The notes under the pieces are model-generated. The model saw nothing but the letters and a program-made list of their open reading frames with translations. It did not search any database and had not been told where the DNA came from. DNA of 64,000 nt from contig JAKFUG010000035.1 in NCBI GenBank assembly GCA_021732785.1, positions 1 through 64,000 of the forward strand, given 5' to 3'. Within the stretch, counting starts at the first letter, position 1. The number at the start of each line of letters is the position of its first letter. The translations under genes were made by a program, and so were the position numbers. The DNA is from Planctomycetaceae bacterium. GTDB lineage: Bacteria > Planctomycetota > Planctomycetia > Planctomycetales > Planctomycetaceae. This document shows positions 1 through 64,000 of the stretch, in pieces.

Positions 1-247
1 TCTTCCGCGAGGACCGCGTCCCGGTGGCATAGCTGAAGATGAGGAGCGTCAGCATCATCCGGGGGTGAAACGGCGGATAACCTCGCAATTCCCGCTCGTA
101 GTACGCCGTGATCGAACTGATGTCGAGTTCCCGCAACGCATCCATCAAGAAATAGACCAGGTGCCCTTCCGGCAACCAGTCCCGCGGCGACGGAGGCAAC
201 AACCACGCCTGCTCCGGCTGCCATGTCCGATAAACCTTCTCGCTCAC
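1..247 (-). CDS. IS1182-family transposase, N-terminal part (runs off window)
   Basis: Reading the minus strand from a GTG at 247 gives an open frame to the window edge. It contains the segments WLLPPSPRDWLPEGHLVYF and PPFHPRMMLTLLIFSYATGT, then SSRK. These match the conserved start of IS1182/IS5-like DDE transposases (the DUF772 region just after the N-terminus). A GGGAGG ribosome site lies 6-7 bases upstream of the GTG. Only about 82 codons are inside the window; the catalytic DDE core would lie to the left. The element's end must fall between about 258 and 330, because a cyclase-repeat reading frame on the other strand is open from there. I could not define the terminal inverted repeat from one end only. 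Confidence 0.85.
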   Translation of the reverse strand, partial: MSEKVYRTWQPEQAWLLPPSPRDWLPEGHLVYFLMDALRELDISSITAYYERELRGYPPFHPRMMLTLLIFSYATGTRSSRK

Positions 248-428
248 CGCCAACCTCCCTGCCCAACACCACCCCAACCAACAACCCACCCACGCCGACA
301 CGCATTGGAGGAGAATTTCACTCTCTTGTCCAGAGCGCGATGATTACAGGGACAGGCTCCTAGCGGGACTTGAGAAGCTGCGCACGTACTTCAAGAACAA
401 TCCGCCCAAGTCGCTGCACCATCGCGCG

Positions 429-2045
429 ATGCTGGCCTGGTGCTCGGTCAGGCTCGACGGCATCCAGACTGACGAGCAGCGCCAACAAACGCTGACTGAA
501 CTGCTGGCCCTGCAACTCGACGATGGCGGTTGGTCCACGGCCGGTTTCCTCACCGATTGGAAGGGGCTGGCTCGGGGCGACGGCAAGCCGCTCAACACCA
601 AAACCAGTGACGGCTACGGCACCGGCCTGAACATGGTCATCGCGCGGGAGCTTGGTGTCCCGGCGGACGACGCTCGGCTGCGGCGCGGCGTCAAATGGAT
701 TCACGCCAATCAGCGCGCGAGCGGCAAGTGGTTTACGCAATCCCCCGTCAACGACGCTGGCAACCTGATCTCCAATGTCGGCAGTGCCTACGTCATCCTG
801 GCGTTGCAAGCCTGCGGTGAGTTGCCTGGCTGGCCCTTCAGCCCGACGAAGCCGGCCAAAATCCCCGCGCTGAAAGCCGCGCCTCCGAACACAACCAGTG
901 AGACCGATCACTTTTGGTATCGCCTCGCGCCGGACGGGCCTTACGTCGATTCGCAACGTGACAACAAGGCGTTTGGCTTCGGCGAGGGAAAGATCTTCCT
1001 CTCGGAAGACAATTGCCGGACCTGGGCTCACAGCGCGACGTTTTCCGATGCGGAAAACATCACCTTCAGTTGTATCTTGAAAAACGGGAACATTGTCTTC
1101 GCCACACGCGAGAAACTTTTTCTGAGCACCGACAACCTCAAGACGCATCGGCCGATCACGGTCAAGGATCGCAGTGGCCGCGATTACCTGCCGCACACGC
1201 CCGTCAATCCCGATCAACCCGGCTGGTATTTCCATCCGCTCGACGGCGAACACACTTGGGACGTGAAGGGCAAGGAGATGCTCGTGTGGGGCAACTACTG
1301 CAACGTGACGGGCGGGCCGGTGCCGGTGATTATCTACTACTCCACCGACAGCGGGCAAACGGTGAAGATCGCATATGCCTTCGGACAGAATCCGCACTTT
1401 CAACAGAAGGGAGCCGCACCCGGCCCGCTGCTCGGAGATGCCACCAACCCGCTCATCGCCCGGCACATTCACGGCTTGGTCTACAATCCCGTCGAGAACG
1501 CGTTCTATACCTGCACGGGTGACATCGACCGCGGCAACGGCAACGAATGCCACTGGCTGCGCGGCACCTACGACGCTCTGGCCGATACCTGGGATTGGAT
1601 GGTGCTCGTCTCGGTGAACTCCGACTCGCGGTTCAAATCCGGAGGCATGAACTTCGTCGATGGCCGGCTGTATTGGGTTGCCGACGCGAACGGCCCCAAG
1701 GTCGGTGCCCAGCATGATCGCGGAGTTTTCACCTGTGCTCCAGAGGACATCGCGAACAAGGCCGCGCACAAGCTGCTGTACAATCTCGAATTTGAATCGG
1801 CCAACATGATCGTTCAAGACGGCGTGATGCTGGCCGCGCTGTACGCGCCCGCCTCGACTTCGACCTGCGGCTTCGTCTACTCACCTGACATGGGCAAGAC
1901 CTGGGCACAATACGACCTCAAGGAGTTCGGGCCGCGCTCCGGCTGCCGCTTTCACAAGAAGAACAGCGACGGCTGGTTCCGCGTCGATCTGAGAAAAGGC
2001 TGGATCGACCGTGGCGAAGTCTTGTTCATCAAACCAAAGCCGTGA
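429..2045 (+). CDS. 5'-truncated protein: cyclase-like alpha-barrel repeat plus BNR/sialidase-like propeller
   Basis: The first part (about residues 1-140) resembles prenyltransferase/squalene-cyclase repeats, with LDDGGWSTAGF and a stretch ending in AYVILALQACGE. The rest is a sialidase-like propeller with three Asp-box-type motifs: LSEDNCRTWAH, YSTDSGQTVK and YSPDMGKTWAQYD. The frame has no start at a sensible place. It is open upstream of the ATG at 429 and codes plausibly back to about 333 (DYRDRLLAGLEKLRTYFK), where it meets the end of the transposase-bearing element. No signal peptide survives. The gene therefore probably lost its 5' end by insertion of that element. Its activity is unknown, and it may be a pseudogene although the remaining frame is intact. 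Confidence 0.7.
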   Translation: MLAWCSVRLDGIQTDEQRQQTLTELLALQLDDGGWSTAGFLTDWKGLARGDGKPLNTKTSDGYGTGLNMVIARELGVPADDARLRRGVKWIHANQRASGKWFTQSPVNDAGNLISNVGSAYVILALQACGELPGWPFSPTKPAKIPALKAAPPNTTSETDHFWYRLAPDGPYVDSQRDNKAFGFGEGKIFLSEDNCRTWAHSATFSDAENITFSCILKNGNIVFATREKLFLSTDNLKTHRPITVKDRSGRDYLPHTPVNPDQPGWYFHPLDGEHTWDVKGKEMLVWGNYCNVTGGPVPVIIYYSTDSGQTVKIAYAFGQNPHFQQKGAAPGPLLGDATNPLIARHIHGLVYNPVENAFYTCTGDIDRGNGNECHWLRGTYDALADTWDWMVLVSVNSDSRFKSGGMNFVDGRLYWVADANGPKVGAQHDRGVFTCAPEDIANKAAHKLLYNLEFESANMIVQDGVMLAALYAPASTSTCGFVYSPDMGKTWAQYDLKEFGPRSGCRFHKKNSDGWFRVDLRKGWIDRGEVLFIKPKP

Positions 2046-2136
2046 GGGTGACGATGCCAGAACATTCCGCACGAGCGAACGCCCGAGCTTGAATAGTACA
2101 CGGCCAAGGAAATCGCCAGCATCTTGGAGACGGTTC

Positions 2137-2772
2137 ATGTCATTCGATCAATTCGCCGAGCAAGTTCGTTCAGCCGAAGAACTGGCGGCGCTGATTGGCA
2201 CGCCGTCGGAGTTCTCGCTCAGGAAAGAGTTGAAGTCGCTCGACGAGCACATGCGGCGCTTCATTGCTCATTCGCCGTTCGCAATCATCAGCACGCATTC
2301 CAGCGACGGTCGCTGCGATGCCTCGCCGCGCGGCGACGCTCCGGGATTCGTGCAGGTCGTCGATGATCGGACGCTGCTGATTCCCGACCGCTTCGGCAAC
2401 AAGCGAGTTGATAGCTATCGAAACATTCTGGAGACAGGCCGCATCGGTCTGCTCTTTCTAGTCCCCGGCTTCGGCGAGACCTTGCGCGTCAACGGCCACG
2501 CGGCCCTCATTCGCGACGAAGCATGGCTGACGCCGCTGACGGCGCAGGGCAAGCGTCCGCTGGTTGCGGTGGCCGTCGAGGTCGAAGAGTGTTTTTTGCA
2601 GTGTGCCAAGGCGCTCATCCGATCGAAGCTCTGGGAGTCGCAAGAACGGCCCGATCTGCAAAGCCTGCCCTGCGCAGCCGAGATGCTTTCCGATCATGTC
2701 AAGATGCCGGAATTCGACGTCGCCAAACTCCAGTCGCTGCTGGACGAGGCCTACGCGAGCAAGCTGTATTAG
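2137..2772 (+). CDS. PPOX-class FMN-dependent flavoprotein (MSMEG_1061-like)
   Basis: A 211-residue protein of the pyridoxamine 5'-phosphate oxidase-like split-barrel fold. Visible marks are FAIISTHSSDGRCDASPRGD, a strand typical of these flavin-binding proteins, then LLIPDRFGNKRVDSYRNIL and GLLFLVPGFGETLRVNG. The length and the C-terminal stretch with two cysteines (CFLQCAKALIRSKLW) fit the 200-residue subfamily annotated as MSMEG_1061-type. The ATG at 2137 is preceded by TTGGAGA at about 2124-2130; the longer upstream frame has no family similarity. The substrate is unknown; relatives are generally cytosolic flavin reductases or oxidases. It starts 91 bases after the BNR gene, in the same direction. 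Confidence 0.8.
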   Translation: MSFDQFAEQVRSAEELAALIGTPSEFSLRKELKSLDEHMRRFIAHSPFAIISTHSSDGRCDASPRGDAPGFVQVVDDRTLLIPDRFGNKRVDSYRNILETGRIGLLFLVPGFGETLRVNGHAALIRDEAWLTPLTAQGKRPLVAVAVEVEECFLQCAKALIRSKLWESQERPDLQSLPCAAEMLSDHVKMPEFDVAKLQSLLDEAYASKLY

Positions 2773-2836
2773 CCGCGAATGACTTCGCCGGTCGGATCGC
2801 TCATTCAAAACGACGCCACGATTTCGAAAGCCACGC

Positions 2837-5626
2837 ATGAATCGTTCTTCCGCCTTGAGCCTGCCTATTCGTCGTCTCCTTTCATTCGTTGGACTCATCC
2901 TGCCTTTCATCAGTTGGGCGGACGCTGCCGAACCCGTGCCAGCGCATCGGTTGATCGTCGGCTGGGACGATGCCGTCATCGTTTGCGGGCCGGGGACGGT
3001 GGCGGGGATGGACTCGCCGCAGGCCATCGAGCAGATGGTGAAGCGTTGGAAGGGGCGCGGGCATCATGGCATCTATTGGCGAGTCGATGAGGCGATGTTG
3101 CCCGATCGGTTCATGACGCGGTGGAATCCGAAGGTCTCACCGGGAGTGAACTACTTGCTCGAACGAGTCGATCAGAAGCTGCATGAGTTCCCGGTGCTCA
3201 AGACGTTGCTGGCGGCGGCCGAGCGAGAGCAACTCGAAGTCTGGGCGTGGTATCCGACGATCTACAGCAACGGAGCGCCGCCAACCGGGCCGGGCTTCAC
3301 GCAGGCGTGGCTCTACGAAAACAAGTTCGGCACCGATCATCCCGAAGTCCTGTCAGTCGATCGCGCCGGTAACAAGCACTTCATGGTGTGGGAGTACGCT
3401 TATCCGGAAGCGCGCAAGGCGAAGGTCTCCGAGTTCGTGCAGTTCGCGAAAGATTACGGCTTCAAGCGGTTCGTCGCCTGTTTGCGAACGGAGGCGGCTC
3501 AAATGCAGCCAGCTCCGAAGCACGCGGATCAGTTCGGCTTCAACGCGCCCGTTGTTGCGGAAATGAAGAAGCGGCATGGCATCGACATCCTCACCGACCC
3601 ACGTTTCGATCACTCACAGCCGAAGTTCGATGTCCGCGATCCGATGGTCGAATCGTGGCGCAAACTCCGAGGCGAGTACCTGACGCAGTTCTATCGCGAA
3701 TTGCGAGCGGCTCTGAACGAGGTCGATCCGGCGATTCAGATCGCGGTGCAAATCCCCGGCGACCGAGCGGGAACGTGCCTCGGCAACTGGCATCTCGACT
3801 GGCGGACATGGATTGACGAAGGACTCGTCAACGAAGTCGTCGTGCCGGTGGTACTCGATGGTTACGAGGGATACGGGCCGCGAGCCAAAGTCGCCGAGTT
3901 CGGCTACATCGACGGAGCGGTCACTGCCGAGACGGTCCGCGAGTTCGTGAAGCAAAGTCGCCAGCCGACCGCGCGCGTGATTCAAGCTGGCGGCCCGGCA
4001 TCGAGTTATCACACGCCGCCTCCGCACGCCGATGGATGGCGGCTCGATGCGTGGCACGATCTCTGGTTGTTCAACATGGCCGAGCGTTGGGAGCAATGGC
4101 AGCGTGACATCGCCGAGTTCGGGCACATCAAGTTTATCGAGCAATCGTTCGACGGGTTTCCGGAAACAAACGATGGCTACGGCGGCGGCTTCGGCGATTT
4201 TTGTCACCGGCCGGATCTGCGAAGCGGTCCCGGCTACTGGGAACGACTCGGCGACGGCACGGACGAACTGCCGCATGCGCAGAGTCGTCTTTCGCTCCGC
4301 GAAAGTACGCATCCTTTCGTGGAGCGAAAGGCGACAATCAACCGAGCGATGAAGCTGACTCGCGCCGCCAACGGCCTCGCCAACCTGAGCGTGCGGCATC
4401 ACAGCCGACACGACCGCAGCGCGTTTCCGTTTCCTGGCGACACGGCGATCACCAGCGGCTCGTGCGTGCTCGACTTTTGGCTGTTCCGCCCGGACGACAA
4501 GTCGGCTGGTGTGATGACTCTGCAATACGACAACGATCCCGCGCACCGGCACAACGTCGCGCTCTTCATCGCGGCGGGCGATCCCGCTCCGATCCACTTC
4601 ACTCAAGCGGGCAAGTATGTCGCCTCGGTCGCCACGCTGGCCATCAACAAATGGCAGCGAGTCACCGTGAAGGTCGATCTCGAACGCAAGACGTACTCGG
4701 CCGAGACCCTTGCCGAAGACGCCGCGAAGGATACGGTCGCTCAAGTCATCTGTCGCGACGTGCCGTACGCCGCGCAGTTCAACGCCTTCAACATGATCGA
4801 GTTCAGCCCGCAAGGCGCTGACCGCAGCGTGTTCTTTCTGGATGACGTTTCGCTTCGCTGGACACCGACGCCGAACTTCGAGCCGCTTGGCAACGAGCTG
4901 CTCTTGAAAGACGGCTTCGAGTCGCGAAAACGAGGTTCGCCCGTTGCCGTACTCGACAGAGTGCGGGCCGATTCGCCACAAATCACACAAACTGACACTC
5001 GCCAGACCCACGTTCTGGCGAGTGTGGCTACGGAAACACGCTCGACGTTACGTGAAGGCCGAGCGTCCGACATCACCATCGACAACGACATCTCGTATGG
5101 GCACGAACTCCAATCGCTGCGGATGCGCGGTGCCGGCGGGCGAGTGCAGTTCGCCGCGCCGTCGTTGACGTGGCAGCCTGATGGTCTGTTACTGGTTGAT
5201 GCCGATATCTTTCTCCGCAGTGATCTGTCCTACGTTCAAATCACTCCCGGCCCGAACGTGACCAGCTCCGATGAAGTCGGCCTCGCGTTGGTCACCACTG
5301 CTGACAACAAGCCGCTGATCGAACTGCGAACTCATCACTCCACTTGGCATCATCGTGACGGCGACAAGCTGATCGACACGAAAGTCCCCGCCGCGTTCGA
5401 TGCGTGGAATCACCTGCAACTGGTCATCGACCCGCCGAACAAGTCGTACCGAGTCGTCCTGCAAGTCATCGGCGAAGCGCCCCGCTTGCTGTGTCGCGGC
5501 TCGCTGAACCGCACGCCAGCCGCAAGTGATCCGCTCGCCGTCGAATTCTTTTGCCACCGCTCGAAGACGCATACGGACGGCCCCGCGTTCGACAATCTGC
5601 GGATAACACGCCGAATTGTGCAATGA
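2837..5626 (+). CDS. Large secreted glycoside-hydrolase-like protein with two C-terminal jelly-roll-like regions
   Basis: 929 residues with an N-terminal signal peptide (hydrophobic run ending near SWADAAEP). Residues about 35-430 read as a TIM-barrel of the glycoside-hydrolase-like family 10 type: GIYWRVDEAMLP, LEVWAWYPTIYSNG, FKRFVACLRTEA and IQIAVQIPGDRAG are spaced like barrel strands. The C-terminal half has two beta-rich regions that look like concanavalin-type jelly rolls (for example NKWQRVTVKVDLERKTYSAE and HLQLVIDPPNKSYRVVLQ). Two palindromic repeats (4284-4335 and 4996-5024) are translated in frame in the linkers. I infer an extracytoplasmic polysaccharide-related role; the substrate cannot be told. 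The family assignment is tentative, but that this is one real secreted protein is secure. Confidence 0.65.
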   Translation: MNRSSALSLPIRRLLSFVGLILPFISWADAAEPVPAHRLIVGWDDAVIVCGPGTVAGMDSPQAIEQMVKRWKGRGHHGIYWRVDEAMLPDRFMTRWNPKVSPGVNYLLERVDQKLHEFPVLKTLLAAAEREQLEVWAWYPTIYSNGAPPTGPGFTQAWLYENKFGTDHPEVLSVDRAGNKHFMVWEYAYPEARKAKVSEFVQFAKDYGFKRFVACLRTEAAQMQPAPKHADQFGFNAPVVAEMKKRHGIDILTDPRFDHSQPKFDVRDPMVESWRKLRGEYLTQFYRELRAALNEVDPAIQIAVQIPGDRAGTCLGNWHLDWRTWIDEGLVNEVVVPVVLDGYEGYGPRAKVAEFGYIDGAVTAETVREFVKQSRQPTARVIQAGGPASSYHTPPPHADGWRLDAWHDLWLFNMAERWEQWQRDIAEFGHIKFIEQSFDGFPETNDGYGGGFGDFCHRPDLRSGPGYWERLGDGTDELPHAQSRLSLRESTHPFVERKATINRAMKLTRAANGLANLSVRHHSRHDRSAFPFPGDTAITSGSCVLDFWLFRPDDKSAGVMTLQYDNDPAHRHNVALFIAAGDPAPIHFTQAGKYVASVATLAINKWQRVTVKVDLERKTYSAETLAEDAAKDTVAQVICRDVPYAAQFNAFNMIEFSPQGADRSVFFLDDVSLRWTPTPNFEPLGNELLLKDGFESRKRGSPVAVLDRVRADSPQITQTDTRQTHVLASVATETRSTLREGRASDITIDNDISYGHELQSLRMRGAGGRVQFAAPSLTWQPDGLLLVDADIFLRSDLSYVQITPGPNVTSSDEVGLALVTTADNKPLIELRTHHSTWHHRDGDKLIDTKVPAAFDAWNHLQLVIDPPNKSYRVVLQVIGEAPRLLCRGSLNRTPAASDPLAVEFFCHRSKTHTDGPAFDNLRITRRIVQ
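4284..4335. repeat. Palindromic repeat inside a coding region (first of two)
   Basis: Two 22-base arms (4284-4305 and 4314-4335) are inverted copies with two mismatches, separated by an 8-base loop. The core is CTTTCGCTCCGCGAAAG. It is translated in frame as SLREST followed by HPFVERKA, between the barrel domain and the first beta domain of the secreted glycosidase-like protein. It looks like a mobile palindrome of the REP/MITE kind that keeps the frame open. Confidence 0.85.
4996..5024. repeat. Palindromic repeat inside a coding region (second of two)
   Basis: Perfect 11-base arms CACTCGCCAGA (4996-5006) and TCTGGCGAGTG (5014-5024) with a 7-base loop. The sequence differs from the palindrome at 4284. 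It is translated within the second linker of the same secreted protein, where the surrounding residues (SPQITQTDTRQTHVLASVAT) look like low-constraint linker. Confidence 0.75.
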
Positions 5627-5767
5627 AATTGTAGTTTTGGTGTCTGCTCCAACGTGCTGCTGGGTAATAACATCTGGAGAAAAGTATCGAATTGGCTGAA
5701 AATATGTTAAATTGTCGATGTGACGTACCCAACCATTGTCTCCAATGCCACCAGGCTTCGAACCCAA

Positions 5768-7159
5768 ATGCCGCTTCAGAAACGCCCGACGAATGTGACA
5801 GTGTCAGAAATGGAACTGTCTCGTCGCCGACTTCTCGCAACAACCGCTGGAATCGGCGGATTCTCGCTGCCCAGTTTCTTGCAGATGCAGAGCCGCGCCT
5901 CATCGGACGGTGGCGTGGCGAGAGGCAAAGCGAAGTCGTGTATCATCCTCTTTTGCTGGGGAGGAATGTCGCATCTGGATACGCTGGATTTGAAGCCCGA
6001 ATCGCCCGTGGAGATTCGCGGAGAGTTCTCTCCGATCGCAACCGCCGTGCCGGGAATCCAGATTGGCGAGCACCTGCCAAAGCTAGCGCGGCATACCGAC
6101 AAGCTGGCCATCATTCGGTCGATCTCTCACGACGATGGGTTTCACGGTCGAGGCATGTATTGGAATCTGACCGGACACAAGCCGCCGCGAGTCGCCAACA
6201 TCGCCCCCATGCGTGACGACTGGCCGTCGATCACCGCTGTGATTTCCAAGTTCCGTTCTTCGCCGCGCGGCCTGCCGAACGCCATTCGGATGCCGTACCC
6301 ACTGGTCGATAACGAGACGTTGCAGGCGGGTGAAGATGGCGGTTGGCTGGGGGTGAAGTACGACCCGATCGTCCTGCGACCCTCCAGTGGTACGCCCTAC
6401 GAGGGAAGTTCCAAGACGCTGGGCGCAGAAGTGTTGAAACTGCACGATGTTGACCAGGAGCGGCTGGCAACTCGACGTGAATTGCTGTCATCGCTGCAAC
6501 GTACCGAGCGGCCGTCGAATGATTATGAAAGCTTCGAGCACTTTCAATCGCTCGCGAAGGACATCCTGGGCGGGACCGCGCTGCAGAACGCGTACAACTT
6601 CGATCACGAAGACCCAAAGGTGCGCGAGTCGTATGGAACTCACATCGCCGGCCAGAGCTTGCTGCTGGCGCGACGGATGACCGAAGCGGGTGTAGCGGTC
6701 GTCCAAGTCTGTTGCGGACCCGGCGATCTCGGTGGAGGGCGAGACACATGGGACACACACGGCAACAACTTTAATCACCTGAAGAATCGCTTGCTGCCGG
6801 TTTTTGATCACACGGCTTCGGCGCTGTTGCAGGACTTGTCAGATCGAGGCACGCTTGATGAAACGCTGGTCGTGATCTTGACCGATTTCGGTCGCACGCC
6901 GCGCATCAACGCCAACGCAGGCCGCGATCATTATCCGAATGTCTATTCGGTCGCATTCGCCGGCGGCGGAATTCGCGGTGGACAGATCTACGGCAGCAGC
7001 GACAGCAACGCCGCCTTCCCGAAGTCGCAACCCTGTGCGCCGCCGGACATTCACGCCACGATCTTACACGCAATGGGCATCGACCCGAAAGCCGAACTCC
7101 GCGACATGCTCAACCGCCCATTCCCAATCAGCGACGGGCAAGCGCTGCCGCTGACGTAG
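5768..7159 (+). CDS. DUF1501 secreted protein (alkaline-phosphatase/sulfatase-like fold)
   Basis: DUF1501 family, 463 residues from the ATG at 5768. The N-terminus carries a twin-arginine-type signal (LSRRRLLATTAGIGGFSLPS), so export by Tat is likely. Family marks include CIILFCWGGMSHLDTLDLKP, GEHLPKLARHTDKLAIIRS, DTWDTHGNNFNHLKNRLLP, LVVILTDFGRTPRIN and GRDHYPNVYSVAFAGGG. These are the metal-site and core segments that relate the family to sulfatases and alkaline phosphatases. A second possible start is the ATG at 5810, which begins MELSRRRLL and would place the arginines at the very N-terminus. Unlike the copy at 41190, it has no DUF1549/DUF1553 partner beside it. The substrate is unknown. 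Confidence 0.85.
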   Translation: MPLQKRPTNVTVSEMELSRRRLLATTAGIGGFSLPSFLQMQSRASSDGGVARGKAKSCIILFCWGGMSHLDTLDLKPESPVEIRGEFSPIATAVPGIQIGEHLPKLARHTDKLAIIRSISHDDGFHGRGMYWNLTGHKPPRVANIAPMRDDWPSITAVISKFRSSPRGLPNAIRMPYPLVDNETLQAGEDGGWLGVKYDPIVLRPSSGTPYEGSSKTLGAEVLKLHDVDQERLATRRELLSSLQRTERPSNDYESFEHFQSLAKDILGGTALQNAYNFDHEDPKVRESYGTHIAGQSLLLARRMTEAGVAVVQVCCGPGDLGGGRDTWDTHGNNFNHLKNRLLPVFDHTASALLQDLSDRGTLDETLVVILTDFGRTPRINANAGRDHYPNVYSVAFAGGGIRGGQIYGSSDSNAAFPKSQPCAPPDIHATILHAMGIDPKAELRDMLNRPFPISDGQALPLT

Positions 7160-7193
7160 AGGCGAAAGTCCAATAGATGCTGGGAGGTGACGA

Positions 7194-8657
7194 ATGAAGA
7201 TCGCGTCCGCCAGAGTGTCTTTTCAAATTCGTCGCCTCATTCCATTCGTTGGACTCTTCGTCTGGAAGGCTGTGTTGGTCGGTTGCGTCCTGGAAATGAT
7301 CGGTGGGATTTCGGTTCAGGCCTTCTGGGCAGGGGATGGTGCGCCCAGCCAACGCGAGACACCGTTCTCGCTGGCGACGTTTTCTGCGGAGGTGACGCCG
7401 CCGGCCGGGCATCCGTTGCAGGCGGGAGTCGGTGTCAAGCCAGTGGTGACGGTGGTTGATCCGCTCTTCGCGTACGGATTCGTTTTGCTGGGGGCGAATG
7501 AACCGATCGTGCTGTGTTCGGTCGATTGGTGTGGGATCGGTAACGACGCACATGATCGTTGGCGCGACGCACTGGCCGAGGCGGCGGGTACGACGCGCGA
7601 GCGGGTGCTCGTGTGCGCGATTCACCAGCACGATGCTCCGCTGGTCGATCTGGAAGCGGAACGACTGGTCGCAGCTCAGAATCTCGGACGCGGGACGCTC
7701 GATCTGAAATTCCACGACCAGGCGGTACGGTCGGTCGCGGCTGCGCTGAAGAGTTCGTTGTCGAATGCGCTGCGGGTGACTCACGTTGGCGTCGGCCAGG
7801 CGAAGGTTGAGCGCATTGCTTCGACGCGGCGGATTCTCGGCGCGGATGGGAAGGTTGAGTTCGTGCGCGGCAGCGCGAGCAAAGAGTCGCGTGCTCGATC
7901 CGACGCCGAAGGGACGATCGACCCGTGGCTCAAAACGCTCAGCTTTTGGGATGGTGATCGGCCGCTGGCGTCTGTCAGCGTGTATGCCACGCATCCGATG
8001 AGCTACTACGGCCAGGGTCAAGTCTCCGCGGATTTCGTGGGTCTCGCGCGGCGACGCCGACAAGCCGACAATCCTGGCGTGCTGCACTTCTACGCCAATG
8101 GTTGCGGTGGCGATCTGGCTCCCGGCAAGTACAACGACGGCTCGCCGCCCGTCCGCGACGAACTTGCGGAGCGGCTGTATCAGGCGTGGAAGTCCGCGTG
8201 GGTGCAAACTAAGAAGCACGAGTTGCAGTCGATAGGGTTTCGTTCGGTTCCGCTACGGCTCGCCCCTAAAGAGACTCCCGGATTCAAGATCAGCGACCTC
8301 GATGCGATCCTGACCGGCGCGAAGAGTTCGTTCGACGAACGCGTCCGCGCGGCCTATGCGCTCAATTGGCGAAAACGCTGCGACGCCCGGATTACGCTTG
8401 ACATGCCGGTGCTCGATTTCGGAGTTGCTCAATTGCTCATGCTGCCCGGCGTACCGTTCGTCGAATATCAACTCTACGCACAGCAACAACGGCCTGACTC
8501 GTTCGTGATGACACTCGGCTACGGAGACTACGGCCCGGTTTACATCCCGACCGACAGAGCGTTCTTCGAAGGAGGCTACGAACCCGGTCAGTGGTCGTTC
8601 GTCGCGCCTGGTGTCGAGAAGACACTAAAGGAAGCGATTGCAATCGGACTGCGATAA
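7194..8657 (+). CDS. Neutral/alkaline ceramidase-like secreted protein
   Basis: 487 residues with a hydrophobic N-terminal segment (FVGLFVWKAVLVGCVLEMIGG). The body resembles the N-terminal domain of neutral/alkaline non-lysosomal ceramidases as found in planctomycete proteins of unknown substrate: an early beta segment AEVTPPAGHPLQAG, then VLVCAIHQHDAPL with a likely metal-binding HQHD, VYATHPMSYYGQG with a conserved histidine, and FYANGCGGDLAPG. Bona fide ceramidases are longer, so lipid amide hydrolysis is only the family inference. The ATG at 7194 follows GGGAGGTGACGA, a good ribosome site. The gene lies 34 bases after the DUF1501 gene and is probably co-transcribed with it. Confidence 0.7.
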   Translation: MKIASARVSFQIRRLIPFVGLFVWKAVLVGCVLEMIGGISVQAFWAGDGAPSQRETPFSLATFSAEVTPPAGHPLQAGVGVKPVVTVVDPLFAYGFVLLGANEPIVLCSVDWCGIGNDAHDRWRDALAEAAGTTRERVLVCAIHQHDAPLVDLEAERLVAAQNLGRGTLDLKFHDQAVRSVAAALKSSLSNALRVTHVGVGQAKVERIASTRRILGADGKVEFVRGSASKESRARSDAEGTIDPWLKTLSFWDGDRPLASVSVYATHPMSYYGQGQVSADFVGLARRRRQADNPGVLHFYANGCGGDLAPGKYNDGSPPVRDELAERLYQAWKSAWVQTKKHELQSIGFRSVPLRLAPKETPGFKISDLDAILTGAKSSFDERVRAAYALNWRKRCDARITLDMPVLDFGVAQLLMLPGVPFVEYQLYAQQQRPDSFVMTLGYGDYGPVYIPTDRAFFEGGYEPGQWSFVAPGVEKTLKEAIAIGLR

Positions 8658-8885
8658 GAGAAGCAACTGCCTCTGGCCACCGAATGAAACCTATCGACGC
8701 GAGAACAAGAGCGTGCGCGGCATCCAAGTCCATCCCGCCCATCTCATGGCCGGCCGAATCAAATCCGATATCGTCCCTTGGGGGGACAGACGACGATGAC
8801 TTTCCCCTCCGTAGAAAACGTGACAAGTTTCCATGTCGCAACTCGACCGGTGGTCCGACATCGCTCGAGTAGAATGGATTGCCCG

Positions 8886-9809
8886 TTAGGGCTGCCCATG
8901 GTGACGCAGCACCATCGTATATTCGGGATTCTCGGCGTCGCCGCCGCGCACGATCAGGATGTGATGGTCAGCACCGCCGTCGCGCAGCGCCTGCCGCAGC
9001 TTTGAGAGCGCCTTCCGGACCCGCTGGCTGACGAGTGGGAACTCGTCAGCATTCTGGACGCGATCGGTTTCAAACGCGTCCAGCGCACGCTGGACCTCGC
9101 CGAGGGAACAGGCGCGACCGACCGGTGAGGCGAGCAGCCAAAAGAGTCGGCTGATCTGTGTGTCGTTTCCCAGGTAGACACGTTTTCCCGCGCACCGCAC
9201 GATCCTCGGATCATGCTCGTCGCGGCGAAAACTGGCGTTGCCGGCCGACGTCGTCTTCGTTTGAACGGTCGGTGGGTTGCCAGCCTGAATCGGCAATTTG
9301 CCGCGGGCGATCTGAATCCGCAAGACCTCACGCTTCGCCCACGCGATGGCCCAGCGGTAGACCTCTTCCAGCGTCAACGGCCCCGGCTCTTTCTCCACCA
9401 GCCGTGCCAGGTCTTCCCACGCCTGCAGGTCATTCCCCGGCGACTCGAATCCGTGCGCCGTCAGATCGGCCTCCACCGTCCCCTGCGACGATTCGATCTC
9501 TCGCGCCATTTCCGCGAACACCCGTTGTTGCTCGGCTCGCAGTTCGGCGAGTTCCGACAGCACGGCCTGCTGCGGTTCCGCTGACGCCGCACGAAAATCT
9601 GTGTCGACGTCGGTCAACACGCGGTACAACAGATCCAGCGCCTCGCGCTGCGATCTGCCGAACTTCCGGATGTCTTGGGCCAACATCCGCAACTTGGCCA
9701 GCACCTGCGTCAGGCACCGTTGGGCTTGGGGATCGTCGGCGATGGCGGCCAGGTACGCCTCGCCGGTCCGGATTGGTCGCTGTGTTCCGTTCTGCTCATT
9801 CATGGACAT
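8886..9809 (-). CDS. Element-encoded protein with C-terminal winged-helix-like domain (putative regulator)
   Basis: 307 residues and no family recognised over the N-terminal two thirds, which is helical and rich in Glu, Gln and Arg (about residues 50-130 could be coiled coil). The C-terminal about 110 residues look like an OmpR-type winged helix: RIVRCAGKRVYLGND, ISRLFWLLASPVGRACSLGE, VSQRVRKALSKLRQAL and ILIVRGGDAENPEYTMVLR follow the strand, helix, recognition-helix and hairpin order. It is transcribed away from the excisionase-like gene at 10029 and is the leftmost gene of the element. I infer a transcriptional regulator of the element; this is not proven. Confidence 0.55.
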   Translation of the reverse strand: MSMNEQNGTQRPIRTGEAYLAAIADDPQAQRCLTQVLAKLRMLAQDIRKFGRSQREALDLLYRVLTDVDTDFRAASAEPQQAVLSELAELRAEQQRVFAEMAREIESSQGTVEADLTAHGFESPGNDLQAWEDLARLVEKEPGPLTLEEVYRWAIAWAKREVLRIQIARGKLPIQAGNPPTVQTKTTSAGNASFRRDEHDPRIVRCAGKRVYLGNDTQISRLFWLLASPVGRACSLGEVQRALDAFETDRVQNADEFPLVSQRVRKALSKLRQALRDGGADHHILIVRGGDAENPEYTMVLRHHGQP

Positions 9810-9893
9810 CTTCGTGATTGTTTTGATGCAAGTCCTGAAACGAAATCATTCTACATCGACCCCAGCAATGCCGACACAGCGGTCCCGGCATGT

Positions 9894-9937
9894 TCCCTGA
9901 GAAAGGTCACGTTGTTCCCCCGAAAAGGTCACGGAAT
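9894..9937 (+). repeat. Two direct repeats (GAAAAGGTCACG type)
   Basis: The intergenic region holds GAGAAAGGTCACG followed by TTGTTCCCCC, then CGAAAAGGTCACG followed by GAATCCCCC. These are two tandem copies of about 22 bases. They sit between the divergent regulator (8886) and the excisionase-like gene (10029), where operators would be expected. Confidence 0.5.
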
Positions 9938-9962
9938 CCCCCTCTATAGAAGTTAGAGGGGG
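9938..9962. promoter_or_regulatory. Perfect 9-bp palindrome in divergent intergenic region
   Basis: CCCCCTCTA (9938-9946) and TAGAGGGGG (9954-9962) are exact inverse complements around a 7-base loop. The site lies right after the two direct repeats and about 65 bases before the excisionase-like start. It could be an operator for the divergent gene pair or a short hairpin; there is no run of T as in a simple terminator. Confidence 0.5.
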
Positions 9963-10028
9963 GCGCATTGCGGATGCGGAATATCCGACAACGGCCCGTG
10001 GGGAAGAAGACAAAAAAAGGGGACGCGC

Positions 10029-10274
10029 ATGACTGATCCCGAAACAATGCTGACCGTCGGAGAGATTGCTCGGCGACTCGGCCGGGCGCTGCACCGGGTT
10101 GAGTACATCATCCGCTCGCGGAGCATTCGGCCTGCGAGCTGGGCCGGCCACGCCCGCGTGTTCCGCGACACCGACCTTGTACGGATCGCGTCCGAATTCG
10201 ACCGGATAGACCACGATCGCACCACCAATTCCGTGAACTCTGATCACAGGGAGGGCCGTGATCATGACGCATGA
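10029..10274 (+). CDS. MerR/excisionase-like small DNA-binding protein
   Basis: 81 residues. The segment MLTVGEIARRLGRALHRVEY, then IIRSRSIRPASWAGHARVFR, matches the winged helix-turn-helix of MerR/excisionase-type proteins, in which the turn-helix is followed by a tyrosine- or phenylalanine-rich wing. The ATG at 10029 has a purine-rich AAAAAAAGGGGACG upstream. Its 3' end overlaps the primase start (ATG 10264) by 11 bases, so the two are translated together. It probably regulates or directs excision or replication of the element. Confidence 0.65.
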   Translation: MTDPETMLTVGEIARRLGRALHRVEYIIRSRSIRPASWAGHARVFRDTDLVRIASEFDRIDHDRTTNSVNSDHREGRDHDA

Positions 10275-12595
10275 CGAATCGGTCAATCAGGAAGTCAGCG
10301 CGGCTCGGCAAGCCGCCAACCGGTATCTGGAACGCGGCTGGTCCGTCATCCCCGTTCCGCACCGCAGCAAGAATCCCGGGTTCAAACGCTGGGAGCAGAT
10401 GCGGCTCACAACCGAAATGCTGGACCAGCACTTCCCCGGCCGGCCACAGAATATCAGTGTGTTGCTGGGTGAGCCGTCGTGATGGTTGATCGATGTTGAC
10501 CTCGATCACGCGCGGGCGGTGGAACTGGCACCACAATTCCTGCCGTCGACACCGCTGGTGTTCGGTCGGCCCGGGAAGCCGCGTTCGCATTGGCTGTATC
10601 GCGTTACGGCGCCGCTCGTCACCAGAAAGTTTTCCAGCCGGTCATCGGGCATGATCGTCGAGGTGCGTTCGACCGGTGCGCACACCGTCTTTCCGCCCAG
10701 CACACACGAACAGGGCGAACCCATCACCTGGGAGGACGAAGCTCAGGAACCGGCGGAAGTCGATCCCGAGTTCCTGTTGGACAGCGCGTCTCGACTGGCC
10801 AATACGGTGCTCGTCGAACTGGGTGAAAAACGTCCGGTGCGGGAGCGAAAGAAGCCTTCGGCAGCTCATCAAGAATCGCCGGAGCCAACTACACCCACGC
10901 CCATCGTGCCTGAAGACCGTGCCGCACGCTGTCTGGCGGCCATGCTACGGATCAAGATCGTCGATCAGCACGACGGCTCGCGGCGTCTGTTCGCAGTCGC
11001 GTGCCGCACTGTGGAACATGATCTCGACGACGCCCTGGCCGTGGCCACGATCCGCGAATACGCCCGCCAGCGCCCGTTTTCAAAGGACTGGGACGATATC
11101 GAGATCTTGAAGCGTCTCCGGGATGCCGAAACCCATTGCCGGCGCGGCGAGGCCTTGGAATTGGGGGCTGACGGTTGCGTCCCGCTGGGGCAGCGGGAAC
11201 CGCAGTCCGGCAAGCTGGTCCTGTCCCCCACGCGAACCCTGCCGACGGCCGAGGCCTTCGTGCGGGAGTTCCACCTGCACCCCGATGGTCGCATGATCCA
11301 CTGTTACGCCGGCGTCCTGAGCCAGTGGCAAGACAATCGCTACTGCGAACTGGAAGACAACGCCGTCAATAAACAGTTGCACGTCTGGCTGCACGATGCG
11401 CTATGTCGTCCATCGCGGCACCGGAGAACTGCAATTGGTGGACTTCCAATCCAACCCGTCCACGGTGAAGTCAGCCTTGGAATCGATCAGGGCACTGGTG
11501 CATCTGCCATCCACAACGCTCTGCCCGTCGTGGCTGGATGGCGGTTCGATCCGACCAGCTCCCAGCGAGATCGTCGCCTGCCGGTCACTGCTCTTGCACT
11601 TGCCCACGCTGCGACGTCTGCCACCGACGCCCATGTTCTTCTCAACCTGCGCGCTCGACTTCGATCCCGATCCCAACGCCCCTAACCCAACCGCCTGGTA
11701 CACCTTTTTGCACCAACTGTTCGACGGCGACCTGAAATCGCTTGATCTCCTGCAGGAATGGTTTGGTTACTGCCTGACCGGCGATACCTCGCAGCAGAAA
11801 ATGATGCTGATGGTCGGCCCGAAACGCAGCGGCAAGGGAACCATCGCGCGGGTGCTCGCCCAATTGATCGGCGCGGGCAACATCTGCGGCCCAACAACTT
11901 CGAGCCTGGCGGGGCCATTCGGCCTGCAACCGCTGATTGGCAAGAGCCTGGCGATTGTCAGCGACGCCCGCTTCCATGGTGAAAACATTGCCACGGTGGT
12001 GGAACGCCTGCTGTGCATCAGCGGCGAAGACACGCTCACGGTCGATCGGAAACACAAGACCAGTGTGACGCTAAAGCTGCCCACCCGCTTCATGTTTCTG
12101 ACCAATGAGTTCCCGCGACTCACAGACGCGAGCGGCGCATTGGCTGGCCGATTCGTCATCTTGCGGCTCACCGAGAGCTTCTATGGCAAGGAGGACACCG
12201 GGTTGACCAACCGTCTGCTGGGCGAATTGCCCGGCATCCTGAACTGGTCCATCGAGGGCTGGCGGCGACTGCACGAGCGGGGACATTTCGTCGTGCCGTC
12301 CAGCGTGACGGACGTGGTGCAAGAAATCGAGGATCTGTCGTCGCCCGTCGCGGCGTTCGTCCGTGCCGAGTGCGTCGTCGGCCCCGGACGACGCGTCTGG
12401 GTCGAAAACCTATACGACGCCTGGAAACTCTGGTGCGAACGGGAAGGCCGCACGCTCGTCAGCACGAAACAGGCTTTTGGACGCGATCTCGCCGCTGCGG
12501 TCTCTGGCATTTCTCGCCGCCGAGGCACGAGTGATATGCCGTTCTACGAAGGCATCGAACTGAAAGGAGTCGTTTTATGGTCGGATCAACCGTAA
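10264..12595 (+). pseudogene. Primase-polymerase / SF3 helicase of an integrative element, broken by a TGA and a frameshift
   Basis: The frame starts at ATG 10264 behind GGGAGGG. The bifunctional primase-polymerase domain begins with RYLERGWSVIPVPHRSKNPG and continues through ISVLLGEPS to a TGA at 10480-10482, then in the same frame WLIDVDLDHA (the acidic D-x-D site), GRPGKPRSHWLY and VRSTGAHTVFPPS. The family normally reads GEPSGW here, so GGA to TGA is the likely change. The frame runs to 11685, but similarity shifts by +1 near 11395-11400 (HVWLHDAL / RYVVHRGTGELQL). It then gives a D5/P4-type helicase with Walker A GPKRSGKGT, Walker B LAIVSDARF, FMFLTNEFPR and LAGRF, ending at 12595. Sequencing error for both lesions cannot be excluded, but the recombinase of the same element is also broken. 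Confidence 0.85.
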
Positions 12596-12945
12596 CGCAC
12601 CGTCGCACAACCGTCGCGATGCCGTTGGAGTGTGCGACGGTACCTGGGCCTTGTGCCCCAAAGACTTACGAGCGCACCGTCGCATACCGTCACGATGTTC
12701 CAAGTTATGACACGCGTGCGGGCGCGCACACGCGAGAAGAACTTGGCGAGCAATGGGAACCGTCGCGACGGTGCGCGACGGTAGATGTCGGAATTCGGCT
12801 GGGGCATAGGTACTTCCCCGGAAGATAGGCAATCTGAGGCCATTGGGAACCGTCGCCATGGTGAGCAGAGTTTGTTTCGCACGTCCGGATTTTCAGGGGC
12901 TTTGTGCCAACATATTTCAAGGACTGATGTTGCATCGGAGGTTCT
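12596..12945. repeat. Gene-free region with nine copies of ACCGTCGC/GCGACGGT (iteron-like, candidate origin)
   Basis: No convincing gene lies here. Copies of the 8-mer are at 12599, 12610, 12676, 12686 (variant ACCGTCAC), 12759 and 12849 on the plus strand, and at 12634, 12765 and 12775 on the minus strand. Copies 12759 and 12765 overlap to form the perfect 14-base palindrome ACCGTCGCGACGGT. The copies at 12759 and 12849 share a longer context (TGGGAACCGTCGC). Chance would give far fewer than one copy in 260 bases. Position directly behind the primase-helicase gene suggests an origin of replication of the element or an array of regulator sites. Confidence 0.65.
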
Positions 12946-13344
12946 GTGGCAATCAGCGTGAAAACATGGCCGTCCATTGCCGTGCGATTGCTCTTTGCGA
13001 TTGCGAAGCGGACCCATGGCGAACGCCACACGCGATACGAACCAGCAGCGTGGTTGCGGCAACGGCCCACACCCCGTCACCGCAGCCGCTGGTCTCGTTG
13101 GACTCGACGGTTGGCCAACGCGGGCCTGATACGTCGCATCACCGAAGGCAATCGAGATCGTGTGCGGCAAGTGGCCCTGACGCCGGTCGGCCAGGCTTGG
13201 ATCAACGAACACTGCGGCGAAGGCGCGATCGCCGAGCTGGACCTGCACTGGGATGGCTGGACGGACCTGCTGCAGAACCAACCGGTGGCTTCGCCCACGT
13301 TGGACCCCACGATCGCCACGGCCGAGAAGGAGGCGGGACGTTGA
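12946..13344 (+). CDS. Winged-helix (MarR-like) small protein of the element
   Basis: 132 residues from GTG 12946, preceded by GGAGG. The segment WTRRLANAGLIRRITEGNR, then RVRQVALTPVGQAW, is a typical winged-helix ending: a recognition helix, a basic wing, then the LTPVG motif common in MarR-like proteins. The N-terminal third is Arg-rich and unrevealing. The stop TGA overlaps a TTG start (13341) that has a strong AAGGAGG site. That second frame begins LKKKPTTNKKTPARRERGAS, but soon runs antisense to the zinc-ribbon gene, so its real end is uncertain. The neighbour iteron-like array makes DNA binding to it an attractive but untested idea. Confidence 0.5.
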   Translation: MAISVKTWPSIAVRLLFAIAKRTHGERHTRYEPAAWLRQRPTPRHRSRWSRWTRRLANAGLIRRITEGNRDRVRQVALTPVGQAWINEHCGEGAIAELDLHWDGWTDLLQNQPVASPTLDPTIATAEKEAGR

Positions 13345-13427
13345 AGAAGAAACCTACGACCAACAAGAAAACGCCCGCACGTCGCGAACGTGGGGCGTCA
13401 CCGGGAAGAGCCCGGATCAACGGCGGG

Positions 13428-13715
13428 TTATTCGCCGGGGCGGTATGTCGTTCCGCACCCGGCGCAGCGGACCGTCTCGTCATCGTCCTGCCAGATCAAC
13501 CGGTCGGCGTTCCGTTCGCCGCAGTTCGGGCAGGCCTCGGTGGGGGCGAGGTAGTTGGCCAGCGGCGGGTCGAGTTGGTCGGCCACCGCCAGCAGCGTTT
13601 CGAGGAGGTCGTTGGCATCGATGCGGGTGGAGCGGCGGCCTTCTTCGAGGGCGTTTTCCAACCGCAAGGCGACCACGCGAAGAGCATCGGCGATCTTGAA
13701 TTCGGGGGTTGTCAT
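13428..13715 (-). CDS. Small zinc-ribbon protein
   Basis: 95 residues ending in a zinc ribbon: CPNCGERNADRLIW followed by VRCAGCGTTYRPGE gives two CxxC knuckles 17 residues apart. The N-terminal half is helical (ADALRVVALRLENALEEG, then DLLETLLAVADQLDPP). The ATG at 13715 follows GAGGTGCCAAC. It starts 9 bases after the HARE-HTH gene ends and is in the same direction, so both are in one operon. Function unknown; such proteins often bind nucleic acid or partner proteins. Confidence 0.6.
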   Translation of the reverse strand: MTTPEFKIADALRVVALRLENALEEGRRSTRIDANDLLETLLAVADQLDPPLANYLAPTEACPNCGERNADRLIWQDDDETVRCAGCGTTYRPGE

Positions 13716-13724
13716 GTTGGCACC

Positions 13725-14180
13725 TCAGATCTTGAAGAGTTCGGAGACCGACTTGGGACCGGGAGTTCCGTCCGCGATCTCGGTCTGGTCCGTCTTCTTC
13801 TTGGCGGCCTTCTTGCCCGTGGCCTTCGCGGCGGGATTGATCGGGGAGCTGGTTCCCGTCGCCAGCGCGAAGTGCCCGCGTTCGGTCTTGGTGAACCGGG
13901 CGTCGGCCCCCTTGGTCTGGATCTCCCGCAGGATGGCGGCGTAGAGCGTGGCCTGCGGCGTCTTGCCACCGGGGCTGGTCCAGTACCCCTTCGCGGCCAT
14001 CGCGTCGATCATCTCCTTCGAGGTCATCGGCTCACTGGATTCCGCCAGCACCTTCGCCGCCGCGTCGAGGGCGCTCAGTTTGCCGGGAACCTTCTCCCTG
14101 GCGGTCTTCTTGGTTTTCACGGGCTTGGCCTTGGCCTGGGTCTTGGGGGCCTTCTTGGTCGTGGTCTTCTTCGTCGACAT
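13725..14180 (-). CDS. HARE-HTH domain protein with Lys-rich histone-like tails
   Basis: 151 residues. The middle (about residues 35-108) matches the HARE-HTH winged-helix domain: LSALDAAAKVLAESSEPMTS, KEMIDAMAAKGYW, GKTPQATLYAAILREI and ADARFTKTERGHFAL. Both ends are basic and repetitive (MSTKKTTTKKAPKTQAKAK and KATGKKAAKKKTDQ), like histone H1 or bacterial Hc1-type tails. HARE-HTH domains are known from chromatin proteins, RNA polymerase delta subunits and restriction systems, and are thought to link to DNA. Here it lies in the minus-strand operon of the integrative element. A DNA-coating or regulatory role is an inference. Confidence 0.75.
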   Translation of the reverse strand: MSTKKTTTKKAPKTQAKAKPVKTKKTAREKVPGKLSALDAAAKVLAESSEPMTSKEMIDAMAAKGYWTSPGGKTPQATLYAAILREIQTKGADARFTKTERGHFALATGTSSPINPAAKATGKKAAKKKTDQTEIADGTPGPKSVSELFKI

Positions 14181-14242
14181 GGTTTATCTCCTTGGGAAAC
14201 GGGGGGCCGAAAACAAAACCAGCCGGCCACATGGCCGGCTGG

Positions 14243-14464
14243 TTACTCAGGACGCAGGATCCTGCGTCGGGCGTCGCGGGCTTTGTTCAAGGCCCGCTCG
14301 GCCGATTCGATCGCGAACACCAGGGTGTCCGCTGCCTCGGCGTCTTCGCATTCGACCGCCATCAGGTCGTTGATCTGCCTTCGCAGTTTCAACTGCAGCG
14401 TGTGCAGTGTCCGCAGGGCAGCGCAGTTCAAGGCTCGGGGTTGTTCGTCGGAGTTGGCGTTCAT
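14243..14464 (-). CDS. Small helical protein of the element
   Basis: 73 residues, not recognised. It is almost entirely helix-forming and charged: ALRTLHTLQLKLRRQINDLM then DTLVFAIESAERALNKARDA. The ATG at 14464 is preceded by AAAGGACCACCA on the minus strand, a fair ribosome site. It is first in the minus-strand operon with the HARE-HTH and zinc-ribbon genes (63-base gap). Confidence rests on its ribosome site and position only. Confidence 0.45.
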   Translation of the reverse strand: MNANSDEQPRALNCAALRTLHTLQLKLRRQINDLMAVECEDAEAADTLVFAIESAERALNKARDARRRILRPE

Positions 14465-14642
14465 TGGTGGTCCTTTCGTGGTTCGAATCGTCGTGACGAC
14501 ATGACATCAGTTACCTCGGGTGCGGAATGACATCCACTCCGTTCCGAACATAAATGACCGGAATTCAGCAGGTTTATGGAGTCAACGCAAAAGACGTCTT
14601 CCGGCAGAGTTTGTGCCCGATTCACCCTTATCGGAGATTCCC

Positions 14643-14861
14643 ATGCCCACCATCGTTGATCCGTGTTCTGTCCATACGGATGAGTGCCGCCGTGAAGTTG
14701 CGATGCTGCTCGCCCGCGCCGTGATGCGGTGTCGCCGAACCATAGGCGGAACGCCTGAGAACGGCCCAACGAATCTCGCGAGTTTCGGAAACCGCTCAGA
14801 ACTCTCGTCCCGTGGCCTTGAGGTTGTGGGCCAGTCGAGGCTCAGTGTCCACGCGGGTTAA
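14643..14861 (+). CDS. Small conserved-looking protein upstream of DUF2924
   Basis: 72 residues starting at ATG 14643 with GGAG six bases upstream. The sequence MPTIVDPCSVHTDECRREVA then LLARAVMRCRR and the end RGLEVVGQSRLSVHAG have the look of small proteins that accompany DUF2924 and recombinase genes in planctomycete elements; this likeness is from memory, not a search. Two cysteines (8 and 15) could bind a metal. It is 31 bases before the DUF2924 gene, in the same direction. Function unknown. Confidence 0.6.
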   Translation: MPTIVDPCSVHTDECRREVAMLLARAVMRCRRTIGGTPENGPTNLASFGNRSELSSRGLEVVGQSRLSVHAG

Positions 14862-14892
14862 TCCACGGAGACCTCAAACACGGGAGATGCAC

Positions 14893-15390
14893 ATGACGTT
14901 GAATGTTGGAAAAGAACTGGCGGCGCTCGAACGGATGAGCGTCGGCGAACTACGGGAGCGGTATGTGGAACTGTTCCAGGAGACGACGCACGCCCGAAAC
15001 CGGAAGTGGCTGATCAAGCGAATCATCTGGCGGATGCAGTCGCTCGAGCACGGGGGCCTGTCGAATCGTGCTCTCGAACGGGCCACAGAACTGGCCGGTT
15101 CGAGTGACCTCCGGGTCACCGCACCGCGTGATTCCCAGCCTGCCACGGAGACCGCAGCGTCCACCAGAACGGTTGCCTGCCGGATCGACGGGGCGTCCCG
15201 CACCCCGCTTCCGGGCACGCTGATCACCCGCACCTACAAGGGCCAATTGATTCAGGTGCAGGTGCTGGCGAATGGGTTTGAGTACCAGGGCGACGTGTAC
15301 CGGTCGCTCAGCGCCGTCGCCAAGCAGATCACCGGCTCGCACTGGAATGGCTTCAAGTTCTTCAACCTTCAGCAAACAGGAGAGGTCTGA
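14893..15390 (+). CDS. DUF2924 domain-containing protein
   Basis: 165 residues from the ATG at 14893 (GGGAG six bases before; another ATG at 14887 is too close to it). DUF2924 marks are seen in order: [55 protein letters not shown] and [20 protein letters not shown] followed by HWNGFKFF. Such proteins are almost always next to a site-specific serine recombinase, and this one overlaps the recombinase start by one base (TGATG at 15388-15392), so translation is coupled. Its role in recombination is unproven; the C-terminal part looks like a small nucleic-acid-binding beta domain. Confidence 0.85.
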
Positions 15391-15920
15391 TGTCCCGCAA
15401 GACCACCAAGACCGAGCCTTCGACCGTGCGGTGTGCCATCTACACCCGCAAGAGCACGGAAGAGGGGCTCGAACAGGAATTCAATTCGCTTGATGCCCAG
15501 CGGGAGTCGGGTGAGGCGTTCATCGCCTCTCAGCGGCACGAAGGCTGGCAGTGCCTCCCCGAACACTACGACGACGGCGGCTTTACCGGCGGCAACATGG
15601 ACCGGCCGGCGCTCCAGCGGCTGCTCGCCGACATCGCCGCCGGAAAGGTCGACTGCGTTGTGGTCTACAAGGTCGACCGCCTCAGTCGCAGCCCGCTCGA
15701 CTTTGCCAGGATGATGGAAGTGTTTGAACAGCACCGGGTGTCGTTCGTGTCGGTAACCCAGCAGTTCAACACCGCCAGTTCCATGGGTCGGCTGGTGCTC
15801 AACGTTTTACTGTCGTTCGCCCAGTTCGAACGGGAGATGATCAGCGAGCGGGTCCGTGACAAGATCGCCGCCTCACGCCGCAAGGGAAAGTGGTCGGGCG
15901 GGATGCCACTCCTCGGTTAG
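15390..15920 (+). pseudogene. Serine recombinase truncated to its N-terminal catalytic domain
   Basis: 176 residues. The resolvase domain is complete: [20 protein letters not shown] contains the nucleophile serine, then [50 protein letters not shown] and [20 protein letters not shown]. The normal protein continues after GMPLLG with YDV and about 300 more residues (recombinase and zinc-ribbon domains). Here a TAG follows at 15918-15920, and the next 170 bases show none of the missing domains. It is therefore a large serine recombinase reduced by deletion. Without the DNA-binding part it should not integrate or excise the element. Confidence 0.85.
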
Positions 15921-16096
15921 ACGGACTCAACCGTTCGATTCGGCGGTCTCCGCGAGAAAACAGAGAGCGCCATCTTCAAGCGGCAAACGACGCAACCACT
16001 TGCACGACTTGCGGATAACTCGCGGTCCCCGACGACCGCCAATTTGACCCCGAGAGCTAACGGCGGTGTCGCTCGGAGTTCGAGAAAGAAAAGAAA

Positions 16097-16170
16097 TACG
16101 CCCGGAGGGATTCGAACCCCCGACCGGTGGATTAGAAATCCACTGCTCTATCCTACTGAGCTACGGGCGC
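16097..16170 (-). tRNA. tRNA-Arg (anticodon TCT)
   Basis: On the minus strand, from 16170, the sequence folds as a cloverleaf. The acceptor GCGCCCG pairs with CGGGCGT (last pair G-U), the D arm is GCTC with GAGC, and the anticodon arm GTGGA/TCCAC has loop TTTCTAA (anticodon TCT). The T arm is GGGGG-TTCGAAT-CCCTC. Length is 74 bases without encoded CCA. It lies about 180 bases beyond the truncated recombinase, at the right flank of the element. I found no second copy of its 3' end at the left flank. Confidence 0.93.
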
Positions 16171-16451
16171 AAACTCTGACGCGATCATCCGTTCCGGAAA
16201 CTCAACATCCTTCGCCACCTTGGAGTTAAAGGGATGTTGTTGCGCCGAAATGACGGTCAACAGTATCGGTGGCAACTCGGGTTCGTGCAAGCTGGCGCGA
16301 AATGACAAGATCTTCCTACCCAGCTTGCGGGTTCGCGCTTCGTGAGGATGGCTTCCCCGTGTCGGCGATCACTGCGTCAATCTGCGCGAGGCGCGAAACC
16401 GCACAGCGCGATTGTGGCCCCGGAATTCACCGACGAACACGGTTCCAGAGA

Positions 16452-17492
16452 TTATCGACACCGGACGACTTGGACTGCACACGGGACACACGGCGCAGGC
16501 GTCGGGTTCGAGCGGTCGACGAGCCAGATGTTGCGGAATTCGACCGCGTTGCCGTGGTTCTGAAACAGGATCGGCAATGGGTTCGGGCCTTCCGGGCTGC
16601 CGCCGCCCGTCTTGTTTTCGAGTTCGAGATGGTTCTGCACCACCACGCCGTTATGCCGGACCGTGATGCGGCCCTTCACCGTCCGCTTGCCGGCATCGTC
16701 GAACCGCGGCGAGGTAAAATCGATGTCGTACGTTTGCCATGAGAGCGGGGGGAAGCACATGTTGAGATCGGGGGCTTTGAACCGATAGAGCGAAGCGGCG
16801 TCGTTGAACTGCGGTTCCAGACCGAACGAATCCAGCACCTGCACTTCGTATCGTTTCTGTAAATAGAAGCCGCTGTTGCCGCGGGCCTGGCCGGTGGCCT
16901 TCGGCATATAAGGCGTTTTGAACTCGGCGTGGAATGTGAAATCGCGGTAGCTGTCGACGGTTTCCGCACCGATTTGTAACAGTCCTTTGTCCGAGACCTT
17001 CGCGTTCTTCAACCGGGATGTGTCCTTTCCGTCGAACAGCACCACGGCACCGTACGGCGGAGCCGCGCCCGTTGTCAGGCTGTAACGGTGCATCGGTTGC
17101 AGAGAGCCGAGGCAGCGTCCGGCGGAATCGGTCGCGGTGACGGTCATTCCGGTTTGCAACTGAAACTGCAATCCTTCGCCGTTCAAGCGGACGAGGTTTC
17201 CTTCGCGTCCGCCGGTCATCGCGGTGGTTGAGCCGCCGATGAAACCGTTGCCCGGAAGTCCGCCGGGGTAGAGTCGACCGATGAACTTGCCATCCCCTTG
17301 CGCGACGACTTGCAAGCCCACGGCCCGGTAATAACCCGTCCAGACAATCGTGCCGGTGTATTCGCCTTGAATCGCAAAATCGGCGTCGACGTGAGCGAGG
17401 TCCGCAACGCCGGTTTTCGAGGGGTCCGCATCGGCACCCGCGGCGAGAACAACCAGCATGAGACCGAGATTCCACAACGGCAGTGTGAGCAT
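16452..17492 (-). CDS. DUF1080 (3-keto-disaccharide hydrolase-like) secreted protein
   Basis: 346 residues from the ATG at 17492; the longer frame back to 17555 adds only 21 unlikely residues. A signal peptide is clear (LPLWNLGLMLVVLAAGADAD). The C-terminal about 190 residues form the DUF1080 jelly-roll: GAVVLFDGKDTSRLKN, DFTFHAEFKTPYMP, RGNSGFYLQKRYEVQVLDSF, LSWQTYDIDFTSPRFD and ITVRHNGVVVQNHLELENKT, ending with ILFQNHGNAVEFRNIWLV. The N-terminal domain is typical of planctomycete members. Characterised relatives hydrolyse 3-keto-sugars; the substrate here is not known. Periplasmic or extracellular. Confidence 0.88.
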   Translation of the reverse strand: MLTLPLWNLGLMLVVLAAGADADPSKTGVADLAHVDADFAIQGEYTGTIVWTGYYRAVGLQVVAQGDGKFIGRLYPGGLPGNGFIGGSTTAMTGGREGNLVRLNGEGLQFQLQTGMTVTATDSAGRCLGSLQPMHRYSLTTGAAPPYGAVVLFDGKDTSRLKNAKVSDKGLLQIGAETVDSYRDFTFHAEFKTPYMPKATGQARGNSGFYLQKRYEVQVLDSFGLEPQFNDAASLYRFKAPDLNMCFPPLSWQTYDIDFTSPRFDDAGKRTVKGRITVRHNGVVVQNHLELENKTGGGSPEGPNPLPILFQNHGNAVEFRNIWLVDRSNPTPAPCVPCAVQVVRCR

Positions 17493-17746
17493 TGCGGCAG
17501 CGTTTCGTTCAGATTCATGAAGGAAAGCGACCTCCAGCGAGCGCGAGAGGAACATCGCGAAATCCGCAGTAGTCTGACCGCCCCCGGAACCACTCGCAAG
17601 AGTGGGGTCACGGTTCCCATAAAAACCCGCATGAATGGTGGCAGAGTTACGGTGAGTGCGTTTCCTTCCGGCCTCCAGCGGGCTTATAATCCGTCAGCCT
17701 CGCAGATTAAAACGATTGACGCGGACTTCGACCGGGAGCGGTGCGG

Positions 17747-18685
17747 GTGAGTGAGTTGCATGAACTGATTGCCAAACTCGAACGCAATATCGAGTCCGCG
17801 ATTCTTGGGAAAACTGATCCGATCCGTTTGTCGCTGGTGGCGCTGCTCGCCCAGGGGCATTTGCTGGTCGAAGATGCGCCCGGGGTCGGGAAGACTTCGC
17901 TCGCGAAAGCGATTGCCCGCAGCCTGTCGTGCGAGTTCAAGCGGTTGCAATTCACCCCCGATATGCTTCCCAGCGATATCCTGGGATCGAGCGTTTATCT
18001 TCCCAACCTCGGCGAGTTCGAATTCCGTCAGGGTCCGATTTTCACGAATGTCCTGCTCGCCGACGAAATTAATCGCACCACGCCGCGAACCCAGAGTGCG
18101 CTGCTGGAAGCGATGAGCGAAGGGCAAGTCTCGGTGGAGGGAAAGACGCACTTCCTCAAGCAGCCGTTTTTCGTGCTGGCGACACAGAATCCGTTCGAGT
18201 TCGAGGGAACGTATCCGCTTCCTGAAAATCAGCTCGACCGTTTCATGCTCTGTATCGAAGTCGGTTATCCCGAACGTTCCGTCGAGAAAGACGTGTTGAT
18301 CCATCATCGGGACGGGCAACCGGTCGACAAACTGCAGCCCGTCATTTCGATCGACGAACTGCAAACCTTGCAGGCGGCCGTCCGGGAAGTTCGCGTGGAC
18401 GATGCGATCAACGAGTATATGCTCGATATCGTGCATGCCACCCGCAACCACGACGAACTCGAATTGGGCGTCAGCACGCGGGGTGCCATCACGCTCTACA
18501 AAGCCGGGCAAAGTCTGGCGTTCCTCGAAGGCCGCAACTTCGTCACGCCCGACGATATCAAGCGGCTCGTGCCCCCGGTGCTCGCCCACCGGATCGGCAT
18601 CCGCGGCGTGTTGCGGGAAGGTCAGCGCGAACGAGCCCAGCAAATTCTGCGGCAGATTCTGGCCAAAACGCCCGTGCGGACGTGA
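17747..18685 (+). CDS. MoxR-family AAA+ ATPase
   Basis: 312 residues. Walker A is EDAPGVGKTSLAKA, Walker B is VLLADEINRTTPRTQSALLE, and sensor 1 is FFVLATQNPFEFEGTYPLPE followed by NQLDRFM. The C-terminal lid holds ELGVSTRGAITLYKAGQSLA and the FVTPDDIKRLVPPVLAHRI helix. This is the MRP/YeaC-like MoxR type. I chose GTG 17747 because GGGAG (17734-17738) is 8 bases upstream; a GTG at 17741 is too close to it. MoxR genes usually precede DUF58 and VWA genes; here a PQQ-propeller gene follows instead. It probably acts as a chaperone-like ATPase in the cytosol. Confidence 0.9.
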   Translation: MSELHELIAKLERNIESAILGKTDPIRLSLVALLAQGHLLVEDAPGVGKTSLAKAIARSLSCEFKRLQFTPDMLPSDILGSSVYLPNLGEFEFRQGPIFTNVLLADEINRTTPRTQSALLEAMSEGQVSVEGKTHFLKQPFFVLATQNPFEFEGTYPLPENQLDRFMLCIEVGYPERSVEKDVLIHHRDGQPVDKLQPVISIDELQTLQAAVREVRVDDAINEYMLDIVHATRNHDELELGVSTRGAITLYKAGQSLAFLEGRNFVTPDDIKRLVPPVLAHRIGIRGVLREGQRERAQQILRQILAKTPVRT

Positions 18686-18829
18686 AACACGACCGTGCCG
18701 TCTGCGGCATGATTCTGTCCGTTTTTCGTGATGAACTTTCCCGGTTTCGATGCGAAATCGCTATACTTCCTGAATTCGGTGCGACGGCGGAGACCGTGAG
18801 CGACGCCGAATTGGTAGCAGGAGTGGCAG

Positions 18830-21800
18830 ATGGCGCAGCAGGGATTCGGTCAGCCGAGACGCAAACGCGGCGGAGTCGCGGCGCTGTTGTTGTCCTTGCT
18901 TTGCGGCTTGCCCGCCGCACTGGCACAGGAAGACCCGAACGCGTTCGGTGTGCCGATCACCGTCAGTCCGCCGCGCGACCGTTTGCGGGCGATGTACGAA
19001 GCCGCCACTCTGGCCGAGCGGGAACAGTATCCCGCCGCGGCGAAGGCCCTCCAGGGCGTATTCGAATCGCCGGAAGATTATTTCCTCGAACATGATTTGC
19101 AGTCGACACTCAAGCAGCGCGCCCATGCACTGCTGGCTTCGTGGCCGCGGGTGGGACGCGAAGCGTATGACCGGCAGTATGCCGCAACCGCGGCCGCACT
19201 GCGGGAACAAGCCGAACGCAGCGGCTCCTATCGCGATTGGTCCGCGCTGCTCTCGCAATACGGGATGACGCCAGCAGGACGCGCCGCGGCAGAACAATGG
19301 GCGGCCCAATCCGTCGACCTCGGACAACCGCTGCTTGCGGGTCTGTATTGGAGGCAGCTTCGCGCCACACAAGCCGGCGGGAGTGCTGACGCGGCTTCCG
19401 GATTGCGGGAAGCCTTGGCATGGGAGTTAGCCGGGCGTCCCGATTTGCGGCGCGCACGCCTGGCATTGTTGGGCGAGGAATCCGCAAAGGGTCCGATCGC
19501 CCTGGGGGGCCGGGTCTTCGAAGGGAAAGAAGCCTTCAGTGACGCCATCACGTGGTTGGGTGAACATGCGCCGCAACCGGGCGATGAACGGGGACGGCAG
19601 ACCGTTCGCGACTGGCCGAGCGCACGGGGACACAACGCGCGGAATGCTGTCGCCTGGCCCGCGGGACCGATTGGGGTTCCCGCCTGGACGCAATCCGTAC
19701 TCGATGAAGTCTGCGAACCCATCGTCGGCTCACCGGACATGAATCGCCGTGCGGTGGTCCGTCAATCGCTGGTCGATCTGGAAGAACGCCTGATTGCCGA
19801 AGACCGTCTCACCTGGCCCGCCGCCGTGCCGGTAATTTGTGGCCATACCGTGGTGGTGCGCACGCTCGCCGGTCTCGCCGCGTTCGATTTGGACACCGGA
19901 ACTTTGAAGTGGCGTTCTTCGCTGGATGAATCGTTGTTTCGGAAGCGCTGGAATGCCGTGCCATTGCGTTCTGCCGACGGAAATGCCGACGCGGCCAGCG
20001 ATTCGGCGATGCAGCAATTCATGCGGGAGCGGCTGTTCCGCGACAGCGTGCAAGGCACCGTGGCGTGTGATGACCGTGCGGTCTACGCGATCGAGTCCAA
20101 CATCGAACCCTTGCCGGTGCCGGTGGCTCCGAATGCGATCCGTCCGACATTGGACATTCCCGATCCCGTGAATCGACTCGTTGCCTTCGATCTCGACGGG
20201 GGGGAGTTGCTGTGGGAACTGGGCGGACCGCGCGGCGATGCGGCATTGCCCCTCGCCGGTTACTTTTTCCTCGGGCCGCCCCTGGTCCGCGAAGGTGCTC
20301 TTTACTGCCTCGCGGAAGCGGATGACGAACTCCGATTGTTACATTTATCGATTGATCCGACGACGCGCCGAGCCACTTTGGTGTGGAGTCAGGTACTCGT
20401 CGCGCCGGAGCAATCGGTGGCATCGGCCCGGCTGCGACGCGTGGCCGGACTGACGCCCACCTGGGCGGATGGCATTCTGCTTTGTCCGACGGGCTGCGGG
20501 ATTTTGGTCGCGGTCGATCCTCTGCGCAAACAGTTCGTCTGGGGATACAAATACGATTCCCTCGAACCGCGCCAATTCAATCCGCGCACCATGATGATGA
20601 TGCGTCAACAGGGGGCGGGACGCATGATCGTTCCCATTCGTGTGGATGAAGAGCAATCGCGGTGGATGGATGCGGTTCCGTTGTATGCGCAGGGGCACGT
20701 GCTGTTCACACCGCGCGATGCGTCCGAGATGCACTGCCTGGATGCCGTGACCGGCGAAGTCCGCTGGAAGCGCCCGCGCGGTGCCGCGCTCTCGGTGGCC
20801 GGGGTGCAGGACGGGCGGGTGATCCTCGTCGGCCGATCGAATGTCGAAGCGATCCGACTCAGCGACGGGGAGCTGGACTGGTCCACGCCGACCCCCTTAC
20901 CCGTCGGTCAGGGGCTTCTGCTGGCCCAACGATTCTTGTTGCCTGTGATCGAGAATGCCGTCCTCACTCTCGATTTAACCAGCGGCCGGATTCTTTCGCA
21001 TTCCACGTTCGATCCATTCCTCGGGACGGGCAATCTCATCGCGGCGAATGGGGCCCTGATTGCGGCCAGCACGCGCGGGATCTCCAAGTTTTCGGCCCTC
21101 GATGAATTGGAAAAGAACCTCAACCAGCGTTTGTCCGCGGATGCGAATGACGCCGCGGCATTGGCGGTGCGAGGGGAATTGCGGCTGCATCGGGGTGATC
21201 AGGCTGCGGGATTGGACGATCTCCGCCGCTCGCTGCGCCAACGTCCCGATGCCCGGACCGGCGCGCTGCTAGCCAACACCTTGGTCGACGGCTTGCGGTC
21301 CGACTTTCCCCGTTTTCGCGAACGGGCTGAAGAAATCGACCGGCTGGTGACCGATTCCGCTGGGCGAAGTCATTTCCTGCGAACCTATGCCCGGGGTCTG
21401 GTGCAGGCCGGAGAGCGCGAAGCGGCGTTGAACGAATTTCTGAAGCTCATGGAACTCACCGGGATCGATCAGCAGTTGGAGCGTGTCTCCGGCGGATGGT
21501 CGGTCCGGGGAGATCGCGTCGTGCGGGGACAAGTGCGGGGATTGTACGAATCCGCGTCGCCTGCCGAGCAACAACGCCTCGACGCCGCCTTGGCCGCGTT
21601 TGCGAGCAAGGCCACGACCGAAGACAAAGCCGCCGTGCGCGATCGCCAGTTGCTGCGATGCTTTGAAAGTTTGTCCGCGCTCGATCCGCTGCGAGTCCAA
21701 TTGCTGATGCAGAACACGGAGACACCGCCGCCCTCGGCGAATTTTCTCGTCGCACGGAAACTGATCGATTCCACACAAACGCGCTCGGCAGCGACCGGGA

Positions 21801-23431
21801 CGGCATGGTTGGCGAAAGGGCTGATCACCCAGCAGCGGTTCGATGAAGCGCTTCCACTTCTGCAGCGTCTCGAAACGGATTTCAAATCGATTCCGCTGGC
21901 ATTCCCGGCTCCCGCCGACCGGCAAACCGGCGCTGCGATCGCCGAGTCGCTCCGGTCGACTTGGGTGAATCCGCTCGCCAACGGCGGTTGGGGCGACGCT
22001 GATCTTGTTGTCGAACGCAAAGTCCGTCCGGTGGAAATCGAGCGGATCACCCCTGTGGAGATCGTCGGCACGACCCCGGAGGCTTGGCGCGATTGGACAT
22101 TTGAATTCACCGAGCGCAGCGAACACGCCCTGTCTGCTCGGGACTCGCATGGTCGACTGCGTTGGAAGGTGGTCATCCCCCCCTTGACCGATCGCGGCGA
22201 TCTGCGGATCGGATCGATCGCTCCGCTCCATTTCCTGCGGATCACGGGCGATCGGATGGTCCTCTCGTTGACCGGGCGATTTGTGGCACTCGATTTGACC
22301 GCCGGGCCGAAACCGGTGGTCCGCTGGCAACACGATCTCACCACACGGTCGGAAAACAACGCCAACATGCCGATGATCGGGCTGCGCGCCGACATTCTTC
22401 CTTGCGGACGCCGCCGATTTCTCGCCACCAATGTCTATGACAGCACCGACTACAGTCCGACGGGACAAGTTTTGGGGCTGACGGATGAATCCGTCTGTTA
22501 CACCCAAGGCGGGCGGCTGGTGATGGCCGACGTGGAAACCGGACGCATCCAGTGGATTCGCCTCGCAGTGCCGCAGGAAGTGGAAGGGACCGCGACCGGT
22601 GAAGCCGTCACGCTCTTCGACATGGCCCGCCAGCAGGCGGTGGTGTATCGATCGGATGACGGCGAAGAACTCGCCCGCCGCGAAGTGGGCGATCCCGGGA
22701 CCTGGCTGTGGTTTCTCGGCGATCAACTGTTGACCGTCACCACGGAAGCCGATCAATCGGTGACGATTCAATATCGGCGGCTGACGAAAGACAGGGTTGT
22801 CTGGGAGAAAAAATCACTGGCCTCGGGAACTCGCTTTTTCACGTCCAACGGCGAAGACTTATACCAATGGTCGCCCGCGGGGATGATTTCCAAATGGCGA
22901 TTGTCGGATGGCGAAGCCCGCTGGAGTGCCCCGGCCCCGGCCGATGCCACCGCGGACTTTATCTGGGTCCATCATTACGCCGATACGGAAATCTTCTTCG
23001 TCGGCAACGCCCTGACCAGCCAGGCCATGGCAAACAATCCCAATCAGTTCAAAACGCGCATCAATCAGTTGGATGCGAACCACCTGGGCTTCCAAGGGCG
23101 CGTGCTAGGGAAGAAAGCCGCCACGGGAGCCGAGGTTTGGTCGAGTGAACTGGACCTCACCGCGATGGACCTGGCGCAGCACCCGAACATCCCCGTGTTA
23201 CCGTTTGCCGCACGCCAGTCTGAGCCGCCGCGCATCGTCAACGGCCAGTTCATTTCCCCGTCGCGGTTTGTGGCAACCATCCTCGATAAACGCAACGGCG
23301 ACATCCTCTACAAGACCACCGAAACGATGATGCCGAATCAATTCCAGATGGAACTCGACGCGGAGTTCCCGATCGTGTCGCTGTGCTTTCCCGGATGGAT
23401 GCTCGAGTTTCGCAAGGATGCCGCGAAATAA
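18830..23431 (+). CDS. Giant secreted PQQ-type beta-propeller and TPR-like protein
   Basis: 1533 residues with an N-terminal signal peptide (GGVAALLLSLLCGLPAALAQ). Residues about 40-200 are TPR-like helices (AAKALQGVFESPEDYFLEHD). Two sets of PQQ/WD-like propeller blades follow. The first has LAAFDLDTGTLKWRSSLDES, AFDLDGGELLWELGGPRG, HCLDAVTGEVRWKRPRG and IRLSDGELDWSTPTPLP; the second, near the C-terminus, has MADVETGRIQWIRLAVPQ. Between them is a second helical repeat region (ALAVRGELRLHRGDQAAGLD). No catalytic PQQ-dehydrogenase residues were seen. Proteins of this architecture are abundant in planctomycetes and are thought to work outside the cytoplasm, perhaps as scaffolds; the role is unknown. 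Confidence 0.85.
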   Translation: MAQQGFGQPRRKRGGVAALLLSLLCGLPAALAQEDPNAFGVPITVSPPRDRLRAMYEAATLAEREQYPAAAKALQGVFESPEDYFLEHDLQSTLKQRAHALLASWPRVGREAYDRQYAATAAALREQAERSGSYRDWSALLSQYGMTPAGRAAAEQWAAQSVDLGQPLLAGLYWRQLRATQAGGSADAASGLREALAWELAGRPDLRRARLALLGEESAKGPIALGGRVFEGKEAFSDAITWLGEHAPQPGDERGRQTVRDWPSARGHNARNAVAWPAGPIGVPAWTQSVLDEVCEPIVGSPDMNRRAVVRQSLVDLEERLIAEDRLTWPAAVPVICGHTVVVRTLAGLAAFDLDTGTLKWRSSLDESLFRKRWNAVPLRSADGNADAASDSAMQQFMRERLFRDSVQGTVACDDRAVYAIESNIEPLPVPVAPNAIRPTLDIPDPVNRLVAFDLDGGELLWELGGPRGDAALPLAGYFFLGPPLVREGALYCLAEADDELRLLHLSIDPTTRRATLVWSQVLVAPEQSVASARLRRVAGLTPTWADGILLCPTGCGILVAVDPLRKQFVWGYKYDSLEPRQFNPRTMMMMRQQGAGRMIVPIRVDEEQSRWMDAVPLYAQGHVLFTPRDASEMHCLDAVTGEVRWKRPRGAALSVAGVQDGRVILVGRSNVEAIRLSDGELDWSTPTPLPVGQGLLLAQRFLLPVIENAVLTLDLTSGRILSHSTFDPFLGTGNLIAANGALIAASTRGISKFSALDELEKNLNQRLSADANDAAALAVRGELRLHRGDQAAGLDDLRRSLRQRPDARTGALLANTLVDGLRSDFPRFRERAEEIDRLVTDSAGRSHFLRTYARGLVQAGEREAALNEFLKLMELTGIDQQLERVSGGWSVRGDRVVRGQVRGLYESASPAEQQRLDAALAAFASKATTEDKAAVRDRQLLRCFESLSALDPLRVQLLMQNTETPPPSANFLVARKLIDSTQTRSAATGTAWLAKGLITQQRFDEALPLLQRLETDFKSIPLAFPAPADRQTGAAIAESLRSTWVNPLANGGWGDADLVVERKVRPVEIERITPVEIVGTTPEAWRDWTFEFTERSEHALSARDSHGRLRWKVVIPPLTDRGDLRIGSIAPLHFLRITGDRMVLSLTGRFVALDLTAGPKPVVRWQHDLTTRSENNANMPMIGLRADILPCGRRRFLATNVYDSTDYSPTGQVLGLTDESVCYTQGGRLVMADVETGRIQWIRLAVPQEVEGTATGEAVTLFDMARQQAVVYRSDDGEELARREVGDPGTWLWFLGDQLLTVTTEADQSVTIQYRRLTKDRVVWEKKSLASGTRFFTSNGEDLYQWSPAGMISKWRLSDGEARWSAPAPADATADFIWVHHYADTEIFFVGNALTSQAMANNPNQFKTRINQLDANHLGFQGRVLGKKAATGAEVWSSELDLTAMDLAQHPNIPVLPFAARQSEPPRIVNGQFISPSRFVATILDKRNGDILYKTTETMMPNQFQMELDAEFPIVSLCFPGWMLEFRKDAAK

Positions 23432-23444
23432 GCGGACGCCGCTG

Positions 23445-25346
23445 TCATTCGAGATACGTCGTTCGGCCCGCGGCCCGGTCGTATTGCCCGGCGATTTTGG
23501 CCGCGGCTTCCGCGGTTAGGCGGTTCGCTTCCACTTCGGCGGAAAGCTGCTTACGGAAGGTTTCGACCAATCGGTTCTGATCGTACTTGGCGAACGCCAG
23601 CATGTCGGTGATGCGGCTGCCATTGATCAATTTCGAGATGTGATACCGCCCGTCGGCGTCGATCACGACTTGCGCTTCGTTCGGCAAGCCAAAGAGATTG
23701 TGGAAGCTCCCCATCACTTCCTGATACGCCCCGACGAGGAAGATCGCCAGGTAATACGGCTTGTCGTCCTGAAAGTGCGGCAGTTCCAGTGTTTCCTTGT
23801 CATCCCGCAGATCGACGAAGTGATCGATCTTCCCGTCCGAATCGCACGTCACATCCACCAGCGTGGCGAAGTCGACGGACGGTTCATCGAGCCGGTGGAG
23901 CGGCACGATGGGGAAGAGTTGCTTGATCGCCCAACTATCGGGAGCCGAGCGAAACAGCGAGAAGTTACAGAGATACTTCGCCGCGAGAATGCGTTTGAGC
24001 GCTGCAAATTCTTCGTCGGACAACGCATCTTCTTCCGCTTCTCGCAAGGCACGAGCGCACGTTTCCCAGAAGAGGACTTCGCCCTTGGCCCGGTCTTCGA
24101 GACTGATGAGGCCGAGGTTGAACTGCGTGTGAAGTTCGTCCTTGTGTTCGAGTGCGTCGTGGTAATACTCGACGTAATTCTTCCCGTTGACGCCGTCGCA
24201 GAGTTCTTTCAGTTCGCCGATCACTTGCGGATCATCCGCGTCGATGGTGACCACGGGGAGATCGTCGGCGAAGGTTTCGATTTCATCGCGGATCGACGTG
24301 ACGAACACGCTGTGATACGCGGTCATCATGCGGCCACTCTCGGTGACGATGTTCGGGTGGGGCACGTGTTCTTCATCGCAGACGGTCTTCACGACGTAAA
24401 TCACATCGTTGGCGAATTCCTGTACGGTGTAGTTCATGGATGAATCGGAGCGGGTTTTTGAGCCGTCGTAATCGACGCCGAGACCGCCGCCGATGTCCAT
24501 GAACTCAATGTTGGCCCCAATCTGCCGCAGCTTGGCATACACCCGCGCGGCTTCCTTCATGGCATTCTTCACACGCTTGATATCGGTAATCTGCGAACCG
24601 ATGTGGAAGTGCAGCAGTTTCAGATGGCGTTCGAGTTTGGCGTCTTTGATGAGCCGCACGCATTCCAGCAGTTCCGACGTCGTGAGGCCGAACTTCGCCG
24701 CATCCCCGCCGGATGCCGCCCACTTGCCCGACCCGCGGGTGTAGAGTTTAGCGCGCAAGCCAATCCACGGGGCGACGCCGGTTTGCTCGTACCGCCGCAG
24801 CACCATCTTCAGTTCGTTCAGTTTTTCCACCACGACGATCACCCGCTTGCCAGCCTGAATCCCCAGGCACGCCAGTTCGATGAACGCTTCATCTTTGAAA
24901 CCGTTACAGAGCAGCAGCGATTCCGAAGACTGCTCCTGTGCCAGCGCGGCGTACAGTTCCGGCTTAGAACCGCATTCCAGACCGACGCGGCTGCGGGCGC
25001 TGTCGCGAAGAAACTCTTCCACCACTTCCCGCCGCGGGTTCACCTTCATCGGGAAGACGGGATAATGCTTGCCGGTGAAATGGAAGTGCGTGATGGAGTT
25101 CTGATAGGCGTCAGTCAACTTGCGAAGTTGGCTGGCCAGAATCTGCGGAAAACGCAGCAGCAACGGCGCTTGCAGTTGCCGATCGCCCGTGAGGTGATCG
25201 ACGAGGACCTTGAGATCGACACTGCGTGGATCACCTGCCGCCGGTCGCGCAAACAGGTGGCCGTTGGGGCCGATTTCGAAATATCCGGCCCCCCAGTGTT
25301 CGATTCCATAAAACTGCTGGGCGGTTTGCAAACGTTCTTCATGCAT
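23445..25346 (-). CDS. speA: Biosynthetic arginine decarboxylase
   Basis: 633 residues, the usual length for SpeA. The PLP lysine lies in YPVFPMKVNPRREVVEEF. The glycine-rich phosphate site is DIGGGLGVDYDGSKT, and HFHIGSQITDIKRV and VTESGRMMTAYHSV are also conserved. The C-terminal segment FLVGAYQEVMGSFHNLFGLP, then NEAQVVID, is typical. It converts arginine to agmatine and CO2, the first step of the agmatine route to putrescine, in the cytosol. It is convergent with the PQQ gene (13-base gap). The next gene upstream is divergent, so it is transcribed alone. Start ATG 25346. Confidence 0.95.
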   Translation of the reverse strand: MHEERLQTAQQFYGIEHWGAGYFEIGPNGHLFARPAAGDPRSVDLKVLVDHLTGDRQLQAPLLLRFPQILASQLRKLTDAYQNSITHFHFTGKHYPVFPMKVNPRREVVEEFLRDSARSRVGLECGSKPELYAALAQEQSSESLLLCNGFKDEAFIELACLGIQAGKRVIVVVEKLNELKMVLRRYEQTGVAPWIGLRAKLYTRGSGKWAASGGDAAKFGLTTSELLECVRLIKDAKLERHLKLLHFHIGSQITDIKRVKNAMKEAARVYAKLRQIGANIEFMDIGGGLGVDYDGSKTRSDSSMNYTVQEFANDVIYVVKTVCDEEHVPHPNIVTESGRMMTAYHSVFVTSIRDEIETFADDLPVVTIDADDPQVIGELKELCDGVNGKNYVEYYHDALEHKDELHTQFNLGLISLEDRAKGEVLFWETCARALREAEEDALSDEEFAALKRILAAKYLCNFSLFRSAPDSWAIKQLFPIVPLHRLDEPSVDFATLVDVTCDSDGKIDHFVDLRDDKETLELPHFQDDKPYYLAIFLVGAYQEVMGSFHNLFGLPNEAQVVIDADGRYHISKLINGSRITDMLAFAKYDQNRLVETFRKQLSAEVEANRLTAEAAAKIAGQYDRAAGRTTYLE

Positions 25347-25531
25347 CGAAACACTCGGGTTGATGGATCAGGCGGAAGCGGATTTCGGTGGAAACCAATC
25401 GGGGGTGAAAACGGGTACGCTTCTTGTCGGCTGGTGTTTTCTGGGCGACGCTTCCTATGATAGTAGAGACGCGTTCGCTCTGTCGCTGGTCGCGATGATG
25501 ATCAGCATGATTCGGAGAAGCAGGGAATCCC

Positions 25532-26815
25532 GTGCCAGACGTCGAGACAATTGCCTCCGCGCCGCGGTCCACCACACCGCCGGCCTTATCGCAGCGTGTG
25601 CAGTCGTTGCGGCTGCCGAAACCCGTTCCCCGCAGTGGCGGAAGTTGGGCTCCCTGGTTCTTCATGGTGCTTCTGGCAGCGGGATTGGTTTATACGTCCG
25701 CCGGGGGGGTGATTCCCGGCGTGCCGCGAATCTTCGCGCCGGACATTCCCGAGACCGTCAAGAAACCGGATTCGTCGCCCGCCGCGTCGGCTGCGAAACC
25801 GTCGACGGATCCGCCAGCTACTTCAAACACCGCGGCGGCGAAACCGGTCGCGGGGAAAGTCGTGCTGGAATCGAAGGGGTACATCATCCCCGAGCAGCAG
25901 ATTCTCGTCAGCCCGCAGGTGAGCGCCCGGATTGTCGAACTCAATTTTGATGCCGGACAGCAGGTCGAGAAAGGCTTCGTGCTCGCGGTGCTGGACGAAA
26001 CGGAGTACCGCGCCGAATACGCCCGCGCCACGGCGATGTATGAAGCGGCCCGCGAACGGATGATTGAAACCAAGGAAGGAAGCCGACCGGAAGAAATCAA
26101 GCAGTCTCAAGCCGAGCTGGCGGAAGCCGAAACCCAACTCGCGCAGGCGCAGCGGTTGTTCGACCGTCGCAAGGAATTGTTCGAAAGGAAGATCATTCAG
26201 GCGCAGGACCTCGACGATGCTGAGAGCCCTTACCGCGCGCTCGTGAAACGGGTCGATCGACTCCGGGCCACGACGCAATTGGTGCTGGATGGCCCGCGGG
26301 TGGAACGAAAACGAGCGACCGAAGCGGAAATGCGCCAGTCGGAAGCCGAGTTAACGCGCGCCAAATGGCGGCTCGATAACACAATCATCAAGGCCCCCAT
26401 CACCGGCACCATCCTGAAGAAGAACGCGGAACTGGGCAACCTCGTCAACCCGGTGGCGTTCAACGGTTCCTTCAGCCTCTGCGACATTGCCGATCTGTCA
26501 AAACTCGAAGTCGAGTTGTCGATCCAGGAGCGAGATGTTTCGAAGGTCTTTCAGAATCAGAAGTGCCGGGTCCGTTCGGAAGCCTATCCTGACCGGGCGT
26601 ATGAGGGGGTGGTGTCGCGACTGATGCCGATTGCCGACCGGGCCAAGGGAGCGGTCCCCGTGCGTGTCCGGCTGACCGTTCCCGCGGATGAACAGGGCCA
26701 GTATCTCAAGCCGGAAATGGGAGCGACGGTGACGTTCTACGCGGAGAATGCGGAAGGTCAAGTGCTCAGTGTCAAGAGCCCAGTGCCGGACGAAGGCAAA
26801 CCGACGCCCCCGTGA
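25532..26815 (+). CDS. HlyD/MacA-type membrane-fusion (periplasmic adaptor) protein
   Basis: 427 residues from GTG 25532. One N-terminal membrane anchor (WAPWFFMVLLAAGLVYTS) is followed by a Pro/Ala/Ser-rich linker. Then come the biotinyl-lipoyl-like half ILVSPQVSARIVELNFDAGQ, a long coiled-coil hairpin (about residues 170-290, EEIKQSQAELAEAETQLAQA), the second lipoyl half IIKAPITGTILKKNAELGN, and the beta-barrel domain. It should bridge the inner-membrane ABC transporter encoded next (ATPase 26894, permease 27727) to the outer envelope. No outer-membrane channel gene is in the window. The substrate is unknown. Confidence 0.88.
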   Translation: MPDVETIASAPRSTTPPALSQRVQSLRLPKPVPRSGGSWAPWFFMVLLAAGLVYTSAGGVIPGVPRIFAPDIPETVKKPDSSPAASAAKPSTDPPATSNTAAAKPVAGKVVLESKGYIIPEQQILVSPQVSARIVELNFDAGQQVEKGFVLAVLDETEYRAEYARATAMYEAARERMIETKEGSRPEEIKQSQAELAEAETQLAQAQRLFDRRKELFERKIIQAQDLDDAESPYRALVKRVDRLRATTQLVLDGPRVERKRATEAEMRQSEAELTRAKWRLDNTIIKAPITGTILKKNAELGNLVNPVAFNGSFSLCDIADLSKLEVELSIQERDVSKVFQNQKCRVRSEAYPDRAYEGVVSRLMPIADRAKGAVPVRVRLTVPADEQGQYLKPEMGATVTFYAENAEGQVLSVKSPVPDEGKPTPP

Positions 26816-26893
26816 CCATGATCGCGCACATTCCCTCCGGCACTTGACACTTGACTCTCAGCACTTAGCCTCCATCCCCCGGAATCGATCTCC

Positions 26894-27604
26894 ATGACAG
26901 AGTCCAGCCCCTGCGTCCGTGTCGACGATGTGCATAAGTCGTTCAAGCGCGGGAGTGAAATTGTCGAAGTCCTGAAGGGCCTCAGCCTGACGGTGAACGA
27001 GGGGGAATTCGTCGCGCTCATGGGCCCCAGCGGTTCGGGCAAAACGACGCTGCTCAACCTGATCGCCGGACTCGATCGGCCCACCACCGGCGATGTCTGG
27101 GTTCGCGATGCCTGTATCTCCGGGCTTTCGGAAAATGCGCTGGCTTCGTGGCGGACCAGCGGGATCGGCTTCGTGTTTCAGTTTTATCACCTGCTGCCGG
27201 TTCTCACGGCTTTTCGGAATGTGGAACTGCCGCTGCTGCTGCTGCCATTGACGGCGTCGCAACGCAAAACGCAGGTGTTGAACGCGTTCGAACTCGTGGG
27301 CTTGCCCGACCGCATGTACCATCGTCCGGGGCAACTCTCCGGCGGACAGCAACAACGCGTCGGCATTGCCCGCGCGATCGTCACCGACCCGGCCCTCATT
27401 GTCGCGGACGAACCGACCGGCGACCTCGATTCCAAGTCCGCCGATGAAATTCTCGATCTGCTCGGCGAACTGAAACGTTCGCTCGGCAAGACCATCATCA
27501 TGGTGACGCACGATCCGAAAGCGGCCTCGCGAGCCGACCGCATCGTGCATCTGGAAAAGGGCCAACTGGTCGACGACGTTCCGGTGCTGATGGCCAAACA
27601 TTAA
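26894..27604 (+). CDS. ABC transporter ATP-binding protein (MacB/LolD class)
   Basis: 236 residues. Walker A is GPSGSGKTT, the Q-loop is in [20 protein letters not shown], the signature is [15 protein letters not shown], Walker B is [13 protein letters not shown], and the H-loop is in [12 protein letters not shown]. Short single-domain proteins of this class energise MacB- or LolCDE-like permeases that work on envelope substrates rather than import. It sits between the adaptor and the permease, which share its direction. Confidence 0.93.
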
Positions 27605-27611
27605 GCGTGAC

Positions 27612-27693
27612 GTAGGGTTTGCCGAGTCTTCGAGGCGAACCGCATGGTAGGTAATCAGTTCTTGGTTCGCCTCGAAGACTCGGCAAACCCTAC
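27612..27693. repeat. Perfect long palindrome between ABC genes
   Basis: Two 30-base arms (27612-27641 and 27664-27693) are exact inverse complements around a 22-base loop. The left arm begins GTAGGGTTTGCCGAGTC and continues with TTCGAGGCGAACC. It lies between the ATPase stop and the permease start of one operon. The length and perfection suggest a recently copied MITE/REP-like element; as RNA it would form a strong hairpin that could weaken expression of the permease. Confidence 0.9.
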
Positions 27694-27726
27694 AAAAGTC
27701 ACTCATTCCCCACACAGTGCCCACCC

Positions 27727-28980
27727 ATGAAATACCTGTTCCTGATCTTTGAAAATATCCAGCGCAACAAGGTCCGGACGATCCTGACCGGGCTGGGAAC
27801 GATGGTGCTCGTGCTCGTCGTGACACTGGTCTTCACGATCCTCACCACGCTCGATCGCGCGACCACGGAAAAATCGCAGAACCTCAAGGGCATCGTCACC
27901 GAAAAGTGGCAGATTCCCAGCCAGATGCCTTGGGCGTATGCGTCCGCTTTGACCGAAGGCGGCGCGAAAGAACCCGACGATTCCAAGCCCGACGATTTCA
28001 TGACCTGGGGGTTTTATCTCGGTTCCACCGAGCCCGATCCCAAGAAACGGAGCTTTGAAAACCTGTTCTTCGGCTTCGTGATGGAGCCCGAAAAACTGAT
28101 GACCATGATGGACGACCTCGACCAGTTGGAAGGCGAAGACAAACGCCAACTGGAAGCCTCCATTGCCAAAATGCAGGAGAACCGGCAGGGCGTGATTGTC
28201 GGTCCCGGTCGGTTGACGAAAATGAATAAACGGGTCGGCGACCGTATGAAAGTCTTTGGTCGCAACTTCAAAGACATCGATCTCGAAATGGAGATCGTGG
28301 GGACTTTTCCACGGGGCCGCTATGACGAATCGTCGGTGATTCGCCGCGATTATCTCAATGCGTCGATGGATGCCTATCAGCAAACACACGCGGGCAAGCC
28401 GCATCCGCTCGCCGATAAGACGCTGAATCTCGTCTGGCTGCGATTGTCGGATCGCGACAAGTTCAACAAGGTCGGTCAGCAAATCGACAAATCGGCGTCA
28501 TTCACGCAACCCGCGGTGAAGTTCGAAACGGCGTCTTCCGGGATCGCCGCCTTTCTGGAAGCCTACCGCGACCTCATCTGGGGCATGCGGTGGCTCCTCG
28601 CTCCGGCGTGCATTGCGACGCTGTCGTTGATTATTTCGAACGCCATCAGCATCAGTGTCCGCGAGCGCCAAAAAGAGTTCGCCGTCATGAAAGTGCTCGG
28701 CTTTCGTCCGACACAAATTCTGATGTTTGTGTTGATCGAAGCCTTGCTGATTGGGACCGTCGCCGGAGTGGTGAGTGCGGCAATGACCTATGGCGGCATC
28801 AACTACGGCATGGGCGGCTTGCCATTTCAGATTGCGTTCTTCCCGCGGTTTCTGGTGCCGATCAGTTGCCTCTGGTGGGGGGCCCTGATGGGAGCCGGGA
28901 CGGCGTTCGCGGGAAGCGTCATCCCCGCCTTTTCGGCCTGTTCGGTGAACGTCGCCAACGTCTTCGCCAAAGTCGCATGA
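27727..28980 (+). CDS. ABC transporter permease (FtsX/MacB-like)
   Basis: 417 residues with four membrane segments in the MacB/FtsX arrangement. One is near the N-terminus (TGLGTMVLVLVVTLVFTIL), followed by a large periplasmic domain (about residues 50-285). Three are at the C-terminus (for example LLAPACIATLSLIISNAISI, MFVLIEALLIGTVAGVVSAA). The conserved cytoplasmic stretch VRERQKEFAVMKVLGFRPTQ is diagnostic. With the ATPase at 26894 and the adaptor at 25532 it forms a tripartite-type exporter; the permease must act as a homodimer because only one permease gene is present. Confidence 0.9.
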   Translation: MKYLFLIFENIQRNKVRTILTGLGTMVLVLVVTLVFTILTTLDRATTEKSQNLKGIVTEKWQIPSQMPWAYASALTEGGAKEPDDSKPDDFMTWGFYLGSTEPDPKKRSFENLFFGFVMEPEKLMTMMDDLDQLEGEDKRQLEASIAKMQENRQGVIVGPGRLTKMNKRVGDRMKVFGRNFKDIDLEMEIVGTFPRGRYDESSVIRRDYLNASMDAYQQTHAGKPHPLADKTLNLVWLRLSDRDKFNKVGQQIDKSASFTQPAVKFETASSGIAAFLEAYRDLIWGMRWLLAPACIATLSLIISNAISISVRERQKEFAVMKVLGFRPTQILMFVLIEALLIGTVAGVVSAAMTYGGINYGMGGLPFQIAFFPRFLVPISCLWWGALMGAGTAFAGSVIPAFSACSVNVANVFAKVA

Positions 28981-29132
28981 CGTAATGCTTGGTCGGACGC
29001 CGCTATCCGCCTGATGTGTACGTCCGTGCAAAAGGGCCGAATTCTCCGCCGACGGTCGCCGATTTGATGGCGATCTTCACGGCCTGCCGACGTATAGTAA
29101 AACGTGTCGCGTGCGGGCTGTGTGGGCGGAGA

Positions 29133-30035
29133 ATGGCCGTGACTTCCGGGCGGGTGATGGAGGGCGAACCGCGATTGGTCCCCGATGCGGGGCTTGCGGT
29201 TCCGTCGCGCCCCGCCTGGTTTCGACCGTCGCCAGCCACCCCGAAGCCGAAGAAAGTTGTCCCGCCGCCTCTGGTGGCGATTGATCCGACTGTCGCCGCT
29301 CTTCCGACCCCACCTGCCAACTGGACGGCCTGGCTCGCGGCAAGCGTCTTCGGCTTCGGAACGAGTTGGCTCGTCTCCGGGTTGATCCATCTCTTGCTGC
29401 TCACAACACTGGGATTGTTCGCCTACCAGACTCACACTTCCCGCTCGACCGAAATCCTGGGCGTGTTCGGTGTTCCGGGCGGGGATACGGTGCTCGATAT
29501 CGACTCGTCGCTGAACACCGGCGGTTCGCTCGCCCCGCTGGAATTCGAAACCGCCGGAACAACCAGCATTGTCGATCCCGCGGGCGTCGGCGGGATGTCG
29601 TCGCGCGTGCTGGGCGATCTCGCCGGTCAACTCGGCGGTGACGGCCTCGGCGATGGCGGCAGCGGATCGGGCGGGTTGGGAAGCATCGCCGGCAATATCC
29701 GTGTCCCGTCCTCCGCGGTGACCAAGGGGAGCTTTACCGTCTGGACGGAACCGGAAGATCCCGAACCGTATCATCCCTACGAGATCGTGATTCAGGTGAA
29801 ACTTCCACCCGAGGTGAAGGGCTACCGTCTGCGCGATTTGTCGGGCCACGTGATTGGCACCGATGATTTCAAACTGGAGATCAAGTACAAACCGACAGAA
29901 CGCAAAGCGGTAAAAGATGGCGTTGTGCAGGTTCGCATTTTTGTGCTCGGGGCCAAGATCAAAGCCACGCGGGACACGATCGTGATCCGCAGTGCGATTT
30001 TGAAAGAAGAACAGAAGATCGAAATCGTCTTCTAA
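29133..30035 (+). CDS. Single-pass membrane protein with Gly-rich stretch, function unknown
   Basis: 300 residues from the ATG at 29133; the frame is open from 28989 and the true start is uncertain (ATG 29157 is another choice). A Pro-rich cytoplasmic part leads to one membrane segment (WLVSGLIHLLLLTTLGLFAY), then a Gly/Ser-rich stretch (GGDGLGDGGSGSGGLGSIAG), then a beta-rich domain (HPYEIVIQVKLPPEVKGYRL, DDFKLEIKYKPTERKAVK). I do not recognise the family. It follows the ABC permease by about 150 bases in the same direction and may belong to that operon. Confidence 0.6.
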   Translation: MAVTSGRVMEGEPRLVPDAGLAVPSRPAWFRPSPATPKPKKVVPPPLVAIDPTVAALPTPPANWTAWLAASVFGFGTSWLVSGLIHLLLLTTLGLFAYQTHTSRSTEILGVFGVPGGDTVLDIDSSLNTGGSLAPLEFETAGTTSIVDPAGVGGMSSRVLGDLAGQLGGDGLGDGGSGSGGLGSIAGNIRVPSSAVTKGSFTVWTEPEDPEPYHPYEIVIQVKLPPEVKGYRLRDLSGHVIGTDDFKLEIKYKPTERKAVKDGVVQVRIFVLGAKIKATRDTIVIRSAILKEEQKIEIVF

Positions 30036-30093
30036 ATTCCGCTGCGGCCGTCTTTCCTGAAGAGCCGATTTCCCCTTCGCCGCCGAGGTTGCC

Positions 30094-30561
30094 ATGCTGC
30101 CGGTTCCGGGTTTTGATCTGGCGCAGGCTCATCGCTATTTTGCGATCGAATCCAACAATCAGACATGGGATTGGCTCGAAAGCGACGACCGCAGCGCCGA
30201 GAAAATCGCCTGGGCGATTCACGCGGCTCATGCGTCGTACTTTCATTGGTCGCAGATCGGCAAACCGGTCCATCAATTGCGGGCCGCCTGTTTGCTCGCG
30301 AATGTCTATGCTGCCGCGGGGCAGGGTGAAAACGCCAAACGGGCCGGGGAGGAGGCACTTCAATTGTGCGAAGCCTGCGGTGTGGAAACCCAGGATTGGG
30401 ATTGGGCCTTCGCGCGCGATGCCCTCGCAAGGGCGGTGTTGGCGGGCGGCGACCGGATTCAAGCGGAATCACTCCGCTGTGAAGCCGCGGCGTGCGGCAG
30501 CGCGATTGCCGACGCCGATGACAAACGCTTCTTTGAAAGTTGGTTCGTCCGTTGGGCTTGA
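30094..30561 (+). CDS. Helical TPR-like protein, function unknown
   Basis: 155 residues, apparently cytosolic. The sequence has paired amphipathic helices of the TPR sort: KIAWAIHAAHASYFHWSQIG, LLANVYAAAGQGENAKRAGE and FARDALARAVLAGGDRIQAE. Four residues Trp near the N-terminus and the middle (WDWLESD and DWDWAFARDALA) are notable. No enzymatic motif is seen. It begins 58 bases after the previous gene and is followed by a secreted protein gene. Confidence 0.6.
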   Translation: MLPVPGFDLAQAHRYFAIESNNQTWDWLESDDRSAEKIAWAIHAAHASYFHWSQIGKPVHQLRAACLLANVYAAAGQGENAKRAGEEALQLCEACGVETQDWDWAFARDALARAVLAGGDRIQAESLRCEAAACGSAIADADDKRFFESWFVRWA

Positions 30562-30632
30562 ACGCGCCGCGGAACCGTTTTTTAAGGTATACTCTCCTGT
30601 CGGGCCGACATCACCTCGACCGGAGAACCGCT

Positions 30633-31577
30633 ATGATCAGGCCCACGTTCCTCTTTGCCACCGTGTGCATCGCAGTACTCGGCTCCACGGCGTTGGCTCA
30701 ATCGCCGACACTCAAAACGCCGCGGGGGACCGTCGCCATCTTCCCCGCGGATAATCCGTGGAATCAGGATGTCTCGAAACTCCCGGTGCATGCGTCCTCG
30801 CCGGATTATCTCAATTCGATGGGCCTGGACACCGGGCTACACGCCGACTTCGGCACGGTCTACAACGGTGCTCCGAACGGCATTCCGTACAACATTATCA
30901 ACCCGTTGACGCCTCGGCAGACCGTGACGTTCGAGTACGCCGACGAATCCGATGCGGGGCCGTATCCCATTCCACTGGTTCCGCAAATCGAAGGGGGACC
31001 GTCTGCCCCCGTGGACAGTGATCGTCATATTTTGCTGATCGATGTGGAGAACAAGAAACTCTACGAAATCTATCAGGCGGTCCGGCAACCGAACGGTCGC
31101 TGGCGGGCCGGGTCGGGGGCGATCTTCGATCTGACCAGTAACAAACTGCGACCGGCGGGTTGGACATCGGCCGATGCGGCGGGCTTGCCAGTCTTTCCGG
31201 GACTCGCGCGGTACGACGAAATCGTGGAACGTAATGAACTGCGTCACGCCCTCCGCTTCACCGTGCGGAAAACCCAGCGGGCCTACATCACCCCGGCCAC
31301 GCACTGGGCCAGTAGTTCGACCGATCCCAAGCTGCCGCCGATGGGCTTGCGCATCCGTCTGCGGGCCAATTTTGACGTGTCGAAGTACCCGACTTCGGTC
31401 CGCGTGATTCTCACCGGCCTGAAAACCTACGGCATGCTCCTCGCCGACAACGGCAGCGACGGTTACATCAGCGGTGCCCCTGACCCCAAGTGGAGCGATA
31501 ACGATCTCAGCACGCTGAGAAACGTCAAAATCCGCGACTTCGAAGCCGTGCAAACAGGGCCGCTGGTGACGAAGTAG
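30633..31577 (+). CDS. Secreted protein of unknown function
   Basis: 314 residues from the ATG at 30633 behind GGAGAACCGCT. Signal peptide: FLFATVCIAVLGSTALAQSP. The mature part starts with FPADNPWNQDVSKLPVHASS and has ADFGTVYNGAPNGIPYNIIN, SDRHILLIDVENKKLYEIYQ, AHW-like PATHWASSSTDPKLPPMGLR and YGMLLADNGSDGYISG. I have seen this pattern in secreted proteins of unknown function in several phyla; no catalytic site is assignable. The long upstream frame from 30540 overlaps the preceding gene and is not needed. Confidence 0.75.
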   Translation: MIRPTFLFATVCIAVLGSTALAQSPTLKTPRGTVAIFPADNPWNQDVSKLPVHASSPDYLNSMGLDTGLHADFGTVYNGAPNGIPYNIINPLTPRQTVTFEYADESDAGPYPIPLVPQIEGGPSAPVDSDRHILLIDVENKKLYEIYQAVRQPNGRWRAGSGAIFDLTSNKLRPAGWTSADAAGLPVFPGLARYDEIVERNELRHALRFTVRKTQRAYITPATHWASSSTDPKLPPMGLRIRLRANFDVSKYPTSVRVILTGLKTYGMLLADNGSDGYISGAPDPKWSDNDLSTLRNVKIRDFEAVQTGPLVTK

Positions 31578-31585
31578 GATCGCAC

Positions 31586-31637
31586 GGAACCCCCAACCCT
31601 CGACTCCGAAGACCGATGCTCTATCCGTCGAGCTGCG
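31586..31637 (-). pseudogene. tRNA-Arg-like fragment lacking its 3' end
   Basis: On the minus strand the bases from about 31637 read GCAGCTCGACGGATAGAGC (D arm), then an anticodon stem TCGGT/GTCGA with two G-U pairs and loop CTTCGGA (anticodon TCG). They continue as GGGTTGGGGGTTCC, the start of a T arm. The rest of the T arm and a matching acceptor strand are missing, and base 8 is not T. It therefore looks like a broken tRNA-Arg(TCG). It lies exactly at the edge of the A+T-richer islet that holds the endonuclease gene. Confidence 0.5.
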
Positions 31638-31673
31638 GTTTTGATCAATTTCGAATCATCGATCGAGATAATG

Positions 31674-32615
31674 TTAATTCAGCCTCAACTGACCGAGTTC
31701 TTGTACCAGCTGACCACGTACATCATTCGGCTGATTTAGGACCGCGGTGATGGTTGGAATTGGACTTTTACCCGGCACAAAGTCAATCAATTCCCACCCC
31801 TCACCTGGATGAAGCCCTTTCATATCGATAGCAGGCGTTGAAAGAGTTCCAACGAAAGCCTTATCAGTAAATGAATAAGTACCGCTCAGAAGGTATGCAG
31901 CCAGCTTCGCCCGATAGATCTTCCATCGCATGGTCAGTTGAACTTCAGCACGCCAGGTTTCTGCGAATAGCTGAAATGCTGCGGTCATCTGCTTTGGGAA
32001 AAATACGGATGGACCAATATCGCTAATTGAAGTTGCTTCAAGTTGTTTGAAGGTTTCCACCAAGACCGTTAGAAGATCTTGCCCATCTGGTTGCTGGATC
32101 TCAAAGATATCGTTCCATGTGACACTACCAGGAGGGAATTGCGGTGGTATCGCAATGGATAATCCAAGCTGGGATGAACAACAGTAGGCGTTCATTATCA
32201 ACTGTTCTGGTATAGAGGGCGCCTGATTATCTAGAAGTACGCAACAAGAAATGTTGAGTGCCGCGGCCTTCTCAAGAGCAGCGTCATTAAATCCTGAGTA
32301 GGAATAAAGGACCCCCAATCCGGCTCTGCTTCCATAAAGTTCGCCAAAAAAGTGGTCAATGTCCGTCTCATTCAATTTTCGAGCTAGCTTTTTGCAGCTA
32401 ACCAAGATTTTTACGGTGAATAGCCCTCCAAGTTGAGTTTCAATCCAAATGTCGCGTTGTCGTGGTCGCTGTGTTTGCCGATCAGCCTCTCGAAAATCAT
32501 GACGAACTGCTGTCTTCGGATGATTTAGAGCTTTGAGGAATGTTGCGACCGCTAATTCAAATTGCTTCCACGGTGGATTTGCTTTGGACTTGTCATCCTT
32601 CAACTTCCTATGCAT
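31674..32615 (-). CDS. Mrr-like restriction endonuclease-fold protein
   Basis: 313 residues. The N-terminal domain follows the Mrr-type PD-(D/E)xK plan: WKQFELAVATFLKAL, then VRHDFREAD, RQRDIWIETQLGG with the catalytic-type aspartate, and FTVKILVSCKKLARKL, where the usual E-x-K reads S-C-K. Next come HFFGELYGSRAGLGVLYSYS and GFNDAALEKAAALNISCCVL, the strand-helix pairs found in Mrr_cat proteins. The C-terminal half is not recognised. Codon use is clearly more A+T-rich than in the neighbours. The ATG at 32615 is preceded by GAGG 8 bases away. It is likely a horizontally acquired nuclease, perhaps type IV restriction, but replacement of the acidic residue leaves activity in doubt. Confidence 0.6.
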   Translation of the reverse strand: MHRKLKDDKSKANPPWKQFELAVATFLKALNHPKTAVRHDFREADRQTQRPRQRDIWIETQLGGLFTVKILVSCKKLARKLNETDIDHFFGELYGSRAGLGVLYSYSGFNDAALEKAAALNISCCVLLDNQAPSIPEQLIMNAYCCSSQLGLSIAIPPQFPPGSVTWNDIFEIQQPDGQDLLTVLVETFKQLEATSISDIGPSVFFPKQMTAAFQLFAETWRAEVQLTMRWKIYRAKLAAYLLSGTYSFTDKAFVGTLSTPAIDMKGLHPGEGWELIDFVPGKSPIPTITAVLNQPNDVRGQLVQELGQLRLN

Positions 32616-32650
32616 GTCAATAACCTCGCAATCGATCTACGTCCGTCCGT

Positions 32651-34408
32651 CTACTTCTGCCGTTCCTTAATCCACTCGTTGACCTGTGTTTCAAGAATAT
32701 CCAACGGCACCGCGCCGGAACGTAACACCACATCGTGGAAGGCCCGTTGGTCGAAGCGGTCGCCGAGGGTTTCTTTCGCGCGGTGTTTGAGTTCCTTGAT
32801 CTTGAGTTCGCCGATTTTGTAGGCGAGCGCTTGTCCCGGCCAGCCGATGTAGCGGTCAACTTCGTTGACGATGTCGAGTTCCGCCTTCGCGGCGTTCTGG
32901 CGGAAGTAGTCGATGGCTTGCGTACGTGTCCAACGCTTGTGATGAATGCCGGTGTCGACGACGAGGCGGATGGCGCGCCAGATTTCATACGTCAACTGGC
33001 CGAACTTGCTGTACGGGTCATCGTAGGCACCCAGTTCACCGCCGAGGCTTTCGCTGTAGAGGGCCCAACCTTCGACATAAGCCGTGAAGCCGGTTTGCCG
33101 CCGAAACTCCGGGACGTTTTCCAACTCGGTTGCCAGGGCAATTTGCAGGTGGTGCCCCGGAACGGCTTCGTGCAGGGACAACGCCGCGATTTCGTACTTC
33201 GGCCGGGCTTCCGGTTTGTAGAGATTCACGAAGAATGTCCCGGCCCGTGAGCCGTCCCCTGCCGGTTGCCGGTAATACGCGGCGGTGGTGTCGGGGGCCA
33301 TGTGTTCGGGGATCGCCTCCACACCGTACGGAATCCGCGGCAGCGTCTTGAACAGCTTCGGCAATTGCGGATCGATCCGTTTGCAGAATGCCTGATACGC
33401 CATCAACAGGTCTTTCGGATCGTGATAGTAAAACTCGGGCGCGTGCCGCAGATGCTCAAAAAATTCCAGCAGCGAACCTTCGAATTGGACCTGCGTTTTG
33501 ATCTGTTCCATCTCGGTCCGAATCCGCGCCACTTCTTTCAAGCCGATGGCGTGGATTTCATCCGGCGTCAATGAGGTCGTGGTGAACAGCTTCGCACAGT
33601 GAGCGTAGTATGCTTCGCCTTGCGGTAACTGCCAAGCCCCCACACCGGTCAAACAGTTCGGCATGTACTCGTCATCGAAGAATTTGGCGAACTTCCGATA
33701 CGCCGGGACGATGTGTTCCCGCACCGCGTCCTGCCCGGCTTTCTGTAACCGTTCCTGCTCGGCCTTGGGGATGTCCGCGGGGAAAGATTTGAACGGTTTG
33801 TAGAACAGGCTCTCCGTGGGGTCGTCCACGATCTGGCGTTTGATCTGCGCCGGCACGCGCTGCATCACAATCTGCGGCTGCACGATTTTTTTCCGTACGC
33901 CTTCTTTCAGCAACGCAATCGTCTGGTCCATGTAGACCGGAAAGGCCCGCAGCCGCCCAAGCCAGTTTTCATAATCCGACACGGCATCGAAGGCGATGAC
34001 ATCGGCGACGCTCCCTTCGTCCTGAATCCCGCCCCGCATATCGAGCGGCATGAGATGACCATCAAATGGATACCCCGCGATGTCGGTTTCTGTTTGCTGT
34101 CGAAACAACGCGGCATTCAATTGATCCTGCGGCGATAACGCCTCCGTCGGAATCGCCTGCAATTGTCGCAGCACGTCCTTTTGGTGTTCGCGCCGGCGGT
34201 GGATCGCTTCGAGACTGGCGTCCGGCCAGAGGTGGTCATACCGCTTGTCGCCGAGATGGGTGGCAAACGTGGGGGCTTCTTTCAGGCCGAGTTCCCATTC
34301 TGTATCGAACAACGCATGCAATTGCTTCGTGGCTGCGGGATCAGCGGCCGGAAGCGCTGCCGCGGATGCGATCAGGATCGTTAACAGGCAGGGGAAGCGT
34401 CGAATCAT
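32651..34408 (-). CDS. DUF885 secreted putative metallopeptidase
   Basis: 585 residues with signal peptide (FPCLLTILIASAAALPAADP). The DUF885 family hallmark is seen near residue 405: ALSLHEAVPGHHLQIALA, an HExxxGHH zinc-type site, with the downstream acidic helix FTAYVEGWALYSESLGGELG. The segments AYKIGELKIKELKHRAKE and FHDVVLRSGAVPLDILE close the domain as in relatives. Predicted to hydrolyse peptides in the periplasm. It has no close operon partner; the endonuclease islet lies directly downstream. Confidence 0.9.
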   Translation of the reverse strand: MIRRFPCLLTILIASAAALPAADPAATKQLHALFDTEWELGLKEAPTFATHLGDKRYDHLWPDASLEAIHRRREHQKDVLRQLQAIPTEALSPQDQLNAALFRQQTETDIAGYPFDGHLMPLDMRGGIQDEGSVADVIAFDAVSDYENWLGRLRAFPVYMDQTIALLKEGVRKKIVQPQIVMQRVPAQIKRQIVDDPTESLFYKPFKSFPADIPKAEQERLQKAGQDAVREHIVPAYRKFAKFFDDEYMPNCLTGVGAWQLPQGEAYYAHCAKLFTTTSLTPDEIHAIGLKEVARIRTEMEQIKTQVQFEGSLLEFFEHLRHAPEFYYHDPKDLLMAYQAFCKRIDPQLPKLFKTLPRIPYGVEAIPEHMAPDTTAAYYRQPAGDGSRAGTFFVNLYKPEARPKYEIAALSLHEAVPGHHLQIALATELENVPEFRRQTGFTAYVEGWALYSESLGGELGAYDDPYSKFGQLTYEIWRAIRLVVDTGIHHKRWTRTQAIDYFRQNAAKAELDIVNEVDRYIGWPGQALAYKIGELKIKELKHRAKETLGDRFDQRAFHDVVLRSGAVPLDILETQVNEWIKERQK

Positions 34409-34683
34409 CGAAAGTCTCGGTAGTGGCGGAGGTTGCGCGGGGGTTCGCCCCGCGGTCAGGGCTTACGGAATTCGGAGTAGTATGGCGATTGTTCGGCAGT
34501 TTTGGCGACTGTCGGACGGACTTGGCTGGATTTCACGGCCGTGGAACGGTCCAACACGGTCCTCGCGATTGACCATCGTTCGCGTTTGCGAGACAAGGCC
34601 GTCAATTCCTTTCGATCATCGCGATCAAGGCTTGTTTTCGAGCCGTCCGTCTCGTCGCAGAGCGGGCTGCCGAGGATCGTCGC

Positions 34684-36666
34684 ATGTTCACAGATTGCCG
34701 CCGCTGGATCTGCATTGCCCTCGTCGTCACCGGCGCGGGGTGCTCGCACCTGTTTGAGTCGCGGGCCATCAACCGCTTCTCCGAGAACCTGCAGAAGCAG
34801 GACCTGAAGGGCTTGAAACAGGCTTCCACCGAGGAATTCGCGGAGAAGGCGCTGCGCACCGCGACGGCCATGGAAGACATCAAAATTCTGCACGTTCCCG
34901 ACGGTAAGATGACCGTCGTCGAAGTCGAAGAAATCGACAAAGACCGTCGCCGCGTGACCGTCAAAGTCGGTGAAGCCAAGAAAGAAGTCTTCTACGAAAT
35001 CGTCCGTTCCCATGCGAATCATTGGGTGGTGGACGATGTGTATCTGAAGCAGAAAAAGACCGGCGTCGTCGCGTACAAATCGGTGACGGAGCAGATGAAC
35101 CTGCTGCTGACCGTGCGGGAATTCCTCGATGCCTGGGACGGGGGCGAACGCGCGAAAGTGTTCGCGGTGACGTCGCCGGAATTCGGTGCCACGCTCGAAC
35201 GGCTGCCTCCGGCGTATCTCGCCCGGCTCACCGCGAATGTCACCGGCCAGCGCGGAGCGAAATCGACATTCAAACCGCAGGCGCAAATGGAAGAGGAAAC
35301 CGCGGTCGTGAAACTGCCTCGACAAGGGGGCGACACCGTCGTGTCGTTGAAGCTTGCCCATGATAAGTGGATGGTGACCGACGTCGCGATTGATGCCAAA
35401 ACGGAAACCGATCGCGTCCCGTCAGTCCATAAACTGGCTTTGGCCGTGGTCGCCTGCACCGATTTCCTCGCGGCTTACCAAAAGGGTGATAAGGACGGCT
35501 TGCAGGTTCTCTGCGATCACGATTTCTTTCAGGGAAGCTTGAAAGTCGCGGATCTGAAGGAAGTCGTGTTGCCGTCGCCGCAGTTGCCGGAGCACGAAAT
35601 GGAAGTGCAGTTGCGCAGCCAGCGGGCCGACTTCATTCTGCGTGGCGAACACGAAGTCGTGCAGATCGATCTCCGGCGGGAAGACTCGCCGGAACCGTTG
35701 GCACCGCCGAAATTCCGTGTCTGCGATGTGACCATCTACGAACTCGAAACCAAGCAGGAAAAACGCCTGTCGGCACTCTTCACGTCGAAGGATATGCTGA
35801 CCCTCTTCTGCCAGGCTCTCGCCGAGCGCGATCTGGACCACCTGCGTCACAGTTCCTCACAAGATTTCTCGAACCGTGTCTGGCGACGGCTGAATGCCGC
35901 CACAGTGATTGGTCTCCCGCTGGAAACTTTCGACGATGACAAGCCCGAAATCGTTTCCACGGCGTTCCAGGGATCGTTGACGCGTGTGGAAGCGCGGCAG
36001 AATGGTCAACCGGTCACGTACATGCTGCGGGAAGAAAACGGCCGCTTCTATGTTGACGACATTCAATGGCAGATCACCGGCCGACCGGCGTCCGTCAAAC
36101 AAACGCTGGACTTGATGATCCCCATGAAGAACTTCGCCGCGGCGGTGGCCCTGGGGCGGGAACCTTCGGAACAGAAGACGGTTCTCGAAATGCTGCAGCA
36201 AACGTGCTCGGCGGACTTCAACCGGATGGTGTGGCAACAGGCCCACTTCCTGCCGAACTCGGGGCTGTCTTCGGATACATTCCTCAATGCACCGTTGCGT
36301 TCCATTGTGCAAACCGAGACCGAAGCCATCATCCGCGTCGGCGATGAACAATACGGTGCCGAAGTCCAGATGCGAAAAGAGAACCAGCGGTTTGTGGTGG
36401 ATGAAATCCGCCTGATTGCCGGGGTCGCGGAGTCGGAACGGATTGATGTGAAGCACACGCTGCGAAACCTGCTCGCGCAAGGTCGGGCCGTTCCGCCGGA
36501 CGGGGTGGAGAACGAGTTGCGGATCGTGCAGCAACCGCGGAAAGCATCGAAAGTGCAAACCGCCGGGTACGAAGAATTGGCCGATCCGGACGTGCCGCCG
36601 CCGCGCGAGATCTGGCCGGCGAACGACACGATCGACATCGATCCACCGCGACCGCTGCGTCAGTAG
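34684..36666 (+). CDS. Lipoprotein with five about 115-residue tandem repeats
   Basis: 660 residues. The signal sequence ends in a lipobox-like TGAGC with Cys20 as probable acylation site. The mature protein is five tandem units. Each starts with a helical stretch (LQKQDLKGLKQASTEEF; FLDAWDGGERAKVFAVTSPE; FLAAYQKGDKDGLQVLCDHD; FCQALAERDLDHLRHSSSQD; EMLQQTCSADFNRMVW) and ends in a strand with pattern aromatic-x-V-x-D/E-V/I: HWVVDDV, KWMVTDV, KFRVCDV, RFYVDDI and RFVVDEI. The aromatic residues are at 114, 229, 344, 455 and 570. The plan (helices, then beta-meander) suggests an NTF2-like fold. Function unknown. It precedes a two-component pair by about 200 bases, and a sensing or envelope role is only a guess. 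Confidence 0.8.
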   Translation: MFTDCRRWICIALVVTGAGCSHLFESRAINRFSENLQKQDLKGLKQASTEEFAEKALRTATAMEDIKILHVPDGKMTVVEVEEIDKDRRRVTVKVGEAKKEVFYEIVRSHANHWVVDDVYLKQKKTGVVAYKSVTEQMNLLLTVREFLDAWDGGERAKVFAVTSPEFGATLERLPPAYLARLTANVTGQRGAKSTFKPQAQMEEETAVVKLPRQGGDTVVSLKLAHDKWMVTDVAIDAKTETDRVPSVHKLALAVVACTDFLAAYQKGDKDGLQVLCDHDFFQGSLKVADLKEVVLPSPQLPEHEMEVQLRSQRADFILRGEHEVVQIDLRREDSPEPLAPPKFRVCDVTIYELETKQEKRLSALFTSKDMLTLFCQALAERDLDHLRHSSSQDFSNRVWRRLNAATVIGLPLETFDDDKPEIVSTAFQGSLTRVEARQNGQPVTYMLREENGRFYVDDIQWQITGRPASVKQTLDLMIPMKNFAAAVALGREPSEQKTVLEMLQQTCSADFNRMVWQQAHFLPNSGLSSDTFLNAPLRSIVQTETEAIIRVGDEQYGAEVQMRKENQRFVVDEIRLIAGVAESERIDVKHTLRNLLAQGRAVPPDGVENELRIVQQPRKASKVQTAGYEELADPDVPPPREIWPANDTIDIDPPRPLRQ

Positions 36667-36870
36667 TTCCCGCGTCCTGTCCCATCCGTCGCAGTTTCCG
36701 TCACGAAAGCGGAATCGGCCCGTCAATTGGCGACGGAATCACCGCGAGCATTCCAGCCAATCTCCTGGAATCCCGGTGCGCTCGGAACGGCGATCACACG
36801 CTTCGGCATTGACTTTCCCTGCGAACCGTTCAATCTGGACAGGAACTCCAGGTTTCAACGGGAAAACACT

Positions 36871-37776
36871 TTGGCCACGTTTTGGCGGTCGCGCTCCACA
36901 CTTCATCTGCCGATCACGCTCAGCGTCGTGCTGATGGTGCTCAACGCCACGTTGATGGTGTGCTGGATTGTTTTGCTCGCGCAGACGACCGGCTATGGGG
37001 CGCTGATCACGGGGACCGTGGTCTTCGCGGTGATTCTCGCCGGACTCTCGTTCTATCTGGTGCTGATGATCAAGGAAGTCCGCCTCAATCAACGGCAGGC
37101 GAACTTTGTGGACAGCGTCACCCACGAACTGAAATCGCCGATCGCGTCGCTGAAACTGTATCTTGAAACGTTGCAGCTGCGTCCGGTTACCGACGAACAA
37201 CGCGAGAAATTTTATGGCGTGATGGGCGAAGAACTCGAACGGCTCGATCACCTGATCACGCAGTTGCTGGAAGTCGGCCGGTTGGATGCCATCGGCGAGC
37301 AAGCCGACGCCGAGGACATTCCGCTCGATTCACTGCTCAAGAAATGTGCCCAAGGGGCATGTGCCCATCACAAACGCGAAGAATCCGAAACAATTCAGTA
37401 CGACCTGCAACCGACGATCATTCACGCCCGGCCGATTGTGATGGAAACGATCTTTCGCAATCTGATCGACAACGCCATCAAATACGGCGACGATGTCCCC
37501 AGGGTCGATATCAAGGTGCGGGTGACGGACCGCGGGCGAGTCATCACCAGCGTCGCCGACAACGGCCAGGGCGTTCCCCCGGAGTTGCGGAAACGGATTT
37601 TCGGGATGTTCTTCCGCGGCGGCAGCGAACTCACCCGGAGGCAAAAGGGAACCGGATTGGGGTTGTACATCGTGCAAACTTTGGTACGACAATCGAAGGG
37701 GCGAATCGCCGTGCATGATCGTCCGGGACAACCGGGCAGCGTGTTTGAGGTCGATCTTCCCGGAAGGGCCGGTTGA
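36871..37776 (+). CDS. Sensor histidine kinase with two membrane segments
   Basis: 301 residues from TTG 36871; the frame is open back to TTG 36727, but those 48 residues do not look like protein. Two adjacent membrane segments (LPITLSVVLMVLNATLMVCW and TGTVVFAVILAGLSFYLVLM) are joined by about 10 residues, so there is almost no external sensor. H-box SVTHELKSPIASLKLY holds the phosphorylated His; the N-box is NLIDNAIKYGDDVP, then DNGQGVP and GTGLGLYIVQTLV. It ends with a 4-base ATGA overlap with the response regulator gene. Signals may come through the membrane or a partner protein. Confidence 0.85.
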   Translation: MATFWRSRSTLHLPITLSVVLMVLNATLMVCWIVLLAQTTGYGALITGTVVFAVILAGLSFYLVLMIKEVRLNQRQANFVDSVTHELKSPIASLKLYLETLQLRPVTDEQREKFYGVMGEELERLDHLITQLLEVGRLDAIGEQADAEDIPLDSLLKKCAQGACAHHKREESETIQYDLQPTIIHARPIVMETIFRNLIDNAIKYGDDVPRVDIKVRVTDRGRVITSVADNGQGVPPELRKRIFGMFFRGGSELTRRQKGTGLGLYIVQTLVRQSKGRIAVHDRPGQPGSVFEVDLPGRAG

Positions 37777-38513
37777 TGCGCATTCTGCTGGTCGAAGACG
37801 AAGATGCGATGGCACTCGGGTTGAAGTTCAACTTCGAACAGGAAGGGTACACCGTCGACCTCGCGGGCGATGGTCCGACGGCGCTGAAACTGTTCCGCGA
37901 AGCCGATCCCGCGATGGATCTGGTGATTCTCGACCTGATGCTGCCCGGCATGAGCGGTTACGAAGTTTGCACCGAGATTCGAACCGTCGACAAACTGGTG
38001 CCGATCGTCGTGTTGAGTGCCCGCACGCTGAGCGAAGACAAAATGCACGCCTTCGATTGCGGCACCGATCAGTACATGACGAAGCCGTTCGCACTGCCGG
38101 AGTTGCTGAACCGCGTTCGCAACTTGATGGACCGCTATCGCACTATCCAGAAGGCCTCCCGCGGGGAGGTCGTGGAAGTGAAAGCCCCCACGGTATTCCA
38201 CTTCGACCACTGCACGGTCAATTTCCAGTCGTTCGAAGTGACGGCCCAGGGGAAGACGCACAACCTCACCACGCTGGAAATGCAGCTCCTGCGGTATTTT
38301 ATTGAACACGAAGGACAGGTCCTCTCGCGTCACGAAATTCTGGAGCGTGTATGGGACCCCTCCGCCGATGTCACCACGCGGACGATCGATAATTTCGTGC
38401 TGCGTCTGCGGAAAGTCATCGAGCCGGACCCATCGCGGCCGCAATACATTCTGTCGGTGCGCGGGACGGGGTATCGGTTTGTCACCGGGAACAAACCGGA
38501 CGGGGAGTCCTGA
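37773..38513 (+). CDS. OmpR-family response regulator
   Basis: 246 residues. The receiver domain has the acidic pair in ILLVEDEDAMALGLKFNF, the phospho-acceptor Asp in LVILDLMLPGMSGYEVC, the switch Ser in VVLSARTLSEDKMHA and the Lys in QYMTKPFALPELL. The C-terminal winged helix is typical: LTTLEMQLLRYFIEHEGQ, RHEILERVWDPSADVTTRTI, DNFVLRLRKVIEPDPSRPQY and GTGYRF. Its ATG overlaps the kinase stop, so the pair is translationally coupled. Targets are unknown; the lipoprotein gene upstream is one candidate. Confidence 0.93.
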   Translation: MMRILLVEDEDAMALGLKFNFEQEGYTVDLAGDGPTALKLFREADPAMDLVILDLMLPGMSGYEVCTEIRTVDKLVPIVVLSARTLSEDKMHAFDCGTDQYMTKPFALPELLNRVRNLMDRYRTIQKASRGEVVEVKAPTVFHFDHCTVNFQSFEVTAQGKTHNLTTLEMQLLRYFIEHEGQVLSRHEILERVWDPSADVTTRTIDNFVLRLRKVIEPDPSRPQYILSVRGTGYRFVTGNKPDGES

Positions 38514-38661
38514 TTCGCTTGCCGCTTTGCCGATCCCAGCGCTGGCATTCGATGAATGATTGTGGGCGCTGAGACCCGTAAAGCGCAAGCGTGGCAGTCA
38601 CTCTTTCGCAGCGGTTGCCGATCAGTCTGTCGGGGATCCCGTTGTGTGGCATGAGTGAGTT

Positions 38662-41133
38662 TTACGGTGTGCGCGGGGTCACGAACTCAAACGGACATTC
38701 CGCGATCACCGGGCGACCGTTCGCGTCCTGGGTGGTCGCGCGAATCGACAGCGGCATGTTGAACGGGCCGAGATCGCGCTCATCGAACCGCACGAGCAAC
38801 CGCCCCGTTGAATCCCCGGTAGCGATGACGAGTGGCGTTGCCGCCACGCCGTGAATGTGTCGTGGCGCGATCATCTCGACTCGCGCCGGGCCGTTGAGCA
38901 TCGGGCCGCGATGGATCGTGAGGGGAATCTCCAACTCGATTTGCGGTCGGGCAACGGCTGTGGAAAACGTGGCCTCAATCTGAAACTGCTCCGGGGCCGT
39001 CAGCACGATGATCTGATCGTTCTGCTGCTGTGAAGAATACGCCACCTTTCCTTTGCGACCGTCGGTGAGCGTCACTTCACCGATGGCCATCAGGCAGGTG
39101 CGCGACGTGCGGCCGATATCCAGAAACGGCGGCAGCTGGATCGCAAAATCGAACTCGTTCACCCCCGCGGGAACGACGACTTTTTCGCCGGTCACACCTT
39201 GTAAGTGCCGGGCTTGCCGATCCGCGAGCGACACCTCAATCGGTCCCTCGAAGCCGTTTCGCTCCAGCGTGTAATGCCGGGTGAAGACCGAACCGCGGGG
39301 GGCGAACTTGCTCTCGAACTGTCCGACGAACTTGAACGGCGTCGGTTCGGTGATCGCCAGTTGTGCCGTCGTCTGTGGTCGCTCACCCAGCAGAAGAGGC
39401 GATGCAGCCGGGATGCGCACTTCGACATTCTCCGCCTTCGCGACGCCGATGAGTTGCCATGTCACGACTTGGGGCAGGACCGCGCTCGAGGCTTCGATCA
39501 CCAGATTCGTTTGCGGCTGTCCTTTCGGAATGGTGTGACCACTCAGCGTCACGCCCGCCGGCAGTCCCTCCGCGATGAGTTCAATGTCTCCTTGATAGCC
39601 GAACCGTTTGGCATCGACTTTGATCGTCGTCTTCCCGCCCCGGACGACATTCGCGGACTTGCTCGACAACATCAACGTGAAGAGCGATGCGGGACGCAGG
39701 TTATCTCCCACTGTCAGATGCAGGCGGTATCCATAGGCGATACCCCCGCGACGGCGAACGCGGTCGGCGACCGTGATCACATACCGCCCCGCCGCCGAGG
39801 CCTTGGACGTGAGGACCGCATCCACGCTGCCATTGGTGTCATCCTCGGTCACCACCACCCGACCTTGCGGATCGCGCAACGTCACCACCGAATCGAGCCG
39901 CGACCCCCACTTCGCCGCATGAATTTCCGCGCGGACGAACTGCCCCTGCGCGAGATCGACCGCATACTCATCGACCTCGCCCCCCGCCATCACGCAACCA
40001 TCGACGACGTGTTGCCAATCGGTCATGCCCGCTGGCCCGATCAGCAATTGCGCTGATGAACCGCGCTCGGCTTCGACGATCGATGGAAGGGCTGCCACTT
40101 CAAACGGAATGCCCAACTCCGCGGTGGCCGCCGTTTCGGAGTGCCACCAGAAAATGCCGGAACCGTCATCGGGAAGCGTGACGGTCGCCGTCGAGGATTC
40201 GAGGTTGGCCCCGTGCAATTGCACCGTGAGCGTTTCCCCCGGTTGACCACCGAGCGGGAAGACGGAATCGATGAATGGCCCCGCGGTGACCATCAACCGG
40301 TAGACGTAATGTTGCAGCCCCTCATAGCCGACATCGTGAATTCGCACGGTATACCGCCCCGCGGTCGCCGCGGTGAATCGCACTTTCGCATCGATCGCCG
40401 TCTGCCCGGCGTCCTCGGCAATCACACGGTCTTGAGGATCGCGCACTTCCAGCCGCGCCACCAGCGGCGAATCGATCTGCTGGGCAAGCACCGCACACGT
40501 CACGGTTTGCCCGGCGGCGGCATCGAACGCCCAGACATCAACATCCTGCCGGGGAAAGATGCGGCCGTTGATGGTCACCGGCAGCGTGATGTGTTGGGGC
40601 AACGGCTGACCGTCGACTTCTTCTTCGATCACCTCGGAAAAACGCCCGACGATAAACGGTCGCGAGGACGTCACCCCTTGCATCGTGCTCACCGACCAGC
40701 CGCGTACGCCGAGCGGTGCATCCGGTTCGATCCGGAACATCGCGGGATAGTCGACGGCATAATCTTCCTTCTGCTGCGACGCCGGTTGCGGGATGACGGG
40801 GCCTTCAAACCAGCGCGTGTCGCCGCGAACAATTTGAGCCGGTCCCGTGATGCCCACGCCGTGGAGGTGCAAGTCCGCGGCGTCATGCAGGAAGTGCCCG
40901 CCGATGCGGACGGTGGGCATGCTGCCGCGTTGAGCGCCGGCGGGGAAGATGTACGCGGTAGTGGGTGGCTCGGCAACGACAATGGTGGCGGTGAGGCAGA
41001 TCGCAATCGGAAGGAAGAAAAAGGATTGCAAATTGAAAAGTGCAAAATGCAAATTGAAAATTGATGGATGCGTCCACGCATTTCTCTTCGCATTCCATTT
41101 TGCAATTTGCATTTTGCAATTCTCAATTTGCAA
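38662..41133 (-). CDS. Large secreted protein with pre-peptidase C-terminal (PPC) domains
   Basis: 823 residues. A signal peptide (LQSFFFLPIAICLTATIVVA) precedes TTAYIFPAGAQRGSMPTVRI. At least two PPC-like beta domains are seen (AFDAAAGQTVTCAVLAQQID with GRYTVRIHDVGYEGLQHYVY; YAVDLAQGQFVRAEIHAAKW with GRYVITVADRVRRRGGIAYG). The first about 35 residues (MQIENCKMQIAKWNAK and IFNLHFALFNLQ) are translated from an A+T-rich intergenic repeat, so the start is doubtful: TTG at the LQSFFF point is another possibility. It lies downstream of the DUF1501 gene on the same strand and belongs to the DUF1549/1553-DUF1501 cluster. Function unknown. Confidence 0.75.
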   Translation of the reverse strand: MQIENCKMQIAKWNAKRNAWTHPSIFNLHFALFNLQSFFFLPIAICLTATIVVAEPPTTAYIFPAGAQRGSMPTVRIGGHFLHDAADLHLHGVGITGPAQIVRGDTRWFEGPVIPQPASQQKEDYAVDYPAMFRIEPDAPLGVRGWSVSTMQGVTSSRPFIVGRFSEVIEEEVDGQPLPQHITLPVTINGRIFPRQDVDVWAFDAAAGQTVTCAVLAQQIDSPLVARLEVRDPQDRVIAEDAGQTAIDAKVRFTAATAGRYTVRIHDVGYEGLQHYVYRLMVTAGPFIDSVFPLGGQPGETLTVQLHGANLESSTATVTLPDDGSGIFWWHSETAATAELGIPFEVAALPSIVEAERGSSAQLLIGPAGMTDWQHVVDGCVMAGGEVDEYAVDLAQGQFVRAEIHAAKWGSRLDSVVTLRDPQGRVVVTEDDTNGSVDAVLTSKASAAGRYVITVADRVRRRGGIAYGYRLHLTVGDNLRPASLFTLMLSSKSANVVRGGKTTIKVDAKRFGYQGDIELIAEGLPAGVTLSGHTIPKGQPQTNLVIEASSAVLPQVVTWQLIGVAKAENVEVRIPAASPLLLGERPQTTAQLAITEPTPFKFVGQFESKFAPRGSVFTRHYTLERNGFEGPIEVSLADRQARHLQGVTGEKVVVPAGVNEFDFAIQLPPFLDIGRTSRTCLMAIGEVTLTDGRKGKVAYSSQQQNDQIIVLTAPEQFQIEATFSTAVARPQIELEIPLTIHRGPMLNGPARVEMIAPRHIHGVAATPLVIATGDSTGRLLVRFDERDLGPFNMPLSIRATTQDANGRPVIAECPFEFVTPRTP

Positions 41134-41140
41134 TGAATTT
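41026..41140. repeat. A+T-rich inverted repeat (TTGCAAATTG family)
   Basis: Left part (41026-41065) is made of short units such as TTGCAAATTGAAAA and TGCAAAATGCAAATTG. The right part (41095-41140) is the inverse, CATTTTGCAATTTGCA and TTTTGCAATTCTCAATTTGC. The composition is far more A+T-rich than the neighbourhood. It lies across the 5' end of the PPC-domain gene, which is translated from it (FAICNLQF-type and NCKMQI-type peptides). Confidence 0.8.
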
Positions 41141-41158
41141 GATGACCCGATGAAGAGA

Positions 41159-41180
41159 CCCAGGGATCGGAATCCCTGGG
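41159..41180. terminator. Perfect 9-bp hairpin between cluster genes
   Basis: CCCAGGGAT and ATCCCTGGG with a 4-base loop CGGA. It lies just after the stop of the DUF1501 gene (minus strand) and before the PPC gene. No T run follows, so it may be an RNA-stabilising or REP-like hairpin rather than a real terminator. Confidence 0.45.
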
Positions 41181-41189
41181 CTTCCGGCG

Positions 41190-42506
41190 TTAGAGCAGAT
41201 CGGTGATGATCTTCCCGTCGTTGACGATCTTCACCGGGCGGCCTTCGGGGGTGTAGAACTCCTGCGTGCCGTCGATGCCCATCAGGTGGTACATCGTGGC
41301 GGCGAGGTCCTCCGGGCCGTGGGAGACGCCCTCCGGGCGTTCGCCGTGCGCATTGGTTTTGCCGACGACCGAGCCGCCGCGGATGCCGCCGCCGGCGAGG
41401 AAAATCGTGTTCGACGGTCCCCAGTGATCGCGGCCGGCGTCCTTGTTCACCCGTGGCGTGCGGCCGAACTCGCCCATCACCACCACCAGCGTGTTCCCCA
41501 ACCGCCCGCGGTCGTCGAGATCGCGCAGCAACGTGGGAATCGCCGCATCGAACTGGGGCAAAAGATCCTGTTTCAGCACATGAAAATTGTTGTAGTGCGT
41601 GTCCCAGTTGTGATGGTCGATGGTCACACAGCGGACGCCCGATTCAACGAGCCGCCGGGCCATCAGACACGATTGCCCCAGTGTGGTCCGGCCGTATTCT
41701 TCGCGGAGAGCGTCCTTTTCCGAATTGAGATCGAACGCTTCCCGAGTCGCTTTTGACGTGACGAGTTCCATCGCCTTCTGTTGGAACACACCGAGTTGTC
41801 GGGCCTTCGCGTTCACCTCGGCCGTCTGTCGGAAACGGTCGACCGACTGCATCATCTCACGCCGGGCGGACAGGCGCTCGGCGTCGATGTTGAGCGGCGG
41901 CAACAAATCGGGCACACGAAACCCGGGCGTGTTCGGATCGGCATCCACCACGAACGGGGCATTCGCGGCACCGAGGTACGACGCCCCGCAGGAACCGTGC
42001 ATCTGCGGCAGACAGACGTACGGCGGCACCCCGCGCTGCGAGCCCTTCACTTTGGCGATGATCGACCCGTGCGACGGCCGCTGATTGTTCGGCTTCAGAT
42101 TCGGATTGAACCCCGCGGTGGGAGCATAACCGGTGAGCATGTAGTGGTCGGCGGGACCGTGATTCGAGTCGGTGTGCGTGAACGACCGCAGCAACGCGAA
42201 CCGCTGAGCCGTCTTCGCCAGCCGCGGCAGATGTTCGCCGACCTCTAGTCCGGGCACATTGGTCGCGATGGGTGAAAAGTCCCCGCGAAACTCGACCGGC
42301 GCATTCGGCTTGAGATCGAGCGTATCGATGGTGCTCAGCCCGCCGTGCAAAAAGACGACGATCAGCGCGACGTCTTCCTTCGCGGAAGTGGTTTCACCGC
42401 GCAGAACATTCGGCCAGGCGAGCGCCGCACTCAACGGTCCCGCACAACCGACTCGCAGCAAATCGCGCCGGGTGATACCGTCACAGAAGGATCGTTTCGA
42501 GTTCAT
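41190..42506 (-). CDS. DUF1501 secreted protein (partner of DUF1549/1553)
   Basis: 438 residues from the ATG at 42506. The N-terminus has a Tat-like signal (GITRRDLLRVGCAGPLSAAL). Family marks: VVFLHGGLSTIDTLDLKPN, GEHLPRLAKTAQRFALLRS, DHHNWDTHYNNFHVLKQDLL, LVVVMGEFGRTPRVNKDAG and GRDHWGPSNTIFLAGGG followed by IRGGSVVGKT. It is downstream of the DUF1549/DUF1553 gene on the same strand, the standard planctomycete pair in which one protein bears cytochrome-type motifs and the other a phosphatase-like fold. The substrate and role remain unknown. Confidence 0.9.
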   Translation of the reverse strand: MNSKRSFCDGITRRDLLRVGCAGPLSAALAWPNVLRGETTSAKEDVALIVVFLHGGLSTIDTLDLKPNAPVEFRGDFSPIATNVPGLEVGEHLPRLAKTAQRFALLRSFTHTDSNHGPADHYMLTGYAPTAGFNPNLKPNNQRPSHGSIIAKVKGSQRGVPPYVCLPQMHGSCGASYLGAANAPFVVDADPNTPGFRVPDLLPPLNIDAERLSARREMMQSVDRFRQTAEVNAKARQLGVFQQKAMELVTSKATREAFDLNSEKDALREEYGRTTLGQSCLMARRLVESGVRCVTIDHHNWDTHYNNFHVLKQDLLPQFDAAIPTLLRDLDDRGRLGNTLVVVMGEFGRTPRVNKDAGRDHWGPSNTIFLAGGGIRGGSVVGKTNAHGERPEGVSHGPEDLAATMYHLMGIDGTQEFYTPEGRPVKIVNDGKIITDLL

Positions 42507-42527
42507 CACTGGCCCTCTTCTCGCAAT

Positions 42528-42663
42528 CTCGTTCCCACGCTCGGCGTGGGAACGCACGGTCCAGACGCTCTGCGTCGTCTTCGATTGATTCGGTGACCAC
42601 TCGCTTCATCATGCGACGCGGAGCGTCGCGGCCGCCCGTTCCCACGCGGAGCATGGGAACGAG
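42528..42663. repeat. Nested inverted repeat (GTTCCCACGC family) between DUF1501 and DUF1549/1553 genes
   Basis: Outer arms CTCGTTCCCACGCTCGGCG (from about 42529) and CGCGGAGCATGGGAACGAG (to 42663) are inverted with a few mismatches. Each arm is itself a short palindrome (GTTCCCACGC/GCGTGGGAAC). An inner pair GACGCTCTGCGTC and GCGACGCGGAGCGTCGC also pairs. It is the size and shape of a small non-coding mobile repeat. Confidence 0.75.
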
Positions 42664-42669
42664 GTCACC

Positions 42670-45108
42670 TCAATGTTGAAACAAAAACTCAGTACTGTTC
42701 ATCAGGCTCCACGCCAGGTCTTCGATCGCCCGCTGTCGGACATCGCCGCCGGCGGATAATTGATCGATCGCATGCTGTCGTTCACGGTCGTCGGGGAACC
42801 GCTGGAAAAACGTGAGATACATCTGCTCGACCGCGGCGGCGGCATCGAGGCGGGTCCATCGAACGACGTTCCCTTCGGCGTGCGTCAGCTTCGCTTGCAG
42901 GGACGGTGAATTCATCAGCTTCAGCACCTGGGCGACGCTCGGTTCGCTGACTCGTTCGCAGGTGCAGGCGGTAGCGCGAACTGGGCGGCCGAACGTCTTC
43001 AAAAAATCGTGCGGGACGTGGCTGTCCCACAATTGAATGGCCCGCACCCCGGCGGGAACGTTGTCGAATTTCTCCGGCACACCGGTCACCTGACAGACAG
43101 CATCCAGCAACACTTCCGCCTCCATCGGCCGCAATAACGCCCGCGAGTAGTTCTGTTCGTCGCCGCGGTTGGTAGCGTTCGGCTCACTCGAAAGCTGATA
43201 CGTGCGGCACGCCGTGATGGCCCGAATCATCTCGTGCAGATCGAACCGGGACGCGATCAGTTTTTCGGCGAGCGCTTCGAGTAACTCCGGATTCGACGGC
43301 GGATTCGTCAGTCGGACATCATCGACCGGTTCGACAATCCCGCGGCCGATGAAATGGGCCCATAACCGATTGGAAAGATTCTTCGCAAACCACGGGTTCG
43401 ACCCGGCGGCGAGCCAGTCCGCGAGGACTTGCCGTCGATCGTGCTCGTCGGTGATCGGCCGCTGTGCTTCACCGAGCACGTGGGGTGGCACGACCGCATT
43501 CGTGCGTGGGTGCTTCGTCTCCGGGGCTTTGTCCAATGTGAACAACAACTCGCCGCGCGAAGATGGTTTGAAGGCCGTCTGCGCGAACAGGGCCTGCATG
43601 CCGAAGTAGTCATCCTGGCTCCAGCGGTCGAACGGATGGTGATGGCACTGGGCACATTCGATCCGCACGCCGAGCAGCACCTGGGCCGTGGAATTGGCCC
43701 GCTCATTCGGTTGGACCAGCACTTTGTACCAATAGCCGGCGGGCTGCTCGGACAGCAGCCCCTCGGCGGTCAACAACCCGCGGGCCAACTCATCCAGCGG
43801 GCGGTTCTCGCGGAAGTTCTGTCGGACCCACGCATAGAACTGGTAAGCCCCTTTCGCTCCCAGCTTCTCGCGATCGACCCGCAACAAGTCGGCCCACTGC
43901 AGCGCCCAGTAATCGGCGTACTCGGGCCGCTTCAGCAGATCATCGACCAGCCGGGCGCGTTTGCTCGGTGACGTGTCGACCAGAAAGGCGCGGGCTTCGG
44001 CGGCGGTCGGCAGAGTGCCGATGATGTCCAATGATGCGCGGCGCAGGAAATCACTGTCGGAACACAACCCCGAGGGCACGATCCCCAGTTGTGTGAGTTT
44101 CGCATCGACGAGTTCATCGAACCGGCTTTGCACGGGTGGACGCGGAACCCCTTCGGTGGAGACGGTCTGCGGAATCAGCACGCGAAAGACATCGACATGC
44201 CCCGCGAACGCGGCCATGATGGCGACATCGCCCGGCGTGTGACCGACCGTCACACGGCCCTGTTCGTCGACGGTCGCCAGGCCTTCGTTGTTGGTCTGAA
44301 ACTTTGCCAGTGGGGTGACGTCGATTTTTTCGCCGTCGGAGTACGTCGCCGTCAGTTGCAGTGGCTGCGATTCGCCGAACCGCATGCGGCGGGAACCGGG
44401 AGACAGCTTCACGGACACGGCTAGCGGCGCGTCCGCCCGACCAAACGGTGACCCGGCGGCGATCCAGTCGTGCAGCATGCGGTATTCAACGCTGTCGATT
44501 TGCAACCGGGCCCCGCCGCCGTGAGGAACGCGGCCGGTCGCTTTCGTCAGCAACAAACTTTCCGCAGGACGGGCGAGGCTCACGCGGCGACCCTGAGACT
44601 CCTGCAACAGCGCGACGAAATCGGCGGGCGGATCGAACCCGAACACCGATAGTTTGAAGCCATTCTGTCCTTCTGCCTTGCCGTGGCAACCGGAGGCGTT
44701 GCAGCCATAACGGCTGAGAATCGGGACGATATCCCGCTCAAAATGAAACGGCCGGGTGACGACACTATCGCGGACGAGCACCAGCGCGATCGCCGTGTCC
44801 TCTTTCCAGCGGATGCGAATCCGTCCCTCGCCATCGCCAACGGCGGTAACAATCCCGGCGGACGACACCTGGCAAATCCCGGGCGTCAACGACTGGAATT
44901 GCGCATCACGAGTGACATCGACAATTTCGTCGACGCGCTCCTCGTACCGTGCTGCCACGAGTGACATGCGTGCCCCGGCATACCGCAGTTCGCCGGAACT
45001 CTGGTAAACCAGCAGCGGCGGGCCAACGTAGTCCCCGGCGAAGAGCAGCGGGGGACTGATCACTCCGCAGGTGAATAGGAACGCCAACAGCCAGCAAAGA
45101 TTGCGCAT
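42670..45108 (-). CDS. DUF1549/DUF1553 protein with Ig-like and cytochrome-c-like motifs
   Basis: 812 residues with signal peptide (LCWLLAFLFTCGVISPPLLF). Two bacterial Ig-like (Big2) segments are present (about residues 35-110 and 225-315, ending VDEQGRVTVGHTPGDVAI). The first heme-type motif is CNASGCHGKAEGQNGFKL (a CxxxxCH variant) and the second is VRIECAQCHHHPFDRWSQ (CxxCH). DUF1549 spans about 325-510 (DFLRRASLDIIGTLPTAAEA, WADLLRVDREKLG) and DUF1553 about 545-800 (NLSNRLWAHFIGRGIVEPVD, ALLRPMEAEVLLDAVCQVTG). It probably binds heme and works outside the cytoplasm; its reaction is not known. Confidence 0.92.
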   Translation of the reverse strand: MRNLCWLLAFLFTCGVISPPLLFAGDYVGPPLLVYQSSGELRYAGARMSLVAARYEERVDEIVDVTRDAQFQSLTPGICQVSSAGIVTAVGDGEGRIRIRWKEDTAIALVLVRDSVVTRPFHFERDIVPILSRYGCNASGCHGKAEGQNGFKLSVFGFDPPADFVALLQESQGRRVSLARPAESLLLTKATGRVPHGGGARLQIDSVEYRMLHDWIAAGSPFGRADAPLAVSVKLSPGSRRMRFGESQPLQLTATYSDGEKIDVTPLAKFQTNNEGLATVDEQGRVTVGHTPGDVAIMAAFAGHVDVFRVLIPQTVSTEGVPRPPVQSRFDELVDAKLTQLGIVPSGLCSDSDFLRRASLDIIGTLPTAAEARAFLVDTSPSKRARLVDDLLKRPEYADYWALQWADLLRVDREKLGAKGAYQFYAWVRQNFRENRPLDELARGLLTAEGLLSEQPAGYWYKVLVQPNERANSTAQVLLGVRIECAQCHHHPFDRWSQDDYFGMQALFAQTAFKPSSRGELLFTLDKAPETKHPRTNAVVPPHVLGEAQRPITDEHDRRQVLADWLAAGSNPWFAKNLSNRLWAHFIGRGIVEPVDDVRLTNPPSNPELLEALAEKLIASRFDLHEMIRAITACRTYQLSSEPNATNRGDEQNYSRALLRPMEAEVLLDAVCQVTGVPEKFDNVPAGVRAIQLWDSHVPHDFLKTFGRPVRATACTCERVSEPSVAQVLKLMNSPSLQAKLTHAEGNVVRWTRLDAAAAVEQMYLTFFQRFPDDRERQHAIDQLSAGGDVRQRAIEDLAWSLMNSTEFLFQH

Positions 45109-45320
45109 CCAGATCCATCACGGCGGGAAAACGAGCGGACGATCCCATCGACGAACGTTGATGATAACACCGTGCCGGACAGAAGGCTAGACGACAACTC
45201 ACCGGTCTCGCTGCGAAAGTCGTGATAGGAGGCGGTTAGCAGCATGTGGATTGATTGTGTGCCACGGGCTGTTAGACGCTCAAAGAGCGGAGCCACGAAG
45301 ACCTGGCGTCGTGCTTTCCA

Positions 45321-45830
45321 TTACGGCTCAGGCTGCGTCAACGATTTTTTCGCGCCTGGAAATCGCATCCGCGGGAGCGCTTCGAGAAGGGCCTGTTTCA
45401 ATTCGGCGTCGAGACGGCTGCCGTAAGCGAAACTCACCCAGAGATACCCGTCGCCGGTGGATGTCGGGGAGGCATCAATGAACGTGGGATAGTACGGTCC
45501 CTGCAACGTCTGCGGAACCACGGCGGCTCCTTCGTAGGGTCCCGGATACATCGAGACTCGCAGCAGAAAGCCTTTGAAGTTCGGTCCTTCGTCCTCGTGT
45601 GTCCGCGGGAAAATCTCGCCGGTCTTTGACCGGGCATGCACCGTGAATTTCATCGTTCCGGATTTGGCGACAAACGTCTGATCGATCATCTCGATTTCGG
45701 CATCCGGGCAGTGCTTGCGAATCACCGTGGTCAGCGATCGCACGAGCGCGTCCGGCGGTGCGGCGGCATACCCCAGGGACGCGGTCACCAACACCATCGC
45801 AACGGTTGAGAGCGTTTGTCGCAGCATCAT
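45321..45830 (-). CDS. Small secreted protein of unknown function
   Basis: 169 residues with a signal peptide (LSTVAMVLVTASLGYAAAPP). The mature part is alpha-beta with IRKHCPDAEIEMIDQTFVAK, KFTVHARSKTGEIFPRTHED, GFLLRVSMYPGPYEGAAVVP and DGYLWVSFAYGSRLDAELKQ. No family is recognised. It is on the minus strand, upstream of the DUF1549/1553 gene with a gap of about 210 bases that holds no gene. Confidence 0.65.
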   Translation of the reverse strand: MMLRQTLSTVAMVLVTASLGYAAAPPDALVRSLTTVIRKHCPDAEIEMIDQTFVAKSGTMKFTVHARSKTGEIFPRTHEDEGPNFKGFLLRVSMYPGPYEGAAVVPQTLQGPYYPTFIDASPTSTGDGYLWVSFAYGSRLDAELKQALLEALPRMRFPGAKKSLTQPEP

Positions 45831-45962
45831 GACTGACTTCCCGAGAGCATGAGTCTAAAGGAATATAGACAGAATACCGGCCCTCAGAACTCCGTCAATG
45901 TGAAAGTCCACGTGAGTCGATGGACTCTGGCGTGAACGCGCCCGTCACCGACCACCGTGGGC

Positions 45963-46166
45963 CTAAACACTCGCCGCTTGCCGACGGTTGAGATGCCTGT
46001 TGGCCAAGCGGTGAGTGACTTGAACTTCGCGATGGAGTTGTGCGACCAGTGAGTTCAACGTGGCTTCCGGTTCCTCGGTCGCACAAATGCAATTCGCGAG
46101 CGATTCGACCATCCGCTTCAGTTCGACATGGAGGGGTTGCGACGACGGTTGCGATGCGAAGTTCAT
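45963..46166 (-). CDS. Possible 67-residue protein
   Basis: The ATG at 46166 has GGGAG eight bases upstream on the minus strand, a good site. The predicted peptide is helical and moderately charged (LHVELKRMVESLANCICATE, then TLNSLVAQLHREVQVTHRLA). It shows no known motif. Because both flanks are long intergenic stretches it might be a real small gene, but there is no homology evidence. Confidence 0.4.
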   Translation of the reverse strand: MNFASQPSSQPLHVELKRMVESLANCICATEEPEATLNSLVAQLHREVQVTHRLANRHLNRRQAASV

Positions 46167-46462
46167 CACGAGATCTCCCAAAATGGATCGGCAAAGTGCA
46201 GACCCGCCGATCAAACCTCTACCGAGAAAAAATTGTTTGGATCAGCCGCTTCTCGGTGAGCGGCTGTCAGGAGGTAGTCGCTCGAGACCGGAGCGATTCG
46301 ACATCCACTCGAACATTTTCCGGTTTCAGAAGCCCGCGCGCGATCTGGCACTGCGACGGATCAAAATTCGCCGACATGTTGGACATTCACAAGAAGACCG
46401 ATTAACGTGAAGAAACACGGTACCTGACGCATTCGTAAGACGGCATCACGGAAGGGACGATT

Positions 46463-48940
46463 ATGAATTGGACGTGTTTCAGGGGACTTTGCGCGGCCAT
46501 GGCGCTGCTGGGTGCGATGCCACAACGGGCATCCGCCGGTGAAGCCGACCTGCATCTGCCCGCGCTCCCGGTCTTCTCTTTCGAGTGGAACCTGCTCTTG
46601 CTCGGCATGGTGGTGTGTGCCGGAGGACTCACCTTTGGTTACCGCATCTACAGCAGTCTGCGACAACTCCCGGTGCATGAGTCGCTACGCGATGTTTCCG
46701 AATTGATCTACGCGACGTGCAAAACGTACCTGTGGACGCAGGGCAAACTCATCTTGCTGCTCGAAGTGCTGATCGGCGGCATCATGGCTTACTACTTTGG
46801 CATCCTCGAAGAGAAATCGGCACTGGAAGTGGGCGTGATTCTGCTCTTCAGCATGATCGGCATCGCGGGGAGTTTCGGCGTCGCGTGGTTCGGCATTCGG
46901 GTCAACACGCTGGCGAACAGCCGGGCCGCCTTTGCGGCATTGAAAGGGAAGCCGTTTCCCGTGTTCGACATCCCGCTGCAGGCCGGGATCTCCATTGGCA
47001 TGATGCTCATCAGCGTGGAACTGTTGATGATGCTGGCGGTCCTGTTGCTGGTCCCGCGCGACCTCGCGGGGCCGTGCTTTATCGGTTTTGCGATCGGCGA
47101 ATCGCTGGGGGCGTCCGCGTTGCGAATTGCCGGGGGGATCTTCACCAAGATCGCGGACATTGGCGCGGACTTGATGAAGGTGTTCTTCCGCATCAAGGAA
47201 GACGACGCCCGCAATCCGGGCGTGATTGCCGACTGCACCGGCGACAACGCCGGCGATTCCGTCGGCCCGACCGCGGATGGATTTGAAACCTACGGTGTCA
47301 CGGGCGTCGCGCTCATCACGTTCATCAGTCTGGCGATCCGGGCTCCGGGAGGCGGCGATACCGGCGTGCTGCAATGGCAACTCCTGACATGGCTGTTCGT
47401 CTTGCGGGCGTTGATGATCATCACCTCGATGGTGTCGTACTGGATCAATCAGCGTCTGGCGAAGTCCTGGTACGGTACGTCGGACCAGATGAACTTCGAA
47501 GCCCCGTTGGAAGCCCTCGTTTGGCTGACGTCCGCATTGTCGATCGGTGTGACCTATGCCGCTTCGTATTTCCTGCTCGCGAATCTGCCGGGAGATGGGT
47601 CGCTATGGTGGAAGCTCGCATCGATCATCAGTTGCGGCACGATCGCCGGGGCGATCATTCCCGCGTTGGTGCGTCTGTTTACGTCCACGAGTTCGGCTCA
47701 CGTCAGAGAAGTTGTGGAGGCATCAAAAGAAGGGGGGGCGAGTCTCAATGTGCTGTCGGGATTGGTCGCCGGGAATTTTTCCTGCTTCTGGATTGGGATG
47801 GCGATCGTCGCCCTGATGGCGGTGGGATACGGCCTTGCCGGCTGGGGACCGGAAATCTTGATGGTCCATCCACAAGCCGCGTCGGTGTTCGCCTTCGGTC
47901 TAATTGCGTTCGGATTCCTCGGCATGGGACCGGTCACCATCGCGGTCGATTCCTACGGCCCGGTAACCGATAACGCGCAGTCCGTCTTTGAATTGTCGAT
48001 GCTCGAATCGGCACCGAATGCTGCGGCGGAAATCGAACGCGATTACGGCTTCCGCCCCGACTTCCCTCGCGCCAAGCGTTTTCTTGAAGAGAACGACGGA
48101 GCCGGGAATACGTTCAAAGCCACCGCCAAGCCCGTGCTGATTGGAACCGCAGTGGTCGGATCCACCACGCTGATTTTTTCGATCATCATGATGTTGACCG
48201 ACGGCCTGACCACCGGTCTGGAAGAATTGTCGATTCTGCATGCCCCGTTTCTGCTCGGGTTGATCCTCGGCGGTTCCGTGATTTTCTGGTTCACCGGGGC
48301 GTCCATCCAAGCGGTCACGACCGGGGCGTTTCGCGCCGCCGAGTACATTCGCCGCCACATTCGGCTCGATCAGGAAATCGGCAAAGCCTCCCTCGAAGAA
48401 AGCCAGAAGGTGGTACAAATCTGCACGGAATACGCCCAGAAAGGGATGCTCAACATCTTTCTCGTCGTGTTGTGTATCACGTTGTCGCTGGCCTGTTTTG
48501 AGAATTATCTCTTCATCGGCTATCTGATTTCGATCGCGATTTTCGGACTGTACCAGGCCATTTTCATGGCGAACGCCGGGGGAGCGTGGGACAACGCCAA
48601 GAAGCTGGTCGAAGTCGAACTGAATATGAAGGGAACCGATCTCCACGCCGCGACCGTGGTGGGGGATACCGTCGGCGATCCGTTCAAAGACACTTCGTCC
48701 GTGGCGATGAATCCGATCATCAAGTTCACGACGTTGTTCGGATTGCTGGCCCTCGAAGTCGCCATGCAGTTGTCCGAACGGGGTCAGGAATCGATTCGCC
48801 AGACCGCCGCCTGGGTGTTGATGGGCGTGGCGATGTTCTTCGTCCACCGCTCGTTCTACGGCATGCGGATCAAAGCCGAAGCCCCGAATCCCGATCACAG
48901 GCATCTGACGTTGGGCCAACCTGTGTCACACGATGCGTAG
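46463..48940 (+). CDS. hppA: Membrane-bound ion-translocating pyrophosphatase, divergent type
   Basis: 825 residues with about 16 membrane segments. The substrate site is seen as GGIFTKIADIGADLM, DARNPGVIADCTGDNAGDSV and ADGFETYGVTG, and at the C-terminus as FMANAGGAWDNAKKLVE with DTVGDPFKDTSSVAMNPIIK. It hydrolyses PPi and pumps H+ or Na+ across the membrane. The segment GNTFKATAK has Lys where K+-dependent enzymes have Ala, which points to the K+-independent class. Two differences from the usual enzyme: the glutamate of GADLVGKVE is lost (here GADLMKVFFRIKEDD), and about 20 extra residues lie before NDGAGNTF. Cleavable signal-like N-terminus (MALLGAMPQRASAG). Start ATG 46463. Confidence 0.93.
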   Translation: MNWTCFRGLCAAMALLGAMPQRASAGEADLHLPALPVFSFEWNLLLLGMVVCAGGLTFGYRIYSSLRQLPVHESLRDVSELIYATCKTYLWTQGKLILLLEVLIGGIMAYYFGILEEKSALEVGVILLFSMIGIAGSFGVAWFGIRVNTLANSRAAFAALKGKPFPVFDIPLQAGISIGMMLISVELLMMLAVLLLVPRDLAGPCFIGFAIGESLGASALRIAGGIFTKIADIGADLMKVFFRIKEDDARNPGVIADCTGDNAGDSVGPTADGFETYGVTGVALITFISLAIRAPGGGDTGVLQWQLLTWLFVLRALMIITSMVSYWINQRLAKSWYGTSDQMNFEAPLEALVWLTSALSIGVTYAASYFLLANLPGDGSLWWKLASIISCGTIAGAIIPALVRLFTSTSSAHVREVVEASKEGGASLNVLSGLVAGNFSCFWIGMAIVALMAVGYGLAGWGPEILMVHPQAASVFAFGLIAFGFLGMGPVTIAVDSYGPVTDNAQSVFELSMLESAPNAAAEIERDYGFRPDFPRAKRFLEENDGAGNTFKATAKPVLIGTAVVGSTTLIFSIIMMLTDGLTTGLEELSILHAPFLLGLILGGSVIFWFTGASIQAVTTGAFRAAEYIRRHIRLDQEIGKASLEESQKVVQICTEYAQKGMLNIFLVVLCITLSLACFENYLFIGYLISIAIFGLYQAIFMANAGGAWDNAKKLVEVELNMKGTDLHAATVVGDTVGDPFKDTSSVAMNPIIKFTTLFGLLALEVAMQLSERGQESIRQTAAWVLMGVAMFFVHRSFYGMRIKAEAPNPDHRHLTLGQPVSHDA

Positions 48941-48970
48941 CGAAAACGTGTTGTGGGATTGTTACAGGTG

Positions 48971-51900
48971 TTAATGGGCCATACTGGCTTGTTCTAAATC
49001 GACCGGCAACCCGCGGACGAACCACGCATAGACCGCGGGAATCACCATCGTGGTCATCAATGTCGAAGTGATCAATCCGCCAATCACCACGGTGGCCAGC
49101 GGACGCTGAATCTCTGCCCCCGCGCTGGTCGACAGCGCCATCGGGACAAAGCCGAGACTGGCGACCAGCGCCGTCATCAACACGGGTCGCAAGCGTTTTT
49201 CCGCGGTCTCTTCGGCGGCGAGTTTCGGCTCATGACCACGATGCCGGAGATGTTCCGCGTGGCTGACCCACACTAGTCCATTCAGCACGGCGACACCGAA
49301 GAGCGCGATGAAGCCGACACCCGCAGAAATGCTGAACGGCATGCCGCGTGAAGCCAGTGCCAGAATGCCGCCGGAAGCCGCAAACGGGACCGCCATGAAG
49401 ATGAGTGAGGCCAGCCGCGCGGAATGGAACGTCGTGTGCAACAAGAGAAAAATCATCAGCAACACCACCGGTGTGACGAGTGCCAGTCGCAAACTGGCCG
49501 ATTGCAGATTCTCGAAGTCACCGCCCCAGCGAAGTTCATACCCCGCGGGGAGTTTTACGTCTTCGGCAATCCTCCGCTGGGCTTCCTGCACGAAGCTGGC
49601 CATGTCGCGACCCCGAACATTGGATTGCACGTAGGTCCGGCGTTCCGTGGCTTCGTGTTCAATCGACGGAGGAGATTCCTCTTCGATGATGTCGGCCAGT
49701 TCACCCAACGGGACTTGCCGCCCGGTCGAAGAGAAGACCGGCAGTTGCGCCAGCCGATCGGCGTCTTCCCGCCAGGCTTTGGGAATCCGCACCATGATGG
49801 GGAACCGACGACGACCTTCAAAGACCAACCCCACCTTTCGGCCGCCGAGCGTCGAGATGGCATCCATCACGCGGACGGCATCCACCCCGTAACGGGCCAA
49901 GGCTTCCGGGCGGGCCTGAATCCGCAGCGTCGGCAGATTGGCCTGATTGGCGGACTTCACATCCACCGCTCCTTCCACGTTCCGCATGATGCGTTCAATT
50001 TGGCGGCCAAGTTGCGACAGGGTTTTCAAATCGTCGCCGTAGATCAAAACGGCGACGTCCGCTTTGACGCCCGCCACCAGTTCGTCCACCCGCATCTCAA
50101 TCGGCTGCGTGAAGCCAAAAATCGCGCCGGTGATGTTGGTGCTCAGTCGATCCGACATCTCGCGAACCAGCTCATCACGCGACTTGTAAGCCGGCCAGTC
50201 TTTCTCCGGTTTCAGCAACACCCAGATGTCCGTCTGATGCACACCCATCACATCGTTGGCAATTTCCGGGCGTCCGGTTTTGCAGAAAATCGTACGGACC
50301 TCCGGCATGGCACCGATCAGTTTTTCCACTTGAGTCGTGAGGGCTTCGGCTCCTTCGATGGTGGCACTTGGCAGCCGAACGCACTCGATGAGGATGTCCC
50401 CCTCATCGAGTTTCGGCATAAACTCGGCCCCGAGGTTCATCGCGACAGGCACGCTCGCCACCAGGACCAATCCGGCGATACCCACAGTCCAAACGGGATG
50501 TTTCACCGCCCGGTCGACGATCGGCAGATAGAAGAAGTGGGCCAGGCGAATCAGCCAGTTCTCTTTTTCCTGCGGCTTCTTCGGCAGACACATCGCCGCC
50601 ATCGCCGGCATGAACGTCAGCGACAATACCAGCGAACCAGCCAGAGCGAACAACACGGTGAGGGCCATCGGTCGGAAGAGTTTTCCTTCCGTTCCCTGTA
50701 ATGCCAGAATCGGCAGATAGACCACCGAGATAATCAGTTCGCCAAACATCGTCGGTTTACGGACTTCAATCGCGGCATCGCGAATCACGTCATCGGTGGG
50801 ACGGCCGGCATGATTATCCCCCAGCCGTCGAACGCAGTTTTCCACCATGATGACCGAACTGTCGACGATCAATCCGAAGTCGATGGCCCCGAGACTCATC
50901 AGACTCGCGGTGATGCCGGTGAACTGCATCAGATTCGCCGCGAACAGCATCGACAGCGGAATGGCCATCGCCACGATGATTCCGGCCCGCATGCTGCCCA
51001 GCATCAACAGCAGCACGATGATGACCAGCGTGCCCCCTTCCAGCAGGTTTTTTTCGACGGTATGCAGCGTCCGTTCAATCAAGTCGGCGCGATCGTACGT
51101 CACTTCCATCGAAACGCCGCGTGGTAATGTTTTATTGATTTCTTCGATCCGCGCTTTGGCCGCATGCACCACTTCGCGCGAATTTGCACCGAACAGCATC
51201 ATGACCATCCCGGTCACCGCTTCGCCGCGACCATCCCGCGTGACCGCTCCTTGGCGCAGCAGCGGCGCGATCCCCACTTCCGCCACATCGCGTAGTAATA
51301 ACGGCGTTCCCGAGGTTTCTTTCAACACGACATGGCGCAGATCGTCTTCGCTTTGCAGCAAAGCCTGACCGCGAATGAAGCGCTGCTCGTCATGATGCAC
51401 CACGTACCCACCGCCCGCCGTAGCGTTGTTGTCTTCGATGCGTTGAAAGAGCTCTTCGAGCGAAATCCCCGCCGCCGCGAGCCGATCGGGATCGGGGCGA
51501 ACTTCAAAGCTTTTGTAGAAGCCGCCGTGCGTGTTGATGTCGGTGACGCCGGGAATCGTGCGCATCCGCGGGGCGATCTGCCATTCGAGGATCGTTCGCA
51601 ATTCCATCGCCGTGTAGTTGTCGCCCCGGACTTCGAACTGCAGGATTTCCCCCAGCGCGGTGGTGAGCGGGCCGATTTGTGGCGTGCCATAGCCGGGCGG
51701 AATGTTCTTGCCGGCATCGCCGAGGCGTTCGGTCACGAGCTGCCTGGCCCGATAGATATCGGTCCCTTCGTGAAACACCGCCGTGACGACCGAAATGCCG
51801 AACTTGGAAACGCTGCGGAGTTCCAGCAGGTTCGGCAGTCCGGACATCGTCCATTCCACCGGATAGGTGACATACTGTTCGACTTCGATCGGCGTGAGCG

Positions 51901-52063
51901 AACCGCAGTCGGTCACAATGGTGACCTGCGTATTGGTCATGTCGGGAACGGCATCGATCGGTAACGTGACTGCCGAGTACAAGCCCAGGCCCGCCATTAA
52001 TCCGACGAGCGTGAGCACCAGCAGGCGATTGCCGAGCGAAAATTCAATCAGTTTTGACAACAT
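48971..52063 (-). CDS. Heavy-metal efflux RND pump (CzcA/CusA family)
   Basis: 1030 residues, full length for HME-RND pumps, with 12 membrane segments in the usual 1+5, 1+5 pattern. Diagnostic: the first segment NRLLVLTLVGLMAGLGLYSA, then VTIVTDCGSLTPIEVEQYVT, YPVEWTMSGLPNLLELRSVS and KFGISVVTAVFHEGTDIYRA. In TM4 the stretch GAIDFGLIVDSSVIMVENC carries the DFGxxxD motif typical of CzcA-type (divalent cation) pumps, whereas copper/silver CusA pumps differ. The C-terminal half includes LGAEFMPKLDEGDILIECVR. Metal specificity is an inference. It is followed upstream by the adaptor gene; both are on the minus strand. Confidence 0.93.
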   Translation of the reverse strand: MLSKLIEFSLGNRLLVLTLVGLMAGLGLYSAVTLPIDAVPDMTNTQVTIVTDCGSLTPIEVEQYVTYPVEWTMSGLPNLLELRSVSKFGISVVTAVFHEGTDIYRARQLVTERLGDAGKNIPPGYGTPQIGPLTTALGEILQFEVRGDNYTAMELRTILEWQIAPRMRTIPGVTDINTHGGFYKSFEVRPDPDRLAAAGISLEELFQRIEDNNATAGGGYVVHHDEQRFIRGQALLQSEDDLRHVVLKETSGTPLLLRDVAEVGIAPLLRQGAVTRDGRGEAVTGMVMMLFGANSREVVHAAKARIEEINKTLPRGVSMEVTYDRADLIERTLHTVEKNLLEGGTLVIIVLLLMLGSMRAGIIVAMAIPLSMLFAANLMQFTGITASLMSLGAIDFGLIVDSSVIMVENCVRRLGDNHAGRPTDDVIRDAAIEVRKPTMFGELIISVVYLPILALQGTEGKLFRPMALTVLFALAGSLVLSLTFMPAMAAMCLPKKPQEKENWLIRLAHFFYLPIVDRAVKHPVWTVGIAGLVLVASVPVAMNLGAEFMPKLDEGDILIECVRLPSATIEGAEALTTQVEKLIGAMPEVRTIFCKTGRPEIANDVMGVHQTDIWVLLKPEKDWPAYKSRDELVREMSDRLSTNITGAIFGFTQPIEMRVDELVAGVKADVAVLIYGDDLKTLSQLGRQIERIMRNVEGAVDVKSANQANLPTLRIQARPEALARYGVDAVRVMDAISTLGGRKVGLVFEGRRRFPIMVRIPKAWREDADRLAQLPVFSSTGRQVPLGELADIIEEESPPSIEHEATERRTYVQSNVRGRDMASFVQEAQRRIAEDVKLPAGYELRWGGDFENLQSASLRLALVTPVVLLMIFLLLHTTFHSARLASLIFMAVPFAASGGILALASRGMPFSISAGVGFIALFGVAVLNGLVWVSHAEHLRHRGHEPKLAAEETAEKRLRPVLMTALVASLGFVPMALSTSAGAEIQRPLATVVIGGLITSTLMTTMVIPAVYAWFVRGLPVDLEQASMAH

Positions 52064-52153
52064 GCGGGAACGCCGCCCTTCGGTGGGTGTGATGCCATGC
52101 GCGGAAATGATGTCGTGTGACGTCTGATTCGATTGCGGCGCTGTGAAAGAAGA

Positions 52154-53599
52154 TTATTCTTCCGGTTCCAGCAGCAGTTCCCCCTTGAGGGCAAAGGCAC
52201 CCCGGCTGACGACTTTCATGCCCGGTGTGAGCCCGTGCTGGACTTCAATCCAATCCGCATTCCGGAGTCCCGGAACGATGTCGACGTCGCGAAAGACGCC
52301 GGGCGATTCCTCGACGAAAACGAACTGACGGCGTTCGTGTTGGATGAATGCGGAAGCGGGAACGGTCAACACCTCCCGCGGTTCACCTTCGGGCAGAAAC
52401 ACGCGGGCGAACATCCCCGGGCGAAGACGGTCCAGTTCGTTCGCCACGCGGATCACAATCGGCACGGCCCGCGTTTCCGCTTCTTGAGTGCGGCCGACGT
52501 AAACCACTTCTCCGATTTCAAATTGACCGGGAAATGCCGAGGCTTCCATTCGCACCCGTTGACCGTGAACCAGATGCAGCGCGCCCCAATCCCGATCGCG
52601 AATTTCCGCATGCACCCACAGCGAAGTCGTGTCAGCAATGGTCATCAACGAGGTGGTTGTCGTCACGCGTTCTTTTGCAGCGATCGGCAAGACCTCGACG
52701 GTTCCGGCAATCGGCGACTTGAGCCGCCACAAGCTCGGCGATGTCTCGTGATCCCCCAGCATACCCTCTTCATCGTTCGTACCGATGTACGATCCCAGTC
52801 GCTCGCGGGCAATTGCCGTGCGGCGTCGGGCGTCGGCTGCCATGGCGTCGGCTTTGAGGGTCCGCTGGGCGGCGTGAATGCGGGCCGTTTCACAAGCCGA
52901 TTGAAAGGCCGCCTGTGCCGTTTCGCGCGCCGACTGCTGTTCCAGCAATGACCGCCCGGAAGCAATCCCTTCCGTCGCCAGCGGCTGTAATTTGGCAATC
53001 AGACGGTCTGCCAAGATGCGCTTGGAGTATGCGGCAAGAATCGGTTCGCGATGTTCTCCCAGCGGTTGGTTTTCGAACTCCGTCAACAGTGAGGGGAGAT
53101 CAACAGACTCTTTCAGGCGCGCGAGCAATCTCGAGAGATTCGTCTGCGTATCGGTCGCCTGCTTTTGCTCGCGATCCGCCAGGCGTTCTTCCGCGTTGCA
53201 GAGCAGCACATCGGCCCGGCGTTGTCCGATTTCCGGACTGTCAACAAGGGCGACAACCTGGCCGGCTTCGAGGCGATCTCCTGGGCGAACACGCAATTCA
53301 CGAATCACACCATCGGTGGCCAGACGGAGTTCGATGTGCCGGGTTTCATCGTATTGAATGCGTCCTGGCACCGTCCGCTCGGCTTGCAGCGAACGGATGT
53401 CGGCCGATTCTGATTCAATCCCGGCGGCTTTCACGCGGAGAGCAGTCAAGACCAGCGAACTCGGCGGATCGGTCGGCGCTTCCGTCGCCGCCTCGGCATG
53501 TCCAGCCGGCGGAGTCCGTGGCCAATACCATGTCAAAAGGAATGCGGCCATCAACACAATCGCCGTTGTTGCGACCGTGGAAACCAAACGGCTTTTCAT
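52154..53599 (-). CDS. RND efflux periplasmic adaptor (CzcB/CusB-like)
   Basis: 481 residues. An N-terminal membrane anchor (TVATTAIVLMAAFLLTWYWP) is followed by a beta-barrel/lipoyl layout: VPGRIQYDETRHIELRLATD, IRELRVRPGDRLEAGQVVAL, a long helical hairpin (about residues 150-270), LKSPIAGTVEVLPIAAKERV, then LWVHAEIRDRDWGALHLVHG and LRPGMFARVFLPEGEPREVL. It connects the pump to an outer-membrane channel. No CzcC/CusC gene is in the window. It starts about 140 bases downstream of the His-rich gene and 90 bases upstream of the pump gene. Confidence 0.92.
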   Translation of the reverse strand: MKSRLVSTVATTAIVLMAAFLLTWYWPRTPPAGHAEAATEAPTDPPSSLVLTALRVKAAGIESESADIRSLQAERTVPGRIQYDETRHIELRLATDGVIRELRVRPGDRLEAGQVVALVDSPEIGQRRADVLLCNAEERLADREQKQATDTQTNLSRLLARLKESVDLPSLLTEFENQPLGEHREPILAAYSKRILADRLIAKLQPLATEGIASGRSLLEQQSARETAQAAFQSACETARIHAAQRTLKADAMAADARRRTAIARERLGSYIGTNDEEGMLGDHETSPSLWRLKSPIAGTVEVLPIAAKERVTTTTSLMTIADTTSLWVHAEIRDRDWGALHLVHGQRVRMEASAFPGQFEIGEVVYVGRTQEAETRAVPIVIRVANELDRLRPGMFARVFLPEGEPREVLTVPASAFIQHERRQFVFVEESPGVFRDVDIVPGLRNADWIEVQHGLTPGMKVVSRGAFALKGELLLEPEE

Positions 53600-53737
53600 G
53601 GGATATTCCCGAAAAGAGGCGCGAAGGAATTTCCGCAGTACACATCGGCGCGCGGGATGACGCGAACGTCAAACACGACTTAGCGCGAGGTCACTGCAGA
53701 AAGTAGACGACAGCCGTCGATGGCTCGACGGAGACGC

Positions 53738-54211
53738 TCAGCACAAACAGACGCTGAGAACTTGCTGCGCACTACGGCTTTGGAGATAGGTGCCGAGGAA
53801 CTCATCGGGCGCGCCAACATGCGGATGCCACGGCGCGGACAACATCGGCTGATGGACCGCATTCCAGACGGCATGGTCGATATTCACATGCCAGGCCATC
53901 GTGACGCCTGCGACAGCGGGTTCAAATCCCACCACCGTCCACGGAGAGGGTTCCTCATCGTCGCCATTTGAAGACGGTGCCCGTCCCCAGGGCGGCAACA
54001 CCGCGTGCCAATGCCATCCGACGGATTCATTCTCAAGATGCGTGATGAGATCGGGATGAAAATGTTCGATGTGCTTCGTCAGTTCTGCACTGTGGGCCGC
54101 ATGCACATGCACCCACGGGATCGGTGCGTGCCACAACGACAGTACGCAGGCCAGGCGCATCATGACCACGAGGGCCCGTTTTGCGTCGGAAATTGGCGTT
54201 GCGGCTGACAT
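53738..54211 (-). CDS. His-rich small protein ahead of the metal efflux genes
   Basis: 157 residues from the ATG at 54211. A hydrophobic N-terminus (ALVVMMRLACVLSLWHAPIP) may be a signal peptide. It is followed by a His-dense region: WVHVHAAHSAELTKHIEHFH then HLENESVGWHWHAVLPPW, and later MAWHVNIDHAVWNAVHQPML and APWHPHVG. I count about 16 histidines, many in pairs such as HVH, HFH and HWH. No family is recognised. It is first in a minus-strand cluster with the adaptor and pump genes, so periplasmic metal binding before export is a reasonable hypothesis. Confidence 0.6.
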   Translation of the reverse strand: MSAATPISDAKRALVVMMRLACVLSLWHAPIPWVHVHAAHSAELTKHIEHFHPDLITHLENESVGWHWHAVLPPWGRAPSSNGDDEEPSPWTVVGFEPAVAGVTMAWHVNIDHAVWNAVHQPMLSAPWHPHVGAPDEFLGTYLQSRSAQQVLSVCLC

Positions 54212-54378
54212 CACATCCCGGCACGAAACCATTTGTCCAAGTGGAAATCGTACCCCCGTGTCCATGGCAGCGTCAACAACGATTCAACAAGGGCTGTTGC
54301 GAACCCCTCAGGCTTCTCAGAAAGTGGGGCATCGACTACGCTGACTCCACGGGACGGCGCGCCGCCTGATTCACCCGG

Positions 54379-55917
54379 ATGGAGCCGTTTGAGATTATGT
54401 TGAGTCATCGCGCCAGTGGCGTCCTGCTGCATCCCACGTCCATTCCCACGCAGTTTGGCATCGGTGATCTTGGCCCGATGGCCCTCCGCTGGGTCGACTG
54501 GCTCGCGGATGCCGGTCAGAAATACTGGCAGGTTCTCCCGCTGGTCCCCACCGATCGGGGAGATTCTCCCTATCAGTCACCGTCGGCGTTTGCCGGTAAT
54601 CCGTTACTCATCAGCCCGGAGGGCTTGTTTGCCGACGGATTGCTGACGGCCGACGAATTGGCCGATGCTTCGCGGGGAATCGATCCGCAAGCGGCCCGCG
54701 TCAATTTTGCCGAGGCGGGGGCACGCAAACGGCGTTTGCTGGAAACGGCAGCCACAAAGTTGCCGTCACATGATTCACTGCGGAATGAATTCGCCGATTT
54801 CTGTGCCGCTGAGCACGCCTGGCTGGAACCGCATGCGGAGTTTATGACCCTGCGTGAAATCAACGACGGCCGCTGGTGGCTCGAATGGACAGTCGATGTC
54901 ACCGACGAACGCCGATTGACAGCCTCCGGCCGCGAAAAGCACGCCGCCCGTCTCGAGGCCCATCGGCTCTGGCAATTCTTGTTCTTTCGCCAGTGGGACG
55001 CGCTGCGGGCGCATGCCCATTCGCGCGGCGTGAAAATCATTGGCGATGTGCCGATCTATGTCGCGCATGATAGTGCCGACGTGTGGGCCAATCGCACGTG
55101 GTTCCAATTGGATGATGCCGGCCGGTCGACCCGTGTGGCCGGTGTACCACCCGATTATTTCGCCGCCACCGGTCAGTTGTGGTCGAATCCGTTGTACGAC
55201 TGGGATGCCTTGCAGCGCGACGGTTATCGCTGGTGGGTCGCCCGCATGCGCGCCACCTTGCGGCAGGTCGACCTCGTGCGGCTCGACCATTTCCGGGGTT
55301 TTGAAGCCTATTGGTCGGTGCGTGCTGGCGAGGAAACCGCCATCAACGGGGAGTGGGTACAAGGCCCTAACGATGCTTTTCTTGCCGTCCTGCGGGACAC
55401 GCTGACGGATGACGAAGGCCAGTTGCCGATCATCGCCGAAGACCTCGGCATGATTACCGAAGAGGTGCATGCCCTGCGCAAGCGGTTCGGCTTGCCCGGT
55501 ATGAACGTGTTGCAGTTCCGGTTGCCGGGCGCGCCGCACGAGCCGAAGTTTCAACTCGATGAGTTCGATGCCAACTCGGTGGTTTATACGGGCACGCACG
55601 ACAACGACACCACGGCCGGCTGGTTTGAAAGCGACATCGCACCGTTTCCCGAACGCCTGGCACAGATGCGTGAATTCACCCCGTGCGATCCCGGCAACAT
55701 GGCGTGGGAGTTCATCGCCCTGGCGTGGCGATCGAGTTCGCTGCTGGCGGTCGCGCCTCTGCAGGATGTGCTGGGGCTCGGTCACGCCGCGCGCATGAAC
55801 ACGCCGGGGACGGCCTTCGGCGACTTCGCCAACTGGCAGTGGAAATATTCCGCAGAGATGCTCACCGCCGATACGGCCAAGCGGCTACTCGAGCTCACGG
55901 CTTCAGTCGGACGGTGA
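54379..55917 (+). CDS. malQ: 4-alpha-glucanotransferase
   Basis: 512 residues, the usual size of bacterial MalQ (GH77). Marks: GVLLHPTSIPTQFGIGDLGP, YWQVLPLVPTDRGDSPYQSP, IIGDVPIYVAHDSADVWANR, VDLVRLDHFRGFEAYW with the catalytic Asp, IIAEDLGMITEEVHAL with the acid/base Glu, and VYTGTHDNDTTAGW with the third acid. It transfers alpha-1,4-glucan segments during maltodextrin or glycogen metabolism in the cytosol. The ATG at 54397 (MLSHRASG) is an alternative start. Its 3' end overlaps the convergent MfnE-like gene by 15 bases. Confidence 0.95.
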   Translation: MEPFEIMLSHRASGVLLHPTSIPTQFGIGDLGPMALRWVDWLADAGQKYWQVLPLVPTDRGDSPYQSPSAFAGNPLLISPEGLFADGLLTADELADASRGIDPQAARVNFAEAGARKRRLLETAATKLPSHDSLRNEFADFCAAEHAWLEPHAEFMTLREINDGRWWLEWTVDVTDERRLTASGREKHAARLEAHRLWQFLFFRQWDALRAHAHSRGVKIIGDVPIYVAHDSADVWANRTWFQLDDAGRSTRVAGVPPDYFAATGQLWSNPLYDWDALQRDGYRWWVARMRATLRQVDLVRLDHFRGFEAYWSVRAGEETAINGEWVQGPNDAFLAVLRDTLTDDEGQLPIIAEDLGMITEEVHALRKRFGLPGMNVLQFRLPGAPHEPKFQLDEFDANSVVYTGTHDNDTTAGWFESDIAPFPERLAQMREFTPCDPGNMAWEFIALAWRSSSLLAVAPLQDVLGLGHAARMNTPGTAFGDFANWQWKYSAEMLTADTAKRLLELTASVGR

Positions 55918-56505
55918 TGATCCGCGTACGAACCAGTCGCAGAGCTGCGCATCGCTGCGGAGATCACACCATCGCACATGTGGCAGTTGTGGTGCCAAGT
56001 GAGCGAAATACGGATCGATGACGCGCTCTCGAATGGCGATGGAGAGCGTTTTCGGACACGGCACGGATTTGCAGAACCACAATTCGTCCGCCGGCCATCG
56101 CCCGGCGGTCCATGCCGCGAGGGAATCACTGGTGACGTCCCAATTCTGCGGGAGATCACCAAACTCGTGGAGTCGCAAAAACGGTGTCGGTGCGAGGACC
56201 GGCAATGCGTGTTGCTGCCAGGCCGCCTCGGCGTGTGCGTGATCGTAGGCCAACAGTCCGCGCGGGAGAACATGTGCGAGCATCGTCGCATTGAAATCGA
56301 GCGCAGCCAATGCCACGCTGTGCGATTGCTCATCGTCCCAGCGAAACTGCGGCTGCCAGTTCCGCACGAGGTCTGCGACCTCACCACCGCCGGGGAAGAT
56401 CAAAAAGCGGTGATTGGGGAACGGTTCGATCAGCGCCGCAATGCGCTGGCTGAGATCGGGGAGGTTGTAAAGACTGCCACCGATTTTCAGAATGACAGTG
56501 GTCAT
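55903..56505 (-). CDS. Amino-acid-kinase-fold protein, MfnE-like
   Basis: 200 residues from the ATG at 56505. The fold is shown by TTVILKIGGSLYNLPDLSQR, FLIFPGGGEVADLVRNWQ, HSVALAALDFNATMLAHVLP and WDVTSDSLAAWTAGRWPADE. Small kinases of this kind next to methanofuran and H4MPT genes phosphorylate the furan-methyl alcohol intermediate (MfnE), and many planctomycetes carry the H4MPT-linked C1 pathway. The family match is by layout; no other C1 gene is in the window. It is the last gene of the hisI-hisG direction (58-base gap after hisG), so it may share the transcript. Confidence 0.65.
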   Translation of the reverse strand: MTTVILKIGGSLYNLPDLSQRIAALIEPFPNHRFLIFPGGGEVADLVRNWQPQFRWDDEQSHSVALAALDFNATMLAHVLPRGLLAYDHAHAEAAWQQHALPVLAPTPFLRLHEFGDLPQNWDVTSDSLAAWTAGRWPADELWFCKSVPCPKTLSIAIRERVIDPYFAHLAPQLPHVRWCDLRSDAQLCDWFVRGSSPSD

Positions 56506-56563
56506 GTTGATCGCACAGGGAAGAGACTCGGGGTCAAGAAACCCTGGGCGTCCGGGTCGTACA

Positions 56564-57451
56564 TCAATCGATGATTTTGGAGATCGGATATTCAACAATG
56601 CCCCGCGCCCCGGCGGCTTTCAGTTGCGGGATGATATTGCGCACATAGGCTTCATCGACGATCGTATTCACCGCGACCCAATCGGGGTCGGACAGCGGGG
56701 CAACGGTCGGCTTCTGTAACGCCGGGAGTTGTGCGATCACTTGCTGCAAATGACTGCGGTGAGCGTTCATCATCAATCCGACTTTCGTCTCCGCCGCGAG
56801 ACACGACCGCAACATCAGGGCGATGTTTTCGAGTTTACTGCGTTTCCTGGCGTCGGCGAACGACACCTTGTTGGCGATGAACCGCGTGGTGCTTTGCAGC
56901 ACTTCATCCACGATCCGCAGGTTATTGGCACGGAGAGAACTGCCGGTCTCGGTCACTTCCACAATCGCGTCGGCGAGCAAGGGCGGCTTGACTTCGGTCG
57001 CCCCCCACGAAAACTCGACGGTCGCATTCACGCCATGCCGGGTCAAATACGCTTTCGTCAAACCGACGGCTTCGGTCGCAATCCGCTTGCCTTCGAGATC
57101 CTTGACGGACTTCACCGTTGATTCGTTCGGTACGCACAGTACCCACCGCACCGGACGACGGCTCACCTTCGAGAACATCAACTCGCCGATTTCATGCACA
57201 TTCGCCGTAGTTTCGACGATCCAATCGTGCCCGGTAATCCCGGCGTCGAGGATCCCCTGCTCGACATACCGCGCCATTTCCTGAGCGCGGATCAGCATGC
57301 ACTCAATTTCCGGGTCATCGATTTCCGGGAAATAGGATCGCGACTGAAACTTGATGTTGTAGCCCGCCTTCTTGAACAGTTCGGCGGTGGCTTCCTGCAG
57401 ACTGCCTGCGGGGATTCCCAGCTTGATCAATTTTTCCGACATGATACTCAA
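56564..57451 (-). CDS. hisG: ATP phosphoribosyltransferase, long form
   Basis: 295 residues, the long form that carries its own C-terminal regulatory domain and needs no HisZ. The catalytic part shows [55 protein letters not shown] and [20 protein letters not shown]. The C-terminal domain (about residues 220-295) holds [20 protein letters not shown] and [16 protein letters not shown]. It joins ATP and PRPP in the first step of histidine synthesis. A second ATG at 57442 (MSEKLIKLG) is an equally good start. hisI lies 66 bases upstream on the same strand. Confidence 0.95.
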
Positions 57452-57517
57452 ACGCTCTTAGAAGTAGGGCGGGCTTGTGCCCACCACATCGAATGTTCTC
57501 TGGGTGAGACTACGGAA

Positions 57518-57940
57518 TTATTTCTTGTAGACGGCTTTCGGATCAAAGACCCGTTCGCCCACCGTGCTGATGGTTCGCGTTTGCGGATCGATCTTCCGGA
57601 AGAAGCAGCTTCTGTAGCCTTCGTGACACGCGGCCCCGCCGAGCTGGTTCACTTTCACCAGCAGCGTATCGGCATCGCAGTCGTAGAAGAGTTCCTGCAA
57701 CTCCTGCACGTTGCCACTTTCCTCGCCCTTCCGCCACAGCTTTTGCCGGCTGCGGCTGTAGTAGCACACGCGGCCGGTGGCCAACGTTTCTTCATAAGCC
57801 GTGGCGTTCATGTAGGCGAGCATCAGCACGTCTCCCGTCTCCGCATCCTGAGCGATGACCGGGATCAATTCATGCTTCGTGAAATCCGGACCGTCTGCCA
57901 CTTCCCTAATTCCTATGGTGATGCCGTCGCAGTCGAGCAC
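57518..57940 (-). CDS. hisI: Phosphoribosyl-AMP cyclohydrolase
   Basis: 140 residues without a fused HisE domain. Marks: [40 protein letters not shown] with SGNVQ, and the metal site [18 protein letters not shown] followed by [13 protein letters not shown] (three cysteines and a histidine). It opens the purine ring of phosphoribosyl-AMP in the third step of histidine synthesis. It is the first gene of a minus-strand run hisI-hisG-MfnE-like. Confidence 0.95.
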
Positions 57941-58048
57941 GACATTCTAACGAGCAAAACGGGGTGGCGTCACCCGGTGGAAAAGAAAACGGCCCAGAGA
58001 AGGCGTTCCCCGGGCCTCACCTGGCGATTGAAAAGGGGCCCCAAGACG

Positions 58049-58537
58049 CTATTCGTCGCCGGTTCCGCGGGCTTTTTCGAGGGTCAGGCGGTTCCCTTTG
58101 GAGTTGTATTCAATGCGGGTCATGAAGGCTCGCATGAGCATAATTCCGCGGCCGCAGGGACGTTCGAGGTTCTCTTCCGCGGTCGGATCAGGAACATCGG
58201 ATACGTCGAAACCCGGACCTTCGTCTTCGATTTCGACACGGACCATCGCGTCGTCAATGCGGCAGCTCACGTGGACCGATTTGTCCGGATCCATGCCGTT
58301 GCCATGCTTGATGGCATTTACGAGCGCCTCTTCTAAAGCCAGCCGCATGCCGAAGACATCCCGCGCGGGGAACGACAACTCTTCCAAACGATTCACGATC
58401 CGTTCCTGCACGGCTTGTCCGGCAGCGGTATCGCTGGGAATCGTGACCTCGAACTGTTCTGGCGTCGGCATGACGGGGGCAACAGGAAGGTCGAGAGGAG
58501 TTTCCACCGAATTGTTGGCGTTGAAGACGCTCAACAA
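58049..58537 (-). CDS. RsbW-like serine kinase/anti-sigma ATPase
   Basis: 162 residues with a GHKL ATPase domain of the RsbW/SpoIIAB type. N-box MRLALEEALVNAIKHGNG, G1 IEDEGPGFDVSDV, and the lid and G2 region CGRGIMLMRAFMTRIEYNSK. The N-terminal about 45 residues are linker. Such proteins bind sigma factors or phosphorylate STAS antagonists. A STAS protein is encoded 63 bases upstream on the same strand, so the two form a partner-switching pair. No sigma factor gene or PP2C phosphatase lies beside them. Confidence 0.9.
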   Translation of the reverse strand: MLSVFNANNSVETPLDLPVAPVMPTPEQFEVTIPSDTAAGQAVQERIVNRLEELSFPARDVFGMRLALEEALVNAIKHGNGMDPDKSVHVSCRIDDAMVRVEIEDEGPGFDVSDVPDPTAEENLERPCGRGIMLMRAFMTRIEYNSKGNRLTLEKARGTGDE

Positions 58538-58600
58538 ATTCGAGCATCAATTCGGCCGCACGACGGCGGCGATATTGACCGGCGACGGCTCGCGTTGATC

Positions 58601-58951
58601 TCAGAACCCTTCGAGGGCCTGTTCCTGATTCGTTTTGATGTCGAAAATCTTATTCAACCGGGTAATCTCGAACACTTCGTAGATTTCCGGGCGAATCGCA
58701 CACAGCCGCAGTTTCCCCTTGGCCGCTTTCACCTTCTTGTCCATGGTAATCAGCTTGCCGAGGGCCGCACTGGAAAGGTACTCGACATTGGTGAAGTCGA
58801 GCACAACCTTCTTGCGACCATCTTCGTCGACCAACCCGAACATCTGGTTGCCGATGATCTGGATGTTGGTTTCGTCGAGAATCTTCTTATCGATGAACTT
58901 GGCGACGGTCACGTCACCGATTTCTTCAATGTCCAAGCGTCGCGTCGACAT
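58601..58951 (-). CDS. STAS-domain anti-sigma antagonist
   Basis: 116 residues from the ATG at 58951. STAS fold: DIEEIGDVTVAKFIDKKILD, KKVVLDFTNVEYLSSAALGK with the phosphorylatable serine in the SSAAL stretch, KVKAAKGKLRLCAIRPEIYE and VFEITRLNKIFDI. It is the probable partner of the RsbW-like kinase directly downstream. Upstream codons to 59008 are not conserved in style. Confidence 0.9.
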   Translation of the reverse strand: MSTRRLDIEEIGDVTVAKFIDKKILDETNIQIIGNQMFGLVDEDGRKKVVLDFTNVEYLSSAALGKLITMDKKVKAAKGKLRLCAIRPEIYEVFEITRLNKIFDIKTNQEQALEGF

Positions 58952-59196
58952 GCGGCGTTCCTGTCCGAATTCGTCTCGACCCCAATGCCTCCGGGCTCCC
59001 GACCACAAACGCCCGTCACCCGGTGAGTGGACGGCAGCGAAGGGAACACAAAAACGGTGATGGACACTGTTGGTCGAATGGCCCAGCGTGACTTGTCAAT
59101 CGTCCATATCATCGCGCGTGAATCGAACCCTGTCAAGCGCCGAAACTTACTTCCACGACGTTGAGTGCGGCGACGTTGCGGAAAAGTCGCTTTGGG

Positions 59197-59730
59197 CTAT
59201 GCCGGCGACTGCGGACTGCCCGAAAACTTTGCCAGGAGCGGGCCGACCACCTGGACCGGGATAAACTCCTGCAACCGGGCCGCGGCGGAATGCCGGCCGA
59301 GTTGGGCGACCTGTTTGATCAAGGAGCTCGAAATGTGCGAGAATTTTTCGCTCGCCATCAGAAATACGGTTTCAATCTCGGGATCCAACGCGCGGTTCGC
59401 CAACGCCATCGTGAATTCGGATTCGATATCCGACAGCGTCCGCAAACCGCGGAGCATCACCCGGGCACCGCACTCGCGGAGAAACTCCACCGCCAAACCG
59501 GAAAAACAGCAGACTTCCACATTGGGCAGCGAAGCCAGCACGTCCCGAGCCATCGACAACCGTTCGTCGGGGGTGAACAACGGCCGTTTTTCCGGATTGA
59601 TGCCAATCCCCACCGTCAGTTTTTCGAACACCGCCGCCCCGCGAGTGATGATGTCCCGATGGCCAAGCGTGATCGGATCGAAGCTGCCGGTATACACGGC
59701 ATGACGGCCGCTCAAGGCATTTGTGGGCAT
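59197..59730 (-). CDS. coaD: Phosphopantetheine adenylyltransferase
   Basis: 177 residues. Marks: AVYTGSFDPITLGHRDIITR with the TxGH nucleotide site, GINPEKRPLFTPDERLSMAR, ARVMLRGLRTLSDIESEF, then VFLMASEKFSHISSSLIKQ with the ISSS motif. It makes dephospho-CoA from ATP and 4'-phosphopantetheine, the penultimate step of CoA synthesis. Standard length plus a short C-terminal extension. It lies alone between the STAS gene and the divergent transporter gene. Confidence 0.95.
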   Translation of the reverse strand: MPTNALSGRHAVYTGSFDPITLGHRDIITRGAAVFEKLTVGIGINPEKRPLFTPDERLSMARDVLASLPNVEVCCFSGLAVEFLRECGARVMLRGLRTLSDIESEFTMALANRALDPEIETVFLMASEKFSHISSSLIKQVAQLGRHSAAARLQEFIPVQVVGPLLAKFSGSPQSPA

Positions 59731-59885
59731 GAGGTGACGATCCTGATGGGCACGGAGCGAGTGATTCCGCCGATAGCAAGCTAATCGATCCCCTCGATCT
59801 TAACCAGCCGTCCGACTCGCAACACCGCCGGGATTAGCCTATTCTGCGATCACGAATTCCATTCATTCCGGGAGCACCGGCCTTC

Positions 59886-61325
59886 ATGAGCAAACCGACG
59901 TACCTGACCGCCCCACAACCCATCAGCACGCTGCCGCCGGGCATCCCGTACATCGTGGGCAACGAAGCCGCGGAACGGTTTTCGTTCTATGGCATGAAGG
60001 CGATCCTGACGGTCTACATGACCAAATTTCTGATCGGCTGGAACGGTCAACCGGCGACACTCAGCCCGGAAGACGCCAAATCCGCAGTCCATCTGTTCGT
60101 GGCCACGGCCTATTTTTTCCCGCTGCTGGGGGCGATTGTTTCCGACTGGTTCTTCGGGAAATATCGCACCATTCTGTGGCTCTCAATTGTTTACTGCATC
60201 GGCCATTTGCTTCTGGCAGTCGTACCGGGCCGTGAAGGTCTTGTGCTGGGGCTGACGCTGATCGCCATCGGTGCCGGCGGCATCAAACCGTGTGTCTCGG
60301 CCCACGTCGGTGACCAGTTCGGAGCCCAGAATCAGCATCTGTTGTCGCGCGTCTTCGGCTGGTTTTACTTTTCGATTAACTTCGGGGCCTTCTTCTCGAC
60401 ACTGCTGACCCCGCTCCTGCTGGAATGGTACGGCCCGCATGCGGCGTTTGGCGTCCCCGGCGTGCTGATGGGCATCGCGACGATTGTCTTCTGGATCGGC
60501 CGCAACAAGTTCGTCCACATTCCCGCCGGTGGCAGTGAATTCATCCGCGAATCGTTCAGTGGCGAAGGCCTCCGGGCCGTCTTTCAACTGGTCCCGTTGT
60601 ACCTGTTCATTTCGGTCTTCTGGGCGCTGTATGACCAGACGGCCTCCGCGTGGGTATTGCAGGCCGAAAACATGGATCGCCGATGGGCTTTCGGTGGGCA
60701 ATCCGGGGAATGGCATGCTTCGCAGATTCAGGCCGTGAATCCGATTCTCGTGCTAGCGCTGATTCCGCTTTTCAGTTACGTCATTTACCCCGCAATGAAT
60801 CGGGTGGTGAAACTGACTCCGCTGAAGAAAATCGGACTGGGATTCTTCGTCACCGCGTTCGCTTTCGGCATAAGCGGATGGATTGAAACACAACTACAGC
60901 CCTTCGACGCACTGGCCGCGAACGCCGCCGCCGAGCGGAACATCAAGGTTGTGGAAGTGGTCGCAGAGCAGGTCGCCGCGGGGTTACGCCCTCACATCGG
61001 TTGGCAGGTCTTGGCTTATCTGGTCCTGACATGTGCCGAGGTGATGGTATCCATCACAGCGCTGGAGTTTTCGTACACGCAGGCTCCGAATCGGATGAAA
61101 TCGCTGATCATGTCGCTGTATCTGCTCTCCGTCACGCTCGGAAATCTGTTGACGTCCGGCGTGAACCAACTCATTCAGAACGGCGACGGTACCACTTGGT
61201 TGCCTGGCGCGAGTTACTACTGGTTCTTCACCGTATTACAACTTGTCACAGCGGTGTTGTTCATCGGCGTCGCGGCTGCTTTCCGCGAAAAGAGTTACAT
61301 CCAGGAATCGGCCCCGGCGGAATAG
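59886..61325 (+). CDS. POT-family proton-dependent peptide transporter
   Basis: 479 residues with 12 or more membrane segments. The family signatures are [20 protein letters not shown] (the ExxERFxYY-like motif, here ERFSFYG) and [18 protein letters not shown] with [17 protein letters not shown]. The C-terminal half contains [20 protein letters not shown] and [20 protein letters not shown]. It imports di- and tripeptides with protons at the inner membrane. Planctomycete members have a long loop after helix 10 as here. It is transcribed alone. Confidence 0.92.
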
Positions 61326-61395
61326 ATTCCAGCGGCCCGCGGCCATCGCGGACGATGTCCTGGCGCGGTATGCTGCCGTCATGGAGTGCCTCTTT

Positions 61396-61465
61396 TGAGC
61401 GGTACGGCGCTAACCGCCGGTGTGTTGGCAGCCGGAAGAACCGGCGGCTAGCGCCGTGCCACTCA
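61396..61465. repeat. Imperfect palindrome (GGCGCTAGCCGCCGGT family)
   Basis: Arms 61396-61421 and 61440-61465 are 26-base inverted copies with three mismatches (left arm begins TGAGCGGTACGGCGCTAACC). The loop is 18 bases. It lies between the peptide transporter and the SnoaL-like gene. A related but looser copy is at 61893-61957. Confidence 0.8.
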
Positions 61466-61500
61466 GGATCAATACGAATCAATAACCCTGGAGAATCATT

Positions 61501-61884
61501 GTGGGTGGTGCGGAAGCGGAACTGTTGGCGTTGAGCGATCGGTTGTTGAAGTCCATCGACGGCGGTGACTGGAATTTATACGCCTCGATGTGCGATCCCT
61601 CGATCACCTGTTTCGAGCCGGAAGCCTGCGGGCAACTGATTGCGGGGCTGCCGTTCCACAAGTTCTATTTCGACCTGCCGCGCGGTAGTGCTCCCAAACA
61701 ATCGACGATTGCCTCGCCGAACATTCGCGTGATGGGTGACGCCGCGGTGGTGAGCTATGTCCGCGTGGTGCAAAAGCTCGACGCCAACGGCGGGCCGGTT
61801 TCGGTCGCCGCGCTGGAAACCCGCGTCTGGCAAAAGCAGGCCGGCAGTTGGAAGCACGTCCACTTCCACCGCGCCCCGCTGTAG
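61501..61884 (+). CDS. SnoaL/CaMKII-association-domain-like protein
   Basis: 127 residues from GTG 61501. It reads as an NTF2-like fold of the CaMKII association-domain type: LALSDRLLKSIDGGDWNLYA, DPSITCFEPEACGQLIAGLP, PNIRVMGDAAVVSYVRVVQK and ETRVWQKQAGSWKHVHFHRA. No catalytic residues are obvious. Such proteins are often small homodimers or oligomers; role unknown. Palindromic repeats flank it on both sides. Confidence 0.8.
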   Translation: MGGAEAELLALSDRLLKSIDGGDWNLYASMCDPSITCFEPEACGQLIAGLPFHKFYFDLPRGSAPKQSTIASPNIRVMGDAAVVSYVRVVQKLDANGGPVSVAALETRVWQKQAGSWKHVHFHRAPL

Positions 61885-61892
61885 TCTGAATT

Positions 61893-62036
61893 CTGAGCGG
61901 CACAGCGCTCGCCGCCGGTTTCTCACAACCGATTCACCGGCGGCGAGGACAAGTGTGCCACTGGCTCTGCCAGTGTCTTCATAACGACCAATCATTCATC
62001 GTCACGACGAAAGCACTGGCAGAGCCAGTGGCACAC
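61893..62036. repeat. Compound palindromes, one perfect (TGTGCCACTGGCTCTGCCAGTG)
   Basis: Perfect 22-base arms: TGTGCCACTGGCTCTGCCAG plus TG (61954-61975) and its inverse complement (62014-62035), with a 38-base loop. Just before it (61893-61957) is a looser palindrome of the GGCGCTCGCCGCCGGT sort that runs into the left arm. The two repeats thus form a compound cluster between the SnoaL-like gene and the next gene. Confidence 0.85.
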
Positions 62037-62047
62037 CGGAGAACATC

Positions 62048-62431
62048 GTGTTATCCCTGTCACCCCCGATGGCGAATGTCGCTCCGGTTGCCGTGATTGT
62101 CACGCGCGACCTGTTCTTCGGCGGACAGGTAACGGGAACCGCCGCCAAACACGGCTGGCCCATCGCGATGGCGATGTCTCTGGATGCGCTGCGCGACCAT
62201 CTAGCCGCAGGGAAGATTCGCGGCGTCATTCTGGACCTGGCCAGCGACCTCTCGCCGGCCGATGTGATTGCCGCGTTGCCGACAGACGCTCCGCTGAAGA
62301 CGCTGGCCTTCGGCCCGCATGTCCACACGGCGAACCTGCAGGCTGCCCGCGATGCGGGCTTTCAGGACGTGATGCCGCGGAGCCGGTTTTCCGCGGAATT
62401 GGTTTCGCTGCTGGAGTGGGTGACTCGCTGA
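62048..62431 (+). CDS. Receiver-like small protein, function unknown
   Basis: 127 residues from GTG 62048. The layout is similar to a CheY-like alpha-beta fold: VAVIVTRDLFFGGQVTGTAA, GKIRGVILDLASDLSPADVI, LKTLAFGPHVHTANLQAARD and AGFQDVMPRSRFSAELVSLL. The usual acidic pair is absent at the first strand, so phosphorylation is unlikely. It may be a degenerate response regulator or an unrelated Rossmann-like protein. Confidence 0.6.
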   Translation: MLSLSPPMANVAPVAVIVTRDLFFGGQVTGTAAKHGWPIAMAMSLDALRDHLAAGKIRGVILDLASDLSPADVIAALPTDAPLKTLAFGPHVHTANLQAARDAGFQDVMPRSRFSAELVSLLEWVTR

Positions 62432-62516
62432 AAAGCCCCCCGCCTCCCACGGTCATTCGCTTAAAACGGGAAGAGACCCCGACGACGAACGACTGGTCTG
62501 GTGGTGAAATGGAAAT

Positions 62517-63377
62517 CTATTCGGCGGCGACTGTGTTGCGCAGAATGCCGAGGCCTTCGATTTCGACTTCCACGACGTCGCCGTCTTTCATGAAGACCGG
62601 CGGCTTGCGGGCGGCTCCCACTCCAGGGGGCGTGCCGGTGAAAATCAGATCGCCGGGCTGCAGCTTGACGATCTTCGACAGGTGTGCGATGAGGTGATCG
62701 ATCCCGAAGATCAATTCCTTCGTGGTCGAATCCTGCATGGTCGCGCCGTTCAACCGAAGCTGCACGCGGATGCTATGCGGGTCGCCGATTTCATCCGCGG
62801 TCGTCATCCACGGGCCGGTCGGGGCGAAAGTATCGGGCGTCTTGCCGAGCAGCCATTGCCCGCCCGGGCGGCCTTTCTGCCAGTCGCGCGCGGAGACGTC
62901 ATTCCCCGGCATGTATCCGGCGACGTGCTGGAACGCTTTCTCCACCGGAATGTGCTTTCCTGCCTTGCCGATGACCACCACGAGTTCCGCTTCGTAATCG
63001 ACTTCGACCGACACCTTCGGCAGCACGATGGTCGCTTCGGGGCCAATGATCGCCGACGCGAACTTGCTGAAGACGACCGGTTCGGACGGAATCGGCGAGC
63101 CGGTTTCAATGGCGTGGTCGCGGTAGTTCAGGCCGATGCAGAACAGCTTGCCGGGATCACAGATCGGCGCGGACAACGCTCCGGTGACGAACGGACCTTT
63201 GTTCATGCCCGTGGCCAGTGCGGCGGCGGCGGCGGCCAGACCGTCGGGTTCGGCGAGCGTTTGTTTCAGCGTCGCGGGGAGTTTCGTGTCCACTGCACAC
63301 AGGTCGACAAAGCGGCCGTCGAGCGTGCCACCGACAAATTTCAGCCCGTCATTGGTTGCCAGCATTCCGAGTCGCAC
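62517..63377 (-). CDS. Fumarylacetoacetate hydrolase family protein
   Basis: 286 residues. FAH fold marks: FCIGLNYRDHAIETGSPIPS, EPVVFSKFASAIIGPEATIV, SVEVDYEAELVVVIGKAGKH with the acidic metal ligands, YMPGNDVSARDWQKG and GDLIFTGTPPGVGAARKPPV. It belongs to the group annotated as 2-hydroxyhepta-2,4-diene-1,7-dioate isomerase, 5-oxopent-3-ene decarboxylase or acylpyruvate hydrolase; the exact substrate cannot be told from sequence alone. Start ATG 63377; no operon partner. Confidence 0.9.
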   Translation of the reverse strand: MRLGMLATNDGLKFVGGTLDGRFVDLCAVDTKLPATLKQTLAEPDGLAAAAAALATGMNKGPFVTGALSAPICDPGKLFCIGLNYRDHAIETGSPIPSEPVVFSKFASAIIGPEATIVLPKVSVEVDYEAELVVVIGKAGKHIPVEKAFQHVAGYMPGNDVSARDWQKGRPGGQWLLGKTPDTFAPTGPWMTTADEIGDPHSIRVQLRLNGATMQDSTTKELIFGIDHLIAHLSKIVKLQPGDLIFTGTPPGVGAARKPPVFMKDGDVVEVEIEGLGILRNTVAAE

Positions 63378-63575
63378 AGGGATCCCTTTCCGATGGAAGT
63401 CGCGCCGAGGAAGCCGCCCTCGGACCGCCGGGACAGTATATTCCCCGACGTGCGGCTCGTCGCGTGAGTGGACCTGAGATGCCAGGGCCGTTCATAAGGC
63501 CCACTTGACGAGGTTGGTAGGATGGGGGTGAGTTTTCGATGGAGCGAGTGCGGTTATTGAGAAGGAGCGTTGAGC

Positions 63576-64000
63576 ATGATTTCCCCCGCGGGGGATTTGC
63601 GGAGCACATGACGCAAGTCCCTGATCCACGCGGGCGCGGTGTTCGTAGAATGGGCGAAAACGCCATCCGTGATCCGCCATCTTGACGGCGGTCGTTTGTG
63701 CTGTGCTTTGCGGCGCGAACGGTTACAAACCCATCTGTCAGTGGCTGCCCCCTGTCCAGACAACAGCCGCAGCCCGTTGACTTCTGGCATTTCTGGGGAT
63801 TCACCCGGCGGCCGATTCGGTACGGAGCGCTGCGGAATCTGCTGATGGTGCTCGATCCGCAGTCGTTCGAGGACGCGTTGCGGGCTTGGCTGCCATCGAC
63901 TTCCCCACCCGATGTCACACCCGAATCGTGGTCCGCGGTCGCCATCGATGGCAAGTCGCTCTGCGGCACCGGCGGGATCGACCAGCGGGCACGAATGCTC
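63576..64000 (+). pseudogene. Frameshifted ISAs1-family transposase remnant (runs off window)
   Basis: Three frames must be joined to read the protein: an N-terminal piece VPDPRGRGVRR (from about 63608), then ILTAVVCAVLCGANGYKPIC with QWL (63679-63735), then after a shift DFWHFWGFTRRP, RYGALRNLLMVLDPQSFEDA, LRAWL and VAIDGKSLCGTGGIDQRARM up to 64000. These are the H-repeat-associated start and the first catalytic Asp region (AIDGK) of ISAs1 transposases. An ATG at 63576 with AAGGAG upstream may be the original start. At least two frameshifts make it inactive. Confidence 0.8.

Follow-up and report, generated by a model that had tools for sequence, protein, structure and literature searches.

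The window analysed here is a 64,000-nt stretch of a contig from a Planctomycetaceae bacterium, and the region of interest is an array of short repeats between a primase-helicase gene and a gene for a MarR-like winged-helix protein (12946). The genes and protein domains of the surrounding element are:

8886 to 9809, reverse strand: probable element regulator gene (307 aa), first in the conserved gene order
10029 to 10274, forward strand: small helix-turn-helix protein, excisionase/regulator-like (Pfam HTH_17, below its cut-off)
10264 to 12595, forward strand: broken prim-pol / SF3 helicase / winged-helix initiator gene (PF09250, DUF5906/Pox_D5, PHROG DNA primases)
12335 to 12580, forward strand: C-terminal RFX-like winged-helix domain of the initiator (from hmmsearch, an AlphaFold model and covariation with the motif)
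12506 to 12559, forward strand: wing of the winged helix (helicase residues about 371-388), within the C-terminal domain
14812 to 15390, forward strand: DUF2924 gene, recombinase partner (PF11149, E=1e-41; same order in loci L193, L194 and L228)
15390 to 15920, forward strand: serine recombinase, only the catalytic domain left (PF00239, phrog_95)

The order regulator (reverse), HTH protein, prim-pol-helicase, array, DUF2924 protein and serine recombinase is common to L193, L194 and L228, three elements in other planctomycete genomes. Homologues of the regulator (43-53% identity) lie at the same relative place in these three loci and in L196, and homologues of the HTH protein (52-73% identity) lie upstream of prim-pol in L192, L193, L194, L196, L200 and L228. 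The window differs in that genes 12946, 13428 (reverse) and 13725 (reverse) stand between the array and the DUF2924 gene. The last of these encodes a HARE-HTH protein (13725-14180, reverse), and many relatives (L036, L037, L130, L195, L199 and others) have a homologue of it 2-5 kb downstream of the array.

Compared with the intact relatives L035, L036 and L088, the prim-pol gene is interrupted by an in-frame TGA (10480-10482) and shifts frame near 11,400; the initial annotation of this DNA, made from the letters alone, had named the gene a primase-helicase, which is right as to identity but not as to intactness. The serine recombinase, which at full length has 511-522 aa in L193, L194 and L228, is truncated. 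Because of the internal stop and frameshift in the one gene and the truncation of the other, we read the element as the relic of an integrative element of compact type, with a replication module that tailed phages also have. The suggestion of a satellite or ICE family was thus borne out as to an integrative element and not as to the label. A plain prophage reading was revised once L193, L194 and L228 showed the same compact order beside chromosomal-looking genes (sigma factor, Uma2, helicase). No terminase, portal or capsid gene was found among the genes tested between 8886 and 15920. Related replication modules occur in phage-like contigs, L035 having terminase and portal genes, and the L036 contig, which carries a related module, has a serine integrase and a ParB-methyltransferase.

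A search for direct repeats marking the element ends gave none that were convincing, and an empty-site comparison with genomes of the same genus gave no clean junction. A tRNA-Arg(TCT) gene (16096-16171, reverse) lies just beyond the truncated recombinase; an att repeat was looked for there and none was found. An Rfam search returned tRNA-Arg alone, and PADLOC gave marginal hits only, probably the zinc ribbon. The same genome holds a second helicase of the family (G000:C9:91049-92200, L087; 39% identity), with an 878-aa open frame and no array after its stop.

The helicase gene ends with a TAA stop at 12593-12595, and the first repeat begins 4 bases beyond it. The array region can be divided into the following parts:

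12599 to 12693, forward strand: left iteron set, ACCGTCGC at 12599+, 12610+, 12634- and 12676+ and ACCGTCAC at 12686+
12646 to 12672, no strand assigned: conserved box within the left iteron set (GGGCCTTGTGCCCCAAAGACTTACGAG), a GACTTAC box in L192, L193, L194, L196 and L228
12705 to 12758, no strand assigned: core between the iteron sets, an alternating purine-pyrimidine tract and the conserved GCAATGGGA
12759 to 12782, reverse strand: right iteron set, the palindrome ACCGTCGCGACGGT and the reverse copy at 12775
12849 to 12856, forward strand: outlying forward copy, with degenerate copies at the same place in relatives

In all, nine copies lie within 258 bp (12599-12856), six forward and three reverse. 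Eight are exact copies of ACCGTCGC (12599+, 12610+, 12634-, 12676+, 12759+, 12765-, 12775-, 12849+), and the ninth is the variant ACCGTCAC. The sequence ACCGTCGCGACGGT (12759-12772) is a perfect 14-bp palindrome. Every one of these features as first annotated (nine repeats with one variant, their orientations, the 14-base palindrome and the 4-base gap after the stop) was found again.

A pattern search of both strands of the 6,691,477-bp genome found ACCGTCGC 900 times, or 1 per 7.4 kb, so that 0.035 copies are expected per 258 bp and the probability of 8 or more is 5e-17 per window of that size; with all positions counted, the chance of such a cluster anywhere in the genome is about 3e-10. The palindrome has a single exact occurrence in the whole 6.69-Mb genome. 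Only two other same-strand pairs of ACCGTCGC at most 16 bases apart exist genome-wide, neither belonging to an array, and elsewhere in the first 30 kb of the window no 8-mer occurs more than 3 times in any 350-bp segment. The repeat is thus not equally dense elsewhere in the genome; equal density was the outcome named beforehand as telling against an origin.

The initial annotation had also proposed looking for clustered repeats behind prim-pol genes in other planctomycete genomes. We gathered helicase homologues from genomes of the same family, viral contigs, species genomes, phages and plasmids, which gave 191 non-redundant loci, and scored an array where an 8-mer was repeated at least 4 times (exact) in the 350 bases after the helicase stop. 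Arrays were present in 28/44 loci at ≥60% helicase identity, in 10 of 35 at 50-60% and in 35 of 62 at 40-50%, and 74 of these 141 loci reached the lowest possible shuffle p. The position directly 3' of the helicase stands out both in comparison with shuffled sequence and relative to other windows of those loci. The repeat spelling is the same in the closest relatives and differs from element to element further out: ACCGTCGC itself occurs 12 times in L192, 6 times in L193 and 7 times in L196, L194 has 7 copies of ACCGTCAC, and other relatives carry ACTGTCGC, AGTCCCGC, AGTACCGC, TGTACCGC, TGGCACGC, ACGTCCGC, TGGTCCGC and more. Related elements therefore do have arrays at this place, where their general absence would have weakened the proposal.

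Fewer than 4 exact copies were found in 16 of the 44 loci at ≥60% identity, some of which hold degenerate arrays. With one mismatch allowed, some seemingly empty loci regain an array (e.g. L197) and others stay empty. No array was detected in many distant relatives, and none lies downstream of the helicase in the two phages of the same helicase family that were examined, Dryad and R9Y2. Repeat clusters occur elsewhere in two loci, ACTCACCG five times about 360 bases before the helicase stop in L044 and CTAGGGAC six times about 900 bases after it in L083; these are perhaps displaced arrays.

The close relatives also share a layout: on the left a set of sites spaced by about 10 bases, most of them forward, then the core, then the palindrome and reverse sites. 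If orientation is judged purely by what the motif contains, 45 of 57 loci begin with a forward site and 40 of 57 end with a reverse one. In alignments of close relatives both the GACTTAC box and GCAATGGGA are kept, GGACTTATGG in L216 being the counterpart of the left-set box, and the right-set block ACCGTCGCGACGGTGCGCGACGGTAG is kept in L192 and L196 and, with one change, in L193. The left-set box (12646-12672) reads GGCCTTG.GCC..AAGACTTAC in the closest relatives and could be a host-factor site.

The core is distinguished by its alternation of purines and pyrimidines. The tract at about 12709-12734 scores 16, whereas none of 579 control windows exceeds 12, and in the window and many relatives it is unmatched by any control window of the same locus; it falls in the top 5% of its own locus in 40 of 71 array-bearing loci, compared with 8 of 45 array-less loci. 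It is not AT-rich (20% AT); the core as a whole has 42% AT and the window 40%. Among the 40-mers of the region, the one richest in AT (60%, a level reached by ~1% of window 40-mers) sits downstream of the array. A hairpin was considered as the conserved core feature and dropped, since folding z-scores were inconsistent across loci (-2.5 in the window, near zero or positive in many relatives); the alternation was taken instead. Downstream of the array, at 12866-12895, a GCACAGTTTGTTTCGATTGTCCGAATTT-like sequence is kept in L196, L035, L197 and partly L192; it may be a promoter or belong to the origin.

Two circular actinobacterial records have the same two-set arrangement and a similar core, with 11 copies of CCTGAACA in Streptomyces virginiae (NZ_CP108186) and 11 of GCGGGGCC in Pseudonocardia (NZ_CP053567). 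On both, prim-pol and its helicase are the sole annotated replication genes. The S. virginiae record (NZ_CP108186.1, L272) is a satellite-like circular plasmid of 16 kb that carries genes for prim-pol, helicase and integrase as well as one of a terminase family; no capsid gene is annotated on it.

What might recognise the repeats is suggested by the C-terminal domain of the helicase, which matches the RFX5/RFX1 DNA-binding domain by hmmsearch. An AlphaFold model of the helicase (mean pLDDT 88) places the wing at residues about 373-389, and the wing of RFX1 reads the DNA major groove (PMC4333399). The closest solved fold is that of the SaPI5 primase-helicase (Z 28 over 342 residues), and the sequence matches 7ola with E=4e-33. 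Wing similarity predicts motif similarity with the ATPase domain controlled (partial Mantel r 0.29, p=0.0005; a smaller set agrees), in a type of test that is liberal and can be inflated by phylogeny. By the same liberal measure a signal comes from part of the ATPase domain too (its second half, with the first half controlled, has a partial r of 0.28); it is absent from the disjoint-pair test, the one to weigh. There, among 158 sliding windows compared over 31 disjoint nearest pairs, the eight highest-ranking ones are all located at 358-389. A scan of all protein columns, in which the motif register was seeded with the pattern WSNNNCGC, ranked wing residues 380 and 382 best, with 374, 377 and 378 also in the top ten. 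Examples of the pairings are RRG[T/A] with ACCGT/ACTGT, RRN[R/Q/K] with AGTCC/AGTAC, RRHSIQ with TGTAC, and TQPR with TGGCA.

The common layout, the wing-motif covariation and the SaPI5-like fold together support the view that the array is an iteron origin bound by the helicase itself. Predicted fold and covariation agree on an SF3 initiator with a C-terminal iteron-binding domain, a trait of SaPIs and PICIs, the binding being a prediction. We conclude that the stretch from 12596 to about 12890 is very probably an iteron ori, that of a compact integrative element which has decayed in this genome, in support of the first proposal of an iteron-type ori behind the primase-helicase of an integrative element. 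Against this conclusion stand the core that is not AT-rich, the 16 close loci short of four exact copies and the array-less second helicase.

We infer the following course of events. The serine recombinase would first excise the element. The prim-pol/SF3-helicase protein would then use its C-terminal RFX-like winged helix to bind the 8-bp iterons that follow its own gene, with the wing reading the variable half of the iteron beside a more constant CGC anchor common to the family. With sites converging on the alternating core, two helicase rings could load in head-to-head orientation, open the core or the DNA next to it and prime bidirectional replication. Because motif and wing are particular to each element and match each other, an initiator would act chiefly on the origin of its own element. 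Since its own initiator is broken, the origin in this genome could fire only with an initiator from a relative.

Other functions for the array were weighed against the same data. The alternative offered by the initial annotation was an operator, the MarR-like protein 12946 binding ACCGTCGC to regulate itself or the prim-pol operon. The array does end upstream of the GTG start of 12946, which has a plausible ribosome-binding site, and inverted copies can occur in operators. However, in more than 250 helicase-bearing loci the protein has no homologue apart from one weak match (L094, 732 bases downstream), although the array is kept; nine copies over 258 bp with a conserved core are too large for the usual MarR operator, and the motif varies together with the helicase wing. 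We therefore disfavour the operator and consider it very unlikely. That same covariation, with motif changes tracking the helicase wing, also speaks against a binding, attachment or accessory site of the serine recombinase or its DUF2924 partner. The recombinase gene does lie ~2.8 kb downstream in the same element, yet the array adjoins the helicase and not the recombinase, and plasmids whose integrase is an unrelated tyrosine enzyme have the array too, so that a recombinase site seems extremely improbable.

A third possibility leaves the initiator in place and changes the role of the array, which would be an initiator-bound region for replication control or incompatibility (handcuffing, copy number), with melting elsewhere, for example at the AT-richer 12889-12928 or upstream of the gene. 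Phage P4 has iterons at both ori and crr, and the position of the most AT-rich 40-mer downstream of the array would fit. Against it, the origins of SaPIs, PICIs and pRN1 all lie directly 3' of the initiator gene, and no second array is visible in most loci; we regard a pure control region as unlikely.

Beyond this locus, the iteron-origin reading suggests a broader proposal, which we put forward tentatively and at slightly under even chances: that planctomycete elements, tailed phages and actinobacterial plasmids form a broad replicon class with one origin design, in which WSNNN-CGC iterons converge on an alternating purine-pyrimidine core and an RFX-like wing reads NNN by a simple residue-to-base code that keeps initiators private. 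If this is true, such a code could be worked out from sequences found in nature, and opening of the core might not depend on AT-rich melting. How initiators come to be specific for their origins is a long-standing question, and with so many motif-wing pairs occurring naturally it can be tested directly. The layout also offers a ready means of locating origins and sorting elements into compatibility groups in uncultured bacteria, and might serve as a starting point for planctomycete vectors.

Several known replication systems resemble the one described here. In pRN1, ORF904 likewise joins an AEP prim-pol, an SF3 helicase and a winged helix, with an essential origin just downstream of its gene (PMC4234260). 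That origin is a 100-bp stem-loop without iterons, and its authors argued for stem-loops rather than iterons in this protein class (PMC4234260); here, in contrast, there are clear iterons, and a hairpin that is weak or inconsistent. The alpha protein of phage P4, as cited in PMC4234260, is also a multifunctional primase-helicase whose C-terminal winged helix binds origin repeats, but its primase is of the Toprim type (PMC4234260), unlike the AEP prim-pol (PF09250) found here. In SCCmec, the C-terminal domain of the D5-type helicase Cch2 binds direct repeats in a putative origin downstream of its gene, in the cch2-ccrC intergenic region (PMC7581432); it differs in having three 5-bp repeats and separate polymerase-primase genes. 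Streptococcus thermophilus phage Sfi21 can be likened by description, having a short noncoding replication-module element with origin properties (PMC6356513 citing Foley 1998).

The closest likeness is to the rep-ori of SaPIs and PICIs (SaPI5 PriRep, EcCICFT073 pri-rep-ori), and the initial comparison with SaPIs holds at the level of fold and layout. There too the origin follows immediately 3' of the gene for an SF3 initiator helicase, a central region has a set of short iterons on either side, and the motif is private to each element (PMC6092414, PMC7581432). The C-terminal domain of SaPI Rep is known to recognise iterons directly downstream of the helicase gene (PMC7581432), which is matched here by the similarity of fold. 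The SaPI/PICI central region is AT-rich, whereas here it is the GC-rich alternating tract, and the hosts here are Planctomycetota, relatives being present in Pseudomonadota, Actinomycetota and other groups as well. The surroundings of the array element showed no PICI hallmark genes, and a Pfam search, in which absence is weak evidence, recognised no PICI induction, packaging or interference genes around L193, L194 and L228. By analogy, then, the system appears to work like a SaPI rep-ori in AEP prim-pol elements with a different core, and we do not file it as a PICI. The PICI study called such an origin layout unique to PICIs; it is now seen also in planctomycete elements and phages and in actinobacterial plasmids, and this occurrence outside PICIs makes it likely that the design is older and more widespread among AEP/SF3 replicons.
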